DNA from: Pyrinomonas methylaliphatogenes
GTDB taxonomy: Bacteria > Acidobacteriota > Blastocatellia > Pyrinomonadales > Pyrinomonadaceae
Assembly (NCBI RefSeq): GCF_000820845.2
Contig: NZ_CBXV010000008.1
Coordinates: 251,001 to 315,000 of the forward strand
Direction: 5' to 3'
DNA: 64,000 nt
In this document: one piece after another, positions 1 to 64,000 of the stretch
Layout of the letters: each line of letters starts with the position of its first letter
How positions within the stretch are numbered: the first letter of the stretch is position 1
Translations under genes and position numbers: made by a program
Notes under the pieces: generated by a model
Database searches by the model: none
Seen by the model: only the letters and a program-made list of their open reading frames with translations
What the model was told of the DNA's origin: nothing

Positions 1-197
1 CCTTTCCCGCAGCCGAAGCAGTAGAAGATGTTCTTCGCTGGGCTGACGGAAAATGACGGGGTCTTCTCTTCATGGAACGGGCAACGGGCCATCCAATTCG
101 CGCCGCGTTTCTTGAGCGGCACGTACTCGGAGATGATGCGGACGATGTCGGCCCGCTGTCGCAGATCGTCGATGAAGTTTTGCGGGAATTTAGCCAT
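1..197 (-). CDS. dnaG: DNA primase, N-terminal zinc-finger part (cut by window edge)
   Basis: DnaG makes the RNA primers for DNA replication. Only the first 65 or so codons lie in the window, read from the ATG at 197-195 toward base 1. The peptide begins [14 protein letters not shown] and runs through the [16 protein letters not shown] segment into the CHC2 zinc ribbon: [11 protein letters not shown] followed by FYCFGCG, giving the Cys-His-Cys-Cys ligand set of bacterial primases. The TOPRIM core lies outside. It is followed downstream in the window by mutS2 only in coordinate terms; on the minus strand mutS2 is upstream of it, with 114 bp between. Identity is clear; nothing can be said of the rest of the protein. 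Confidence 0.93.
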
Positions 198-245
198 CTC
201 TCGGCCCCCAAAGATGCCCTCGCCAAAGATCCGGCTCACGAGAGG

Positions 246-338
246 CTCATCGCTTCGGCTCGACGATCGTCGCGATGACGAATTCGATGATTCGCTTTAG
301 ATGCAAAAGTCTCATCGCTTCAGCTCGACGATCGTCGC
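246..338. repeat. Paired direct repeat A (28 bp, offset 65), at mutS2 3' end
   Basis: Bases 246-273 and 311-338 match at 27 of 28 positions, beginning CTCATCGCTTC. The second copy contains the mutS2 stop codon (312-314) and last codons; the first copy lies downstream of the gene. The 37 bp between (274-310) occur once and resemble neither copy. One of ten such pairs in the window. Confidence 0.9.
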
Positions 339-2735
339 CCCGGCCCCACCCTCTTCAGGCGGAGCAAGCGAGAAGCGCGCGACATGCGGGTGGAATTGCA
401 AAACCGCCGCCACCGCGCGGCGTAACGCGCCCGTCCCATGTCCATGGATGATCCGCACGCGATCCAAATCGTTCAAATAAGCCTCATCGAGGAATCTGTC
501 CAATTCTTCGGCCACCTCATCAGTCGTGCGCCCGATCAAATTCAATTCTTCGCGCAACTGCCTGTCTGCGGCCCGCAACTTGAACTCCGTTCCGATCGAA
601 GGGGCGTGCGGCTGCTCCTCGGCACCTTCGATGAGCTCTAGGTTCGCGACCTTTTCGCGAAAGCGCAAAGCGCCCGTGCGCACTTCGGCCTGTTCGCCGC
701 TGAGGCTTTCGACAATTCCCACGGCTCCCCCCAACGCCACCAAACGCACGCGATCGCCGACGGCGATCGGTCGAGCTGGCGCGATCGCCCGCTCTTTGCG
801 CCCGCGTCGAACGACGCGCACCTTGGTTTTGGCGCCCACCGCTTCCGTTTGAACCTCGCGTTGCGCTTCAACCGCGCGCGCCGTGCGACGCAGCTCGGCG
901 GCGCGTTTTTCGGCTTCGCGCGCGGCGCGTTCGCGCGTTATGCGGTCTTCGATCTTAGCCACCAACGCGCGCGCGCGCCCTTCGAAATCGGCGACGACGC
1001 GCCGCAACTCGGCGGCGAACTCCTGCTGTCGTTCCCTCTCGCGTCGCTCGAACTCCGCTTCGAGGGCGTGATATTTCGCGGCGACCGCCTCGCGCTCCTC
1101 CTCCAACGCGCGGCGCAAATCCACGATCAACTCGGTCTCGCTCCTAAGATGCCGCAGGTATTCGCCGATGGCACGAGACTCCTCGCTGACGCGCCGCCGC
1201 GCCGCCTCGATCACGCCTTCAGGAAGGCCGAACCGGCGCGCGATCTCCAATCCGGCTGAAGCCCCTGGCAGGCCGATGATCAGACGATAAGTCGGCTGCA
1301 AAGTCTTCTCGTCGAATTCGACGCTGGCGTTTATGACGCCCGGTTCGCTCGCAGCATAGATCTTCAACCCGCTGTAGTGCGTCGTCGCGATCACGTGCGC
1401 GCCACAGACGCGCCGGAAATGGTCCACGATGGCGACACCCAAGGCGGAGCCTTCCTCCGGGTCAGTCCCGGTCCCAACCTCATCGAGCAAGACGAGCGCT
1501 GGCGCCTGACAGGACTCAATCATGTGACTGATGTTGGCGATGTGGGAAGTGAAGGTCGAAAGGTTCGCAGTGAGCGATTGTTGATCGCCGATGTCCGCAA
1601 GGATCGATCGGTAAAGCGGAAGATGCGCACGACGCGCCGGCACGTGAATGCCGCTCAAAGCCATGAGCGCAAGCAAGCCAGCCGTTTTAAGGACCACGGT
1701 CTTCCCGCCCGCATTGGCGCCCGAAATGATCATGACCGGATGTGCGGCATCGAGCTTAAACGAGACGGGGACGATCCGCCGCTCGCCCGCGCGCCGCAAC
1801 TCTTCTTCAAGGAGCGGATGCCGCGCTTCGATGAGCTCCAGCGGCCCATCAGCTTCGACTACAGGTTCGATCGCGTCGAACTGTTCGGCAAAGAGCGCCT
1901 TGGCGCGCACGAGATCGAGTTCGGCCACCGCCTCGACCGCCTGTTCGAGCGCGATAAGGTGTCCGCGCAACTCATCGCTCAAAGCGAGCAGAATGCGCCC
2001 CTTCTCGCGTTCTTCCTCTTCGCGCAAAGCCTGCAGCTCATTGTTCGGCTCGACCGCTTCCAACGGTTCGAGGAAGACGGTCGCACCCGATGAGGAGAAA
2101 CCGTGCGCGACGCCAGCGATCCGCCCCCGATGATCGACGCGAATGGGGATGACGAAACGGTCGTTGCGAACGGTGACAATCGCATCCTGCACCGCCTCGG
2201 GGAAGCGGCGGAGAACCCCTTCGAGCATGCGCGTAAGGCTGGACCGCACATGGTTGAGCCGCGCGCGAATGCGCGCAAGCTCGGGGCTCGCCCGATCATC
2301 GAGTTCACCGCTCGGCAAGATCTTCGCCGTGATCTGCGCAGCGATGGACGCAAGCGCTGGCGAGATCGCTGCCGCGATCTGCCATAACGTGGGACAAAGC
2401 TCGCGTTCGGCTTGCATGGCGGCCCGCACATCCAAGGCGCGCGCGCAAAGGTGCGCGAGATTGAGCAATGAGGCCGGATCGAGCGCCGTCCCTTCGACGC
2501 GCAAGCGAGCGAGCGCTTCCGTCGGATCGGCAAGATCGGCGAAGGACCACCGCACGCCACGCCCATGCAGGGCGCGACACTCGGAGACCGCGCGCAACGC
2601 GCAGCGCACCGTCTCCAGATCCGCGAGCGGGGCGAGCCGATCCACCAGCGATCGCCCCAGCGCCGTTTGCGCATGCTGCCGCACGAGCGCACGCAATCCG
2701 TCGTATTCAAGCGCAGCAAAAGACCGCTCGTTCAT
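312..2735 (-). CDS. mutS2: MutS2 family endonuclease / ribosome-rescue ATPase
   Basis: MutS2 proteins are MutS-like ABC ATPases with a C-terminal Smr domain; they are linked to suppression of homologous recombination and, in Bacillus, to splitting collided ribosomes. The 807 residues match the usual length. Visible parts are the MutS core and clamp (about 1-320), Walker A GANAGGKT at 339-346, Walker B LLDEVGTGTDPEEGSALG, a long Arg/Glu-rich coiled coil (about 520-640) and the Smr domain at the end with LNLIGRTTDEV and the HGHGTGALR motif. No Shine-Dalgarno is obvious at the ATG. The 3' end is duplicated 65 bp downstream (repeat A). Same strand as cheB (129 bp upstream) and dnaG. Confidence 0.96.
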   Translation of the reverse strand: MNERSFAALEYDGLRALVRQHAQTALGRSLVDRLAPLADLETVRCALRAVSECRALHGRGVRWSFADLADPTEALARLRVEGTALDPASLLNLAHLCARALDVRAAMQAERELCPTLWQIAAAISPALASIAAQITAKILPSGELDDRASPELARIRARLNHVRSSLTRMLEGVLRRFPEAVQDAIVTVRNDRFVIPIRVDHRGRIAGVAHGFSSSGATVFLEPLEAVEPNNELQALREEEEREKGRILLALSDELRGHLIALEQAVEAVAELDLVRAKALFAEQFDAIEPVVEADGPLELIEARHPLLEEELRRAGERRIVPVSFKLDAAHPVMIISGANAGGKTVVLKTAGLLALMALSGIHVPARRAHLPLYRSILADIGDQQSLTANLSTFTSHIANISHMIESCQAPALVLLDEVGTGTDPEEGSALGVAIVDHFRRVCGAHVIATTHYSGLKIYAASEPGVINASVEFDEKTLQPTYRLIIGLPGASAGLEIARRFGLPEGVIEAARRRVSEESRAIGEYLRHLRSETELIVDLRRALEEEREAVAAKYHALEAEFERRERERQQEFAAELRRVVADFEGRARALVAKIEDRITRERAAREAEKRAAELRRTARAVEAQREVQTEAVGAKTKVRVVRRGRKERAIAPARPIAVGDRVRLVALGGAVGIVESLSGEQAEVRTGALRFREKVANLELIEGAEEQPHAPSIGTEFKLRAADRQLREELNLIGRTTDEVAEELDRFLDEAYLNDLDRVRIIHGHGTGALRRAVAAVLQFHPHVARFSLAPPEEGGAGATIVELKR

Positions 2736-2771
2736 AAACAGATGAAGCGAAGAACAGGCCGCTCATCTCGG

Positions 2772-2874
2772 ATCGCCGATCCTTTAAAAATTACCGCCTA
2801 TTTGCACCGCATCACCAATTCGAGGAATGCGCGCCATGTCAACATCGCCGATTAAAATTACCACCTATTTGCAC
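2772..2874. repeat. Paired direct repeat B (offset 67-72), at cheB 3' end
   Basis: Bases 2787-2807 and 2854-2874 (AAAATTACC[G/A]CCTATTTGCAC) differ at one base, and the match extends left across a 4-5 base gap through ATCGCCGAT (2772-2780 and 2844-2852). The second copy holds the cheB stop (2865-2867) and last codons. The insert, 2808-2843, is 36 bp. Confidence 0.85.
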
Positions 2875-3905
2875 AGAAGCGAAAGCGTCGTGACGATGGA
2901 TAGAAGATCCAGCTCAGCGGAAGCTAGCCCAGCCTCGGCGACGGCGCGCGGCATGCCCCAGATCAAGGCCGACTCCTTCGACTCGACGATAACCGTGCCG
3001 CCGCGCGCGCGTATCGCGTGCGCCCCTTTCACTCCATCCTGCCCCATCCCGGTCACCACCACCCCCAAGGCCTTCTCGCCACACGCTTCGGCCAGCGATT
3101 GGAGCAGTAGATCCGCCGACGGAGCGAACCTATCCTCCGTCCGCGCATGTTTGACTCGCAGAATGAGATCGCCCTCTTTATCGAGAGCGACGGTCGTCTG
3201 CCATCCGCCCGGCGCGACATAGATGCGCGAAGCGACGATCTTCTCGCCATCTTTGGCTTCGCCCGCCTCGACGCGCCCGATCCGTTTTAACCGTTCCGCG
3301 AAAGAGCGGGTGAACCCGGCAGGCATATGAAGCGCGATGATCACGGGCGTGCGGAAAGAGGCGGGAAGCGCCGAGATGATGCGCGAGACGGCGGTCGGTC
3401 CGCCAGCCGAACCGACGATCCCCACGATGCGCGTATCAGCTAGATGCGTGCGCGCAAGTTGCGCCGCGGCGACGATCGCCTGACTGTCGCGCCTGACCTT
3501 CGCTGAAGGCAAGCGCGCCTGCGCCGCTGCTTCCATCCGTTGCCTTAGATTCGTAGCGAACTGCTCGGATCGCACCGCATGACGCAACTCCGGCTTGGCC
3601 ACGAAATCGACGGCGCCGATCTCGAGAGCTTGGAAGACGGTCTCGCTCGTCCCGCGCCCACTGCAGATGATGACGGGAACTGGCGCATATCGCATCGTCC
3701 AGCGAAGCACGCTCATCCCATCCAACCCGGGCATCTCCAAATCCAAAATGATGAGATCGGGATGGCGCTCGCCGATCAATCGAATCGCTTCGCGCCCATC
3801 GCCCGCGATGCCGACAAGCTGTAACTGGTCCGACGCCGAGACGACTTGCGCCAATCGCAAACGGTAAAAAGGCGAATCATCGACGATGAGCACGCGATAT
3901 GGCAT
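2865..3905 (-). CDS. cheB: Chemotaxis response regulator / protein-glutamate methylesterase CheB
   Basis: CheB removes methyl groups from chemoreceptors when its receiver domain is phosphorylated. The 346 residues hold an N-terminal receiver (VLIVDDSP, phospho-acceptor Asp in LILDLEMPG near residue 55, Lys in VAKPE) and a C-terminal methylesterase with the expected Ser (GSAGGPTAV), His (ALHMPAGFT) and Asp (TGMGQDGVKG). I chose the second of two adjacent starts, ATG at 3905, because AGAGGCGGGTG lies just before it. There is no cheA, cheW, cheR or receptor gene in the window, so this is an orphan cheB; its target could be a distant chemosensory cluster. Its 3' end is part of repeat pair B. Confidence 0.92.
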   Translation of the reverse strand: MPYRVLIVDDSPFYRLRLAQVVSASDQLQLVGIAGDGREAIRLIGERHPDLIILDLEMPGLDGMSVLRWTMRYAPVPVIICSGRGTSETVFQALEIGAVDFVAKPELRHAVRSEQFATNLRQRMEAAAQARLPSAKVRRDSQAIVAAAQLARTHLADTRIVGIVGSAGGPTAVSRIISALPASFRTPVIIALHMPAGFTRSFAERLKRIGRVEAGEAKDGEKIVASRIYVAPGGWQTTVALDKEGDLILRVKHARTEDRFAPSADLLLQSLAEACGEKALGVVVTGMGQDGVKGAHAIRARGGTVIVESKESALIWGMPRAVAEAGLASAELDLLSIVTTLSLLCK

Positions 3906-4641
3906 CACCCGCCTCTCTCTCTAACGGGATTTTGGCTGAGACGGCGCTCTCTCCCGCTCATCACGCAAGCAAAATCGCAAATCCACTCGGTTTCCAGCAT
4001 CCGTTCAATTTGATCGCTTCGATCCCTCTTTGAGGTTAACAGAAGGGTTTCGCGCCCGCCGTTTGCGATCAGCGAGGATACGCGCTTGCTTCGATCCCCT
4101 TTGAGGTTAACAGAAGGGTTTCGCGTCCGCCAATCGCACGCGCCGTGCGAGAATCCGGACCTCCTCCGGATCTTTTCGCACGACGCAAGCCCGCAACTTC
4201 CGGTCCACTGGCGCCACATCAAATCGCCACCCGGCCTCTTTGCACGGCGCGAACCGCTCGATCCGCACCACCGCTTTTCACCTCAATGCGACCGCCTTCC
4301 CGCTCCACGGCTGAATGATCCAAGCTACGCTTCGGCGGGATCGCCGAACAGCACTTCAGCGACCGCTACGATTCACTGAATCGCGCGCCAGCTCGAGATC
4401 GCCCCGCAGCATGATGCCTGCAATCGGACTGTCGAAGGACGTAACGCATGATCGAATGGGTTCTGCGCCCGCTCCGCAATCTTGGAGGCGAATGAAACTA
4501 TCGTACAAGGGGCGAAGATCGCTCGTCGCCACTTGATTCCGAGAACCTCTTGATGTTAAGAGATGCAAAGAGGTTTTTCGTGAGCGAAGGAAGACGAAAT
4601 TTAAGACAAGGGGGCGACGGGCGAAAACAACATCCCGTCGA
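3906..4641. other. Geneless 736-bp stretch
   Basis: No open frame here has a recognisable product, codon bias or ribosome-binding site. The frames present are short and Arg/Ser-rich, as expected from the opposite reading of GC-rich DNA. The stretch contains repeat pair C and, at 4546-4577, a CCTCTT...AAGAGG hairpin followed by five T residues that could end transcription on the plus strand. It could be a decayed gene. Confidence 0.6.
4016..4131. repeat. Paired direct repeat C (45/44 bp, offset 71-72)
   Basis: Bases 4016-4060 and 4088-4131 share GCTTCGATCCC followed by TTTGAGGTTAACAGAAGGG and CGCG[C/T]CCGCC, with a one-base gap and one substitution. This is the longest pair of the family and has one of the two shortest inserts (27 bp, 4061-4087). 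It is intergenic, upstream of cheB. Confidence 0.9.
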
Positions 4642-4881
4642 ATGAAGGCTGTGGATTCGACGCCATTATCGACGATCACTGTCGCCGAGCGCGAAGTGCA
4701 CGCTGCGGCTGAAAGATTGCGCACACAAATAGAAGAATCTTTGGCAGCAGTCGCTAATCACTCACAAGCTGACGTGGAAGATTTGGAGGTATACGCAGAT
4801 CGCCTGGAACGTCTGGCGCGCGACCTAGCCGTCGCGTTGCGCGAACTGGCGCGCGAACGACGAAAGGAAGACCAAAGTTAG
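4642..4881 (+). CDS. Small coiled-coil hypothetical protein
   Basis: A 79-residue protein that I do not recognise. Residues about 12-75 are almost entirely helix-forming, with heptad-like spacing of Leu, Ala and Val (AEREVHAAAERLR, DRLERLARDLAVALRELA) and a charged C-terminus, so it probably forms a coiled coil. There is no signal peptide or membrane segment and no clear Shine-Dalgarno before the ATG. It precedes pckA on the same strand, and a hairpin-T-run lies in the gap. Support is the amino-acid pattern and the terminator just downstream; it may be a short regulator or not a gene. Confidence 0.5.
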   Translation: MKAVDSTPLSTITVAEREVHAAAERLRTQIEESLAAVANHSQADVEDLEVYADRLERLARDLAVALRELARERRKEDQS

Positions 4882-4894
4882 TCACCTCCCTTAT

Positions 4895-4934
4895 GTGGGC
4901 GCAATCCAGAGGGTTTCGATTGCGCCCACCTTTT
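4895..4934 (+). terminator. Intrinsic terminator or attenuator upstream of pckA
   Basis: A perfect 12-bp stem, GTGGGCGCAATC (4895-4906) with GATTGCGCCCAC (4918-4929), an 11-base loop, then CTTTTGTT. It lies 13 bp after the small ORF stop and 33 bp before the pckA start, so it either ends the small gene's transcript or gates read-through into pckA. Confidence 0.75.
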
Positions 4935-4966
4935 GTTCTCAGCGACAACATATTCGAAGGATCACT

Positions 4967-6565
4967 ATGCGCGAACAAGGTCATAAACGCACTCATTACG
5001 GCCTCGAACATCACGGCATCACCAGCGAAACGGGTACGATCTACTGGAACTTGACGACGCCTGAGCTATACGAAGAGATCATCAGGCGTCGCGAAGGTGT
5101 CCTCAGCGAGCGCGGCGCGCTCATCGTCGATACGGGCGAGCATACTGGACGCGCGGCGCAAGACAAGGCGATCGTGCGCGAACCTTCGAGCGAGGATAAG
5201 ATCTGGTGGAGTGAAATCAATCGTCCCTTCCCGCAGGAGCGTTTCAACGCGCTGCGCGATCGGATGATCGAATACATGCGCACGCGAGACATCTTCGTGC
5301 AAGATGTCTTCGCTGGCGCCGATCCGCGTTATCGTCTTTCGGTGCGCGTCATCACGGAACTGGCGTGGCATTCTCTCTTCGCTCGCACGCTCTTCATCGT
5401 CGAACGTCAGCATGGCTTCGTGCCCGACTTTACGATCATCAATCTTCCCGGATTCCGCGCCATCCCGGAACGCGATGGGACGCGCACGGGAACCTTCATC
5501 CTGCTCGATTTCGGTCAGCGCCTCGTATTGATCGGCGGGACATCATACGCCGGCGAGACGAAGAAGAGCATCTTCACCGTCCTCAACTACCTTCTCCCGC
5601 CGCGCGGCGTGCTCAGCATGCACTGCTCAGCTAACGTCGGCGAGCGAGGCGACGTCTCGCTCTTCTTCGGTCTTTCAGGCACGGGGAAGACCACACTCTC
5701 AGCCGATCCGAATCGTCGCCTCATAGGCGATGATGAACACGGCTGGAGCGACGATGGTATCTTCAACTTCGAGGGCGGATGCTATGCGAAAGTGATCCGT
5801 CTGAATCCGCAAGCCGAGCCGGACATCTACCGCGCGGCGCAGAGCTTCGGGACCATCCTAGAGAACGTGATCTACAATCGCGAAACGCGCGCGCTCGATT
5901 TCGATGACGCCTCGAAGACGGAGAACACGCGCGCCGCCTATCCTTTGAGCTGCCTTCCCAAGATCGTCACTGAGGGGATGGCTGGGCATCCGAACAACAT
6001 CATCATGCTCACCGCCGATGCTTTCGGCGTCCTGCCGCCGGTCGCGCGCCTTACGCAAGAACAAGCGATGTACCATTTCCTTTCCGGCTACACGGCTAAG
6101 GTCGCCGGCACGGAGAAAGGCGTCCGCGAACCGCAGGCGACTTTCTCGACCTGCTTCGGCGCGCCTTTCCTCGTCCTGCCTCCAGCCGTGTATGCCGAGA
6201 TGCTGGGCCAGCGGATGAAGAGGCACGGCACCGATTGTTGGCTCGTGAATACGGGCTGGAGCGGGGGGCCATATGGCGAAGGGGAGCGGATTAAAATCGC
6301 TTATACGCGCGCGATCATCCGCGCCATCCAATCCGGCGCGCTGGCGCAGGTCGCGTTGCGACCCGATCCGATCTTCGGCATCCTCGTCCCGCGCTCCTGC
6401 CCGGATGTCCCGACGGAAATCCTCGACCCGCGCAACACATGGCGCGACAAGGAAGCATATGATCGCAAAGCGCGCGAATTGGCGCGTCGCTTCAATCAAA
6501 ATTTCGAGAAGTACGCACGCGAAGTATCAGCCGACGTGCGCGCCACCGCTCCCGTGGCGGATTGA
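4967..6565 (+). CDS. pckA: Phosphoenolpyruvate carboxykinase (ATP)
   Basis: PckA interconverts oxaloacetate plus ATP with phosphoenolpyruvate, CO2 and ADP, the entry step of gluconeogenesis, in the cytoplasm. The 532 residues fit the ATP-dependent family. The P-loop FGLSGTGKTTLSADP lies near 234-248, followed by LIGDDEHGW and the FNFEGGCYAK metal/substrate segment; R-GTS-Y-GE (GGTSYAGETKKS) near 190-201 is also present. I use the ATG at 4967 with GAAGGA six bases upstream rather than the longer frame that would translate the terminator hairpin. It stands alone on the plus strand between minus-strand genes. Confidence 0.96.
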   Translation: MREQGHKRTHYGLEHHGITSETGTIYWNLTTPELYEEIIRRREGVLSERGALIVDTGEHTGRAAQDKAIVREPSSEDKIWWSEINRPFPQERFNALRDRMIEYMRTRDIFVQDVFAGADPRYRLSVRVITELAWHSLFARTLFIVERQHGFVPDFTIINLPGFRAIPERDGTRTGTFILLDFGQRLVLIGGTSYAGETKKSIFTVLNYLLPPRGVLSMHCSANVGERGDVSLFFGLSGTGKTTLSADPNRRLIGDDEHGWSDDGIFNFEGGCYAKVIRLNPQAEPDIYRAAQSFGTILENVIYNRETRALDFDDASKTENTRAAYPLSCLPKIVTEGMAGHPNNIIMLTADAFGVLPPVARLTQEQAMYHFLSGYTAKVAGTEKGVREPQATFSTCFGAPFLVLPPAVYAEMLGQRMKRHGTDCWLVNTGWSGGPYGEGERIKIAYTRAIIRAIQSGALAQVALRPDPIFGILVPRSCPDVPTEILDPRNTWRDKEAYDRKARELARRFNQNFEKYAREVSADVRATAPVAD

Positions 6566-6573
6566 TGGCGCAC

Positions 6574-6789
6574 TCAAAAGAAGCGCCGGAGCAGATTGAA
6601 CAAGAAGCTCAGCAGCAGCGAGATGATGAGCATCGAGGCGAGCGGGAAATAGAAGCGCACGTTCTCACCCTCATAACGGAAATCCCCCGGCAACCGCCCG
6701 AACCAGGAGAAGGCGCCGAGCCAGATTAACGCTCCGAGCACGACGATGATGAGACCTATAAGGATGACGATGAGTCCGGTCGCTCTCAT
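6574..6789 (-). CDS. DUF2905 small membrane protein
   Basis: A 71-residue protein with two hydrophobic helices (about 5-28 and 50-70) separated by the signature stretch GRLPGDFRYEGENVRFYFPL. That loop, with G-LPGD and FYFP, is typical of the DUF2905 family found across bacteria, whose function is unknown. It converges on pckA, with only 8 bp between the two stop codons, and follows the CYTH gene on the minus strand by 71 bp. Confidence 0.85.
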   Translation of the reverse strand: MRATGLIVILIGLIIVVLGALIWLGAFSWFGRLPGDFRYEGENVRFYFPLASMLIISLLLSFLFNLLRRFF

Positions 6790-6860
6790 ACGACCTCAAA
6801 CAAAGGGGTTGGCGTCGATGTCACGCGCGTGGAAAGGTTCCGAATCCGACCGCGCGGCCT

Positions 6861-7424
6861 TCAAGTATCCCTCTTGCCGTACCGCTTCGCAAGTTCCGAG
6901 CGCAGCTCATCAGCGGACAAGTGCACCAGTCGCCCGCCAGCGAAGATCTCCTCGCCGCTCACTTCCAGAGTCGCGAAAGCAGGCGGGCGGAAGGAGATCA
7001 TCTCTTCATCTGTCGCGAATCGGACCTTCGCTAGAATCAATCCAAGCAATGGACCGAGGAAAAAATCTATCTCGTACTGCCGCCCCTCGTGCTCATAGGG
7101 ATAACGGTTCTTGCGTATCTCATCGCCCTCGAAGATCTTAAAAACCTCGTACTCTTCCGCCGAAAGCTCGATCTCAGCGAACGCGAAACGCCTAAGCTCG
7201 CCCGAGGTGAGCTGAATCTTCTGTTGCAGCCACCGCCTCCGTTCATCGGTCGCCGGAACGCGCAATCTCCGCAAACGCAATCGCGTGCCAGCGATGTAGT
7301 TATCCTTCAACTGCACGTGATAGTGATGGCGCAACAAGCCGGGCGGTAATTCATTGAGCAGGAAGCGGCGCTCGCGTAACACGCAACTGCCAGTCCCTCG
7401 ACCGATCCCCAATCCGCTCACCAT
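6861..7424 (-). CDS. CYTH-domain protein
   Basis: CYTH proteins form a tunnel-shaped fold that binds triphosphates; members are thiamine triphosphatases, polyphosphatases or class IV adenylate cyclases. The 187 residues show RERRFLL (in place of the usual ExExK motif, so EIERKF is altered), KDNYIAGTRLRLRR (alternating basic strand) and the acidic FEIDFFLGPL-like segment (YEIDFFLGPLLGLILAKVRF). The first ExExK Glu pair is not intact, so catalytic activity is uncertain. AGAGGTG sits upstream of the ATG at 7424. Aconitase lies next upstream, 50 bp away. Confidence 0.8.
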   Translation of the reverse strand: MVSGLGIGRGTGSCVLRERRFLLNELPPGLLRHHYHVQLKDNYIAGTRLRLRRLRVPATDERRRWLQQKIQLTSGELRRFAFAEIELSAEEYEVFKIFEGDEIRKNRYPYEHEGRQYEIDFFLGPLLGLILAKVRFATDEEMISFRPPAFATLEVSGEEIFAGGRLVHLSADELRSELAKRYGKRDT

Positions 7425-7474
7425 CTGCCACCTCTTCCAATATGCGACATTCTAACGCGCAAATGGCCCATCTT

Positions 7475-9466
7475 TCATGCCGCGATCGGATCCTCTTCTC
7501 CTCTCAACAAGAACTCGTCGGGGGCGACGATCTTTCCGGCGATCGCCGATGCGGCGACGACGTAGGGCGAGGCCAGATAGACCTTGCCCGGGCCGCTTCT
7601 GCCCGGAAAGTTGCGATTCTGCGCGCTGACCGTAACCTTGTCGGGTGAATCCGAAGCGCCTGGTCCGGCATTGATGCACGCGCCGCAACTTGGATCGATC
7701 AAGCGCGCGCCGACCCGCTCGAAGATTTCGATATAGCCTTTGCGCCGCGCGTACTCTTTGATCTTCTGCGAACCGAACTGCAAATAGAGTTCAACGCCCG
7801 GCGCGACGCGCCTGCCTTGTTCAAGCGCGCGCCGCAACACGGCAGCGTACATATCCATATCGGCCATCTTGCCGCCCGTGCACGATCCGCCATAGGCGAT
7901 GTCGATCTTGACTTCGCCGGGCAATTGATCGATCGGGATGCCGTTGCGCGGATCGCCCGGAGTCGCCACCATCGGCTTGATCTGCGCTAGATCGATCTCG
8001 AAGGTGGCCGCATACTCCGCATCCGGGTCGCTGAAGACGAACATCTCGCGCACGCGCTCGGCAGGCAGCCCGCGCATCTTGACGAGATATTCGAGCGTCA
8101 CCTCATCTGGTTCGATGATGCCCGTAAAGCCGCCCGCTTCGACCGCCATGTTCGTCAACGTCGCGCGCTCGTCCATGGACCAGTCGCGCAAACCTTCGCC
8201 CGCAAATTCGAGCACCTGTCCGATGCCTTTGCCCTGCTTCATGTAGTCCATGGCGAGAATGAACAACATCACGTCTTTGGCCGTCACGTCGGGCCGCTTC
8301 TTGCCCTTGAGGACGAAACGGACCGTCTCCGGCACGCGCAGGCGAACGTCCTTGGTGTACCATGCATTGGCCATGTCGGTCGCGCCGACGCCGAAAGCGA
8401 AGCAACCGAGCACGCCAGCCATGCACGTATGCGAATCGGTCCCGATGACGATCTGCCCCGGCAGCGCGATGTCTTCGACCACGGCGTTGTGGCAGATGGC
8501 CTCGGATCCGCCCTCGGGGGTTTCGCCGTAATACTTGATCCCTTGCCGTTCGGCGAACTGCCGCTGCGTGACGGCCAGGCCCTCGGCCCGCTCGAGCAGG
8601 CCCATCTCGCGCTGCTTGCGCGGCATGATCTGCCCGAGGAAGGTCAGGTGATCGCGGAAGGCGAAAACGGATTGCGGTTCGGTGACGCGCGCTTCCGGCC
8701 CAAGCGCTTGACGGAAGAGCGCTTCGGCCATCGGCGTGACGTATTCGTGCGAGAAGCGAACGTCGGCGACGGCAAACAGCGCGTCGCCCGGCTTGACGGC
8801 CTCGACGCCGATTTTGCCCGCGGTGACGAAGGCGTGGCGCGCGATGATCTTTTCGACGATGTTCATTGGGCGCGGCGGAGTTGCGATCGGCGGCGGCGAA
8901 ATCTCGCCCGCCAGTCGCGCCTTGTTGTAATTGAACAGCCCGCCGTACTCGACGATCGCTTTTGAGATCGCATCGAGCCCGCGCGTGAACTCCTCGAGCG
9001 GAATCTCCTCGCCGCGCGCGATGCGTTCAATTAAACCGAAATCGGTCGAGGTGAGAAGCCCGATGTTCTGCGCGTTCTGCCCGTAGATCTTCTCGATCGT
9101 TTTGGCGATGACGAGTTCGATCCCGGCTGCCTTTTCGGCAAACGGCGCCGTTTCGCGCGAAGAACCACAACCTTTGGAAAGTCCCGACACGACCACCGAA
9201 AAGCCGCCGTTCTTCACCTCGTCCGGTTGCACGGCGTTTTCGCGCATGCCGACGTAAACGTAGCGCCCGAGCGTCTCGTCGTAATAAAAACAGACCCACG
9301 CCGGCGTGATCTCATCAGTCGAGATGTTATCCATCAACGGCAACTCAGGATCGTAGGGCAAATCCTCGCCTGCCAATTGACGCCGAATGAGCGAAACATC
9401 TTTCGTCAGGAAGAGGATTCGCCCTGTGAAACGGATCTTATCCGGTCGCTTGCCGCCTTCAGCCAT
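7475..9466 (-). CDS. Aconitase-family hydratase, swivel domain first
   Basis: A 663-residue aconitase/isopropylmalate-dehydratase family enzyme, most likely the TCA-cycle aconitate hydratase. The order is unusual: the small swivel (LeuD-like) domain is N-terminal (PLMDNISTDEITPAW near 45-60 and GCGSSRETAPFAEKA near 98-112), and the [4Fe-4S] catalytic domains follow (IGTDSHTCMAG, YGGSCTGGKM, DPSCGACINAGPG). AcnA has the swivel last; AcnB has it before the core but after a HEAT domain, which is absent here. All three cluster Cys candidates are present. The start is ATG 9466 with GGGGCGGAGAG upstream; the longer frame uses TTG. A homoaconitase or methylaconitase role cannot be excluded. Confidence 0.88.
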   Translation of the reverse strand: MAEGGKRPDKIRFTGRILFLTKDVSLIRRQLAGEDLPYDPELPLMDNISTDEITPAWVCFYYDETLGRYVYVGMRENAVQPDEVKNGGFSVVVSGLSKGCGSSRETAPFAEKAAGIELVIAKTIEKIYGQNAQNIGLLTSTDFGLIERIARGEEIPLEEFTRGLDAISKAIVEYGGLFNYNKARLAGEISPPPIATPPRPMNIVEKIIARHAFVTAGKIGVEAVKPGDALFAVADVRFSHEYVTPMAEALFRQALGPEARVTEPQSVFAFRDHLTFLGQIMPRKQREMGLLERAEGLAVTQRQFAERQGIKYYGETPEGGSEAICHNAVVEDIALPGQIVIGTDSHTCMAGVLGCFAFGVGATDMANAWYTKDVRLRVPETVRFVLKGKKRPDVTAKDVMLFILAMDYMKQGKGIGQVLEFAGEGLRDWSMDERATLTNMAVEAGGFTGIIEPDEVTLEYLVKMRGLPAERVREMFVFSDPDAEYAATFEIDLAQIKPMVATPGDPRNGIPIDQLPGEVKIDIAYGGSCTGGKMADMDMYAAVLRRALEQGRRVAPGVELYLQFGSQKIKEYARRKGYIEIFERVGARLIDPSCGACINAGPGASDSPDKVTVSAQNRNFPGRSGPGKVYLASPYVVAASAIAGKIVAPDEFLLRGEEDPIAA

Positions 9467-9511
9467 CTCTCCGCCCCTTAACAAATGATTCTGGGGAAGA
9501 ACCCTAATCAG

Positions 9512-9517
9512 ATTATA
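9512..9517 (-). promoter_or_regulatory. Candidate -10 box for the aconitase gene
   Basis: On the minus strand a perfect TATAAT lies 46 bp upstream of the aconitase start. No good -35 hexamer stands at 16-18 bp (GTGAG-like only), so this is a weak-to-moderate call. Confidence 0.45.
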
Positions 9518-9756
9518 AACTGAATTGATGAGGACTCACACTCCCTAACGGAAGCGTCGCAGATCGTCTGTGGCCAGCCTCATCGCCGCGGGCACATCGA
9601 TCAGAAGCGCTCGCGCCTGCCTTCACCACCGCTCCGCCTCGCGTTAACGAGACGAAACCCGAGTTATGCCTCTTTTTTTGCAAGGCCCGATCACGCTTGG
9701 CGCTTTAGCTAGAGGCAAAGGGACGAAACGCGGCGGGCCTCATCGATGGCGCAGAA

Positions 9757-9851
9757 GCGTCAATGCATCAAGGCTTCAGCCAAACCGGCGTATCGCGCGA
9801 CACCGCAAGTTGCTCTACCAAGGCGTCAATGCATCAAGGCTTCAGTCAAAC
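9757..9851. repeat. Paired direct repeat D (29 bp, offset 66), at a gene 3' end
   Basis: Bases 9757-9785 and 9823-9851 (GCGTCAATGCATCAAGG, CTTCAG[C/T]CAAAC) differ once. The second copy contains the stop codon (9826-9828) and final codons of the exported protein gene; the first lies downstream. The insert is 37 bp (9786-9822). The rest of the 9518-9756 gap shows no gene. Confidence 0.92.
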
Positions 9852-10353
9852 GCGCGATAGCATCGAGCAGCGTTCGCCCAGCCTTATCGAAATCCCCGGC
9901 GGCGACTTGCTCTTCGGCCAGCGCAGCTCGATCGGCGACGCCCACGATCCGTGTGAAAAGTGGCATCGTCGCCCCGGAAGAGCGCAGATCGGTCTCCAAC
10001 TTATCTAAACCTTCGCGGATGTTCTTAAGCGTCGTTTGTAAGGTCGCCTTCGAATTGGCGATGGATGCCGGATCGAGCGTCGCGTTGCCACGCCGCGCTT
10101 GATCCTCGGCCATCTCGATCTCGCTCGAAACGCGACCGTAAACGTAAAGGTATTGGGCCAGAATTTTGATCTGATCGCCGATGCGCCTGCGCCCCGCCTC
10201 GATCGTTGCTTCGGTTGAGGCTCTAGCCGACGTCGCGGCCCGCCTCGTCGCCCTGCTGCTTCTACGCTGGCGCGTTTGCGCTGCGCCGTCGCTCGAAAGA
10301 AGAAGACCACCGAGGCACAAGGCGCAAACGAAGATCGAAGTGCGCTTTAACAT
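9826..10353 (-). CDS. Exported hypothetical protein
   Basis: 175 residues with a clear signal peptide (MLKRTSIFVCALCLGGLLLSS, cleavage probably after DGAAQ) and a mature part that is largely alpha-helical and charged (AGRRRIGDQIKILAQYLYVYGR, later NIREGLDKLETDL). I do not recognise a family. GGGGGAG precedes the ATG. A small membrane protein gene lies 30 bp upstream on the same strand, so the two may form an operon. The 3' end is duplicated 66 bp downstream (repeat D), which leaves the reading frame intact. Confidence 0.75.
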   Translation of the reverse strand: MLKRTSIFVCALCLGGLLLSSDGAAQTRQRRSSRATRRAATSARASTEATIEAGRRRIGDQIKILAQYLYVYGRVSSEIEMAEDQARRGNATLDPASIANSKATLQTTLKNIREGLDKLETDLRSSGATMPLFTRIVGVADRAALAEEQVAAGDFDKAGRTLLDAIARLTEALMH

Positions 10354-10383
10354 CTCCCCCTCGCTTTCATAGATGCGACCGAC

Positions 10384-10776
10384 TCAACCCTTACTTTTGA
10401 TCGACTCCGAGAATCGAGAGACAGCATATGCGATTAGGCTAACGAGGAAGAAGATCAAAAGCAACCACGCCGCGCTCTGCAAGGTTCCGATGACGGTCCG
10501 GTAAACTTCCAACACCCAACGTTCCGGCGTCAATTGAAGCGCTTCTGAGCGCGGCGACTGTCCCGTGATGTACCTTTCAAGCTCCCAAACGCGCACTCCG
10601 CCGGAGATGCAGACGACATAGATGGCGAACTTCACGTATCTCGCCCAAGCTTGGCTGATATCATCGGCGATGATTCGCGCCAGTATTTTTTCGATCGAAC
10701 TAGAGAACACGCGCACCACGATGACAGCGACGGCGAGAGCGACGAGGAAGGTGACGGCGAGCAGCAGAATAAACAC
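10384..10776 (-). CDS. Small membrane protein, function unknown
   Basis: 130 residues with three hydrophobic stretches: about 1-22 (FILLLAVTFLVALAVAVIVV), a shorter one near 50-60 (YVKFAIYVVCISGGV) and a C-terminal one (AAWLLLIFFLVSLIAYAV). The region between is amphipathic. I take the GTG at 10776, preceded by GGAGGCC. It resembles small channel-like or DUF proteins but I cannot assign it. Repeat pair E lies directly upstream, so its promoter must be inside or beyond that pair. Confidence 0.65.
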   Translation of the reverse strand: MFILLLAVTFLVALAVAVIVVRVFSSSIEKILARIIADDISQAWARYVKFAIYVVCISGGVRVWELERYITGQSPRSEALQLTPERWVLEVYRTVIGTLQSAAWLLLIFFLVSLIAYAVSRFSESIKSKG

Positions 10777-10792
10777 ACGGCCTCCGATGAAG

Positions 10793-10894
10793 GGCGGTCT
10801 TTAAAGAGCTCTCCGCGCAAAGTATCCGATCATTGTGGTCACCGACGGCGAAACACCATGGCCGTCTTTAAAGAGCTCTCCGTGCAAAGTATCC
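10793..10894. repeat. Paired direct repeat E (35 bp, offset 67)
   Basis: Bases 10793-10827 and 10860-10894 (GG[C]CGTCTTTAAAGAGC, TCTCCG[C/T]GCAAAGTATCC) differ at two positions. The insert is 32 bp (10828-10859). The pair lies between the divergent membrane-protein gene (start 10776) and lipB (start 11056); the rest of that gap shows no gene. Confidence 0.92.
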
Positions 10895-11055
10895 CCCGCT
10901 TCGAAACCAAGTCAAGATTCAAATCGCAAAGCGGCGCTTTGCCATCGATCCGCCAGCCAATCGGATCACGTTAGGATAGAGTTTCAATGACTAGCTCAGC
11001 ATTTCGAAGTTGGGTAGCGATCGGCGCGCGCCATTGGTAGAATGGCGGAGAGGCT

Positions 11056-11727
11056 ATGATGAGACGCAGGCTTTTGCGCGTTCAACGACTAGGAAGGCTC
11101 GATTACGCAACCGCGCTGCGCGTGCAGAAAGAGACAGAGAGAAGGGTCTTGCATGGTGAGCAGCCCGACACGCTCTTGCTCGTCGAACATCCACATGTGA
11201 TCACGCTCGGACGGCGCGCGACTCAATCGGCGATCCTTGCCGCGCCGGAGCTTCTGCGCGCTCGCGGTGTGGAGATCTTCGAAACGGATCGCGGTGGCAA
11301 AGCGACTTATCACGGACTGGGCCAACTCGTCGGTTATCCGATCATCAATCTACGCCCAGATCGTCAGGATGTTCACGCCTATGTCCGCGATCTGGAAGAG
11401 GTGTTGATCCGCGCGCTCGCCGATTTTGACATCGAAGCCTTCCGCATCAAAGGCTTCACGGGCGTACACACGACGCGCGGCAAAGTCGCGGCGATCGGCG
11501 TGCATATCGCGCGTTGGGTGACGACGCACGGTTTTGCGCTCAACGTCAATACGGATCTAAGCTACTTCGATCTGATCGTCGCCTGCGAAGGCGAGCCGGT
11601 CAGCTCGATGAAGGAGATCTTGGGGCGCGAGCTATCGCTGCGCGAAGTCGAAGATCGCATCATCATGCGCTTTGCCGAAGTCTTCGGAATGGCATTGTCC
11701 GAAGGGAGTCTTGCCTCCAGCGCCTGA
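11056..11727 (+). CDS. lipB: Octanoyl-[acyl-carrier-protein]:protein N-octanoyltransferase
   Basis: LipB moves the octanoyl chain from acyl carrier protein to lipoyl domains, the step before LipA inserts sulfur. The 223 residues show the family marks: LLVEHPHVITLGRRA, the RGGKATYHGLGQLVGYPI segment (RGGxxTxHGPGQ in most homologues), catalytic Lys in TTRGKVAAIGVH and the catalytic Cys in LIVACEGEPVSSM. Two ATG codons at 11056 and 11059 follow GGAGAGG. It opens a plus-strand group with a PLP dehydratase, lipA and yjbQ, so the two lipoate genes are near each other but not adjacent. Confidence 0.94.
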   Translation: MMRRRLLRVQRLGRLDYATALRVQKETERRVLHGEQPDTLLLVEHPHVITLGRRATQSAILAAPELLRARGVEIFETDRGGKATYHGLGQLVGYPIINLRPDRQDVHAYVRDLEEVLIRALADFDIEAFRIKGFTGVHTTRGKVAAIGVHIARWVTTHGFALNVNTDLSYFDLIVACEGEPVSSMKEILGRELSLREVEDRIIMRFAEVFGMALSEGSLASSA

Positions 11728-11796
11728 TTCGACCGCGTCAAAGGCGCAAAGGGTAGCTACGTTCGCTTCAGCTTCGATTTGTGTGAGGCGATCTTT

Positions 11797-12792
11797 ATGC
11801 TGACGATGGAGCTTATCCGCCAAGCGCGAGAGCATATCTCACCTTTCATCAATCGCACGCCGATTGCCACTTCACGTTCATTCAACCGGGCAGCCGGGCG
11901 CGAAGTCTTCTTCAAATGCGAGAACCTGCAACGCGCCGGCGCGTTCAAGTTTCGCGGCGCGATGAACAAGATCGGGTCCTTGAGCGCGGAAGAGAAGGCG
12001 CGCGGCGTCGTCGCCTTCTCTTCGGGCAACCATGCGCAGGCCGTCGCCCTCGCATCGCGCGAACTCGGCGTGCGAGCGACAGTGGTCATGCCGAACGACG
12101 CGCCGCAGTCGAAGATCGCTGCGACGCGCGATTACGGGGCGAGGATAATCTTCTACGACCGTCATCGAGATGACCGCGAAGCGCTCGCACACGAGATCGC
12201 GCAAAAAGAAGGCTTGGCGCTCATCCCACCCTATGATGATTACCTGATCATGGCCGGGCAAGGGACGTGCGCGGTGGAGCTATTGGAGGATGTGCCCGAT
12301 TTGGACGCTCTGATCGTGCCGTGTGGCGGCGGTGGGTTGTTCGCTGGAGCGAGCACTGCGGCCAAAGCCATTCTGCCTTCGATTCGCTGCTTCGCCATTG
12401 AACCGGCGACGGCCAACGATACGCAGCTCTCATTCCGCCGCGGCGAGAGGATCACGATCCCACCGCCGCAGACCATCGCCGATGGCGCGCGCCCGCAAAC
12501 TCCCGGCGCTTTGACGTTTCCCATCCTGCAACGTAACGCTGAAGATGTTTTGACCGTCACGGACGATGAGATCAAAGCGGCGATGCGTTTTCTCCTCTTT
12601 CGCATGAAGCTTCTGGTTGAGCCAACCGGCGCACTCACTGCGGCAGCCGTTCTGTTTGGGAAATTGCCGGTAAACGTTCGTCGCGTCGGCGCAATCCTTT
12701 CAGGCGGAAACGTCGATGCGGCGGTGCTGGTCGATGTCATTTCCGACGATGGACCAGATTTCAGGCGAGGCGACAAAGCTTCGCCGAGATGA
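11797..12792 (+). CDS. PLP-dependent threonine/serine dehydratase or serine racemase
   Basis: A fold-type II PLP enzyme of 331 residues. The Schiff-base Lys is in GAFKFRGAMNK (near 48-58), the substrate loop is SSGNHAQAVAL and the phosphate-binding glycine loop is VPCGGGGLFAG. There is no C-terminal ACT regulatory domain, so it resembles the catabolic/biodegradative threonine dehydratase or serine racemase rather than the feedback-regulated biosynthetic enzyme. I use ATG 11797 (GTGAGGCG upstream) instead of the TTG 18 bp earlier. It sits between lipB and lipA, 25 bp before lipA. Confidence 0.88.
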   Translation: MLTMELIRQAREHISPFINRTPIATSRSFNRAAGREVFFKCENLQRAGAFKFRGAMNKIGSLSAEEKARGVVAFSSGNHAQAVALASRELGVRATVVMPNDAPQSKIAATRDYGARIIFYDRHRDDREALAHEIAQKEGLALIPPYDDYLIMAGQGTCAVELLEDVPDLDALIVPCGGGGLFAGASTAAKAILPSIRCFAIEPATANDTQLSFRRGERITIPPPQTIADGARPQTPGALTFPILQRNAEDVLTVTDDEIKAAMRFLLFRMKLLVEPTGALTAAAVLFGKLPVNVRRVGAILSGGNVDAAVLVDVISDDGPDFRRGDKASPR

Positions 12793-12798
12793 TACAAT
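12770..12798 (+). promoter_or_regulatory. Candidate sigma-70-type promoter for lipA
   Basis: GCGACA (12770-12775), 17 bp, TACAAT (12793-12798), ending 19 bp before the lipA start. It overlaps the 3' end of the preceding dehydratase gene. Confidence 0.45.
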
Positions 12799-12817
12799 TT
12801 AAGATCTGGAGAGTCGA

Positions 12818-13783
12818 ATGAGTCGCGAACTTCCCGTCATCAATGCCACCGCGCCGCAGACTTTTCGGCGGCGTCGCGATCGCCTGCCGAAGCCCGATTG
12901 GCTGAAGATCAGGCTCGGCGATCCGACGATGCAAAACCGCGTTCTGCGTCTGATTCAAGGGTTGAATCTTCACACCGTATGCCAGGAAGCGCGTTGCCCG
13001 AACATCTTCGAATGCTGGTCGGATGGGACGGCGACGTTCATGATCTGCGGCGACACTTGCACACGACACTGCGGATTCTGCGCCGTCAATAAGGGCAAAC
13101 CCGGCGAACTCGATCCGGAAGAACCGCGTCATGTCGCCGAAGCGGTGCGCCATCTCGGGCTCGCTCACGCTGTGATCACCTCAGTCAACCGCGACGACTT
13201 GCCTGATGGAGGCGCAGCGCACTGGGCGGAGACCATCCGCTGGGTCCGCCGTCTCAACCCGGACTGCAAGATCGAAGTCCTGATCCCAGATTTCAACGGC
13301 GATGAGGCGGCGCTGAATACCGTGCTCGACGCGCAACCCGATGTGCTCAATCACAACATGGAGACGATCGCGCGGCTTTATCGGCGCGTGCGTCCGGATG
13401 CGAACTATCAGCAATCGCTGACGCTGCTGCGCCGCGCCGCGGAACGCCGCGATCGCGAAGGGCGCGGGATGCTCACCAAGAGCGGCATCATGGTCGGATT
13501 GGGCGAGACTTTCGATGAAGTCGTCGAGCTGATGAAAGATCTGCGCGCAGTCTCCTGCGACATCATGACGATCGGGCAATACTTACAACCGCACGAGCGG
13601 CGGCTTCCCGTCGAACGGTATGTAACGCCGGAAGAGTTCGCGCGGTGGCGCGAAATAGGGCTGCAGCTCGGCTTCCGTCACGTCGAGTCCGGTCCGCTGG
13701 TCCGGTCCTCCTATCATGCACGCCGGCAGGCGGAAAATTCGCGCGAAGGGATTTCAACAGCCGTTCATGAGGTCATCGGATGA
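12818..13783 (+). CDS. lipA: Lipoyl synthase
   Basis: LipA is a radical-SAM enzyme that inserts two sulfur atoms into protein-bound octanoyl groups. The 321 residues contain the auxiliary cluster ligands ([12 protein letters not shown]) and the radical-SAM triad [10 protein letters not shown], then [28 protein letters not shown] and [12 protein letters not shown], and the C-terminal SSYHA ([11 protein letters not shown]) with the third auxiliary-cluster Ser. It acts after LipB, encoded 1.1 kb upstream. yjbQ starts 3 bp after its stop, suggesting translational coupling. Confidence 0.97.
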
Positions 13784-13786
13784 GCC

Positions 13787-14185
13787 ATGTCGGTTCAAAT
13801 CATCAGAGTGCGCTCGCGCGAACGCGAGCAGTTCATCGACATCACGGATGAAGTCGAGCGCCGTTTACGCGAGGCTGGCGCGCGCGAAGGCATCTGCTAC
13901 CTTTACGTGCAACACACGACGGCGGGGCTGACGATCAACGAGAGCGCCGATCCGGATGTCGCGCGCGATATGCTCTACGCGCTGCGCCGGCTAGCGCCGC
14001 AACACGACGCGAACTACCGTCACGGTGAAGGCAATACCGACGCGCATATCAAAAGCAGCCTCATGGGAACGAGCGTCAGCGTGCCTTTCAGCGACGGGCG
14101 GTTGCTGCTCGGTCGCTGGCAGGGCATCTTCCTTTGCGAATTCGATGGGCCGCGCGAGCGTCAAATCATCATGATGATCCGTTGA
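13787..14185 (+). CDS. YjbQ / UPF0047 family protein
   Basis: 132 residues matching the secondary thiamine-phosphate-synthase-like YjbQ family: EGICYLYVQHTTAGLTINESADPDV and HGEGNTDAHIKSSLMG, where the conserved His, Glu and Asp lie, then LGRWQGIFLCEFDGPR. Members bind metal and can weakly complement thiE mutants, but the physiological role is unsettled. The start is 3 bp after the lipA stop. It converges on the CPBP gene 21 bp further on. Confidence 0.92.
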   Translation: MSVQIIRVRSREREQFIDITDEVERRLREAGAREGICYLYVQHTTAGLTINESADPDVARDMLYALRRLAPQHDANYRHGEGNTDAHIKSSLMGTSVSVPFSDGRLLLGRWQGIFLCEFDGPRERQIIMMIR

Positions 14186-14206
14186 TGATCACGCTTCACG
14201 CGTAGG

Positions 14207-14998
14207 TCAACTGCGTGGGAGCGTTCCCGAATAGATCAGAAAGACGGCCTGAAGCCCGTTGAAAACCAGATGGATGAAGTAACAGGGCAATAATCTCCCG
14301 GTCCAAGCGCGCACGAAGGTGAGCGCGAAACTGAGCAGAGCGATGGTGAGAAGGACTCCCCAGTTGTCGCTGTATTGAGCGAAATGGATCGAGGCGAATA
14401 GCGTTGACACTAACACCACTGCGCCTGCCCTTCCGATCATGCGCCGCAAAGCCGGATAGAGCACGCCGCGATAGACTATCTCTTCGACCAACGGAGCCGT
14501 CACGGTCGCCAAAACGGCGACGGTGATGCGCGCGGCGAGAGAACTGGCGATGATCTTATCTAACTCCGTCGTTCGATCTCCGAGCAGATTGCTCAACACA
14601 CCGCCGACGATCAACAAAACGACAGCCAATGCCGCGCTGGACCACGGTCCCATTCGCGCTGGCCACTCCCATCCGAGCGCGCGCCAGAACGAGCGCTCCC
14701 CGACATCTGTGACGATCGCCCAAGCGACCAGAAGCGTCAACAGATGGGCCGGAATGACGGCGATGAGCGAAGCGAGGATGACGATCGGATCTTCTTTTAA
14801 CGCCCGATTCAGAACGTGCGTCGTCAGGTTCCCATAACGCGCGAAGACGTAGAGGCCGATCGCCAAACTCTGACCGATGAAGAGACAGAGAACGCTTACA
14901 AGCCATACCGAGAGCGCCGCCACCAAACTCCACGGCGGGTTATCGGCTGAAGTCCGATCTTGCTCAAGTGGAGGTAGGGATTCCGCCGGCACGCTCAC
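14207..14998 (-). CDS. CPBP (CAAX-like) family intramembrane protease
   Basis: 263 residues with about eight hydrophobic segments. The CPBP signature is present in the C-terminal half: a Glu pair in PLVEEIVYRGVLYPALRR, the FASIHFAQY segment with His, and the last His in YFIHLVFNGLQ, which together form the membrane-embedded metallo-glutamyl active site. In other bacteria such proteins process bacteriocins or prenylated peptides, but most are uncharacterised. The start appears to be GTG at 14998. The acyltransferase gene is upstream on the same strand, separated by repeat pair F. Confidence 0.88.
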   Translation of the reverse strand: MSVPAESLPPLEQDRTSADNPPWSLVAALSVWLVSVLCLFIGQSLAIGLYVFARYGNLTTHVLNRALKEDPIVILASLIAVIPAHLLTLLVAWAIVTDVGERSFWRALGWEWPARMGPWSSAALAVVLLIVGGVLSNLLGDRTTELDKIIASSLAARITVAVLATVTAPLVEEIVYRGVLYPALRRMIGRAGAVVLVSTLFASIHFAQYSDNWGVLLTIALLSFALTFVRAWTGRLLPCYFIHLVFNGLQAVFLIYSGTLPRS

Positions 14999-15024
14999 AA
15001 CGCAGATGAGTGTAAGGAAGCGGG

Positions 15025-15121
15025 GCGCAACTGGTCAAATCCTTCAAGCGCATGTTTTTCAGGCGAGAACTAAAAGTTTCGCGATTGAACTGCGCAACTG
15101 GCCAAATCCTTCAAGCGCATG
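15025..15121. repeat. Paired direct repeat F (30 bp, offset 67)
   Basis: Bases 15025-15054 and 15092-15121 (GCGCAACTGG[T/C]CAAATCC, TTCAAGCGCATG) differ once. The insert is 37 bp (15055-15091). The pair lies between the acyltransferase 3' end (15155) and the CPBP gene start (14998). Confidence 0.93.
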
Positions 15122-15154
15122 CCCCATGAATAGGCTTAGGCGAGAGGCTGCGCC

Positions 15155-15984
15155 CTACGGCGATCTGATCACATCAATCCGACCTTCGGCGCGCTTGAAA
15201 TGGGCGAGCATCCTAGCTCGCACCGTCTCCATCAACTCCGGCAGATCCTCATCGGTCAAGCCGGACGTTTCGATCGGGTCATCGATATACATCCAGACCG
15301 GGCCAGGACGGAAGATGATCGAATCGCGCGGCAGAAGCTGTCGCGTTCCGATGATCGTAATGGGGATGATCGGTAGTCGCGCTTGCAGCGCTAATTTGAA
15401 TCCCCCCTTCTTGAAAGGTTGAAGTCGCCCATCGCGCGAGCGCGTGCCTTCGGGGAAGATATAAGCACAGATGCCATCGCGTATGGTGTCGGTAGCGCGT
15501 TGCAAAGTCGCTACCGCATCAGCCGTCGAGCTTCGGTCAATGGGGATGTGACCGGCGCGACGCAAGTGCCAGCCGAGAAAGGGGAGGCGGAAAAGCTCCT
15601 TCTTTGCGGCGATGCGCAGTTGCGCGGGCAAGTAGCCGAGCATCACAGGGATGTCCATGTAACTTTGGTGCGTCGAGAGGAAGACGTAGGAGCGACCGCG
15701 CTCGATCTTCTCAAGGCCGTAAACGTGGACTTTGCGCCGACGGTGCGCGCGATCATGCGGCTCCACCTTTGCGCGCACCAGTGTTGCTTTCTCCCGCAAG
15801 GATCGCGCAGAGAGACGAGCAACGAGAGGCTACCCATCACGATCGTGTAAAGGTATATGAGCGGGATGGCGATGGCCGAATGGATGTAGTTCAGCAGAGA
15901 TGGCGCGCGCGGTTCCGGCGTGCGCGGTTCTCGATCGGCAAGCGATTCCGTGCGATGAACGATTTCGGATGAAACCGCGCCCAT
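15155..15984 (-). pseudogene. 1-acylglycerol-3-phosphate acyltransferase, frameshifted
   Basis: The family acylates lysophosphatidic acid in membrane phospholipid synthesis. The catalytic half lies in the frame ending at 15155: HQSYMDIPV (HX4D box), FPEGTRSRDG and the IPITIIGT segment. The N-terminal membrane helix and family-like WSRMIARTVGAK lie in another frame ending at 15643, starting at ATG 15984 (GGGAG upstream). The two join naturally as ...VGAK|VHVYGLEKIERG near 15720-15735 if one base is added at the CAAAG run, so a one-base loss breaks the gene. It may be a real mutation, programmed slippage or a sequencing error. Translated alone, the 15799-start frame begins with unlikely residues (MREKATLVRAK). 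Confidence 0.75.
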
Positions 15985-16139
15985 GGCGGAAGAACTCCCG
16001 TTAGCGCTCTCTGTAGCTAAAGGGCCCTCCATCGAGAGAATGAAGGGAGACGGCGACGTGGCAACCGATGGCGTGCCGTGTCGCCTCTCGGCGCGGCGGA
16101 TTGGACCAGAAGGCGCTCCGGCGCGCCCTCGAGATCCCA

Positions 16140-16229
16140 CATCCGCCGGCCTCAGGCTTTGAAACGCGAGAGCATGGAGCTTACGCCTTCAGCCCCATAT
16201 GCGCCGTCCGCCAGCTCAGGCTTCGAAAC
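16140..16229. repeat. Paired direct repeat J (25-26 bp, offset 64-65), at a gene 3' end
   Basis: Bases 16140-16165 and 16205-16229 (C[A/G]TCCGCC, then CTCAGGCTT[T/C]GAAAC) align with three differences including a one-base gap. The second copy holds the stop (16216-16218) and last codons of the membrane protein gene. The insert is 39 bp (16166-16204). It is among the more diverged pairs. Confidence 0.75.
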
Positions 16230-16566
16230 CCTCTTCCCGGTCGCGCAAGAGTTTATATGCGGCGATGGCGACCAGCGCGCCGATGGCTGCGCCGATCAAA
16301 GTTAACCAGAGATCAGGCCGCAGATCAGCTAACACGAGGTTGGCATCGGCCCCTTTATACCGCCAACCATAACGTGTCTCGTAAATGCGGCCAAACTGGA
16401 GCAAGATCGAAGAACCAACGCCGAAAGCCAAAGCCGCGATCACGCCGACGATGACTAATCTGCCGCGGCTGAGCTTTTCGCTTTCGATCATGTAACGTTT
16501 GGAGATCAGACCCGCGATGATGCCGATGATGATGTAAGCGAGCCAGTATTCGATACGAACCGCCAT
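16216..16566 (-). CDS. Small integral membrane protein, function unknown
   Basis: 116 residues with three predicted transmembrane helices: about 6-24 (LAYIIIGIIAGLIS), 38-58 (LVIVGVIAALAFGVGSSILL) and 88-108 (LWLTLIGAAIGALVAIAAY), and a short charged tail (LRDREEGFEA). I do not recognise the family. ATG 16566 is preferred over 16584 because AGGGAGAG lies directly before it. It follows the NUDIX gene on the same strand by 42 bp. The codons for the last four residues and the stop lie in repeat pair J. Confidence 0.7.
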   Translation of the reverse strand: MAVRIEYWLAYIIIGIIAGLISKRYMIESEKLSRGRLVIVGVIAALAFGVGSSILLQFGRIYETRYGWRYKGADANLVLADLRPDLWLTLIGAAIGALVAIAAYKLLRDREEGFEA

Positions 16567-16608
16567 CTCTCTCTCCCTGCCCATTGAGGATCGAAAACAC
16601 CCGCTGAT

Positions 16609-17154
16609 TTAAGAGCTTAGATTAGACAATCCGCGGCGCGCGGCTGTCAACAGCAACCCGATGATTGTCTTAGCATCTTCTATCTCTCCGGTGAAGATCA
16701 TGTCGAGCGCGCGGTTGAGCGGAAGACGAACCATCTCTAACGTTTCGTCATCTTCCAACCTCTGCTGCGTCTGTCGCAATCCGGTGGCGAGATAGACCCA
16801 CATCTTCTCGGTGCAGAAACCGGGAGAGACGAAGAACTCCGCCAGCTTCTCCCATCGCTCGGCGACCAATCCCAACTCTTCTTCCAACTCTCGCGCGGCG
16901 CATTCTTCCGGCGTCTCTTCCCTATCTCGACTTCCCGCTGGGACTTCGAGCAGATACTTGACCGCGGGATGACGATACTGCCGGATGAGCGCGACCGTGT
17001 CATCATCGAAGAGCGCGACGATCGCCGCGCTCCCCGGATGCCGCACGATTTCGCGTGCGTGCGTGCGCTCGCCCTCGCGCACCATATCGATCGTCACATC
17101 GAAGATGCGCCCGTTGTAAATCTTTTCGCTTGACAAGACCTCGGGAGATCCCAT
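16609..17154 (-). CDS. NUDIX hydrolase, ADP-ribose pyrophosphatase type
   Basis: 181 residues. The NUDIX box is intact: G(5)E(7)RELEEELGL in GSRDREETPEECAARELEEE, preceded by LIRQYRHPAVKYLLEVPAGS, which is the ADP-ribose/GDP-mannose pyrophosphatase arrangement. Such enzymes split ADP-ribose to AMP and ribose 5-phosphate in the cytoplasm. An AGGAG lies nine bases before the ATG. The gap of about 150 bp to folC (17155-17305) holds nothing I can name. Confidence 0.9.
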   Translation of the reverse strand: MGSPEVLSSEKIYNGRIFDVTIDMVREGERTHAREIVRHPGSAAIVALFDDDTVALIRQYRHPAVKYLLEVPAGSRDREETPEECAARELEEELGLVAERWEKLAEFFVSPGFCTEKMWVYLATGLRQTQQRLEDDETLEMVRLPLNRALDMIFTGEIEDAKTIIGLLLTAARRGLSNLSS

Positions 17155-17305
17155 CAGTTCAGGCTCCTTCCGCTAATGGCGCGCTTGCGTTGCCGCGTCG
17201 CAAAGCATTGATTGAGATTATAGAAGATCCGAGCGAAATCGACGAAGAAACAGGTGACGACGCGGTCTTCGCCTCCGCCGACCGCTAATCATCCCAAGCG
17301 GACGA

Positions 17306-18613
17306 TCAAATAGCGGTCGCTGGACCGAGCGCCGCCTTCGTTTCGCCGATCAAGTAGAGCGATCCCGTCACGCAAATCAACCCATCGTCCGGAGTCAAAT
17401 CGCGCGCGCGCGCCAACGCCTCGGCGACCGATCCCGCCGTTTTGATCTTGCGGCGATCGAAATCGCGCGGCGCAGCCTCGACGAGCGTGGCGATCGTCGC
17501 CGCGCGTTCGTTCGCCACGCGCGTCAAGATCAACTCTCGCGCCGCGGGGAAAAGGATGCGCGCGATCTCGGTCAAATCCTTATCGCGCATCGCGCCGAAG
17601 ATGAGCGTGATCGGGGATCTGACGAACTCGTCGAGAAACTCGCGCAAAGCGCGCGCGCTTGCCGCGTTGTGCGCGCCATCCAACAGCATCTTCGGGCGCG
17701 TTTCGAGCAATTCGAGTCGCCCGGCGTGCTCAACCGTCTCCAACCCCTCGATGATCGCTTCGCGCGAGATCGCGAATCCGTCCTCACGCAAAGTTTCGGC
17801 GAGCGCGATCGCCACAGCCGCGTTCACCGCCTGATGCCGCCCGCGCAGATTCAGCCGCACGTTCTCGTAGCGATCCTCTTCGGTCGCGAAATCGAGGCGC
17901 AAGCGGCCCAGATCGGAAGAGCCCCTGATCTCGAAATTCGGATAGACGATGCGCGGCGTAACCTCGCACTCGCGGCAGCGACGTTCGATCACCCGCCTCG
18001 CTTCGGGATGTTGCGGGGCGATCACAGCGCGCGTCCCGGGGCGGATGATCGCCGCCTTCTCCGCCGCGATCGCTGCGAGGGTCGAGCCGAGATATTCCTG
18101 ATGATCGAAATCTATGGGCGTGATCGCCACCGTTCGAGCTCGGGCTGCGGTCGTCGCATCGAGCCTTCCGCCCAAACCGGTTTCGAGGATGGCTAGCTCG
18201 ATCTGCGCATCGGCGAAAGCGAGGAGCGCCGTCGCCGTCACCTGTTCGAAGAAGGTCGGCCAGGCTCCCGTCTCGCGCTCGATCATTTCCGCTTCGGTTC
18301 GCACGCGCGAAGCGTGCCGGGCGAAATCTTCCTGTGCGATCTCTCTTCCGCCGATGCGGATGCGCTCGGTGATCGAAACAAGATGGGGCGAAGTGTAAAG
18401 CCCGGTTCTGATTCCAGCGGCGCGACAGATGGCGTCGAGCATCACGGCGACGGAACCTTTACCGTTCGTGCCGGCGATTTGAACGGATGGGAACTTCTCG
18501 TGCGGCTTGCCGAGCTCATCAAGCAGTCGCTCGATGTTCTCTAGGCCGAGCTTCATGGCCAACGTTTCGTGGCCCAGTCCGTAAAGGTAACGAACCGCTT
18601 CGGCGAAGTCCAT
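17306..18613 (-). CDS. folC: Bifunctional folylpolyglutamate / dihydrofolate synthase
   Basis: FolC adds glutamate to dihydropteroate or folates. The 435 residues show the Mur-ligase P-loop (SVQIAGTNGKGSVAVMLD near 42-58), YTSPHLVSITERIRI, the ETGLGGRLDATT segment and LLDGAHN in the C-terminal domain. It lies downstream of accD, the common bacterial order accD-folC, with 41 bp between that hold a GC-rich stem-loop. Start at ATG 18613, without a strong Shine-Dalgarno. Confidence 0.95.
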   Translation of the reverse strand: MDFAEAVRYLYGLGHETLAMKLGLENIERLLDELGKPHEKFPSVQIAGTNGKGSVAVMLDAICRAAGIRTGLYTSPHLVSITERIRIGGREIAQEDFARHASRVRTEAEMIERETGAWPTFFEQVTATALLAFADAQIELAILETGLGGRLDATTAARARTVAITPIDFDHQEYLGSTLAAIAAEKAAIIRPGTRAVIAPQHPEARRVIERRCRECEVTPRIVYPNFEIRGSSDLGRLRLDFATEEDRYENVRLNLRGRHQAVNAAVAIALAETLREDGFAISREAIIEGLETVEHAGRLELLETRPKMLLDGAHNAASARALREFLDEFVRSPITLIFGAMRDKDLTEIARILFPAARELILTRVANERAATIATLVEAAPRDFDRRKIKTAGSVAEALARARDLTPDDGLICVTGSLYLIGETKAALGPATAI

Positions 18614-18625
18614 AAAGGTTGGGAA

Positions 18626-18650
18626 AGCGCCCTCGGCTCAAGGGGGCGCT
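18626..18650 (-). other. Stem-loop between accD and folC
   Basis: AGCGCCC (18626-18632) pairs with GGGCGCT (18644-18650), extendable by a T-G and a C-G pair. It sits 4 bp after the accD stop. On the minus strand it is followed only by TTTCCC, so it is more likely an mRNA-stabilising or attenuating hairpin than a full terminator. Confidence 0.5.
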
Positions 18651-18654
18651 CTTT

Positions 18655-19575
18655 TCAGTCGGTCGCGTGAAGGGCGGAAGCGCGCGGCAACTCCTCCGCC
18701 TTCTCTTCGCGCGCAGTCTGCACCGCCGGATTCATCATGAAGTTCAGGAGCCTGATGATGAACGACCGCATCTCGCGCCGATCGACCACCGCATCGATCA
18801 TCCCATGTTCGAGCAAGAATTCAGCGCGCTGGAAGTCCTTGGGCAGTTTCTGCCGGATCGTCTGCTCGATCACGCGCGGGCCAGCAAAACCGATGAGCGC
18901 GCGCGGTTCGGCAATGATCACATCGCCCAACATGGCGAAGCTCGCCGTCACGCCGCCCGTGGTCGGATCGGTCAGAATCGAGATGAAAGGCAATCGCTCA
19001 TCGTCAAGGCGCGCTAACGCGGCAGACACTTTCGCCATCTGCATGAGCGAGAGCGCTCCCTCTTGCATGCGCGCGCCGCCCGAAGCGGCGATGGTGATGA
19101 CGGCAGCGCGCTCGCGTATGGCGCGTTCGATCAAGCGCGTGACCTTCTCGCCGACGGCAGAGCCCATCGAACCGCCCAAGAAGTTGAAATCCATCGCGCC
19201 CGTAAAAACCAGATGGCCGCCGATCATGCCGCGCGCGTTGATGATCGCTTCGGGCAGGCCCGAAGTTCTGCGCGCCTGCTCCAATCTTTCGCGATACGGT
19301 TTGGTGTCGACGAAGTTGAGCGGATCGGTCGAAATTACTCCGGCATCCAACTCTTCATAGATTCCTTCGTCGTAGAGCATCGCCAAACGCGCGCGCGCAT
19401 CGAGGCGAAAATGGTAACCGCAATGCGTACAGACCTGAAATGACTCTTCCAGTTCGCGACGGAAGAGCGCAGCATCGCATGACGGACATTTGACGAAGAT
19501 GCCTTCGGTCCGCACGTGACGTTTGTCTTGTGGGACGACCTCGATCTTACGGCTCTTTTTGCGAAACCAAGACAT
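18655..19575 (-). CDS. accD: Acetyl-CoA carboxylase carboxyltransferase subunit beta
   Basis: AccD with AccA transfers the carboxyl group from biotin to acetyl-CoA, the committed step of fatty-acid synthesis. The 306 residues begin with the family's four-Cys zinc ribbon (VKCPSCDAALFRREL...CTHCGYHFRLDAR) and continue with the crotonase-like core (GALSLMQMAK, LPFISILTDPTTGGVTASFAMLGDV, GFAGPRVIEQTIRQKLP). accA is not in the window. The nrnA gene lies 104 bp upstream on the same strand, folC 41 bp downstream. Confidence 0.96.
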   Translation of the reverse strand: MSWFRKKSRKIEVVPQDKRHVRTEGIFVKCPSCDAALFRRELEESFQVCTHCGYHFRLDARARLAMLYDEGIYEELDAGVISTDPLNFVDTKPYRERLEQARRTSGLPEAIINARGMIGGHLVFTGAMDFNFLGGSMGSAVGEKVTRLIERAIRERAAVITIAASGGARMQEGALSLMQMAKVSAALARLDDERLPFISILTDPTTGGVTASFAMLGDVIIAEPRALIGFAGPRVIEQTIRQKLPKDFQRAEFLLEHGMIDAVVDRREMRSFIIRLLNFMMNPAVQTAREEKAEELPRASALHATD

Positions 19576-19679
19576 ATAGATTCATCCCAACGCGGAATTT
19601 CGGCCCCGCATCGACTTGGGGTCCAAAGCGTAACATGACACTGGATCGGCCCTTCGCTTGCTGCCGCTCGATGAAAGAT

Positions 19680-20702
19680 TCAAGCCACCTCTTCGGGCAG
19701 CGCCTCTTGATCATCGAAGATGAGCAGCGGGCGACGCGGCGTGTCTTCGGCTTCGCGCTCGACCGCTTCGATGAGCGCCTGCACGATCGTGCGCTCGATC
19801 TCTTCCCAACCGCCGCGCAACGTACACCCAGCTGCATTGCGATGTCCGCCGCCGCCGAAGCGCTCGGCGACGCGCGCGACGTTGACGTTGCCCTTCGAAC
19901 GCAAGCTCGCGCGGTAAACCCCGGGCGCGCACTCTTTGAGAAACGCAACCGCTTCGACGCATCCGACGCTCAATGGATAGTTGACGAACCCGTCGCCATC
20001 TTCTTCGAACGCTCCGGCGCTCTCCTTCATCTCAAGCGTCTGGCGCATCCACGCGACGCGCCCCGACGGATCACGCTTGAGCGTGGAGAGGACTTGCGTG
20101 AGCAGGTCCAGCTTGCTCCACGGATGGCTATTGAAGACGTTCTCGGCGACCTTGGCCGGTTTGACTCCGGCGCGCACCAGTTCCGAAGCGATCTTGAAGG
20201 TGCGCTCGGTCGTGTTCGAATAGTGAAATGAGCCCGTGTCGGTGACGAGCGCCGTGTAGATGCACTCGGCGATCTCGCGCGTGACGCGCACGCCGATCGC
20301 TTTACAGAGATTGTAGATCATCTCACCGACCGCCGAAGCGGTCGAATCGATCCAGTTGACGGTGCCGAAGAGCGCGGTCGTCGAATGGTGATCGATGTTG
20401 ACGACGAATTGCTTATCTAGGCCTTTGAGTCCGGGCCGCTCGATGTCCGAACATTCGATGACGAAGACGGCATCGTAATCGCGATCGACAGCCGGCGTGA
20501 TGCGCACGTCTGCGGCGCCGGGCAGTTTGCTGTAGGCGTGCGGGACCGGATCGCGCATGATCACCTCAACCTCTTTGCCGAGCGCGCGCAGCAACCAGTA
20601 GAGGCCGAGCGAGGAACCGAGGCTGTCGCCATCCGGGCGGATGTGAGAGGTGATGGCAAAACGGCGCTTCGTTTCGATGAGTTCGATGACTTGGCTCAAC
20701 AT
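19680..20702 (-). CDS. nrnA: DHH/DHHA1 phosphoesterase, NrnA-type
   Basis: NrnA-type enzymes degrade nanoRNA (2-5 nt) and in many bacteria dephosphorylate pAp or hydrolyse c-di-nucleotide intermediates. The 340 residues carry the DHH metal motifs SHIRPDGDSLGSSLGL, VIECSD, NIDHHSTT and the DHHA1 end with GGGGHRNAAGCTL. The gene follows rbfA by 6 bp in the nusA-infB-rbfA-nrnA order found in many bacteria, so it is part of the translation/ribosome-maturation operon. Confidence 0.94.
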   Translation of the reverse strand: MLSQVIELIETKRRFAITSHIRPDGDSLGSSLGLYWLLRALGKEVEVIMRDPVPHAYSKLPGAADVRITPAVDRDYDAVFVIECSDIERPGLKGLDKQFVVNIDHHSTTALFGTVNWIDSTASAVGEMIYNLCKAIGVRVTREIAECIYTALVTDTGSFHYSNTTERTFKIASELVRAGVKPAKVAENVFNSHPWSKLDLLTQVLSTLKRDPSGRVAWMRQTLEMKESAGAFEEDGDGFVNYPLSVGCVEAVAFLKECAPGVYRASLRSKGNVNVARVAERFGGGGHRNAAGCTLRGGWEEIERTIVQALIEAVEREAEDTPRRPLLIFDDQEALPEEVA

Positions 20703-20708
20703 GCTAGC

Positions 20709-21122
20709 TTACCGCGTGCGCTCATCGCTTGCGGAGCGAGGAGCATCTTCCTCCATGTCATCCGACTTTTCAACACGTCGTTCCGTTTCAAGCTGATAGA
20801 GCAGCGTGCCGACACGCTCGGCGCGTTCGCCTTCGGTGTCGCGCACAAAATGCAGATGCGGCACTCGACGCAGGCTCAATTCCAGCGCGATCTGTTGCCG
20901 GATGTAGGGCGCCGCTTCGCGCAGCGCGGCCAGAGCGAGGCGCGCTTCGCGCTCCGTGCCGGCGATCGTCACATAGACGCTCGCATCGCGCAGATCGCTC
21001 GAGACGCGCACGTCGGTGACGGTGACCATCTCGACGCGCGGATCGTCGAGCTCATAACCGACGATCTGCATGACCTCTTCGCGGACCAACTCGGCGACTC
21101 TCTCGGGACGATGTAATCTCAT
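20709..21122 (-). CDS. rbfA: 30S ribosome-binding factor RbfA
   Basis: RbfA binds the 30S subunit and helps late 16S rRNA maturation. The conserved KH-like core starts at RPERVAELVREEVMQIV and continues through DPRVEMVTVTDVRVSSDLRDASVYVTI and LSLRRVPHLHFVRDTEGERA. The start is ambiguous: ATG 21122 gives a normal 137-residue protein without a Shine-Dalgarno, while a GTG at 21191 has AAAGGAGG in front but adds 23 residues not seen in typical RbfA. The tail after residue about 115 is acidic and disordered. Confidence 0.92.
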   Translation of the reverse strand: MRLHRPERVAELVREEVMQIVGYELDDPRVEMVTVTDVRVSSDLRDASVYVTIAGTEREARLALAALREAAPYIRQQIALELSLRRVPHLHFVRDTEGERAERVGTLLYQLETERRVEKSDDMEEDAPRSASDERTR

Positions 21123-21212
21123 AAGATCGAGCGGAAGCTGGCACGCTCCAAACCGAATCTGCGCTCCGCTTGAAACGTGGCGCGCTTCCACTCCCTCCTT
21201 TCGGCCCGAATT

Positions 21213-23903
21213 TTAAAGTTCCGTCGCGGCGACCTTCTCGATCGTGAAGACTTCGATCTGATCGCCGACTTTGATGTCGTTGAAGTTCTCGAGTCCAACG
21301 CCGCACTCGAACCCTTCGCGCACCTCGGCGACGTCCTCCTTGAATCGCCGCAAGCTGGCGATGTTGCCTTCCCAGATGACGATGCCATCGCGAACGAGGC
21401 GCGCGCGTGCGCTGCGGCGCACCACGCCTTCCGTCACCATGCATCCGGCGACGTTGCCGACGCGCGGCACGCGGAAGACCTCGCGTATCTCGGCGCGGCC
21501 AAGCACGCGCTCGCGTTCGACCGCTTCGAGCATGCCGAGCATGGCGGCGCGAATCTCCTCTTCGACCTTGTAGATGATCGAATGGAGACGTATATCCACG
21601 CCCTCCTGTTTGGCGAGTTCAGCCGCGCGCGCTTCGGGTCGCACGTTGAAACCGATGATGACGACGGCCGTATTTTTGGCTCCAGCTTGCGTCGCCGAAG
21701 CGAGCAACACGTCCGATTCGGTGATCGCGCCGACGCCGCTGCGGATCACCTTGACCTTGATCTTATCGGTGGAGAGTTTCTGCAGCGTGCTCTTCAGCAC
21801 TTCGACCGAACCTTGCACATCGGCTTTGAGCACGACGAGAAGTTCTTTGACCTCCTTTTCGCCGAGCGCTTCGATGCCGCGTTTGACCGTCTGCACGAGC
21901 GCGCTTTGACGCGCGAGCATCTGCCGGTGTTGGGCGATCTGCTGCGCGCGCGCTATATCGGTGACCACTTGGAACTGGTCGCCCGCTTGCGGCACGCCCT
22001 GCAGGCCAAGCACCTCGACGGGCGTCGCCGGTCCGGCCTCTTGAACCGGCTCGCCGCGGTCGCTATAAAGAGCGCGCACTTTGCCATAAACTTGGCCGAC
22101 GATGAACGGATCGCCGATGCGGAGCGTCCCTTGCTGGACCAGCACGGTGGCGACCGGACCGCGACCGCGATCGAGCTTCGCTTCGAGCACGACGCCCGAA
22201 GCGAGCCGCGTGGGGCTCGCGCGCAAGTTCAGCAGGTCCGCCGTGAGCAGGATGGTTTCGAGCAGCACGTCCAGATTCTGCCGTTTCTTCGCCGAGACGA
22301 GCACCATCTCGGTATCGCCGCCCCATTCGACGGGCGTCAAGCCCTGCTGCGCCAGTTCCGTTTTGACGCGCTCGGGATTCGCCTCCGGCTTGTCGATCTT
22401 GTTGATGGCGACGATGATCGGCACGCCCGCGGCGCGCGCATGCTCGATCGCTTCGATCGTTTGCGGCATCACCCCATCATCGGCGGCAACGACCAACACG
22501 ACGATGTCGGTGACTTTGGCCCCGCGCGCGCGCATCATGGTGAAAGCTTCGTGACCGGGCGTGTCGAGGAAGACGACGCGCCGCATCTCGGATGGATTAT
22601 CCGGATTGGGCACGTGGACGCTGTAAGCGCCGATGTGCTGCGTGATGCCGCCCGCTTCGTGCGCGGCCACATCCGTAGCGCGGATCGCATCGAGCAATGA
22701 GGTCTTGCCGTGATCGACGTGGCCCATCACGGTGATGACCGGCGCGCGCGGCACTTCGACATCATCCGCGCCCGTTTCGATCAGATCTTCGAACTCTTCC
22801 TCAGCAACCATCTCTTCGAACGGCACGAACTTCACTTCGTAACCGAAGCGCCGTCCGAGCTCGATGGCCGCTTCGTTGCTGATCGTTTGATTGATCGTCG
22901 CGAGCACGCCGCGCTGCAAGAGAAGAGCCACGACATCTTTCGGCTTGAGGCCGATCTTTTCGGCGAAATCTTTGACGGTCGCCCCCTCAACCAAGCGAAT
23001 GGGTTTCAGTTCGCCAGAAGCGACGTTGACTGCGCTCATCAACCTCTCTTCGAGCGAACGGGGCCGCGGCGGAGGCAGCACATCGCGTTCGACGATCTTC
23101 TCTTTGCGCGCATGCCGCGTCCGCGCCCCGCGACGCCGCGCATCCGGCGGCGGGATATAGGTCGTTTGCGGGACGCGCGTCTCTTCGGGCTGTTCGTGCA
23201 GTTCTTGGGTTCGCGCCCGTTCCGCCCGCGCCGCGCTTTCACGCTCTGGGCGCGTCGGCTTCGCCGGTTCGGTTGGCCGAGGGATCCCGCCCACCGGCGG
23301 AGTCAAACGGATGACCTTCACCTGCGGCTGCCCGGCCTTCGGCTTCGGCGCTTCGACTGGGGCTTGGGCCTCGGGTGGGGTCTGCTTCTGCGCAGGAGCG
23401 GTCGGCTGAACCGATTTCTCCGCTTCGACTTGAGCGGGCGGCTCCTGAGTCGGCTCCGCCGCAGCTTCGGCAGGTTGCGCGCTCTCCACAGAAGGAGGGG
23501 CCCCCTGTTCGATCGGAGGCGGCGCGATCCTCCTGAGCACGCGCCTTACGGCTGCTGGTTGCGCCTGTTTTTGTGTCTCGCCGGTCGGCGGCGAAGGAGC
23601 GGGCGCCGGGGCGATCTCAACCTGTTCCGGCACAGGCGAAGCGGCGGCCTCGGTCCTCGTTTCTTCCGGCGCCGGGCGCACCGCCTTCTTGACGACGCGC
23701 ACAGCGCGCGGCGCGATCGCCTCTTGCTTGGGGAAGTATTTGTTCCGGATCTTGTTCGCGATATCCTCAGGGATGGTGTTCGAAGGCACGCTGACATCGT
23801 GCCCCTCGCGCCGCGCATCCTCGATGATGCGTTTGTTGTCGAGCTTCAGCTCTTTCGCTAGATCGTAGATCCTAACCTTCTTTGACTTGTTGGAAGCGGC
23901 CAT
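21213..23903 (-). CDS. infB: Translation initiation factor IF-2
   Basis: IF-2 brings fMet-tRNA to the 30S subunit and hydrolyses GTP at subunit joining. The 896 residues show an N-terminal IF2_N domain ([16 protein letters not shown]), a long Pro/Ala/Glu-rich linker (about 60-290), a second IF2_N-like motif ([15 protein letters not shown]), the GTPase domain ([32 protein letters not shown]) and domains II-IV. AAGGAG stands five bases before ATG 23903. It follows nusA by 152 bp; the ylxR and ylxQ genes often found between are absent. Confidence 0.97.
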
Positions 23904-23978
23904 GAACTCCTTCTCGACGCTTTAAGCGAAGTTACGAGCGTCGTGCGCTCGGAAAACGGTTAATGACTCCGCTCTCGG

Positions 23979-24021
23979 CCTTGAGGGGCGCGGAGCCATC
24001 TTCCGCTCCGCAGCCTCAAGG
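23979..24021 (-). other. Large stem-loop between nusA and infB
   Basis: CCTTGAGG (23979-23986) pairs with CCTCAAGG (24014-24021) and GCGGAGC (23990-23996) with GCTCCGC (24005-24011), giving a 15-bp stem with a small internal mismatch and an 8-base loop. A second GCGCGC-CGTA-GCGCGC palindrome follows at 24030-24045. Neither is followed by a T run on the minus strand, so a processing or pausing site is more likely than a terminator. Confidence 0.6.
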
Positions 24022-24055
24022 GAAGCGGCGCGCGCCGTAGCGCGCAGGCGAAAAC

Positions 24056-25849
24056 TCACTCGTCAGCGCTGCGCGAAAGTTCATCCTTCGATCCCTCAAC
24101 TTGAGCTTCGCGAGCAGCGCGTTCTTCTTCGACCGCCGCGGCCTGCCGTTCGATCACGGCAGCTTCGGACGAGGTGATATCTGGCGTCGGCACGATCACA
24201 TCCGGGCGAAGATCACGCCCGGCGTCCATCTCTTGCAACACTAACTCGTCGACCGTCATCGGATCGGCTTCGGTGAGCGCCACCGGATCGGCTGAGTCTT
24301 CCGCGCGGATCTTCTCCTCGGCGATGAAGGGCGGGCGCGTCTGCACAGCTTCATCGTAACCGCGCGCGGTCGGATCCTCTCCTTCCCGCTCCTCCGCCGG
24401 ACCGCTCGCGGACGCCCCGCTCTCTTCAGCGCTCGGCTGAGCCGTCGCGCCCTCATTGCGCGCGGCGATGATGTTACGCGCCGAATCGATCAACGCCTGC
24501 GCCTCGTCGAAGCTGATATCGAGGTATTCGGAGATCTCATCGACCGAGGTCGCCGCCAACGTCTCCAGATCCTTGATCCCGCGCTCGGCCAAAATATTGG
24601 CGATGGCCGGCGTCACGCCTTCGAGCGAAGTCAACGGCACCTCGGCGCCAGCTAACATCGCGGCGCCCATCTGCCGCGCGATCTCGCGCTTGATCTCCGC
24701 CTCGCTCTTGATATCGATGTCCCATCCAACCAACTGCGCTGCAAGGCGCACGTTCTGTCCGCGTTTGCCGATCGCCAAGCTCAACTGATCCTCATCGACG
24801 ATCACTTCAATCTTCTTCCGCTCGATGTCCGTGATGCGGACTTGATTGACCTTGGCCGGCGAAAGGGCGTTGGCGGCGAAGATCGAAGGCTCTTCGGACC
24901 ACTCGATGATGTCGATCTTTTCGCCGCGCAACTCGCGGATTATCGCTTGCACGCGCGATCCCTTCATCCCGACGCACGCGCCGACGGGATCGACATCGCG
25001 CTCGTTCGACGCGACGGCGACCTTCGAGCGCTCGCCCGGCTCGCGCACGATCCCTTTGATCACCACCGTCTCATCGTATATCTCCGGCACCTCCATCTCG
25101 AACAGGCGGCGCAACAGCTCCGTCGAAGTGCGCGATAGCTCGACCTGCGGCCCCTTAGCCTCCTTGGGCGAGTAGACCTTATGGATGACGGCGCGAATGC
25201 GTTCGCCTTGAGTCCACTGTTCGGTGCGCACCTGCTGGCTGCGCGGCAAAATGGCTTCCACGTTCCCCAGATCGACGATGATGTCGCCGCGCTCGAACCG
25301 TTTGACGTAGCCGCTGACGAGCTCGCCGACGCGATCGATGTACTGCTCATAGATGTTCTGGCGAACGGCATCGCGCACCTTCTGCAACAAGACCTGTTTG
25401 GCCGTCTGCGCCGCAATCCTACCGAGCTCTTCGGGTACGATCGGCACCTGAATCAGATCGCCGACGTTCACCCCCCCGCCGGCGATCCGTCGCGCCTGCT
25501 CCAAACTGATCTCCGAATCGCGGCGCGCGACTCTTTCGACGACCTTCTTCGTCGTCGAAAGAGGGATCTGCAGCTCATCGCCGATCTCGACCTCATCGCC
25601 CGCCAATTGACGCGCCTCCTCGAGCGAGATCTCCGTCGCCGGACGCGTCACCCGCTCGACGACTCTTTTGGTCGAGAAGATCTCGATCCCCGTCTCTGGG
25701 CTCCATTCGACGTTCAGATCCTCGCCCGATTTGAAATGCTTGCGCGCGGCGGCGCGCACTGCATCCTTGACCGCCTCGATGACGAGTTCGCGGTCGATCC
25801 CATGCTCTTTGCAAAGTGCATCTATGCTCTGCGCAATTGTGGCGCTCAT
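24056..25849 (-). CDS. nusA: Transcription termination/antitermination factor NusA, with N-terminal internal duplication
   Basis: NusA binds RNA polymerase and modulates pausing, termination and antitermination. The 597 residues contain the N-terminal polymerase-binding domain, S1 (YVKRFERGDIIVDLGNVEAILP), two KH domains (GACVGMKGSRVQAIIREL; SLAIGKRGQNVRLAAQLVGW) and a C-terminal helix-hairpin-helix region followed by an acidic tail. Residues about 59-98 and 99-138 are two copies of the same 40-residue unit (VVERV...EISLEEARQLAG...VGDELQIPL and VVERV...EISLEQARRIAG...VGDLIQVPI), where other NusA proteins have one. TAGGAGACC precedes the ATG. Cotranscribed with rimP upstream. Confidence 0.96.
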   Translation of the reverse strand: MSATIAQSIDALCKEHGIDRELVIEAVKDAVRAAARKHFKSGEDLNVEWSPETGIEIFSTKRVVERVTRPATEISLEEARQLAGDEVEIGDELQIPLSTTKKVVERVARRDSEISLEQARRIAGGGVNVGDLIQVPIVPEELGRIAAQTAKQVLLQKVRDAVRQNIYEQYIDRVGELVSGYVKRFERGDIIVDLGNVEAILPRSQQVRTEQWTQGERIRAVIHKVYSPKEAKGPQVELSRTSTELLRRLFEMEVPEIYDETVVIKGIVREPGERSKVAVASNERDVDPVGACVGMKGSRVQAIIRELRGEKIDIIEWSEEPSIFAANALSPAKVNQVRITDIERKKIEVIVDEDQLSLAIGKRGQNVRLAAQLVGWDIDIKSEAEIKREIARQMGAAMLAGAEVPLTSLEGVTPAIANILAERGIKDLETLAATSVDEISEYLDISFDEAQALIDSARNIIAARNEGATAQPSAEESGASASGPAEEREGEDPTARGYDEAVQTRPPFIAEEKIRAEDSADPVALTEADPMTVDELVLQEMDAGRDLRPDVIVPTPDITSSEAAVIERQAAAVEEERAAREAQVEGSKDELSRSADE

Positions 25850-25949
25850 GGTCTCCTAACGACTCTTCACGAAATTAGATTCACTTCCACCGGCCAAGTC
25901 GAACTGCCCGCTGGCGCGCCGCACTCTTACACGAAATCTCAGATCCCTT

Positions 25950-26477
25950 TCACCCTTCACCTTCCGTCTGAACTCGCCGAGCCGCGGCCAACTCTTCGGC
26001 CCGTTTGAACTCCTCCGCCAGATCGATCTCCAAATTGGCTTTGACGATCAGACCGAACGGGATGCTGATTTGGCCGCGCACCCGATCGTCGAAGGTGACG
26101 GCATCGCCTTCGACGCCGACGATTCGACCGCGAAAGTTTCGCTGCCCTTCGATCGCCTCGCGCGTTCGCACTCGCGCGGCGCGCCCGGCGAATCGCACAT
26201 AATCTTCGCGCTTGTAAAGCCCCCGTTCAAGTCCGGGCGAGGAGACTTCGAGCACGTAAGAAGAGGGGATGAAATCCTCAACGTCGAGTATCGTCCCGAC
26301 GTGCTCGCTCACCACAGAACAATCTTCGTGCGTGACGCCTTCCGGCTTATCGATGAAGATGCGCACAAGGCGCCGTCGCGCGCCGACGACCTCGACGTGA
26401 ACCAACTCAAGCCCGTAATCGGCGACGACGTGCTCGGCGATGGCGCGGACCCTTTCTTCGATCGTCAGATTGCTCAT
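25950..26477 (-). CDS. rimP: Ribosome maturation factor RimP
   Basis: RimP assists 30S assembly. The 175 residues match the family: ELVHVEVVGARRRLVRIFIDKPEGVTHEDCSVVSEHVGTILD, then YVLEVSSPGLERGLYKREDY with the conserved SPGL-R loop, and a C-terminal SH3-like part (GRIVGVEGDAVTFDD). It is the first gene of the rimP-nusA-infB-rbfA-nrnA group. GGGGATGATCC precedes the ATG. A promoter and an intrinsic terminator lie in the leader just upstream. Confidence 0.95.
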   Translation of the reverse strand: MSNLTIEERVRAIAEHVVADYGLELVHVEVVGARRRLVRIFIDKPEGVTHEDCSVVSEHVGTILDVEDFIPSSYVLEVSSPGLERGLYKREDYVRFAGRAARVRTREAIEGQRNFRGRIVGVEGDAVTFDDRVRGQISIPFGLIVKANLEIDLAEEFKRAEELAAARRVQTEGEG

Positions 26478-26498
26478 GGATCATCCCCGCTTGTACAA

Positions 26499-26522
26499 AA
26501 GAAAAAGTGGGTGCGAACCCAC
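26499..26522 (-). terminator. Leader terminator (attenuator) upstream of rimP-nusA-infB
   Basis: Reading the minus strand: GTGGGT (26522 side) TCGC loop ACCCAC, then TTTTTCTTTTG. The stem is 6 bp with a 4-base loop and ends about 30 bp before the rimP ATG. It lies downstream of the promoter at 26557-26585 and no gene precedes it on this strand, so it should gate the operon. Confidence 0.7.
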
Positions 26523-26556
26523 CGGACGAAACCGCCACGCTGCGAGCAAGCAGAAA

Positions 26557-26585
26557 ATTATACGGGAAAGTCCGAAGGCAAGCAA
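26557..26585 (-). promoter_or_regulatory. Promoter for rimP-nusA-infB operon
   Basis: On the minus strand TTGCTT (26585-26580), 17 bp, TATAAT (26562-26557). The predicted start is near 26549, giving a leader of about 70 nt that contains the terminator hairpin. Confidence 0.65.
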
Positions 26586-26680
26586 GATGCGAAATGGGGC
26601 GGGCGATGCGCGATCTTCGCCTCGCCTCTCGCCCGATTTGATGCTAACTTTTTTAGTCTCGATCGTCGAGGAAGCGACCG

Positions 26681-27784
26681 ATGCACGAGGAACTTTTAGA
26701 AAGAGAGAATAAAAGCGCTGAATTGATCGTGCGTTCACTCGATCCGCTTAACGCGGAACCTCCGCTCGATCTATTGCGTCGTTCTCACATCACCGCGAAT
26801 CGGCTCTTCTTCGTGCGCAACCACGCGCCCGTGCCGCAGATCGATCCGCGCTCTTACCGTTTACACGTCAACGGCCTAGTGCGACGCGAGCTACAGCTTT
26901 CGCTCGATGAATTGCGCCGCGAATTTCCCATCCGAACGATCGTCGCGACGCTGCAATGCGCCGGCAATCGAAGGCAAGAGTTGATGCGCTTCAAACCGAT
27001 CCCTGATGAGATCGAGTGGCATGCCGGAGCTATCGGGACGGCTGAATGGCGCGGCGTCAGTTTGCGCGATGTCTTACGCGCAGCCGAAGTCCTAGACGAA
27101 GCTCAGCACGTCGCCTTCCTCGGACTCGATCGTGTGCGCAAAAAAGATCTCGAGTTCGGTTTCGGTGGTTCGATTCCGCTCGAAAAAGCGCTCAGCCCAG
27201 AGGTCATCCTCGCCTTCGAGATGAACGGCGAACCGCTGCCGCCAGCACACGGTTTTCCGCTGCGCGTCGTCGTCCCCGGATACATCGGCGCGCGCAGCGT
27301 CAAGTGGCTGGGCCAGATCACGCTGCAAAAGACTCCGTCGGAAAACTATTTCCAGGCCCGCGCCTACAAGATCTTCGCACCTCACGTCACCGCCGAGACG
27401 GCCGATTGGGATCGGGGATTGACGCTTGGCGAACTTCCCATAAGCTCCGTCATCTGCTCGCCGCAAGATGGCAGTGAGGTGGAAGCTGGGCCACTGTCGA
27501 TCAAAGGCTACGCGCTATCGAGCGGCGGACGGAGCATCGAGCGCGTCGAAGTTTCGCTCGACGGCGGCGAATCGTGGACCATCGCCGAACTGGAGCCGGA
27601 ACGCGGGCGTTGGGCCTGGCGCTTCTGGGAAGCGACGCTCGTCGTCGACCGCGGCGAACGCGAAATCGTCGCCCGCGCTTGGGATTCCGCCGCCAATACG
27701 CAACCCGAAGAGGCGCGCCGCATCTGGAACTTCAAAGGTTATGTGAACAACGCTTGGCACCGCATTTGGGTCAAAGTGAAATAA
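26681..27784 (+). CDS. Sulfite oxidase family molybdopterin enzyme
   Basis: A 367-residue protein with the sulfite-oxidase fold. The N-terminal Mo-pterin domain has the catalytic Cys in VATLQCAGNRRQEL, HITANRLFFVRNHAPVP at its start, GVSLRDVL and HGFPLRVVVPGYIGARSVKWLG. The C-terminal immunoglobulin-like dimerisation domain follows (LPISSVICSPQDGSEV, VSLDGGESWTIAEL, WEATLVV, AWDSAANTQPE). No heme b5 domain, Tat signal or membrane anchor is visible, so a cytoplasmic enzyme with an unknown acceptor is likely unless the start is wrong. AGGAAG precedes the ATG. It may oxidise sulfite, but YedY-like or other substrates are possible. Confidence 0.88.
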   Translation: MHEELLERENKSAELIVRSLDPLNAEPPLDLLRRSHITANRLFFVRNHAPVPQIDPRSYRLHVNGLVRRELQLSLDELRREFPIRTIVATLQCAGNRRQELMRFKPIPDEIEWHAGAIGTAEWRGVSLRDVLRAAEVLDEAQHVAFLGLDRVRKKDLEFGFGGSIPLEKALSPEVILAFEMNGEPLPPAHGFPLRVVVPGYIGARSVKWLGQITLQKTPSENYFQARAYKIFAPHVTAETADWDRGLTLGELPISSVICSPQDGSEVEAGPLSIKGYALSSGGRSIERVEVSLDGGESWTIAELEPERGRWAWRFWEATLVVDRGEREIVARAWDSAANTQPEEARRIWNFKGYVNNAWHRIWVKVK

Positions 27785-27796
27785 CGGTTCGGCGCA

Positions 27797-27873
27797 GCGC
27801 GCGCCGTTCGATCGCTGCGTTTCAAGCGAAGGGGACGCTTCGGCCCAGGCCATCGAACGCGCGCCCGAAACGG
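27797..27873. terminator. Inverted repeats between convergent genes
   Basis: The convergent gap holds GTTCGAT (about 27807) against ATCGAAC (about 27862) flanked by GCGCGC runs, with an inner AAGCG/CGCTT hairpin. No T run follows on either strand. It may act as a weak bidirectional transcription barrier. Confidence 0.3.
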
Positions 27874-27883
27874 CCCGCAACTG

Positions 27884-29074
27884 CTACAACCCGACGATAA
27901 GGGCCGCCGCTTCTTCGATCCTTCGCGGATCGATCGCCGTCTTGAACGAAACGACGTTCGGCGGCAGCGCCGGCTGATCGCGACTTCCGCGAAGCTCCTC
28001 GCTCAGCGCGACGAGGAAATCTTTGAATCCGCACCGCGCATACTCTTCGAGGCGTGAAAGCAGCGCGCGTGGCGTCCAAAAGCCCAACACTTCGAGATAA
28101 ACGCGCCGCCCGCTCCCGTGCTTCAGGATGAAATCGGGCGCGAAGATCGCTTCGCCGACGTGGATCAATTCGGCAGTTGGTTCCAAGAACCAGTCTCGCT
28201 CGACTTTGGCCCAATCTGCGACCAACCGTTCTTTCAACTCATCGCCGAAACTCATCTCCGGCACGTAGTGCGAACGCAACCGATGCCGCGCGCCATCGAG
28301 TTCGTAGAAAGCGCGCCCACCTTCTTTGAGTTCGATCTCCGCGCTCATGCGCCACCCTTTGTGAAGAAGCAACGCGGGCAAGAAAGCGGCCATTTGCACG
28401 CCGTATTTCTGCGAACGATGGAAGAGCGAGACCGGTCCGTCCAGAACGATTTCGTATCCGCGTTCGGCATCGCCGCTGAGGCGATGGATCAGGCGATAGG
28501 CTTTGATCGTCCTGAAGAGCTCGCGATAGACGCTTGGGTCCTGCGCTTCGAGCGTCAAACGCATACGGACGCATCGATAGAGCAACGCTTGCGCCTGCGC
28601 CAGATTGTAGCGATCCCACAGTTCTCGCGGAGTTGGCTCATCGAAAGCCACCAGTCGCTGCCTTCCCTCCAAATCGGCATACAACCCTTCGCTCAACTCT
28701 TGCGCCGATCGTCCGATCGCGCGCGCGACCTCTCCGATGATCGCTTCGCGCGACTCTTCATCGAGCGCCGGCTGGCGCGCTCGCAGGAAGATCATCTGGC
28801 GCAATTGCGTGGGTTCGCAAGGGGCGCTCGTTTCAAAACGGCACCGGTCCAGAAGCAATTTCACCAGACCGCGCAAGATCCTGTAATGCGGCCCCGCCCC
28901 AACATACTCCTCAGCAGCTCGCTCGAGCTCCTCGCGCGTTCGCCCTTCGTGCGCGCGAAAGATCGCAATTAGGTGCGAGGCCTCCGCGATGCGCTCAGGA
29001 TCATCCGGCTTGATGTACCATGGGATCACCTTGTCGCCGCGCCGCCAGCTCAGGGCGAGATCAGCAGTCAACAT
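27884..29074 (-). CDS. DUF790 / Bax1-like nuclease
   Basis: 396 residues starting at MLTADLALSWRRGDKVIPWYI, which matches the N-terminus of DUF790 proteins. The archaeal member Bax1 is a structure-specific nuclease that partners the XPB helicase in nucleotide-excision-type repair. A PD-(D/E)XK-like core is plausible near the C-terminus (PDFILKHGSGRRVYLEVLGFW, where Asp, Glu and a basic residue line up). I chose ATG 29074 with GGAG eight bases upstream; the longer open frame from 29227 reads unlike the family. The XPB-like helicase gene is immediately upstream, as in archaea, so joint function is likely. Confidence 0.85.
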   Translation of the reverse strand: MLTADLALSWRRGDKVIPWYIKPDDPERIAEASHLIAIFRAHEGRTREELERAAEEYVGAGPHYRILRGLVKLLLDRCRFETSAPCEPTQLRQMIFLRARQPALDEESREAIIGEVARAIGRSAQELSEGLYADLEGRQRLVAFDEPTPRELWDRYNLAQAQALLYRCVRMRLTLEAQDPSVYRELFRTIKAYRLIHRLSGDAERGYEIVLDGPVSLFHRSQKYGVQMAAFLPALLLHKGWRMSAEIELKEGGRAFYELDGARHRLRSHYVPEMSFGDELKERLVADWAKVERDWFLEPTAELIHVGEAIFAPDFILKHGSGRRVYLEVLGFWTPRALLSRLEEYARCGFKDFLVALSEELRGSRDQPALPPNVVSFKTAIDPRRIEEAAALIVGL

Positions 29075-29189
29075 ATCTTCAGCTCCGCAAAAAAGAGCGC
29101 GCTCATCGCGAGGTCGAAATTCACTGATCCTTTTGCGGTCCAGCGCCGCCGACGAGAAGGCCCGGATCGGAACGAACCCGCCAGCGATC

Positions 29190-30611
29190 CTAACGCCCCG
29201 GCAGCCAATCGGCCCGCCAATCGTCATCTCGATGCCCCTGACGACGGCGGCTGATACTCTCTTCGGCGGTATCGCGCGAGACTACTTCATAAAGCACGGC
29301 CTCCTTGCCCGGACGCGGACGCAGTATCCGCCCGAGACGTTGAATGTGTTCGCGCGACGACCCGGAACCGGAGAGGACGATGGCGACCGATGCATCCGGG
29401 ATGTTAACGCCTTCGTTCAAGACCTTCGAAGTCGCGATCGCCGTCACGTCGCCGCGATTGAAGGCTTCGATCCACAACCGACGCTCTTTGACCGGCGTTT
29501 CATGCGTGATCGCCGGGATCAAGAAGCGCTCCGCGATGCGATAGACCATCTCATTCTCCGCCGTGAAGATGAGCACGCGATCGTTTCGGTGACGCCGAAG
29601 CAACTCGACCAAAGCGCGCAATTTGGCCTCCGTCCCCAACGCGATGCGCTTCGCCTCACGATAGGCAAGCATGGCGCGCCGTCCCCGCTCGCTGCGCGCG
29701 CTGGCGGCGACGAAACGATGCCAGCCTTCCAAACTCCCGAAGGCGATCCCTTCGCTCTCGAGGAATCCGCGCAGAATGGCGCGCTCGCGTTCATACTGCG
29801 CGCGCTCTTCCGCCGTCAGTTCGACATCGACGCGCACCAAACGATAATCCGCCAGATATTCGCCCGCGAGATGGCGCGCCTCTCGACGAAAAACCGTCGG
29901 ACCGATCAACCGGGCCAAAAGGCGTTCGGCCCCGTCGGATCTTTCGGGCGTCGCCGTCAAGCCCAAGCGGAACGGCGCGATCGCCATCTCCGCCGCATGG
30001 CGATACGCGCTCCCGGGCAGGTGATGACATTCATCGAAGATGAGAAAGCCGAAGCGATTGCCAAGCCGCTCCATGTGGCGGAAGGCTGAAGCGTAAGTCG
30101 TCACCGTCAGAGCGCCGACTTCGAAATAGCCGCCGCCGAGCAGCCCGATCTCCGCAGCGAAACTAGACGAAAGGATGTCGTACCACTGATTCATCAGATC
30201 TATCGTCGGGACGACGATGAGCGTCGAACGGCAAACGTCGGCGATGGCCAATTGCGCGACTAAACTCTTGCCGGCCCCCGTCGGCAACACGATCACGCCA
30301 CGCCGCCCGGCCCGCTTCCAAGCCGCGATGGCCTCGCGCTGATAGGGACGCGGTTCGACCGAGCTTTTCAATTCGAAGTTGAACTCGTCATAGGCGCGCG
30401 CCCGATCCAAGAACGGGACCTGTTGCCGATGCAGCTCCGTGATCGCTTCGCGATAAGCGAGCGCAGGGGCGCGCCAACGCGCCACACGCCGATCCCAAAC
30501 GAATGCCGAAGGGATCGCCGCATCGGCGGCTGCGCCATCGAGCAGAAGCGTCCCCGCCTCAAATCGGACGACGAGCGTCGCGCGCCGCGAATCGCCATAC
30601 TTTGTCGTCAT
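29190..30611 (-). CDS. XPB-like superfamily 2 DNA helicase
   Basis: 473 residues. XPB/Rad25-type helicases open DNA around lesions or promoters. Motifs in order are EPRPYQREAIAAW (Q-like), Walker A VLPTGAGKS, LIVVPTIDLMNQWYDIL, DEAD-type box FLIFDECHHL, TATPERSD, then the second RecA domain with LIFTAENEM, ATSKVLNEGVNIPDA and the QRLGRILRPRPG arginine-finger motif. A damage-recognition-like N-terminal part (about 1-85) precedes. It is followed on the same strand by the Bax1-like nuclease (gap 115 bp). No clear Shine-Dalgarno at ATG 30611. Confidence 0.92.
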   Translation of the reverse strand: MTTKYGDSRRATLVVRFEAGTLLLDGAAADAAIPSAFVWDRRVARWRAPALAYREAITELHRQQVPFLDRARAYDEFNFELKSSVEPRPYQREAIAAWKRAGRRGVIVLPTGAGKSLVAQLAIADVCRSTLIVVPTIDLMNQWYDILSSSFAAEIGLLGGGYFEVGALTVTTYASAFRHMERLGNRFGFLIFDECHHLPGSAYRHAAEMAIAPFRLGLTATPERSDGAERLLARLIGPTVFRREARHLAGEYLADYRLVRVDVELTAEERAQYERERAILRGFLESEGIAFGSLEGWHRFVAASARSERGRRAMLAYREAKRIALGTEAKLRALVELLRRHRNDRVLIFTAENEMVYRIAERFLIPAITHETPVKERRLWIEAFNRGDVTAIATSKVLNEGVNIPDASVAIVLSGSGSSREHIQRLGRILRPRPGKEAVLYEVVSRDTAEESISRRRQGHRDDDWRADWLPGR

Positions 30612-30743
30612 AAGTTTTTTCGCTAGCTTTGCTTCTGCTATATTAGCAACGAGTGTCGATCAGCGGTAACAACGCGCGAATCCTAAGGATCGCATCGAAT
30701 GGGCCGAAGCTTCCAAAGGCATTTCGCTTTTTCTCATTCTCCT

Positions 30744-31793
30744 ATGACTCATCGACCGCTCAGCCTATCGCTCCTGATCCTCGTCGCAAGTTGTATCACA
30801 CTGGCTCAGTCTGGCCGCAAGATCGCGGCTCAACAGCCAGAACAGAGATTCACCGTATGCTTTCTCAACAACGGCGATCGGATCACAGGCCACGCCATTT
30901 CCGTCTCAGCTGAACATGTGGCGATCGTGACCGAATACGCCGACACGGTCATCCTGCGCTCATCTTCCATCGCGCGCTGCGAAACTTCCGATGAGGGTCT
31001 GCGCGCGCAATTGATCGCGGCCAAAATCCTCTCTCCGCCGAACGGGAAAGAGGCGGTGAAAGCGCCGCCCAAAGCGATGCCGACGCCACAGCAAGCGGCG
31101 AACAGACCGAACAATTCGCCGCGATTCGGTTGGAAGAGATCGCTCGCCTTCAACTACACGCTCGCGCGCGGCAATGCGAACATCAGCGATCTTAACTTTT
31201 CCGGCAATTTCACCCGCACGGAGCGCGATAATCGCTTGATCTTCAGCGGCTTTCTGCGGCGCGGCGTCAAAAACGGGGCCGATTTCGCCAATCTCTTCAC
31301 CTCGACGATACGCTACGAACGCAATCTCGATCTGAATTCGATGCCGCTTCGCCAACTCTCCTTCTTCACCGAGACGGGCTACGAGCATGACGAGATGAGG
31401 CGACTGAACCATCGCATCGTTTGGAACGGCGGCCTGCTGGTCCCGATCGTGAAGACCGAGGCCGAGGAACTTGGCCTCGATCTGGGCGGCGGCATCACCC
31501 ACGAAGAGTACATGACGGGGCTCAAACGCACGCTCGGCGAAGGGGTCTTCAGGCTGACGAGCGAGCAGAAGGTGTTAGGCAACGCTCGGTTTCGTCAGCA
31601 ACTTTCCGCCTTCCCCGATTTCGCTGAACTCGGGCGCTACCGCTTCCAAGTTGACCTTTCGCTGCGCGCGCCGCTCTCGCGGATCCTCTCGCTCCGCATC
31701 GGCGCGCTCAATCGCTTCGATAATCGCCCGCAAGAGCAGAACGTCAAGCGCAACGATTTTTCGCTCATGAGCGGGCTGGCCGTCGAGTTCTAG
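30744..31793 (+). CDS. DUF481 outer-membrane beta-barrel-like protein
   Basis: 349 residues from MTHRPLSLSLLILVASC, a signal peptide (possible lipobox-like LVASC, though the run continues hydrophobically to AQSGRKIAAQ). A short SH3/Hfq-like N-terminal segment follows (FLNNGDRITGHAISVSAEHVAIVTEYADTVIL), then a Pro/Ala linker, then about 230 residues of alternating aromatic strands (SLAFNYTLARGNANISDLNFSGNF, LIFSGFLRRG, TIRYERNLDL) ending in AVEF, a C-terminal Phe as in outer-membrane barrels. This is the DUF481 (YdiY-like) layout. Function unknown; salt- or acid-inducible in enterobacteria. Confidence 0.85.
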   Translation: MTHRPLSLSLLILVASCITLAQSGRKIAAQQPEQRFTVCFLNNGDRITGHAISVSAEHVAIVTEYADTVILRSSSIARCETSDEGLRAQLIAAKILSPPNGKEAVKAPPKAMPTPQQAANRPNNSPRFGWKRSLAFNYTLARGNANISDLNFSGNFTRTERDNRLIFSGFLRRGVKNGADFANLFTSTIRYERNLDLNSMPLRQLSFFTETGYEHDEMRRLNHRIVWNGGLLVPIVKTEAEELGLDLGGGITHEEYMTGLKRTLGEGVFRLTSEQKVLGNARFRQQLSAFPDFAELGRYRFQVDLSLRAPLSRILSLRIGALNRFDNRPQEQNVKRNDFSLMSGLAVEF

Positions 31794-31916
31794 CGACCGA
31801 CGCCGGAGCCGATCGGCGCCGCCCCCGATAATTTTCCATCGCCACAGCGAACAACGCCCGCCCTCGGAACGTACATCGAAGTAGTGCTTCACACGCTGGA
31901 CGAAAGGGGCAAGGAG

Positions 31917-32168
31917 ATGGCAACCTACCGCAACCCGACCCGCATCGCTCCGCTCGAGGTCATCGAGCGCTTGCTCGAGCTTCGCGCTGAATCCGGCTCC
32001 CGGCCCATGCTCTTTATTCACTCTCCGACGGATCTAGCGATCACGCTTGACATCTACGGATTCGACGGCTATGCGCTAGAGCGCGAAACCGATTTCAATT
32101 GCGGCGGCTATCGCGCCCTGCTCATGCGGCGCGGCGCGCGTCTCGGCGATTTCGAAGCGACCCATTGA
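31917..32168 (+). CDS. Small hypothetical protein
   Basis: 83 residues from MATYRNPTRIAPLEVIERLL. No family is recognised. It has no signal peptide or long hydrophobic segment; composition is balanced (SRPMLFIHSPTDLAITLDIYGFDGYALERE), which speaks for a real folded protein. AAGGGGC and AAGGAG lie in front of the ATG at 31917. A longer frame opens at 31884. The next gene on the strand, hpt, is 154 bp away across repeat pair G. Confidence 0.55.
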   Translation: MATYRNPTRIAPLEVIERLLELRAESGSRPMLFIHSPTDLAITLDIYGFDGYALERETDFNCGGYRALLMRRGARLGDFEATH

Positions 32169-32177
32169 ACGGGGAGA

Positions 32178-32277
32178 GTTCGATCTCATTGACCTTATCG
32201 CCACAGACTCGATGAGAAAGCTCTTAGCGTTACCGCCCCGCGTTCGGTTTGATCTCATTGACCTTATCGCCACAGAC
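32178..32277. repeat. Paired direct repeat G (31 bp, offset 69)
   Basis: Bases 32178-32208 and 32247-32277 (GTT[C/T]GATCTCATTGACC, TTATCGCCACAGAC) differ once; the last 27 bp are identical. The insert is 38 bp (32209-32246). It begins 10 bp after the stop of the small gene at 32168. Confidence 0.94.
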
Positions 32278-32322
32278 GGCATAGTATCGGGAGAGATCGG
32301 TCTTTAGATCTTCGAAAGGGGA

Positions 32323-32895
32323 GTGGGCTCGAACTTGATCGCTTCCGCTGCCAATAGCTCATCAGAATTCAACAATTCGAAGCTGATACCGCTCTTCTCC
32401 GCCGAACAGATCCAAAATCGCATTCAGGAGATGGGAGCCGAGATCACGCGCGATTATGCTGGGCGCGAACCGCTGCTCGTCGGCGTTCTGAAAGGCGCCT
32501 GCGTCTTCATCAGCGATCTGATGCGCGCCATCGATCTGCCGCTGGCGGTCGATTTTATGGCCATCTCAAGCTACGGGAGCCAGATGCGCACTTCGGGCGA
32601 GGTGCGCATCATCAAGGATCTCGACACGCCGGTCGAAGGGCGCGACATCCTCGTCGTCGAGGATATCGTGGACACGGGTCTGACGCTCTCCTATCTGCTC
32701 GCCAGCCTTCACGCGCGCGGCGCGCGAAGCGTTAAACTGGCCGCACTGCTCGACAAATGGGAGAGGCGCGAGCGGCCCGTGCAGATCGATTATCTCGGTT
32801 TCAAGATCCCGGACGCTTTCGTCGTCGGCTACGGGCTCGATTACGCCGAACGTTACCGCAATCTGCCCTACATCGCCGTGTTGAAAGAGGATTGA
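32323..32895 (+). CDS. hpt: Hypoxanthine (guanine) phosphoribosyltransferase
   Basis: Salvages hypoxanthine/guanine to IMP/GMP with PRPP. The 190 residues contain PLLVGVLKGACVFISDLMRAI, the flexible-loop SSYGSQMRTSGEV, the PRPP motif ILVVEDIVDTGLTLSYL and FVVGYGLDYAERYRNLPYIAVL, all typical of the bacterial Hpt group. The start is a GTG at 32323 after AAGGGGA; an ATG-less N-terminal extension of about 20 Ser/Asn-rich residues precedes the core, so a later TTG start is possible. guaB, the other purine gene in the window, is 21 kb away. Confidence 0.94.
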   Translation: MGSNLIASAANSSSEFNNSKLIPLFSAEQIQNRIQEMGAEITRDYAGREPLLVGVLKGACVFISDLMRAIDLPLAVDFMAISSYGSQMRTSGEVRIIKDLDTPVEGRDILVVEDIVDTGLTLSYLLASLHARGARSVKLAALLDKWERRERPVQIDYLGFKIPDAFVVGYGLDYAERYRNLPYIAVLKED

Positions 32896-32931
32896 GAAGG
32901 AGTCTATCCATCCTGCGCCGAGACCGTGAGC

Positions 32932-32961
32932 TTGACAGCGCCTGCAGATCCAAGGTATAAG
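32932..32961 (+). promoter_or_regulatory. Promoter of the methyltransferase/MTHFR gene leader
   Basis: A consensus TTGACA (32932-32937), 18 bp, then TATAAG (32956-32961). The predicted start near 32968 would make a leader of about 165 nt that begins inside the first hairpin region. It is among the best promoter matches in the window. Confidence 0.65.
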
Positions 32962-33096
32962 CCACGTTTGACACGTGGTGATTTATGGCGACTTGCGGCC
33001 ACGTAAAATAAGCGGCTAAACAGCTCGGTGAAGCGCTCACCGTGAAACCATCGAAGTTTCATCGTGAAAGTCCCGCGTTGTTTAGCGCGGGATTTT
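32962..33096 (+). promoter_or_regulatory. Folded leader: candidate riboswitch or IS200/IS605-derived palindromic element
   Basis: Four hairpins in 130 bp: CCACGT-TTGAC-ACGTGG (32962-32978), CGGTGA-AGCGC-TCACCG (33026-33042), TGAAAC-CATCGAA-GTTTCA (33043-33061) and TCCCGCG-TTGTTTAG-CGCGGGA (33071-33092) with TTTTC after it. A second CCACGT at 32999-33004 can compete for ACGTGG, so two folds are possible. Position between a promoter and a methionine/folate gene suggests a cis-regulatory RNA ending in a terminator. The GTTTAG-looped end hairpin also resembles the right end of TnpB-type elements, so a non-autonomous remnant is the alternative. I could not match a known SAM, SAH, THF or cobalamin aptamer. 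Confidence 0.6.
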
Positions 33097-33135
33097 CAGT
33101 TTTAAAGAGCGCTTCGGAGCGATGAAGAGGTGAGC

Positions 33136-35034
33136 ATGGAAGCCATCCGCGAATTGATCGAAAGCGACCGCGTGACCATCTTCGATGGCGCGATGGGGAC
33201 GATGCTCTATTCGAAAGGCATCTACATCAACCGCTGCTACGATGAACTCAACCTCAGCCATCCCGATCTCGTGCGCGAGATCCATGCCGAATATGTGCGC
33301 GCCGGAGCCGAGATCCTCGAAACCAACACGTTCGGCGCAAACCCCTATAAGCTCCAACAATTCGGCCTTGAAGGCAGCTTGCGTTTGATCAACATCGCCG
33401 CCGTCCGTCTCGCGCGCGAGGCGGCGGGCGATCGTTGTTACGTCGCCGGCGCGATCGGCCCACTAGGCCTGCGTATCGAACCATACGGGCCGACCTCATT
33501 CGATGAGGCCAAGGAGATGTTCAAGGAGCAGGCTTCGGCTCTGCTCGAAGGCGGCGTCGATCTATTTGTTCTTGAAACTTTCTCCGACATCTCCGAACTG
33601 CGGCAAGCGATTCGCGCTGTGCGCGAGCTGTGCGATCTGCCGATCGTCGCGCAGATGACCATCCTTCCCGATGGCAACACGAGTTTCGGGACGACGCCGG
33701 AGATCTTCGCCGCCCGACTTGATGAATGGGGAGCAGATGTCATCGGGTTGAACTGCGGCGTTGGACCAGCCATCGTCCTAGCGGCCATCGAGAAGATGCG
33801 CGGTGTAACCAACAAGCCGCTTTCTGCACAACCGAACGCGGGATTGCCGCGCGACGTGCAAGGGCGTCAGTTCTACATGTGCTCGCCTGAATACATGGCG
33901 AAATATGCCAAACGCCTGATTCAGGCCGGAGCGCGTTTTATCGGCGGATGTTGCGGGACGACTCCGGCGCACATCAAGCAGATCGCCGATGCCGTGCGGG
34001 CCATCTCGCCGCGCCGCCAATACGTCGTCGTCCAAGACAAACCTAAACGGATCGAAGAACTGACGCCGGCTGATATCCGCGTCGTGCCGCCCGAAGAGAG
34101 GTCGCGATGGTCGCGCAAGATCACGCGCGGAGAGTTCGTTACGACCGTCGAGGTGCTTCCACCGAAAGGCTGCGACGCGAGCCAAACGCTCGAACAGATC
34201 AGACTGCTGAAAGCGGCGGGCGTCGATGCGGTCAACATCCCCGATGGACCGCGCGCACAAACGCGCATGAGCGCGATGGCGACCGCCCTGCTGGTCGAAC
34301 GCGAGATCGGATTAGAGACCGTCTTGCACTATTGCTGCCGCGATCGCAACCTTCTCGGCATGATGTCGGATCTACTGGGAGCCGCCGCGCTCGGTTTGCG
34401 CAACCTCCTGCTGATCACGGGCGATCCGCCGAAGATGGGCCCCTATCCGGATGCGACGGCGGTCTTCGACATCGACTCGATCGGCTTGACCAACATGGTC
34501 AACAAGCTCAATCACGGCCTCGATCTCGGCAACAATCCGATCGGGCAGCCGACCGCATTCTGCATCGGCGTCGGCGTCAATCCGGGCGCGCTCAACCTCG
34601 AGCATGAGATCAGGCGCTTCGAGTGGAAAGTCGAGGCCGGAGCGCAATTCGCCATCACGCAGCCCGTTTTCGACGTGGACCAGTTGTATGAATTCCTGCG
34701 CCGCATAGAACACGTGCGCATCCCGATCATCGCAGGCATCTGGCCGCTCGTCTCCTACCGCAACGCCGAATTCCTCCACAACGAAGTGCCCGGCGTGCGC
34801 GTCACTCCTGAGATCATGGAGCGCATGCGCAAAGCCTCGGAGAAGGGCAAGGAAGCGGCGCGCGAAGAGGGTCTCAAGATCGCGCAGGAGTCGCTGCGCG
34901 AAATACGCGACATCGTTCAAGGCGTTCAGGTCTCGGCGCCTTTCGGCAACGTGCGATACGCGCTCGAAGTCTTCAGCGTCCTGCCCGAGTTCGCCCGCGC
35001 GACAGAACGGATCGCGCTCGGCGAAAGGGCTTAG
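33136..35034 (+). CDS. Bifunctional homocysteine S-methyltransferase / 5,10-methylenetetrahydrofolate reductase
   Basis: 632 residues. The N-terminal half is a zinc-dependent homocysteine methyltransferase (FDGAMGTMLYSKG; zinc Cys in GLNCGVGP and GGCCGTTPAHIKQ). The C-terminal half, from about residue 330, is a MetF-type reductase (TTVEVLPPKGCD, VNIPDGPRAQTRMSA, LLLITGDPPK, QPVFDVDQLYEFL). This is the YitJ-type fusion of Firmicutes and others: it can make methyl-THF and methylate homocysteine, without a cobalamin domain. ATG 33136 fits AGAGGTG; GTG 33130 is the alternative. The folded leader upstream is the likely control point. Confidence 0.93.
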   Translation: MEAIRELIESDRVTIFDGAMGTMLYSKGIYINRCYDELNLSHPDLVREIHAEYVRAGAEILETNTFGANPYKLQQFGLEGSLRLINIAAVRLAREAAGDRCYVAGAIGPLGLRIEPYGPTSFDEAKEMFKEQASALLEGGVDLFVLETFSDISELRQAIRAVRELCDLPIVAQMTILPDGNTSFGTTPEIFAARLDEWGADVIGLNCGVGPAIVLAAIEKMRGVTNKPLSAQPNAGLPRDVQGRQFYMCSPEYMAKYAKRLIQAGARFIGGCCGTTPAHIKQIADAVRAISPRRQYVVVQDKPKRIEELTPADIRVVPPEERSRWSRKITRGEFVTTVEVLPPKGCDASQTLEQIRLLKAAGVDAVNIPDGPRAQTRMSAMATALLVEREIGLETVLHYCCRDRNLLGMMSDLLGAAALGLRNLLLITGDPPKMGPYPDATAVFDIDSIGLTNMVNKLNHGLDLGNNPIGQPTAFCIGVGVNPGALNLEHEIRRFEWKVEAGAQFAITQPVFDVDQLYEFLRRIEHVRIPIIAGIWPLVSYRNAEFLHNEVPGVRVTPEIMERMRKASEKGKEAAREEGLKIAQESLREIRDIVQGVQVSAPFGNVRYALEVFSVLPEFARATERIALGERA

Positions 35035-35040
35035 CGGAAA

Positions 35041-35062
35041 GTGAAAGCGGATCTCGCTTCAC
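35041..35062. terminator. Hairpin at the convergent 3' ends
   Basis: GTGAAAGCG (35041-35049) pairs with CGCTTCAC (35055-35062) with one bulged A and a 5-base loop. It starts 6 bp after one stop and overlaps the stop of the opposite gene. No T run; weak shared terminator at most. Confidence 0.35.
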
Positions 35063-35994
35063 CTGGCCGCACGCCCCCAACTCACATGATGTCTGGCCGT
35101 AAGCGCCAATCCCAAACTGACGACCAGCAACCCCGCCACGATCAATGGCCACACTACCGGCAGCGATAAAGCGACGGCCCAAAAGATCGCCCCAAGCAAC
35201 AGAGCGACCGACTCCGATCTCGCCTTTTCGCCGAAAAGGACGCGCTGCAACCAACGCCCCGTTTCGACATGGATCACCGTGCGCCCGAAAAGATAAGAGA
35301 AGATGATGAGCAGGAGCGCCATCACACCGACAAAAGCCCCCAAGGCAGACGGTAGAAAGCGCAGAGCTATCGGCACGCCTAACGAAAGCGCGCCAGCGCT
35401 TATCGCTCCGATGAGCGCAACCCGCAGGGTCGCCAACTTCAATCTCGTAACGGCGCGACCGATGACGCCCGGCATCATCAACGAGAGCGCTAGCGAAACG
35501 ATGAACCAAAAGAGGACCGATAGCAATCGCTGGCCGAAATAGGCGAGCGACCAACGCGGCGTCAGGAAAGATGCGGGATTACGCCCCAATTCGCGCAACT
35601 CCTGCTCGTATCCGGCATACATGACGGTGACGCTCGCGGGATTTCGCCCCGGCGCGGTCTTACCGTGATGGTACGTCCCGCCGATGATGATGCAATCGCC
35701 GCCGATGTATGAGCCTTCGCGTTGTATGATAGAGCCCCCGATCACCGCCACGTCGCCTTCGACGCGACCCTCGACGATGATATCGCCGCCGAAAGCCAGA
35801 ACCCCGTGGTCCACCAGGCCGCGCACGATGATCGGGCGACCGAAAGCGAAGACATCGCTCGTCCTGACGCCTTCGATGATCAGCGGCTCGCTCTCCGCCA
35901 TCACAGTGGCGCCGAACGATTGAACCGCCGAAAGACAGGCCAAGATCCCGATGAGGAGGCAGATCGCGGCCGATTTTTTGCCCTTCGAAGGCAC
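35059..35994 (-). CDS. Polymer-forming (bactofilin-like) membrane protein
   Basis: 311 residues from GTG 35994: a signal/anchor helix (AICLLIGILACLSAVQSF), then about 90 residues of short beta-helix-like repeats (GVRTSDVFAFGRPIIVRGLV, GVLAFGGDIIVEGRVEGDVAVIGG, GSYIGGDCIIIGG) as in bactofilin/polymer-forming proteins, then four or five transmembrane helices. It starts 6 bp after the anti-sigma stop, so the sigma factor, anti-sigma factor and this gene form one unit. A role in envelope stress or in scaffolding at the membrane is inferred from that. The start is chosen from the gene junction, as the longer frame overlaps the anti-sigma gene. Confidence 0.8.
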   Translation of the reverse strand: MPSKGKKSAAICLLIGILACLSAVQSFGATVMAESEPLIIEGVRTSDVFAFGRPIIVRGLVDHGVLAFGGDIIVEGRVEGDVAVIGGSIIQREGSYIGGDCIIIGGTYHHGKTAPGRNPASVTVMYAGYEQELRELGRNPASFLTPRWSLAYFGQRLLSVLFWFIVSLALSLMMPGVIGRAVTRLKLATLRVALIGAISAGALSLGVPIALRFLPSALGAFVGVMALLLIIFSYLFGRTVIHVETGRWLQRVLFGEKARSESVALLLGAIFWAVALSLPVVWPLIVAGLLVVSLGLALTARHHVSWGRAAR

Positions 35995-35999
35995 GGGAT

Positions 36000-36623
36000 C
36001 TACTCGCCGTCGTTGCGTTCGCCAAATGGCTCTCGAACCATCGGGCCACCCCACAGATCCTTCGGCCTCCTCCCGAAGAGGTAGACGACGATCGCCCCGA
36101 TCAAACCGACCACCGCCAAGAGCCATAAGATACCAGGCAACACAACGATCATGCTCTGTCCCACGATGCGCCCGATCACGACGATGCTTCTCCCTACATC
36201 GAAGAGCGCGTGAAGCATCAGCCGCGCAACTGAGGCGCAAGCATGCGCTATGAGCTGGACCGGCGCCAGCGCCTCTTTCGCCGAAGCCGTCCCACCGATC
36301 AGAGCGAAGGAGATGAAGGCCAAAGCAAGAATGAACAATGCGGCGCGCCGCCGCTCGTGGCGCGAACGGACGCGCCCGACATCGGCGCGCGCGTTGACCG
36401 TTACGACCGAAGCGAAATCGGCTGGCAGCTCAACCGCCATTCGACTGAGAGAAGCATCGAGCACGCAGAGCAAGCTCTTCTGTTCGTTGAGATACGCGGC
36501 GCACGAACGACACGCCGCCAAGTGCCCCTCAAACTCCTGCGCCGCCACCGGTTCGAGTTCGCCGTCGAGATAGGCGGCGATCTCGCGCTGCCAATGACAA
36601 ACGCGCTCGCGTCTCACTTCCAT
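36000..36623 (-). CDS. Anti-sigma factor with zinc-finger (ZAS) domain
   Basis: 207 residues. The N-terminal 45 residues have the anti-sigma zinc motif: CHWQREIAAYLDGELEPV and HLAACRSCAAYL (His-x3-Cys-x2-Cys). A long cytoplasmic linker, one hydrophobic segment near 95-112 (ALFILALAFISFALIGG), a middle helix and a C-terminal membrane helix (VVLPGILWLLAVVGLIGAIVVYLF) follow. It is encoded 16 bp after the ECF sigma factor, its expected partner, which it would hold inactive at the membrane until a signal arrives. Confidence 0.88.
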   Translation of the reverse strand: MEVRRERVCHWQREIAAYLDGELEPVAAQEFEGHLAACRSCAAYLNEQKSLLCVLDASLSRMAVELPADFASVVTVNARADVGRVRSRHERRRAALFILALAFISFALIGGTASAKEALAPVQLIAHACASVARLMLHALFDVGRSIVVIGRIVGQSMIVVLPGILWLLAVVGLIGAIVVYLFGRRPKDLWGGPMVREPFGERNDGE

Positions 36624-36639
36624 CTGAGTTGACCGCTCC

Positions 36640-37239
36640 TCAAAAACCCGTGATCCCCTGCTCGATCAACATCCGCCGCATCATCTCCCGCGCGCGGAAG
36701 ATGCGGTTCTTGACCGTCCCCAGCGGCAGGCCGGTCACTTCGACGATCTCTTCGTAAGAGAGATCGTGCCCGTGTCGCAAAACGATCAACTCGCGATAAG
36801 CGGTCGGCAAGCGATCGACGATCGCCTCGATCTGCGTCCGCCGTTCATCGCGTTCCTGCTCTTGTTCGGGACTCGGCGCCATGCTGATGGCCAGCCGCTC
36901 ACGCCTTTCATCTCGCGGCTTTAAAGCCATCTCGTCGCGCGCCGCCGCTCGTCGCAGATGATCGATGGCGACGTTATGTGCGATCCGATAGATCCAGGTC
37001 GAGAATTTGTACTCCGCGCGATAGCGCGCCAAAGAACCATAGACTTTGATGAACACCTCTTGCGTCAAATCGAGCGCCGCATCGTAATCGTTCACGATCC
37101 GGTAGATATAGGCTGCGATTGGCCGTTGATAGCGGCGCACGAGCGCTTCGAACCCATCCTCGCTGCCGGCGATCGCGCGCGCAACTAAATCCACATCCGC
37201 CAAACTATCCGGATGCGCCGCATCAATTGCCTTCCCCAT
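36640..37239 (-). CDS. ECF RNA polymerase sigma factor (SigE/RpoE-like)
   Basis: 199 residues from ATG 37239 (GAGGGC upstream). Region 2 is clear (EDGFEALVRRYQRPIAAYIYRI, DLTQEVFIKVYGSL, KFSTWIYRIAHNVAIDHLRR), followed by an acidic linker rich in Glu/Arg and region 4 (DRLPTAYRELIVLRHGHDLSYEEIVEVTGLPLGTVKNRIFRAR). It is the first gene of a unit with the ZAS anti-sigma factor and the polymer-forming membrane protein. Repeat pair H occupies the region directly upstream, where an autoregulated promoter would be expected. Confidence 0.93.
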   Translation of the reverse strand: MGKAIDAAHPDSLADVDLVARAIAGSEDGFEALVRRYQRPIAAYIYRIVNDYDAALDLTQEVFIKVYGSLARYRAEYKFSTWIYRIAHNVAIDHLRRAAARDEMALKPRDERRERLAISMAPSPEQEQERDERRTQIEAIVDRLPTAYRELIVLRHGHDLSYEEIVEVTGLPLGTVKNRIFRAREMMRRMLIEQGITGF

Positions 37240-37302
37240 ATGCCCTCGCCTTGAGTGTTTACGCGCATGATGCGCATAAAGTTTCAACGACACAACTCGC
37301 CA

Positions 37303-37396
37303 ATTCCACGAAACCGATAATCTACCGCTTCACAGATAAAAACTTTCCATACGACGCGCGAGATACCACGAAACCGATAATCTACCGCTTCACAGA
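37303..37396. repeat. Paired direct repeat H (34 bp, offset 60)
   Basis: Bases 37303-37336 and 37363-37396 (AT[T/A]CCACGAAACCGATAA, TCTACCGCTTCACAGA) differ once; 31 bp are identical. The insert is the shortest (26 bp, 37337-37362). The pair lies upstream of the sigma-factor gene. The rest of the 37240-37572 gap shows no gene. Confidence 0.94.
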
Positions 37397-37572
37397 ATGG
37401 ATTCAAATCCGACTTGCGGTCGAGGGGTGATTGACTTGACGACCGATTCGGACCTCAAATCCGCGCTGCAATCTCACCGCGGTCGTTCGCCCCGAACCCG
37501 CATTGGCGTCAGCCTTACCGCCGATCGCCGTGCCGCTAATTGAATTGATCAACCTGAAACCGCATTTCAGCC

Positions 37573-38502
37573 TCATCCCCAAGCGAGCGAGGCGAGGGCG
37601 GCGGGCGCAGCTAAGCGCCGGAAACCGATCTCCATCGCCGGGAAGATCAGGCCCAAATCTTCCGGACCGACGATGCGCGGCATATGCTCCAAAGCCTCTT
37701 CGATGACCTTCTCTTCGTCCTTCCAATCATCGCCGACGAGCAATAGCCGCGCGATTCCCGATCCATCTTTCGCCACGCGATCACGGTAAAAGAGCAGAAA
37801 ACGATAGAGCTCATCGGCACGTTCGTCCAGCTCGCACACGATATCGCGGACGATCAAAGGCTCGCCAGCGCGCACCAAAACGTTCGTCACACCGCGCTCA
37901 TGCAGACTGACGAGCAGAGAATCGCCTTCCGCCCCTCGATCGCGCCACAACCACCACGCTTCGCACAGATGACGCGGCAAGATCAGCCCGGCTCGCCAAC
38001 CGAGCGCAGCGAAAGCTGCCTCATACTCGGACAGCACCGAAAGCCTCGCTCCCGTTACAAGGTAACGCGCCCGCCCCGCTGGATCGGGACGTAAAGCGCG
38101 GCGCGAAACGCGCAACTCCTTCGGGTCCACGCCGAAGGCGCGTTCGACCTTCCAATTGAACATCTCCTCAAACTCTTGGCGCGAGGCGGGCGCGCTCTCT
38201 AACGTCAAAATCGCCACGCGCGCCACCGCATCGGGTAAAGCGATGGACCAGCGCGTCTGTTTGTCCAATCCGGTTCTCGACGCGAGATCGGCCAGCGCGG
38301 CGGTGAACTCTCCGGGATCGAAGATGTTCACGTCGTCGAACTTCGGGCGAAAGACCGTCTCATCGAACGCCACATATCCCGCGCGCCGAAGGACCAACCT
38401 TCCCCTCCGCTTCTCCAAAGAGACGATCCCCGCCCCTCCCCTCTCCAATCCGATGGCGGCGGCGGGGAAACGCGGTCGTAAGATTCTATTGACTATGCCC
38501 AT
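37573..38502 (-). CDS. PilM-like actin-fold pilus assembly protein
   Basis: 309 residues with the PilM/GspL-type fold: a start that reads AIGLERGGAGIVSLEKRRGRLVL (ATPase-like phosphate strand), DPGEFTAALADLASRTGL, WSIALPDAVARVAILTL, MFNWKVERAFGVDPKEL and the later LLVSLHERGVTNVLVR strand pair. PilM normally binds PilN and sits inside the pilus base. pilN and pilO are not found next to it. It is the last gene of the operon gspF-gspE-secretin-two pseudopilins-pilM, 53 bp after the second pseudopilin. Confidence 0.78.
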   Translation of the reverse strand: MGIVNRILRPRFPAAAIGLERGGAGIVSLEKRRGRLVLRRAGYVAFDETVFRPKFDDVNIFDPGEFTAALADLASRTGLDKQTRWSIALPDAVARVAILTLESAPASRQEFEEMFNWKVERAFGVDPKELRVSRRALRPDPAGRARYLVTGARLSVLSEYEAAFAALGWRAGLILPRHLCEAWWLWRDRGAEGDSLLVSLHERGVTNVLVRAGEPLIVRDIVCELDERADELYRFLLFYRDRVAKDGSGIARLLLVGDDWKDEEKVIEEALEHMPRIVGPEDLGLIFPAMEIGFRRLAAPAALASLAWG

Positions 38503-38555
38503 CTCGACGGTCGGCTTTGTGCTTGGCGGATTTTAACTCGAAGGCGGTCGCGCCC

Positions 38556-39032
38556 CTACCATTCGCTGTAGGGAGTTCCCTCTGATGAAATATCGCTCGA
38601 TGCGCTATGGACATCTATCACGCCCTGTTCGTCGCCCAAAGAGTTAGGGTCGGTTCCCATGACCACCTGCCAATCGCGTTCGCCGGTGATCGGATCGATC
38701 GGTATCTCGCGTAAGTATCCCGCCCGCACCAGATCGTCGAGCGATTGCGGCAGTTGCCCTTTGTCGGCCGCATACTGATCGATCACCTTGCGCATCTGGA
38801 AGAGATCATCGCGCAATGCCGCTTCGCGCGCGCGCTGCACGGTCCGCTGATACTGCGGTAGCGCGATGGCCGCTAAGATGACGATGATCGAGATGACGAT
38901 CATCAACTCGAGAAGCGTAAAGCCGCGCGCGCTCAGAAAGCGCCCATCCGCCTGAAGGGGTTCCACACACCTCGGCCCAAAGAGGGGGTCGGTCACGTTG
39001 GCGGATCGCTCATTCTCTCGAAGGGCCTTCAT
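38556..39032 (-). CDS. Type II secretion/type IV pilus pseudopilin (GspG-like)
   Basis: 158 residues. A prepilin cleavage site, ARG|FTLLELMIVISI, is followed by the hydrophobic N-terminal helix and a GspG-like globular part (REAALRDDLFQMRKVIDQYAADKGQLPQSLDDLVRAGYLREIPIDP, then TGERDWQVV). The leader before the cleavage site is unusually long (37 residues), so a later start may be the real one. It begins 1 bp after the stop of the neighbouring pseudopilin, with which it shares the C-terminal YSEW ending, suggesting a duplication. Confidence 0.88.
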   Translation of the reverse strand: MKALRENERSANVTDPLFGPRCVEPLQADGRFLSARGFTLLELMIVISIIVILAAIALPQYQRTVQRAREAALRDDLFQMRKVIDQYAADKGQLPQSLDDLVRAGYLREIPIDPITGERDWQVVMGTDPNSLGDEQGVIDVHSASSDISSEGTPYSEW

Positions 39033-39033
39033 T

Positions 39034-39651
39034 TTACCACTCGCTATAACGCTCCTTGCCGTTCAGCGCGAGCTCCTTCGATCTTGAGTGCACATCGAAG
39101 ACGTTTTCGCCTCCCCAACTGGTCGCGTCCGGCGGATCATACGAAGAGCGCAACTCCCAATCGGCGCGCCCGGTCATCGGATCGATGGGGATGGCGCGCA
39201 GATAGATCTTCTTCTTCGCGACCACTTGTCCAACTTCGGTGGCACTTCGATTCGAATTCATATTGCCCACGTTGCCGCCTTGTAGCATAGCTGCGCGCGG
39301 GACGACGCTCACTCCGCGAACGAGGGTTTCCAGATCCGGGGGGTAGCGATCTGGATTGTCCGGCGTGAAGATCGTGCAATCGCTGATCATGACGCGACTT
39401 CGCGGATCGACGTACAGTTGTTGCGGGCCGACTGGCGTGCAGATGCCGATCGCGTCGCGGTGAAATTCATCGATCGCGGCGCGTATCTCGCGCAAAGCTT
39501 CGCGCAACCTCTCCTCGCGTTGCCGTCGCACGCTCATCTTGACGAGCGGGATGACGCCCAAAGACAGGATCGTCAAGATCGTGATCGTAATCAGCAGCTC
39601 GAGCAGCGTCCAACCTGTTTCGCGCGATCGTTTCCTTCGCTCCCTCGCCAT
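39034..39651 (-). CDS. Second GspG-like pseudopilin
   Basis: 205 residues with a prepilin-type N-terminus (ETG|WTLLELLITITILTILSLGVIP; Trp at +1 in place of Phe) and a pseudopilin body (REALREIRAAIDEFHRDAIG, AIPIDPMTGRADWEL). It has an insert of about 60 residues after the helix (TPVGPQQLYVDPRS through GVSVVPRAAMLQGGNVGNMNSN) absent from the neighbour, and ends in the same YSEW. It is located between the secretin gene (33 bp upstream) and the other pseudopilin. Confidence 0.85.
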   Translation of the reverse strand: MARERRKRSRETGWTLLELLITITILTILSLGVIPLVKMSVRRQREERLREALREIRAAIDEFHRDAIGICTPVGPQQLYVDPRSRVMISDCTIFTPDNPDRYPPDLETLVRGVSVVPRAAMLQGGNVGNMNSNRSATEVGQVVAKKKIYLRAIPIDPMTGRADWELRSSYDPPDATSWGGENVFDVHSRSKELALNGKERYSEW

Positions 39652-39684
39652 CTCACATCCCCCACACGATCTTCGGCCCGATTT

Positions 39685-42183
39685 TCACTGCATGATCTGA
39701 CATTTGATCGCCGGCACGAGCTGCGGCACGATGCGTCGTCCATCGATCGCCACTAGATGCGTGCGCTCATCGTCGAAATCGATTCCAGCTTCACCCTTTC
39801 CGATCGCTTCCACCTCGATGTAGACGAGCGTCCCTGTGCCGCTCAGGCTTTTGCCCACTTCCGGAGCGAAGGAGAGGACGAGACGGCCCATCGGGTCAAG
39901 CGTGTTCGTCATGTGCGCCCCGCCTCCCAAGAAGTTCTCACCAGGCGCGACGGCGCGCACGGCCAAGACTTTAGGATCGAAACGAAGCGTCACCATCGCC
40001 AATCCGACAGGCGCTTTGCTCTTCAGAAGAAGGGCAATGCGCCGCCGCTCACCGACGCGCATGGTCGCTCCACCATCCGACTTTAACTCCAATCCGACCA
40101 CGCTGGGATCAGACTGCCCGCTTAGGCTCACAGGCTGCGTTGACACAGAGGTTCGGCGCGGGGGATCGCCATCGTTGCCCAGCAAGATCTTCGGCGCGGG
40201 GATGAACTGTGGGGTCTGAATTTCGACCGGGCCAGTTCTTAAGGCGTTCGTCTGCACGAGATGCGCCGTTTGCGCTCCGGTCGAGGTCGCCGCGGCAGTC
40301 GCGGCGTCATTGCGCTTCGCCTGCGCCGCGGCCAACTCCTCGCGCTCGATCTCTTGCACCAGAGAGGCGAGCGATTCGGTCATCGGCATCATCTGCGTTC
40401 CGCTCGGACGCAACTCTTCATCGCGCGGCGTCACTTGCGGAGCGCGCAGCACGTGCGGGGTGACGGCGATGACGATATCCGTTTGCACATCGTCGCGCCG
40501 TGGCGCGGTGAAGAAGCGCCCAAGCACCGGGATCAGCCCGAGCAACGGAAGCCCCTGCCGCCCATTCGACTGCCTGTCCTGCGCGATGCTCGCCAACATC
40601 ATCGTGCGATTGTTCTGGATGCGCGCCGTTCCCTTAATCGAGCGCTCCGTGAAGGTGGGCGTCAGCGTGCCGGGGTTGAGCACATCCTTCGACTCGATCG
40701 TCATCTTCACCTGCACGTCCATGTTCGGGAAGACTTGCGGCGTGAATTTGAGCGTCAAACCTGTCGGCTCGAAATTGATGACCGGATAGCCGCCCGGGAA
40801 GAGCCCGGGGTTGACGATGCCACCCGGTTGCGACGTCTGATTCGAGGTCGGCGCGCCGTAATAGTAGTAGGGCACTTGCGCCGTCTGAACGGGCACGCGC
40901 TGCCCGATGCGCGTCTCCGACTCCTCGCCATCGAAAGCGTGGACCTGCGTCGAGGCGAGCAAGCGCGTGTGAGCTTTGCTCTGCAAAGCGGCGATCGCCG
41001 AGGCCGGGACGATCAACGCGGCCCCGAGCGCCGTCGGCACGTTGCTGAGGCTTTGCGTCACAACCTCACGACTTCCGCCGACGACCGTCAGCCCGCGTTG
41101 AATGCCGCCCAGATTGACGAGCGTCGTATCGGTGCCGAGCTGATTGCCGAGCTGCAGAAGATCGCTTTGTGAGACCTCATAGATGTTGACATCCATGACA
41201 ACCTCGGCGCGATCCTTATCGATGCTCTCGATGATCTGACTGATCAGGCGAATGTTCTCCGGCGTGTCGCGCACGGTGAGGCTATTGGTCGATTGACTAG
41301 GCGCGATGGCCATCACGGGACGTCCGGGTTGCGGCGGAAGCGCCGCTTGAATGACCGCGCGCGCATCTTCCGGTTTGATGTTGCGCAAGTAGAAGGTGCG
41401 GATGACCAGCTGTTGATACTGGTTCCGTTTATTCTGATCGGCGACGAGGATCGTTCGCCGGTCCAGCTTCTGGAAGAAGAGCCCCTGCGAGAGGAAGATG
41501 TAATCGAGCGCTTGCGCCGCCGTCACGTTGCGCAGGTTATTGATGTTGATCGTGCGCCGCTGGTTCTGCAGATCGCGGTCGAAGATCACGTTCAGATTGA
41601 TCTCGTCGGCGAGGCTGCGGATCAGCTCCAAAAGGTCGCCGTTGAAATTGATCACGCGCAGCTGTTCGGAACGCAACGGAATCGACGGCTCCTGCGAAGA
41701 CGCGCCCCTCGCCCGCTGCCCATTCGAGTCGCCTTGATAGACCGCAGGCGACGTTTGAACGCCACCCTCTTTCCCCTCCTTGGGCTCCATCCCGGTCTTT
41801 TCGCGTTGCAACCGGAGCATCCGATCCATCTCGGATTTCGCCAGCTCATTCGCCGGATCATATCCGTAGGCTTGACGGAAAGCGTTATACGCGCCGACGT
41901 AATCGCCGCGCTCGGCCAACGCGCGCCCGCGCTGCATGTAGACTTGTGATGCGTTGAAGAGCGCGCGCCGATAGTGGAGCTGATACTCGATGTTGGATGG
42001 GTCAGCCGCGACGGCTAGAGCGAACTCCTGTGCGGCTTGCTCCCACTGTTGGGCGGCTTCGTACTGCAGCCCGCGTTTGTAGTTCTTCTCGCCCTTCTTC
42101 GCGAGCGCGGAGATGGGCGCAAAGAGCAGACAGAAGATCATCAGAAGCGCGGCAAAAGATCGTGCGTGCAGCGTGCTTTTCAT
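39685..42183 (-). CDS. Secretin (GspD/PilQ family) with N-terminal TPR and C-terminal cohesin-like domain
   Basis: 832 residues, an outer-membrane channel component. Order: signal peptide (MKSTLHARSFAALLMIFCLLF), TPR-like repeats (about 30-120), an STN/N0-like domain (RVINFNGDLLELIRSLADEINLNVIFD), NHL/N1-like domains, the secretin core (VEVVMDVNIYEVSQ..., TGLTLKFTPQVFPN, AQDRQSNGRQGLPLLGLIPVLGRFF, DIVIAVTPHVL) and a C-terminal cohesin-type beta domain from about residue 700 (GERRRIALLLKSKAPVGLAMVTLRFDP...). GGAGG precedes the ATG. The cohesin tail may hold another surface partner or S-domain. Confidence 0.92.
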   Translation of the reverse strand: MKSTLHARSFAALLMIFCLLFAPISALAKKGEKNYKRGLQYEAAQQWEQAAQEFALAVAADPSNIEYQLHYRRALFNASQVYMQRGRALAERGDYVGAYNAFRQAYGYDPANELAKSEMDRMLRLQREKTGMEPKEGKEGGVQTSPAVYQGDSNGQRARGASSQEPSIPLRSEQLRVINFNGDLLELIRSLADEINLNVIFDRDLQNQRRTININNLRNVTAAQALDYIFLSQGLFFQKLDRRTILVADQNKRNQYQQLVIRTFYLRNIKPEDARAVIQAALPPQPGRPVMAIAPSQSTNSLTVRDTPENIRLISQIIESIDKDRAEVVMDVNIYEVSQSDLLQLGNQLGTDTTLVNLGGIQRGLTVVGGSREVVTQSLSNVPTALGAALIVPASAIAALQSKAHTRLLASTQVHAFDGEESETRIGQRVPVQTAQVPYYYYGAPTSNQTSQPGGIVNPGLFPGGYPVINFEPTGLTLKFTPQVFPNMDVQVKMTIESKDVLNPGTLTPTFTERSIKGTARIQNNRTMMLASIAQDRQSNGRQGLPLLGLIPVLGRFFTAPRRDDVQTDIVIAVTPHVLRAPQVTPRDEELRPSGTQMMPMTESLASLVQEIEREELAAAQAKRNDAATAAATSTGAQTAHLVQTNALRTGPVEIQTPQFIPAPKILLGNDGDPPRRTSVSTQPVSLSGQSDPSVVGLELKSDGGATMRVGERRRIALLLKSKAPVGLAMVTLRFDPKVLAVRAVAPGENFLGGGAHMTNTLDPMGRLVLSFAPEVGKSLSGTGTLVYIEVEAIGKGEAGIDFDDERTHLVAIDGRRIVPQLVPAIKCQIMQ

Positions 42184-42235
42184 CGTTACGTCCTCCCCGG
42201 CTTAAGCCTTTTTCGCTTCGCCCTGATGGTCGCGA

Positions 42236-43933
<1,698 letters not shown>

Positions 43934-43977
43934 GATCGTTCCACGCGAAAGTCGTCCGTCGTCGGGGGCGCTGATCT

Positions 43978-45207
43978 TTAACGTCCAGCGGCGTTCGAGA
44001 TGGATTGAATGATCGGGAGATAGATGGCGAGCAGGATCGTGGCCACCACGCCACCCATGACTAAAAGAATGGCAGGTTCCAGCGTGCTCGTCAACTGTTC
44101 TAGTCGCACTTCGGCCTCGGCATCGTAGAAGTTCGCCACCTCTTCCAACATCTCCCGCAAACTGCCGGAGCGCTCGCCGATCCCGATCATATCGAGCGCC
44201 AGCTCCGGCACCCATCCTGCCGACGCCAGACTGTCCGTGAAAGACCTCCCCTCACGGATCAGTGGCAGCACGGTCGCGCTGCGTCGTCGCAACTCGCGAT
44301 TGGTGATCACCTCGACAGCGATCTCCCAAGATTCAACCAACGTGATGCCGCCGGCAAGCAAGGTGGCGAGTCCGCGTGCCACTTGCGCAATCGCCAATTG
44401 GCGAAGGAGCGCTCCGAGCAAAGGGATGCGTAATAAGAGAGCGTCCAATTTAAGCCTTCCCTGCGCCGTGCGCGCCCAAAAGTAGAAGCCCACGGCTGCC
44501 GCCAAGACGAGTGGACCGAGCCACCAAATGTTCGTCGCCAACCATGTGGAAAGGCCAACGACGAAGAGCGTCACGGTCGGCAACTCCGTGTTGAACCCGG
44601 CAAACAGACCGGACATCCGCGGCACGACATACATGACCAAAAACGAGACCATCGCCACCGACGCGATAAGCAGAAGCGTTGGATAAGCGAGCGCGGCGCG
44701 CACGCGCCGCCGCAGTTCGACGCCGCGTCGCATGTAGTTGACATAACGCGCCAGAACTTCGGCAAGCGCGCCGCTACGTTCGCCCGCTAAGATCGAAGCC
44801 GTGTAAATGCGCGGGAAGATAGGCCCCTGCGCGGCGAATGCCGACGATAAAGCATCGCCGTTACGTATGCGTTCTTCGACATCGCCCAGAACCGAACGCA
44901 AACGCGCGCTCGTCGCGCGCCGCCGCAACATCGAGATGGCTTGCAGGATCGGGATGCCGGCCCGCACGAGCGCGGCGAGTTGTTGATTGAAGAGCAGAAA
45001 ATCAGCCGCACGCACTCGCGCTTGCCAACCGATGCGCCCGCCGCGCGTAAGCGCCGCAACGCCCGAGACCTTTGGCGGCGTGACGGAAAAGACGCGATAA
45101 CCTTGGCTTTCAAGGCGCGCGCGCGCCTCCTGCGCGCCGGAAGCCTCGATCGTGCGCGTAATTATCTCACCTGAAGGTGTGCCCAACCGACAGATGAACT
45201 CTGCCAT
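43978..45207 (-). CDS. GspF/PilC-type inner-membrane platform protein
   Basis: 409 residues with two T2SSF domains (FLLFNQQLAALVRAGIPILQAISML near 70-95 and LATLLAGGITLVESWEIAVEVITN near 280-300) and three membrane helices (about 170-190, 215-240 and 375-395). It anchors the ATPase and helps build the pseudopilus. It is the first gene on the minus strand of the secretion/pilus operon, divergent from the VWFA gene at 45552, so the operon promoter should lie in 45208-45400. Confidence 0.93.
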   Translation of the reverse strand: MAEFICRLGTPSGEIITRTIEASGAQEARARLESQGYRVFSVTPPKVSGVAALTRGGRIGWQARVRAADFLLFNQQLAALVRAGIPILQAISMLRRRATSARLRSVLGDVEERIRNGDALSSAFAAQGPIFPRIYTASILAGERSGALAEVLARYVNYMRRGVELRRRVRAALAYPTLLLIASVAMVSFLVMYVVPRMSGLFAGFNTELPTVTLFVVGLSTWLATNIWWLGPLVLAAAVGFYFWARTAQGRLKLDALLLRIPLLGALLRQLAIAQVARGLATLLAGGITLVESWEIAVEVITNRELRRRSATVLPLIREGRSFTDSLASAGWVPELALDMIGIGERSGSLREMLEEVANFYDAEAEVRLEQLTSTLEPAILLVMGGVVATILLAIYLPIIQSISNAAGR

Positions 45208-45406
45208 CTTCTGCCAGCGACCTTATATTCGAACTGCCTGCGCCCGCCCGAACCAAGAGGGACGAAGTATATCACGCGCTGGCGGCTTACGCGCCCCCGA
45301 CACAAACTTTACACGCGCCGCTTCACTGGCGGTTCCAAACTCGAAGGCGATCCGCCATCCCAGAGATCCCTGCTACACGCCGCGCTGCCGAAGAATCCTT
45401 ACCTTC

Positions 45407-45435
45407 TTGCGAAGGCGAGCGAGCTGGCTTACAAT
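45407..45435 (+). promoter_or_regulatory. Candidate promoter for the first VWFA gene
   Basis: TTGCGA (45407-45412), 17 bp, TACAAT (45430-45435), about 115 bp before the start codon. The rest of the 344-bp divergent gap shows no gene or repeat. Confidence 0.45.
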
Positions 45436-45551
45436 CGAGATGGCCGAAAGGTAAGGCGCGCCGAATCATCGTCTCCTCAAAGCGATCGAAAAGGATCGGT
45501 CGAGATTCGCAATTAATAAAGAGCGCGAACCGCAAGCAGGAGGGTATCAAG

Positions 45552-46532
45552 ATGCAGCGCCGCCGTAAGGAACGAGCCTTGATCGCGCTCGCCTTCTGCC
45601 TCTTCGTTTGCATTCAAGCGACAAACGCCCAACAGAAACTGGATGGGGAGCTGCCCCTTCCCCAAAAGCTTCCCTTCAACGACGATCAACCGATCATCAT
45701 CAACACCGATCTCGTCACCTTAACCGTCACGGTTACCGACACCTATGGGCGCTATGTGACGGGCCTCGACAAGAGGCATTTTACCGTCTTCGACGAAAAG
45801 GAACCGCAAGAGATCCTCTTCTTCAGCGATTCGGACGCGCCGGCAAGCATCGGCATCATCTTCGACGTCTCCGGTTCGATGAGCGGGGAGAAGATTCATC
45901 GCGCGCGCGAAGCGCTGAGCCGTTTCATCGAAACGAGCCACGAGCGCGATGAATACTTCCTCATCGGATTCAATTCGCAAGCCCAACTACTGATGGATCG
46001 CACGCGCGATAGTCGGGCCATTCTCGACAAACTCACCTTCGTGCAGACCAGAGGCAACACCGCGCTCTATGACGCTTGCTACCTCGGCGTAGAGAAACTA
46101 TCGCACAGCACCTATCCCAAACGCGCGATCCTGCTCATCAGCGATGGGCAAGATAACAACTCGCGTTATACGCGCAGCGAACTGCAACGCCTGCTCAAAG
46201 AATCCGACGTGATCATCTACGCGATCGGCATCATGGGCGATAGCGATGCCAACAGCCCGCTGGGGATGCAGGGTCAAGCGATCCTCGATGAGCTGGCTTC
46301 GATCTCAGGCGGACGCGCTTTCTTCCCGCGCACGACGGCGGAGATGAACGAGATCTTCGAACGCATCGCGCTCGAACTCCGTCACCAATACTCGATCGGA
46401 TATCGTCCGAAGGATTTCGTCCCCGATGGCCGTTGGCGGCGCATCAAGGTGAAGGTCAACCCGCCGCGCGGATTGCCGCGGTTGTACGTTCGCAGCCGCG
46501 AAGGTTATTATGCCATCGCCAAACCGCGTTGA
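45552..46532 (+). CDS. Secreted VWFA-related protein (first of pair)
   Basis: 326 residues with a signal peptide (ALIALAFCLFVCIQATNAQ) and a von Willebrand A domain. The MIDAS metal site is visible: DVSGSMSGEK (DxSxS), TRGNTALYDA (Thr) and LISDGQDNN (Asp). A YVTGLDKRHFTVFDEKEPQEI stretch precedes, as in the VWFA-related family that is abundant in acidobacteria, and RHQYSIGYRP closes the domain. The role is unknown; such domains bind proteins on the cell surface or outside. AGCAGGAGGG lies before the ATG. The second copy starts 180 bp downstream. Confidence 0.9.
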   Translation: MQRRRKERALIALAFCLFVCIQATNAQQKLDGELPLPQKLPFNDDQPIIINTDLVTLTVTVTDTYGRYVTGLDKRHFTVFDEKEPQEILFFSDSDAPASIGIIFDVSGSMSGEKIHRAREALSRFIETSHERDEYFLIGFNSQAQLLMDRTRDSRAILDKLTFVQTRGNTALYDACYLGVEKLSHSTYPKRAILLISDGQDNNSRYTRSELQRLLKESDVIIYAIGIMGDSDANSPLGMQGQAILDELASISGGRAFFPRTTAEMNEIFERIALELRHQYSIGYRPKDFVPDGRWRRIKVKVNPPRGLPRLYVRSREGYYAIAKPR

Positions 46533-46712
46533 GGCGCGGCAACCCGCACTGCGTGCGGCGACATCAAGAAGTTCGTGGAAGTTCGTGCGCGAGCCAGTGG
46601 CTCGTTTGCCCCAGCCGCGCGAAGCGATCGGGCGGCTTTAACCGAAGCGCCGCGCTTGCTCTCAAAAAGAGGAAGCGGGGCGCTTCCGATTCATGACGGC
46701 GCAAGGACATCG

Positions 46713-47909
46713 ATGAAGATCTGGCACCCTTATCTACGCATCGCCGCGGCGCTTCTGCTCATGACGCTCGCGCCAGCGCGCGCTCCCGCAACGCAAAACT
46801 CCGACGGTCGCGCGCGGCGCGTCACCGGCGCTGCGGCACCAACGAACAACAGATCGCAGAACAAACAGACGCCGCCCAATCGCCCGCCGCTCGTCATCAT
46901 CGATCAAGAGCCCCCTGTCATGCCGCCGCCCAAACCCAAGCAGCCCGCCGGACAAGAGATCGCGCCTGATGAGACGATCCGCATCAGCACAGCGGAAGTC
47001 AAATTGAGCGTCCGCGTCATCGACCGCAACAACCGCCCCATCCCGAACCTTCGCCCTGAAGATTTCCAAGTCTACGAAGATGGCGTGCCGCAAACGATCA
47101 CTTATTTTTCCAAAGAAGAGGTGCCGATCAGTTACGGATTGGTCATCGACAATTCGGGTTCGATGCGTTACCTGCTCGACAAAGTGATCGAATCGGCGCG
47201 CATCATCATCAACAGCAACAAACCGGGCGATGAGACTTTTCTAGTCCGGTTCATCAGCAGCGACAAGATCGAAACTCTGCTCGATTTCACCTCGGATAAG
47301 CAGGCGCTGCTCGACGCGCTCGACAACCTCTACATCGAAGCTGGACAAACGGCAGTGATCGATGCCGTCTATTTGGCTGCCGATCGGGTCACCGAATACA
47401 AGAAAGGCGATGATGACGATCGTCGTCGCCGCGCCTTGATCCTGATCACGGATGGCGAAGATCGAGCGAGTTTTTACAGCCAGAATCAGCTCTTCCAACA
47501 TCTACGCGAATCGAACGTGCAGATCTTCGTCATCGGATTCGTCGATGAGTTGGACAAAGAGGGCGGCTTCATTCGCAAAAGCCCGCGCGAGAAAGCGATC
47601 AACTTGATCAATCGTCTGGCGAGCGAAACGGGTGGGCGCGCTTTCTTCCCCAAATCTCTGAGCGAACTGCCGCGGATCGCCGAGGAGATCACGCGCGATC
47701 TACGCACACAATACGTCATCGGTTACAGCCCGACCAACAAAGCGCACGATGGTACATATCGCAGCGTGCGCGTCGTGGTCGCAAATGGACCAGGGGGCGA
47801 AAAACGCATCGCGGTCACCCGTCCCGGATACATCGCTCCGCTCGACAATGGGACTCCGGCGCCGCCGCGCCGTCGCGTAGCCGATGGCACACATTCGACG
47901 ACGCCTTGA
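46713..47909 (+). CDS. Secreted VWFA-related protein (second of pair)
   Basis: 398 residues from ATG 46713 (AAGGA upstream). A signal peptide (YLRIAAALLLMTLAPARAPA) and a Pro/Asn-rich stretch (PPNRPPLVIIDQEPPVMPPPK) precede the VWFA-related domain: LSVRVIDRNNRPIPNLRPEDFQV, MIDAS DNSGSMRY, GQTAVIDA and LITDGEDRASF, ending in QYVIGYSPTN. Same architecture as the gene before it, about 40 percent alike by eye, so they are probably a tandem duplicate pair. The gap between holds GAAGTTCGTG in two tandem copies and no gene. Confidence 0.9.
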   Translation: MKIWHPYLRIAAALLLMTLAPARAPATQNSDGRARRVTGAAAPTNNRSQNKQTPPNRPPLVIIDQEPPVMPPPKPKQPAGQEIAPDETIRISTAEVKLSVRVIDRNNRPIPNLRPEDFQVYEDGVPQTITYFSKEEVPISYGLVIDNSGSMRYLLDKVIESARIIINSNKPGDETFLVRFISSDKIETLLDFTSDKQALLDALDNLYIEAGQTAVIDAVYLAADRVTEYKKGDDDDRRRRALILITDGEDRASFYSQNQLFQHLRESNVQIFVIGFVDELDKEGGFIRKSPREKAINLINRLASETGGRAFFPKSLSELPRIAEEITRDLRTQYVIGYSPTNKAHDGTYRSVRVVVANGPGGEKRIAVTRPGYIAPLDNGTPAPPRRRVADGTHSTTP

Positions 47910-47932
47910 AATGGCGAAAGAGTCCGTTTAGG

Positions 47933-48253
47933 TCACCGCGCTCTTACCGAACCGCTGATCTTTTTGCGCGTCGTCTCGCCAGTGCGAAGGACGGGGATGC
48001 CCCGTTCGACCTCAGCATGTGGGCGCGGGATGACGTGGGTTGAGACCACCTCGCCGACCTTTTTTCCGGCGGCCGCTCCGGCCTCGACCGCGGCGCGCAC
48101 GGCAGCGACTTCGCCGCGCACGATGGCCGTAACCAATCCGGCATCGATCTTCTCATACCCGACGAGCCGCACATTGGCTGCTTTAACGGCGGCATCGGCA
48201 GCCTCGATCATCGCCACTAGGCCGCGACACTCGATCATCCCGAGAGCTTCCAT
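47933..48253 (-). CDS. Bacterial microcompartment shell protein (BMC-H)
   Basis: 106 residues from ATG 48253 with GGGAG upstream. It is a single BMC domain: [36 protein letters not shown], then [24 protein letters not shown] and [15 protein letters not shown], the signature of hexameric shell tiles (EutM/PduA/CcmK type). It is the last gene of the minus-strand metabolosome operon, 51 bp after the UPF0210 gene. The shell would enclose the aldehyde dehydrogenase encoded upstream. Confidence 0.95.
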
Positions 48254-48304
48254 AAAGTTTCTCCCAAAAGGTTCAAATCTCGATCCGCCCACAAAGCCCG
48301 CCGC

Positions 48305-49663
48305 TTAATTCCTCAGCGAATGGATCGGCGCCGGGATATGACCGCCGCGCGCGATGAATCCGGCGCTTGAGAATCGGCTGACCGGCATGATGGGCGCGCG
48401 CCCCAAGAGCCCGCCATATTCGACCATCTCGCCGACCTCTTTGCCGGGCACAGGGATGATGCGCACGGCGGTCGTCTTGTTGTTGAAGACTCCGATGGCC
48501 ATCTCATCGGCGATGATCGCCGCGATCGTCTCCGCAGGGGTCGAACCAGGCACGGCGACCATGTCGATGCCGACCGAACAGACGCTGGTCCAGGCTTCGA
48601 GTTTGGCGAGCGATAGCGCTCCGGCGCGCGCCGCCTCGACCATCCCGGCATCCTCTGAGACGGGGATGAACGCGCCGCTCATCCCGCCCACGGAACTGCT
48701 CGCCATCGCGCCGCCCTTTTTGACCGCATCGGTGAGAAGCGCGAGCGCCGCAGTCGTCCCGTGCGCGCCCGCGCGTTCGAAGCCGAAAGCTTCGATGATC
48801 TCGGCGACCGAATCGCCGGGCACGGGCGTCGGCGCGAGACTCAGATCGACGATGCCGAATCTGATCCCCAATCGGCGCGCGACTTCGCGCCCGACCAGTT
48901 CGCCAGCGCGCGTCAGTTTGAAAGCGAGCTTTTTGATCAACTCGGCGAGTTCATTCAACGGCAGGTCGCGCGGTGCATGTCGCAACGCATGATTGATCAC
49001 GCCCGGTCCCGAAACGCCGATGTTGATGACCGCTTCGGGTTCCCCTGGACCATGGAAAGCTCCGGCCATGAAGGGATTATCTTCGACCGCGTTGGCGAAA
49101 CAGACGAACTTCGCGCAAGCTATGCCACCCCGATCGCGAGTCAACTCAGCCATCTCTTTGATCAGAGAGCCGACGCGCCTCACAGCATCCATGTTGATGC
49201 CTGCGCGCGTCGTCGCCACGTTGACCGAAGAGCAGAGCCTTTCGGTCGAAGCGAGCGCCTCCGGGATCGAGTCGAGAAACTCGCGCTCCGCCTCGGTCCA
49301 ACCCTTGTGAACCAACGCCGAATACCCGCCGATGAAATCAACCCCGACGTTGCGCGCCGCCTCATCCAACGCGCGCGCCAAACACAGATAATCGCCGCGC
49401 GCGCCGCTCACAAGCAGCGAAACCGGCGTGACCGCGATGCGTTTGTTGGCGACGGGGATGCCAAATTCATCGCTCACTTCGTCAACGGTCTGGACCAGAC
49501 GGGAAGCCGCCAGCGAGATCTTCCGGCCCATCTTCTCCGCCGTCCGCGCTACCGAGCCGGCACAATCCTGTAAATTTACTCCCAACGTGATCGTGCGAAT
49601 GTCGAGATGCTCCATCTCGATCATCCGCACCGTCTGCAGGATCTCCGCTTGCGTGTATTCCAT
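48305..49663 (-). CDS. UPF0210 (DUF711, PFL-like) family protein
   Basis: 452 residues matching UPF0210: [46 protein letters not shown]-like ([17 protein letters not shown]), [51 protein letters not shown] and [29 protein letters not shown]. Members have a pyruvate-formate-lyase-like barrel fold but no glycyl-radical motif, and no known reaction. Elsewhere the gene is usually next to an ACT-domain gene (UPF0237); here that gene is also in the operon, 0.4 kb upstream. Its place between shell genes suggests it acts with the metabolosome. Confidence 0.92.
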
Positions 49664-49671
49664 CTGAGACT

Positions 49672-50001
49672 TCAGGCGAACAATTTGCTCAGAAACAACA
49701 GGACCGCAAAGAGGATGAAGAAGACGATCGCGCTGATCACGAAACGCGCGCGCGGATCAGCGCTTTCGACGCGGCGCCTGCGAAGGCGCGCTTCGTCCTC
49801 AGCGAATATGCTGTATCGCGGCTCGGATTCGATCCTCTCTGAAGCTCTCCCCTTCGAAGCGGCCGCCCCGACGCTTCGTTTGGGCTCAGTCGGCGATTCG
49901 CGCCTTCGCATGCTTCGCCCACACTGCGGGCAGAAGTTGGCCTCGCCGCGCACGGTCGCGCCACACGCAAGACAACGACGAGATATCACGGGGCCAGACA
50001 T
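49672..50001 (-). CDS. Zinc-ribbon protein with C-terminal membrane anchor
   Basis: 109 residues. The N-terminus is a four-Cys zinc ribbon ([22 protein letters not shown]). A basic, probably disordered middle (about 35-80) leads to a single C-terminal hydrophobic helix ([19 protein letters not shown]). This layout is common in bacteria without an assigned function. It lies 8 bp upstream of the UPF0210 start and is cotranscribed with the microcompartment genes. Confidence 0.8.
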
Positions 50002-50003
50002 CT

Positions 50004-50082
50004 AGACGAAGTTCGCGATCACCTCAACAGTCGCTCGATCTGTCGCCGAACGGCCGCGAGACGAAGCTCGCGGGCAGCTCAA
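50004..50082. repeat. Possible degenerate paired repeat (24 bp, offset 55)
   Basis: Bases 50004-50027 and 50059-50082 (AGACGAAG[T/C]TCGCG, then CTCAA) match at about 20 of 24 positions. Lower identity and a shorter offset than the ten clear pairs; listed as a possible old member. The second copy overlaps the ACT gene stop. Confidence 0.35.
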
Positions 50083-50537
50083 ACCCTATGCATCGCATTG
50101 AAAATATCTTCGCGTTGCGCGTAGATGCGCACGCCCAACGCTTCCCCTTCGCGACGAAAGCGCTCCTTGAGCTGCTGGACTGAGTAGCGCGAACGCGCCG
50201 CATCGGCGATGAGGACCATGGCGAACTTACCCTGCACGACCGTTTGATTGATATCGATGATGTTACACTCGGCTTCGGCCAGAATCCGCGCCACCGCCGC
50301 GACGATCCCCGGACGATCGACGCCGAAGACGGAGATGACCAATCGATCGGATGAGCTGCGTGCGGGGGGCAAAGTCTCGATCTGTGGCGTGATGGGGCGC
50401 CCATCACCCACAAGCGACGGTTCGATGGCGCGATAGAGATCGAGCACCAAGCGCTCCACCTTGCCCGCCTCCACACTCGCGCCCAAGTTTTCATAGATGA
50501 CCCGCGTGATCCGATAGATCAAATCCTGATCGACCAT
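50079..50537 (-). CDS. ACT-domain protein (UPF0237-like partner of UPF0210)
   Basis: 152 residues. An N-terminal helix region (MVDQDLIYRITRVIYENLGASVEAGKVERLVLDLYR, about 1-38) precedes an ACT domain (LVISVFGVDRPGIVAAVARILAEAECNIIDINQTVVQGKFAMVLIAD) of the formyltransferase/UPF0237 type, which usually binds amino acids or acts as a dimerisation sensor. ATG 50537 is chosen because AAGGA lies seven bases before. It begins 23 bp after the EutN stop and shares the microcompartment operon. The N-terminal region, with DLIYRITRVI, may also resemble encapsulation-type helices. Confidence 0.85.
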   Translation of the reverse strand: MVDQDLIYRITRVIYENLGASVEAGKVERLVLDLYRAIEPSLVGDGRPITPQIETLPPARSSSDRLVISVFGVDRPGIVAAVARILAEAECNIIDINQTVVQGKFAMVLIADAARSRYSVQQLKERFRREGEALGVRIYAQREDIFNAMHRV

Positions 50538-50560
50538 GGCTGGTCCTTTTTCCACAGCCC

Positions 50561-50896
50561 TCATCGCCCTTTCCCATCTCGCTCGATGGTGATGGCTCGC
50601 GCCGCCTCGTCGAGTTCCGCGGAGACCGTCTCCGTCACATCGACCCGATCGACGATGCCGATGACCGCCGCTTCGATCGCCATCTCCTGATTGCCGATAG
50701 CCGAACGGGCCGCCTTGCCAAAAGCGCACATGACGATCTCCCCAACCCCTGCGCCCAATCGATCAGCGACGATAACGATGTTGCGCGTCGGCTCTCTTTC
50801 GAGATCGAGCGGATGGACGACGAGAAAGCGCACGCCCTCTAAATCCGGCGTCTTCTTCGTCGCCCATACGGTGCCGATGACTTTGCCCAAGAACAT
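50561..50896 (-). CDS. eutN: Microcompartment vertex protein (EutN/CcmL)
   Basis: 111 residues from ATG 50896. The EutN/CcmL fold is clear: FLGKVIGTVWATKKTPDLEGVRFLVVHPLD, VIVADRLGAGVGEIVMCAFGKAARSAIG and AVIGIVDRVDV. Pentamers of this family cap the twelve corners of the shell. The longer open frame that covers this gene is read through unlikely Arg/Ser-rich sequence. It sits between the aldehyde dehydrogenase (49 bp upstream) and the ACT gene. Confidence 0.94.
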   Translation of the reverse strand: MFLGKVIGTVWATKKTPDLEGVRFLVVHPLDLEREPTRNIVIVADRLGAGVGEIVMCAFGKAARSAIGNQEMAIEAAVIGIVDRVDVTETVSAELDEAARAITIERDGKGR

Positions 50897-50945
50897 GATC
50901 CGTAACTCAATGATGAAGAATCTCCGCCGTGCGCTCTCCCAGCGC

Positions 50946-52694
<1,749 letters not shown>

Positions 52695-52825
52695 GACGCG
52701 CCTCCGTTCCAACGCTCAGACCCACGGATCATCCCTTGCAAATGCCATATCGCGATCCGGATTCAACCTTACGCTCGGCCCGAGCCACACCCTGAGAATC
52801 GGGCCGATCGCTGGTCCGATCGGCG

Positions 52826-53227
52826 CTACTTGTTCCGCTCCTTGTTTCCTTCGCGCGCGCCCGATTGAAGCGAACGCCCGGCGTCGCCCTCGGTCAATTG
52901 AGCTTGACCGCTCCCCTGCAACGCACGCTCATCGGGGCTATAGCCAACGCGACCGTTGCGCGGGAGAATGCGTTCGACCTCCACATGCGGGCGCGGGATG
53001 ACGTGTACGCTGACCAACTCGCCGACCCTTCGTGCGGCGGCAGCGCCGGCATCCGTCGCCGCTTTGACCGCCCCGACATCGCCACGCACGAAGACGGTCA
53101 CATAGCCCGCGCCGATGTACTCTTTGCCGATGAGCTGAACGTTAGCCGCTTTGACCATCGCATCCGCCGCTTCGACGGCCCCGACGAACCCTTTGGTCTC
53201 CACCATGCCGAGTGCTTCGAGAGGCAT
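52826..53227 (-). CDS. Microcompartment shell protein (BMC-H) with long C-terminal tail
   Basis: 133 residues from ATG 53227 (AAGGAAAG upstream). The BMC domain covers residues 1-90 ([76 protein letters not shown]). A charged, Gly/Ser-rich tail of about 40 residues follows ([19 protein letters not shown]... EGNKERNK), missing from the other BMC-H here, and may face the lumen or cytosol. First gene of the metabolosome operon, 131 bp before the dehydrogenase. Confidence 0.94.
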
Positions 53228-53386
53228 CTTTCCTTGGATCTCCTCACTCGTTGTAGAAATTAAAATCTCGCTTCTGGGGAGAAGCTTTTGAGCTAAAGCT
53301 AGCACCTCAGGCGCGCAAAATCAAGCTCCAACAACCATCTCCGCCGCGGCCAGAGAGCGAGGCTGACAGCCTTTTGCAGCCAGCGA

Positions 53387-53409
53387 TTTTGTTGAAAGAG
53401 CCAACAAAA
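53387..53409. promoter_or_regulatory. Operator-like palindrome in the divergent microcompartment/RodZ gap
   Basis: TTTTGTTG (53387-53394), 7 bp, CAACAAAA (53402-53409): a perfect 8-bp inverted repeat, AT-rich in a GC-rich region. It lies 160 bp upstream of the microcompartment operon and 22 bp before the -35 box at 53431. It could be a regulator site; as RNA it would also fold. Confidence 0.45.
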
Positions 53410-53430
53410 CTTTGAGCGTCGAGAGCGGAA

Positions 53431-53460
53431 TTGACAGCGCGCGCGCGCGCGCGTTATAGT
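53431..53460 (+). promoter_or_regulatory. Promoter with an alternating G/C spacer, RodZ-like gene
   Basis: A consensus TTGACA (53431-53436), then a 17-bp run of alternating GC (53437-53453), then TTATAGT holding TATAGT at 53455-53460 (spacing 17-18). Predicted start near 53467. Alternating GC of this length can adopt Z-DNA. No other open gap in the window has such a spacer. Confidence 0.7.
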
Positions 53461-53536
53461 CGTTTGCGCACGCGAGTTAAACGTCCGAGAGCTCTAGCAG
53501 CCCGGCGAAAAATAGCTTTATTTGCCAGAGTGCCAC

Positions 53537-54325
53537 GTGACGTTGAACCTTTCTGAAGGGCATCCTGCCGAGAAGAAGGCACACCCGGGGACAGCGACGC
53601 TCGGTGAACGTTTGCGCCATGCGCGCGAAGCGCGCGGTCTCACCTTACGCGACATCTCGGACGAAACGCGCATTTCGCTCCGCCATCTTGAGGCCATCGA
53701 AAACGACGATTACGCCAAGCTGCCCGGTGGCATCTTCAACCGGAGCTTCATCAAAGCCTACGCGCGCACGGTCGGATTTGATGAGCGGGAAGCGGTTGAG
53801 CTTTACCTACAAGCTGCGCGCGAACAAGGGCTCTCGATGGAAGATGTCCCTCCGCTGCGCACTCCTACGGTTTACACCGATGGGCAGACGACTCAATCGC
53901 CTTTGGCGACGATCTTGCTGAGCGTAGCGATCCTTGCGATCCTTTCGCTCGGCGTCTACGCCGTGCTCCACTGGTATCAGCGCCGCACAGCCGTGACCGT
54001 CAAGCCGCAGGTCCAACCGACGCCCTCGGTCGCGCCGACGCCACAGGCGAGCCCGTCACAGACGCCCTTTACCATCGAGGTGCGCGCGCGAAGCGAGCCG
54101 GTCTGGATACGCGCGCGCATCGATGAGGCGGAGATTTTCGAGGCCATCCTGCAACCGAACGAAAGCAAAGCCTTCACGCCCAAGCGCGATCTGCGGATAG
54201 AGTTTTCGCGCAGCAAGATCGGCGCCTTCGATGTCCTGATCAACGGCCAGCCATACCAATCGACGCCGAAGATAGAGGGCGGCCTCGCCTCGATCGCCAT
54301 CGCTCGCGCCGACCGACCGCAATGA
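53537..54325 (+). CDS. RodZ-like helix-turn-helix membrane protein
   Basis: 262 residues from GTG 53537 (a TTG at 53522 and a TTG at 53543 are alternatives; none has a good Shine-Dalgarno). A Cro/C1-type HTH_25 domain (LGERLRHAREARGLTLRDISDETRISLRHLEAIENDDYAKLPG, about 15-70) is followed by a membrane helix (ATILLSVAILAILSLGVYAVLHW), a Pro/Ser/Thr-rich linker and a C-terminal beta domain (FTIEVRARSEPVWIRARID, then IEFSRSKIGAFDVLINGQPY) of the DUF4115/RodZ type. RodZ organises MreB and cell shape. It is divergent from the microcompartment operon. Confidence 0.85.
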   Translation: MTLNLSEGHPAEKKAHPGTATLGERLRHAREARGLTLRDISDETRISLRHLEAIENDDYAKLPGGIFNRSFIKAYARTVGFDEREAVELYLQAAREQGLSMEDVPPLRTPTVYTDGQTTQSPLATILLSVAILAILSLGVYAVLHWYQRRTAVTVKPQVQPTPSVAPTPQASPSQTPFTIEVRARSEPVWIRARIDEAEIFEAILQPNESKAFTPKRDLRIEFSRSKIGAFDVLINGQPYQSTPKIEGGLASIAIARADRPQ

Positions 54326-54330
54326 AGGGC

Positions 54331-54360
54331 GGCAAGCGGCGCTCTCTTCTTGCCTTTGTC
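54331..54360 (+). terminator. Weak hairpin after the RodZ-like gene
   Basis: GGCAAG (54331-54336) pairs with CTTGCC (54349-54354), followed by TTTGTC, 5 bp after the stop codon. Stem is short; plausible weak intrinsic terminator. Confidence 0.4.
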
Positions 54361-54375
54361 ATTCGTTGCTGTTAA

Positions 54376-55905
<1,530 letters not shown>

Positions 55906-55921
55906 GCGCCATCGGCGCGCC

Positions 55922-55945
55922 GTGCGGGCCACAGACGCCCCGCAC
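55922..55945 (+). other. Hairpin downstream of guaB
   Basis: GTGCGGG (55922-55928) pairs with CCCGCAC (55939-55945) with a 10-base loop. No T run follows, so termination without Rho is doubtful; it may protect the guaB transcript end. Confidence 0.35.
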
Positions 55946-56019
55946 TCGCATGCAAGTTCCATCGCCCTAACCACCACACCCGATGATGCGCTGGGACACA
56001 ACCGACCAGCACGCCACCC

Positions 56020-56910
56020 ATGACCGATGTCGTTTTGATCGCCAACCCTTGCGCGCGCGGCGTCGCGGGACGTCGGCGCGGTGAGATCGCATCCTTGACG
56101 TCAGCGCTCGCGCGATGCGGACTGCGTATCGAGACGTGCTGGACGACCGGCCCGGGCGACGCGACACATCTCGCCTCGCGAGCTTTGGGCGACGGCGCAG
56201 GGATCATCATCGCCGCTGGAGGCGACGGGACGACCAACGAGATCCTGCAATCGATCGTCGGGACCAAGGTCAAATTGGCCATCTGGCCCGCCGGCACGGC
56301 AAACGTGCTCGCGCGCGCGCTCGCGCTGCCGACCTCCGTCGAACGCGCAGTCGCCGCCATCATACAAGGCCGAACCAGAAGCATCTATCCCGGAATCGCC
56401 ACAAGCGACGCCACGGGCCTCAAACGCTACTTCCTGCTCATGGCCGGAATAGGGCTCGACGCTTCGATCGTCGCTCGCGTGCGACCTCGTCTCAAAAGCC
56501 GTCTGGGGCAATTGGCTTTTTGGATCTCCGGCGTCGAGCATCTCCTGTCCTGGCATCTCACCCCCTTTCGGATCGAAATCGATGGGCGCACCATCGAAGC
56601 GACGTTTGCGGCCATTGGGCGCGCGCCGCGATATGGCGGCGAACTTGCGATCACACCCAATGCTCGGCTGGACCAGCCGGAGTTCGAGATATGCATCGTC
56701 TCGTCCCGCAGCCGTTGGCGCTATCTTCAACTGCTGTGGCGCGCGATCTTCGATCGCTTGATCGAGGACGCGCATGATTGCCTGCTGCTGCGCGCCTCTC
56801 AACTCCGAGCTCGAGGCGAGGCCGCGGTGCAAGTCGATGGCGAATTGATCGGGCGGCTGCCGATGAGTTTCACCATCTCCGCTTCGCCAGTTGAGATCAT
56901 CGTCCCTTGA
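56020..56910 (+). CDS. Diacylglycerol/lipid kinase (DagK/YegS family)
   Basis: 296 residues of the DAGK catalytic family that phosphorylates lipids such as diacylglycerol at the membrane. N-terminal VVLIANPCARG, the nucleotide loop AAGGDGTTNEILQ near 66-78, PAGTANVLARALALP near 90-104 and LMAGIGLDASIVARV fit; the C-terminal domain has GGELAITPNARLDQPEFEI and QVDGELIG. It reads toward the AlaX gene, whose start is 10 bp after the stop. No membrane helix, as usual. Confidence 0.9.
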   Translation: MTDVVLIANPCARGVAGRRRGEIASLTSALARCGLRIETCWTTGPGDATHLASRALGDGAGIIIAAGGDGTTNEILQSIVGTKVKLAIWPAGTANVLARALALPTSVERAVAAIIQGRTRSIYPGIATSDATGLKRYFLLMAGIGLDASIVARVRPRLKSRLGQLAFWISGVEHLLSWHLTPFRIEIDGRTIEATFAAIGRAPRYGGELAITPNARLDQPEFEICIVSSRSRWRYLQLLWRAIFDRLIEDAHDCLLLRASQLRARGEAAVQVDGELIGRLPMSFTISASPVEIIVP

Positions 56911-56920
56911 CGAGGTAAAG

Positions 56921-58150
56921 ATGATGACCGAAAGGCTCTACTACGATGATGCGCACCTGATGGAGTTCGAAGCGCGCGTCCTCGCCGTCGAGAAGTTGAA
57001 CGATTCCCGCGTCGCGGTCCTGCTCGATCGCACGGCCTTCTACCCGACGGGCGGCGGTCAGCCTTCGGATACGGGAACGCTGGGCGAAGCGCGCGTCATC
57101 GAGTGCATCGACGCAGAGGATCGCATCCTCCACATCATTGAGGGACCGCTCCCCGAAATCGGACAACATATCGTTGGTAAAATAGACCGATTGCGTCGCC
57201 TCACACACTTGCAACAGCATACCGGACAACACATCCTGTCGCAGGCTTTTCAAAAGCTGTTCGGAGCAGAGACGCGCGGTTTTCGCATCATGGATCGCAT
57301 CTCGGAGATCGATCTCGCGCTCGCGGCCCCCTGCGAAGAAATGATCGCGCGCGCCATCGAACTGGCCAATCAGATAGTCTGGGAAGACCGCCCGATCAAG
57401 ATCCATTACCTCGCGGCACGAGAAGCTTCCCGACTCGCTTTACGCCGCGAACCAACACGTGGCGGGATTTTGCGTCTAGTCGAAATCGAAGACTTCGACC
57501 TCACCCCATGCGGCGGAACACACGCGAAAAGGACCGGCGAAGTCGGCCTTATCCTCGCGCGGTCATGGGAGCGCGCCAAAAGAATGACGCGCCTGAGGTT
57601 CGTCGCTGGCATACGCGCGCTCGCCGATTACACGCAAATCAACCGCATCGCGCACCGAGTCGCGCTCATGCTCAGCAGCGAGCGAGATGATTTAGCCGAT
57701 CGCGTCGCACGATTGCTCGAAGAGAACAAGGGTCTAGCGAAACGGGTCCGTGAGCTCGAAACTCAGCTCGCGCATCGGGAGATCGAAGAGATGCTCACAA
57801 CGGCACCGCGTCGCGCCGATGGGGCGGGGGTCATCGCACGCCTCTTCCCACAGCGTTCCCCAGAGGCGCTCAAATCCTTAGCATTAGCGGCACGCTCATT
57901 CCCGAAGACCGTTGCGCTTCTCGGCAGCTATGAAGCGGACTCGGCCTACCTGATCTTCGCCCGGTCCGCTGATCTCGACGAAGAGATGAACAGATTGATC
58001 GAGCGGGCGTGTGCCGAAATCGGCGGGCGTGGCGGCGGGCGCGCAGATTTCGCGCAAGGCGGCGGTAAAGGCGACCTCAAGCGAGTGGAGGCGACGCTGC
58101 AGATGATCGCCTGCGAACTTCTCGGTGAAACGCACAAGCTTGAAACTTAA
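56921..58150 (+). CDS. Alanyl-tRNA editing protein, AlaX long form with DHHA1 domain
   Basis: 409 residues. An AlaX trans-editing enzyme that removes Ser or Gly mischarged on tRNA-Ala. The N-terminal strand YDDAHLMEFEARVL and FYPTGGGQPSDTGTL, the editing metal motifs HLQQHTGQHILSQAF and LTPCGGTHAKRTGEVG, then a coiled coil (about 240-290) and a C-terminal DHHA1 domain (GGRGGGRADFAQGGG). ATG 56921 follows GAGG; 56924 is another option. The aminoacylation domain of AlaRS is absent. tRNA-Ala follows 85 bp downstream on the same strand. Confidence 0.92.
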   Translation: MMTERLYYDDAHLMEFEARVLAVEKLNDSRVAVLLDRTAFYPTGGGQPSDTGTLGEARVIECIDAEDRILHIIEGPLPEIGQHIVGKIDRLRRLTHLQQHTGQHILSQAFQKLFGAETRGFRIMDRISEIDLALAAPCEEMIARAIELANQIVWEDRPIKIHYLAAREASRLALRREPTRGGILRLVEIEDFDLTPCGGTHAKRTGEVGLILARSWERAKRMTRLRFVAGIRALADYTQINRIAHRVALMLSSERDDLADRVARLLEENKGLAKRVRELETQLAHREIEEMLTTAPRRADGAGVIARLFPQRSPEALKSLALAARSFPKTVALLGSYEADSAYLIFARSADLDEEMNRLIERACAEIGGRGGGRADFAQGGGKGDLKRVEATLQMIACELLGETHKLET

Positions 58151-58192
58151 AGTCGGATGACAGTTTCAAAGCCGATGCCAGAACGTCTCAAC

Positions 58193-58220
58193 TTGACTTC
58201 TGAAAGGCGGAAAGTAAAAT
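58193..58220 (+). promoter_or_regulatory. Promoter of tRNA-Ala
   Basis: TTGACT (58193-58198), 16 bp, TAAAAT (58215-58220), 15 bp before the mature tRNA 5' end. Good match and good position. Confidence 0.65.
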
Positions 58221-58235
58221 TAATCCTTCCCGTGT

Positions 58236-58311
<76 letters not shown>

Positions 58312-58403
58312 TCTCATCTCTCGTTCGCAGCCTGCGAAGGGGAAAGCTAATCCCGGTTAAGCCCGCCTCAAGGTCGCGCCCCCGCTTCGGTATCCCTGCA
58401 GTG

Positions 58404-58500
58404 GCTAAGCATCGCCAAACGTCACAAATTGATTGATCAAATCCTTTCCCGAGCGGTCGGCAGCAGACGCGCTAAGCATCACCAAACGTCACAAACTGAT
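58404..58500. repeat. Paired direct repeat I (30 bp, offset 67)
   Basis: Bases 58404-58433 and 58471-58500 (GCTAAGCATC[G/A]CCAAACG, TCACAAA[T/C]TGAT) differ at two positions. The insert is 37 bp (58434-58470). It lies between tRNA-Ala and the 3' end of the sensor kinase gene. Confidence 0.93.
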
Positions 58501-58590
58501 CTCTTTTGAAGGCATCAGATGGCGACAAACCGCCAGAGTCCGACGATCGCGCTCCCGATTTATATCGGTGGCAGGACTGGGGCGAACCTC

Positions 58591-60558
58591 TCATAAACGC
58601 GGCAAGGTGAAGCTGAATTTCGAGCCGCGCCCCACTTCCGATTCGAGCGACACTTGCCCTTTATGCCGTTCGACGACTTCACGCACAAAAGCTAACCCCA
58701 ACCCAGTAGATTCTTCGTCCTTCTCCTGGCCATCGCGCGCCACGCGATAGAATTTTTCCCACACGCGATCCCGCGCTTCCGGCGGGATGCCGTAGCCTTG
58801 ATCCTCGACGATGACGCGCACGGCATCGGCTTCAAGCTCGGTCGAGACAGTCACCGTCGTCTTCTCCGGACTATAACGGATCGCATTATCCACCAGATTG
58901 GCAACCGCGCGCATGATGAGCCCGCGATCGGCGGCGACGGGCGGGATCTTGCCATTCGTCTTTTCGATCAGACGGATACGCTTCTTCTTCGCCGCCGCTT
59001 GGAAATTAGAGACCGTCTCGCGCACGACTTCATCGAGCCGTAAAGGGACTTGCCTCATCTCCTGACGATCGGCAGCCTCGAGCCGCGTCAGCCGGAGGAA
59101 AGTGTCGATCATACGCGATAGACGTTGCGACTCTTGGTGGATGATGGTCGCAAACTCGCGCGCATCCGCCGGCAGATTCTCATCCATCGCGAGCAGCTCA
59201 GCGAAGCCATTGATGCTCGTGATCGGCGTGCGCAACTCATGCGACATCAGCGAGACCATGTCGCTACGCAGCTGTTCATATTCTTTCAAGCGCGTGATGT
59301 CGCGCACGGCGAGGAGAAAGCCGACTGGCCCGGCGCTTGGCTCTACGATCAGCGAGATCCGCAACGCGAGGGTGCGATCTCGCTCAGCGTAATAGAGTTC
59401 ACGCTCATAAGGCTCGCCCGTCTGTAAGACACGCCTGACGGCGATGGCCGGTTCATCGAAAACGCCCGTCCGAAATCGATCGAGGAGCGAGAAGAGATCG
59501 AGCGCGCGCATCTCTTCCGCTTCCGCCTCGACCAAAATTTCCATCGCGCGGTTAACGATCGCCAAAGTCCCATCGAGATAGGCGATCGCGTAAGCGTCCG
59601 AAGTCTGTGTCAGCGCGTTTGCCGCAAACCCTCGTTCGATCAACTGACCGCTCACGACCCCGAAAAGCTCCAAGCGCTTTCGAGCCGCCCGCGTCGAGAT
59701 CAACGCCGGAAACTTTCGACCGACAGACTTCTCCAAAGCCCTTTGACGCTGGAAGCTCCGTGCGATCTGCGCTGCGATCGAATCGAGCAACCCGCGGTCC
59801 GTCTGGGCGAAAGGCTCGTTGAGATGGACCAGCAAAGCGCCCACTTCCTGCGCTTCATGGATGAGCGGAACGGCCACTTTCCTGCCGCTCGGATTCACCT
59901 GCAGCGCGCGCGCGCGCAAAGCCCGCTCACATAAGGCCACCCCTTCACGCCACTCGCGCAGCCGATCCAGCTCGGCGGCGGAGCCGTTCTCAGCCGCCCG
60001 ATGGCGCGCCGCCGGTTGCAACAGACCGCCCCGATCGAGTTGGAAGATGATCGCCTCCTCTAAATCAAAGATCGAATCGAGCAGGCGTAATGCCGCATCC
60101 ACTCGCTCACCTGCTTTCGATGCGAGGCGATCGACTTCAAAAGCCCTCGTCTCAACGGCGCGCGTAAGCGCCGCGTCGATCTCCCCTAACCGCCTCACCT
60201 GCACCGCCGCCGCCCCCAGCCACAAACCCAGCGCGCACGGCGCAAAGACCGTGTCGATGCCGAGCAGCGCTGACGCTCCGAAACTGAGGCCGCAGAGGAT
60301 GAGAAGCGCTCCGCAGATGAGCCCGAGCGCGCGTCGCCCGCCGAGGCGCTCTACGGCGAAACCGGCCCCGAAACTTGCGGCCAAGATGCACATCAAACCG
60401 ACCCACCGCGGCGGCGCCACGACACCATCTCGATGCTCTATGATGAAAAGTCTCTGCGCTGGCTCGAGCAATCCTCCGAACCACAAAGCGGCGGCAAGGA
60501 GCCCGGAAAGAAGAGAAGACGAAATTGAGATGACGAGGGAGCGGAGATGAGAACTCAT
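58591..60558 (-). CDS. Sensor histidine kinase with GAF and PAS domains
   Basis: 655 residues from ATG 60558. About four N-terminal membrane helices, a GAF-like domain (about 155-290, LLDSIFDLEEAIIFQLDRGGLL, LIHEAQEVGALLVHLNEPF), a PAS domain (LTQTSDAYAIAYLDGTLAIVNRAMEIL with GPVGFLLAVRDIT), HisKA with phospho-His in SLMSHELRTPITSINGF and HATPase (NLVDNAIRYSPEKT, VEDQGYGIPPEARDRVWEKF, GLGLAFVREVVERHKG). No response-regulator gene is adjacent, so it is an orphan kinase. The longer frame to 60741 lacks a start signal and is Arg-rich. Confidence 0.92.
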   Translation of the reverse strand: MSSHLRSLVISISSSLLSGLLAAALWFGGLLEPAQRLFIIEHRDGVVAPPRWVGLMCILAASFGAGFAVERLGGRRALGLICGALLILCGLSFGASALLGIDTVFAPCALGLWLGAAAVQVRRLGEIDAALTRAVETRAFEVDRLASKAGERVDAALRLLDSIFDLEEAIIFQLDRGGLLQPAARHRAAENGSAAELDRLREWREGVALCERALRARALQVNPSGRKVAVPLIHEAQEVGALLVHLNEPFAQTDRGLLDSIAAQIARSFQRQRALEKSVGRKFPALISTRAARKRLELFGVVSGQLIERGFAANALTQTSDAYAIAYLDGTLAIVNRAMEILVEAEAEEMRALDLFSLLDRFRTGVFDEPAIAVRRVLQTGEPYERELYYAERDRTLALRISLIVEPSAGPVGFLLAVRDITRLKEYEQLRSDMVSLMSHELRTPITSINGFAELLAMDENLPADAREFATIIHQESQRLSRMIDTFLRLTRLEAADRQEMRQVPLRLDEVVRETVSNFQAAAKKKRIRLIEKTNGKIPPVAADRGLIMRAVANLVDNAIRYSPEKTTVTVSTELEADAVRVIVEDQGYGIPPEARDRVWEKFYRVARDGQEKDEESTGLGLAFVREVVERHKGQVSLESEVGRGSKFSFTLPRL

Positions 60559-60809
60559 TTGATCGCGTGACGTCCCGTTTCGGGATGCATCTTCGGTTGG
60601 ATAACTTCTCGGAAGCGCCCCGACGAACGCGGGGCGCGAGGTGATTATACACCGACAACTCGCGTTTAACACAAGCTTTTTTTCGACAAACGGCGGGCCA
60701 GGCTGATACGGGGCCCTCCTGCGGCTGGCGAAGATGGCCATTCCCGTCGAGCGGGTTTCGGGGGATTACTAAGCGTCTTCCCGGTTTCTCGCCGCCGGAC
60801 CGGTGCCGC

Positions 60810-61316
60810 TCATTTCACTTGGAAACTCCTTGCGATGCTATCGGTTTGGTTGCGAATGCGTTGCAGGCGATCACGCACGGCGGTGAAATGCAGAACGTAG
60901 ATGGTTCGCGGATCTGCTTGCAGGTAGTAGATGATCCCAGCCATGGGACGTCCGCCCTGTGTGAATTCGTAAGAGGTTACGATGCCGTTTAAACGTCCAG
61001 CGAAGCGTTCTTCGCGCCCTTCGACGAATCCAGGCCGGAAGCGCAGATTCTGCTCGCGGTCACGCCGCGCCAAATCCGATGGAGTCGTCCCGGCCTCGAC
61101 GATCTCCTTACGGACGCGCAAGTAGCCGTCGCTCTGATCGCCATAGACGAACTCGGTCGATGAGACCAGGCCTTCTCCGCGAGAGACGGGGCGCCACACT
61201 GGAGATGGGAACTCGATGACGAAATCATCACCAGCGCTCTTCTCTTGCGCCCAGGCAGACGAGATGGAGAACGGCAGCAGAAGCGAAAGGATGAGCACAG
61301 CCTGTCGATGCCTCAT
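60810..61316 (-). CDS. Exported hypothetical protein
   Basis: 168 residues from ATG 61316 with AAGGAG eight bases upstream. The signal peptide is MRHRQAVLILSLLLPFSISSAWAQ. The mature part (FVIEFPSPVWRPVSRGEGLVSSTEFVYGDQSDGYLRVRKEI, then GIVTSYEFTQGGRPMAGIIYYLQADPRTIYVLHFTAVRDRLQRIRNQTDSIARSF) looks like the periplasmic domains of the PsbP/DUF1795 kind that sense or bind a ligand, but I do not commit to it. It follows rph on the same strand by 85 bp. Confidence 0.8.
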   Translation of the reverse strand: MRHRQAVLILSLLLPFSISSAWAQEKSAGDDFVIEFPSPVWRPVSRGEGLVSSTEFVYGDQSDGYLRVRKEIVEAGTTPSDLARRDREQNLRFRPGFVEGREERFAGRLNGIVTSYEFTQGGRPMAGIIYYLQADPRTIYVLHFTAVRDRLQRIRNQTDSIARSFQVK

Positions 61317-61401
61317 AGGACCGCTCCTTGAAGACTCCACCCAATCATACCCGCAAAGAGTGCGGATTGGGAACCCGGCTGAGCTGCTTGCGCTCGATGC
61401 G

Positions 61402-62145
61402 TCACCGAACTGGCGAGGCAGCTTGGGCGATCGCCGCGCGCTGGGCGATGAGCAGTTGTTCGATCCCTTGTCGCGCAAGTGCGAGGAGAGAATCCAGCTC
61501 ATCGCGCGTGAAAGGCGTATGCTCCGCCGTGCCCTGCAATTCGACGAAGCGCCCATCGCCAGTGCAGACGACGTTCATATCGACCTCGGCGCGGGAATCC
61601 TCATCATATTTGAGGTCGAGCAGCGGTGTGCCATCAACGATGCCGACGCTGACCGCGGCCACCTCGCCTTTAACGGGCGAGCGCTCGAGCCGTCCTCCGC
61701 TCACCAAGCGATGGCAAGCGAGCGCGAAAGCGACATAGGCTCCGGTTATCGAAGCGGTGCGCGTCCCACCATCGGCCTGCAAGACATCACAGTCGATCGT
61801 AATGGTACGCTCGCCGAGCGCAGTCAAATCGGCGATCGCGCGCAAGGCGCGCCCGATCAAACGTTGAATCTCTTGTGTGCGTCCCGAAGGGCCGCTCCGG
61901 CTCGTTTCGCGCGGCGTTCGCTGTTGCGTCGCACGCGGCAACATCGCATACTCGGCGGTGATCCAGCCTTGCCCCGTGCCGCGCAGAAACGGCGGGACCC
62001 GCTCTTCAAACGAAGCTGTACAGATGACGCGCGTTTGCCCCATCTCGATCAGCGCCGAGCCTTCCGCATAAGGCATGAAGTCGGGTGTGATACGGACGGG
62101 GCGCAGTTGATCAGCGCGTCTTCCATCGGTGCGTGTGTAGCTCAT
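61402..62145 (-). CDS. rph: Ribonuclease PH
   Basis: RNase PH trims nucleotides after the CCA end of tRNA precursors using phosphate. 247 residues. [69 protein letters not shown] and the [23 protein letters not shown] motif ([12 protein letters not shown]) are all present. GAGGAAG precedes the ATG. It lies between murI downstream-on-strand order and the exported protein; rph-murI closeness is common. Confidence 0.96.
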
Positions 62146-62277
62146 CGGCTTCCTCGATCGAACCCATAAAGTTGAACTGCTCGGCAGAAGGACAATGGTC
62201 AGATCTCTTGCTCAACCCCCTGAAGCGTGCGCCCTCAAAATTAACTGAGATGAGATGCTGAAAGCCAGCGCGATCTA

Positions 62278-63102
62278 CTATATCTCCACAGCCTCCAGCA
62301 CCTTCGGGGCGCGGCCCAAGAACCGCTCGGCGACGCGCGCAAAGCGTTCAGCGGCATCGGTGACGTAGAAATGGTCCAGATCATCACACAAGCTTCGCGC
62401 GCGCTTTTCCACGGGAGCGTGCGCGAGCCCCTCTTCCTCCAAGAGCCGCGCGACCTGTTCGGCCACCGCTTCGCCTGACTCGATGATACGCACCGTCTCT
62501 CCCATCACGCTCTGAATTGTTCGGCGTAGAAGCGGATAGTGTGTGCAACCGAGCACCAGCGTGTCGATCTCAGCCAAGCGCAGATCGCGCAGGTATTCTT
62601 CAGCCACCATCCGCGCCACCTCCGTATCGGCCCACCCCTCTTCCGCGAGCGGGACGAAGAGCGGACAGGCGCGCTCCAAAACTTCAGCTCGAGGGGCGAG
62701 CTGCAAAATAGCGCGCGTGTAAGCCCGGCTTTTGACCGTCGCCTCGGTCGCGATGACGCCGATCCGCCCATGGGGCGATGACTGGACCGCAGCGCGCGCG
62801 CCCGGTTCGATCACCCCGATGACTGGCGCTTCGATCGCGCGACGCACTGCTGGGAGAGCTAAGGCCGACGCCGTGTTGCAAGCGACGACGAGCAATTTGA
62901 TGCCATGACGCGCGAGGAATCGCGCGTTTTCCACGGCATAGCGCTCGACCGTCGTCAGCGATTTCGTGCCGTAGGGCACGCGCGCCGTGTCGCCCAAATA
63001 GACGAACTTTTCGTTCGGCAAGCGCTCATGGAGCGCGCGGTAGACGGTCAGACCGCCAACGCCGCTATCGAAGATGCCAATCGGTAGCTCTCTCTTCGCC
63101 AT
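62278..63102 (-). CDS. murI: Glutamate racemase
   Basis: MurI makes D-glutamate for peptidoglycan. The 274 residues from ATG 63102 (GAGGAG upstream) include GIFDSGVGGLTVYRAL, YLGDTARVPYGTKS, catalytic Cys in VVACNTASALALP, VIGVIEPGARAAV and the second Cys in LVLGCTHYPLLRRTI. The upstream 38 residues of the longer frame (MDSQMVPVGPLRLRI) do not match the family. A 7-bp inverted repeat (GAATCCA 63209-63215, TGGATTC 63242-63248) lies in the gap upstream. Confidence 0.96.
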   Translation of the reverse strand: MAKRELPIGIFDSGVGGLTVYRALHERLPNEKFVYLGDTARVPYGTKSLTTVERYAVENARFLARHGIKLLVVACNTASALALPAVRRAIEAPVIGVIEPGARAAVQSSPHGRIGVIATEATVKSRAYTRAILQLAPRAEVLERACPLFVPLAEEGWADTEVARMVAEEYLRDLRLAEIDTLVLGCTHYPLLRRTIQSVMGETVRIIESGEAVAEQVARLLEEEGLAHAPVEKRARSLCDDLDHFYVTDAAERFARVAERFLGRAPKVLEAVEI

Positions 63103-63413
63103 CGCTCCTCGCCGACAAATTGAGATCCCGCCAACCTCGAGAGCCGAGGCTCGTGCAAGCTTACAATCCCCGATCCGCAACCGCAAAGGGCCAACGGGAA
63201 CCATTTGGGAATCCATTTTTTTGAAGAGGAATCCGAATTTTTGGATTCACTCTGCCCCCACCATGCGCGCTGCGGGGGTCACTTTGTCAGTTAACCATTC
63301 GCCCCACAATGAGATGAGCAAAGGCGCGTGGGCTTGGAATGGGATTTGCTTAAGGTTTAAGAGAAGCTCGCTTAATCTTTTCACAACGACCTGAAAATTC
63401 GGAGGAGATCCAC
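63103..63413. other. Divergent gap between murI and the outer-membrane receptor
   Basis: 311 bp without a gene. It contains the inverted repeat GAATCCA/TGGATTC (63209-63248), T-rich stretches (63214-63222 and 63237-63242), and GGAGGAG (63401-63407) as the ribosome-binding site of the receptor gene. No paired repeat is visible. Confidence 0.6.
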
Positions 63414-64000
63414 ATGCGAACGAAAGCGATCTGCTATCTCTTAGTGTCACTCTTCGCGCTCTCCATGCTAGGGGAGGCCCAAACGGGCACTTCCTCAATC
63501 CGAGGCATCGTCACCGATCCACAAGGCAACGCCGTCACAGGGGCCACCGTCACCTTGAGCAACGAGGCTCGGAATTTCGTTCGAACGGCGACCACCAACG
63601 AGTCAGGCGTCTTTGCCTTCGATCTGCTTCAACCCGGCACCTATCAAGTTGAAGTCGAAGCGACTGGCTTCAAAAAAGCCCTAATCAGAGAGGTTCGAGC
63701 GCTAGTCGCCAAACCGACCGAGATCACCGTACAACTTGAGATCGGTCAGATCACCGAAGCGGTGACCGTCCAAGCGGCGGGCGAGATACTTCTTAACACT
63801 CAAGATGCGAGCCTAGGCAATAATTTCGTTTCGCAACAGATCATACAGCTTCCGCTCGAAGCGCGTAATCCGATTTCGCTGCTCACGCTGCAACCGGGCG
63901 TCACGCCAGACGGCAACGTGACTGGGGCGCGCAGCGATCAATCGAACATCACGCTCGATGGGGTAGACATTAATGAGGCGCAAACCAACTCGATCTTCAA
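63414..64000 (+). CDS. TonB-dependent receptor / Oar-like protein, N-terminal part (cut by window edge)
   Basis: At least 195 residues from ATG 63414 with GGAGGAG upstream. Signal peptide (YLLVSLFALSMLGEAQ), then a carboxypeptidase-regulatory-like fold (IRGIVTDPQGNAVTGATVTL, GVFAFDLLQPGTYQVEVEATGF, VTVQAAGEILL) and the plug start (FVSQQIIQLPLEARNPISLLTLQPGV, NITLDGVDINEAQTNSIF). This is the standard architecture of acidobacterial TonB-like transporters. The barrel lies beyond the window, and the frame is open to base 64000. Confidence 0.92.
   Translation, partial: MRTKAICYLLVSLFALSMLGEAQTGTSSIRGIVTDPQGNAVTGATVTLSNEARNFVRTATTNESGVFAFDLLQPGTYQVEVEATGFKKALIREVRALVAKPTEITVQLEIGQITEAVTVQAAGEILLNTQDASLGNNFVSQQIIQLPLEARNPISLLTLQPGVTPDGNVTGARSDQSNITLDGVDINEAQTNSIF

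Follow-up and report, generated by a model that had tools for sequence, protein, structure and literature searches.

A SAM-II aptamer and a predicted antiterminator in the leader of a homocysteine methyltransferase/MTHFR gene of Pyrinomonas methylaliphatogenes

The 64-kb stretch of Pyrinomonas methylaliphatogenes DNA analysed here (the window) contains a folded leader between a hypoxanthine phosphoribosyltransferase gene, which ends at 32895, and a bifunctional homocysteine S-methyltransferase/methylenetetrahydrofolate reductase (MTHFR) gene. The question was what kind of element this leader is and how it might control the gene behind it. In a preliminary description it had been read as a riboswitch of unsettled class with an intrinsic terminator or, alternatively, as the remnant of a mobile element. 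The features of the locus are as follows.

32932..32961, + strand: sigma-70-type promoter TTGACA-18-TATAAG, read directly; expected start site about 32967-32969
32965..33040, + strand: SAM-II (SAM_alpha, RF00521) riboswitch aptamer, cmscan score 49.1 bits (gathering score, 36)
32973..33004, + strand: aptamer hairpin P1, formed by ACGTGG (32973-32978) and CCACGT (32999-33004), from the cmscan alignment, the predicted fold and direct reading
33015..33028, + strand: switching strand GCUAAACAGC-U-CGG, the conserved ligand-pocket/P2 3′ strand and antiterminator 5′ half, from complementarity and covariation; CGG extension from the growing-transcript fold
33026..33042, + strand: spacer hairpin CGGTGA/TCACCG, from the predicted fold and direct reading; overlaps the aptamer 3′ end
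33044..33060, + strand: spacer hairpin GAAAC/GTTTC, from the predicted fold and direct reading
33071..33097, + strand: intrinsic terminator UCCCGCG-UUGUUUAG-CGCGGGA (33071-33092) and short U-tract, from fold predictions, apex complementarity and direct reading; 33073-33086 is the antiterminator 3′ half
33127..33138, + strand: Shine-Dalgarno-like GAGGTG and start codon ATG (33136), read directly
33136..35034, + strand: bifunctional homocysteine S-methyltransferase/methylenetetrahydrofolate reductase, PRK08645 type, from Pfam PF02574 and PF02219 and NCBIfam NF006396

The covariance-model search against Rfam that had been suggested for this leader returned RF00521, above its gathering score, as the single family in 32700-33300, even at E values up to 10. 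The match covered model positions 1-79 in full with E = 5.3e-8 over the whole 64-kb window, which overturns the earlier statement that no SAM consensus could be matched. The SAM-II hallmarks checked were the P1 stem and the conserved GAUUU, UUGC and GCUAAAnAG segments; GUGGUGAUUU, CUUGC, CCACGU and GCUAAACAG were all found in the cmscan alignment, so that P1 and the conserved segments are present. The P2 pseudoknot pairings (UUGC/GCGG and GGC/GCU) are possible, as judged by inspection only. A methionine/SAM biosynthesis gene lies downstream, namely the methyltransferase/MTHFR gene here (NF006396 score of the ORF, 770 bits) and metH at a second copy. Judged from sequence, the aptamer before the methyltransferase/MTHFR gene is clearly of the SAM-II class; the riboswitch with intrinsic terminator proposed earlier is thus retained, and the class left unsettled there is SAM-II. 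By family membership, the window RNA would be expected to bind SAM.

The -35 box TTGACA (32932-32937) is separated from the -10 box TATAAG (32956-32961) by an 18-nt spacer. When 131 related leaders were compared, TTGAC was similarly placed in 119, and the end of the -10 box lay mostly 10-14 nt 5′ of P1. A leader of roughly 168 nt is predicted, the ATG being at 33136, and its fold (z-score, -2.8 against dinucleotide shuffles, 2 of 200 of which were equally stable) contains four hairpins, namely P1, CGGTGA/TCACCG, GAAAC/GTTTC and the terminator. Direct reading and folding confirmed the promoter, the folded leader, its four hairpins, the terminator and both CCACGT copies of the preliminary description in their positions. 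Neither promoter nor terminator was called by a generic consensus scan of the leader, because TATAAG is without the required final T and the run of U residues is short. Both elements missed under these strict definitions are supported when leaders are compared.

In the DNA, the terminator reads TCCCGCG-TTGTTTAG-CGCGGGA (33071-33092), then TTTTC, and its short U-tract is AUUUUCAGUUUU. The loop UUGUUUAG complements the aptamer's own conserved strand. Pairing of GCUAAACAGC (33015-33024) with GUUGUUUAGC (33077-33086) is uninterrupted, one G-U included, and beyond a 1x1 mismatch CGG (33026-33028) pairs with CCG (33073-33075) of the terminator 5′ arm in the growing-transcript fold. Complementarity was assessed in 73 distinct acidobacterial leaders against 89 unrelated terminators from the fetched loci. 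Core-to-apex complementarity was higher than in 99% of the control terminators for 84% of the leaders and higher than in 95% for 90%; about 10% of the 73 lacked clear apex complementarity.

Most antiterminator pairs use invariant aptamer bases and are therefore unable to covary, and n of CUAAAnAG, which in the window is C33021 opposite 33080, is the one freely varying position. In the acidobacterial leaders, n and its partner were C:G in 65 cases and G:C in 5, with neither C:C nor G:G (the counts come from related leaders and are not independent events, and the G:C cases derive from few families). Divergent further leaders gave G:C 7 times and C:G twice, again without C:C or G:G, and mismatches G:A in 3 and C:T in 1; a few n positions stand opposite A or T. 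In the column test, 71 of 75 were paired at n against a shuffle maximum of 67, and outer position 14 gave 53 pairs against a maximum of 49. In folds of the growing transcript, the antiterminator pairs started once 33086 had been made, had probabilities of mostly 0.92-1.0 at 33086-33092, and were displaced by the terminator as the transcript grew from 33094 to 33098. Pairing of the core strand with the terminator region occurred at some intermediate length in 73 of 73 leaders, and in 0 of 40 replacements in each of 12 leaders when the apex was swapped for those of other terminators. By complementarity, covariation, folds and apex swaps, an intrinsic terminator and a mutually exclusive antiterminator with aptamer sequence are present.

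The SAM-II riboswitch is accordingly proposed as a transcriptional OFF switch, with an antiterminator, for the methyltransferase/MTHFR gene, and we give this reading a probability of roughly 0.87. Transcription would start a few nucleotides 5′ of P1, and the aptamer would be the first part to be made. In the absence of SAM, the aptamer strand GCUAAACAGCUCGG (33015-33028) would be free to pair with CCGCGUUGUUUAGC (33073-33086), which comprises the inner 5′ arm, the loop and the beginning of the 3′ arm of the terminator; with the antiterminator formed, polymerase would read through and the gene would be transcribed at low SAM. At high SAM, the strand would be sequestered in the ligand pocket and the P2 pseudoknot, the terminator at 33071-33092 would form, and the gene would be off. 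By analogy, SAM would be expected to raise termination at this leader. The OFF direction, which like the start site we infer for the window leader, is the feedback expected of a methionine gene.

The aptamer could instead precede a constitutive terminator, SAM acting through mRNA stability, Rho or translation. This would resemble Sinorhizobium meliloti metA, where no coupling to SAM is predicted for the terminator behind the SAM-II aptamer (PMC9373788), and would suit the full-length fold, in which the terminator is more stable than the antiterminator. The computed energies (-42.5 and -47.6 kcal/mol) serve only to order the competing hairpins, because Vienna folding ignores the P2 pseudoknot. 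However, the complementarity of the terminator apex to the aptamer strand is specific, the pairing covaries and folds first, and some 100 nt separate the aptamer core from the Shine-Dalgarno sequence, so that a constitutive terminator is improbable. Still less probable is the two-copy switch of the preliminary description, in which the upstream CCACGT (32962-32967) would pair with ACGTGG (32973-32978) in place of the P1 copy (32999-33004). The three sequences are present, the complementarity is real, and CCACG occurs at the same place in the sister Pyrinomonas genome, but the upstream copy stands directly behind the -10 box, within 6 nt, and precedes the expected start. With a start 6-8 nt past the box it would be transcribed little or not at all, most likely not, and CCACG is found there in 5 of the 131 related leaders, the sister genome included.

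The reading as a non-autonomous IS200/IS605-type remnant or a TnpB-associated RNA end, backed by hairpin shapes only, was rejected as having practically no probability. Apart from the SAM-II match to RF00521, which counts against it, a search for scattered copies in the genome (3.79 Mb in 16 contigs) returned only two matches, the window leader and the SAM-II aptamer before metH, and the terminator sequence occurs a single time. The copies in relatives stand in conserved position before orthologous methionine genes of metF/metH type: where a downstream ORF was present, 106 leaders stood before members of one connected gene family, in which metF-fusion and metH genes are joined by a common N-terminal methyltransferase domain. 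With this orthologous context and no dispersed copies, a mobile element is excluded.

Three SAM-II elements were found in the genome, each before a gene of methionine or sulfur amino-acid type. The second (50.5 bits, over threshold) precedes metH, and the third (28.1 bits) precedes a cystathionine-gamma-synthase/sulfhydrylase-family PLP enzyme of Cys/Met metabolism. RF00521 hits were obtained in 33 of 40 relatives, usually two per genome, and SAM-II stands before the same two genes in most Pyrinomonadaceae relatives. In a sample of the phylum, 38 of 297 genomes, mostly Blastocatellia, had hits, and a pattern scan of named genomes gave 107 stretches, mainly from Pyrinomonadaceae/Blastocatellia, plus Gemmatimonadota and Rhizobiales.

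The description of SAM-II from Agrobacterium metA places promoters immediately 5′ of P1 and reports terminators in many members (PMC1273637); the window leader shares with the metA element the aptamer, P1 and the GCUAAAnAG strand as well as the promoter just before P1, the terminator behind P2 and the association with methionine genes (PMC1273637). The published hosts encountered belong to Alpha-, Beta- and Gammaproteobacteria and to Bacteroidetes (PMC2258182), whereas the host here is an acidobacterium, and the acidobacterial genes are the MTHFR fusion and metH instead of the published metA/metX/metZ. No earlier report of SAM-II in Acidobacteriota was found in a search of mainly openly accessible literature. 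For S. meliloti metZ, termination control is predicted and a riboswitch-length small RNA was observed; as in the window, the SAM-bound form is predicted to permit an intrinsic terminator (PMC9373788). At Rhizobium loci there is a match between the aptamer 3′ strand and the 5′ arm of the terminator (AGACCGG:CCGGTCT), which points to a general switching logic common to Rhizobium and Blastocatellia. Unlike in Rhizobium and metZ, the Blastocatellia pairing has its centre in the terminator loop, and the strand it draws on is the ligand-contacting GCUAAAnAGC itself. A ligand-controlled pseudoknot with the terminal loop of the terminator has likewise been proposed to control termination in guanidine-IV (PMC10907184), where the ligand promotes loop pairing, whereas SAM should prevent it in the window leader.

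The riboswitch is thus of a known kind; its occurrence throughout an Acidobacteria group, together with the clear sequence evidence for the flip, is somewhat new. SAM-II has so far been described mainly from Proteobacteria and its transcription-control mechanism is mostly predicted; a large covarying leader set from another phylum yields a specific, testable antiterminator, and metF-fusion and metH are added to the SAM-II-controlled genes. The antiterminator evidence and the acidobacterial distribution are more useful than annotation alone. Bacillus subtilis yitJ, which we take to be the orthologous methyltransferase/MTHFR fusion, has a SAM-I (S-box) leader with the same ligand, OFF logic and transcription control, but an aptamer unrelated to SAM-II, and no SAM-I element was found in the genome of the window. 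Orthologous genes would then be under non-homologous SAM riboswitches, SAM-I in Bacillus and SAM-II in the window.

A divergent SAM-II-like element whose P1 is closed by TCCACG (pattern CGTGGCGATTTANGGCRACTTGCTCCACG; L227-L256) was observed in 47 of 162 Blastocatellia genomes, many copies being followed by metY-like or thrC genes; none of 13 tested elements reached the Rfam threshold (best, 28.4 bits). In SAM-II leaders of metY type, a conserved (A)TCGCCACGC lies shortly 5′ of the Shine-Dalgarno sequence and complements the P1 5′ strand plus L1 of the same aptamer (CGTGGCGATT); it occurs in L087, L241, L247, L248, L255, L246, L005/L088 (the own-genome C1 copy), L081 and L219. Other metY leaders carry AAGTTGCC, complementary to aptamer GGCAACTT. 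Complementarity near the ribosome-binding site exceeded that of shuffles at p<=0.05 in 10 of 18 metY leaders, and such an anti-aptamer element is possibly a second, translational or commitment layer. When it was sought in the window leader, the sole match, TGTTTAGC, was the terminator loop itself. Tentatively, and at slightly less than even odds, Blastocatellia may share a platform in which the ligand-contacting strand is the loop-invading antiterminator, together with a sub-threshold TCCACG subtype with a possible anti-aptamer layer near the ribosome-binding site; if so, SAM-II control in Acidobacteriota would be broader and more layered than described.

Tandem SAM-II units with separate terminators have already been reported (PMC9481103). 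Pairs were observed here in L032/L080 (G026), L033/L082 (G030), L031/L075 (G029), L030/L074 (G037) and L026/L066 (G033), each unit having its own terminator and, in most cases, an antiterminator strand that matches it; they precede thrC-like genes and, in one case, an SDR gene. Behind one pair (L080:772-3399) are encoded threonine synthase, a MoaD/SAMP1-like small protein ending in GG and an aspartokinase-like ORF, a gene set that may represent a thiocarboxylate-type sulfur route under SAM control. L002/L037 (the own-genome C4 copy, which precedes metH) and L038 have a terminator loop, CGTCCGA, that is complementary not to the core but to GCTCGG just 3′ of it, and a poor U-tract; the metH copy may therefore act differently or weakly.
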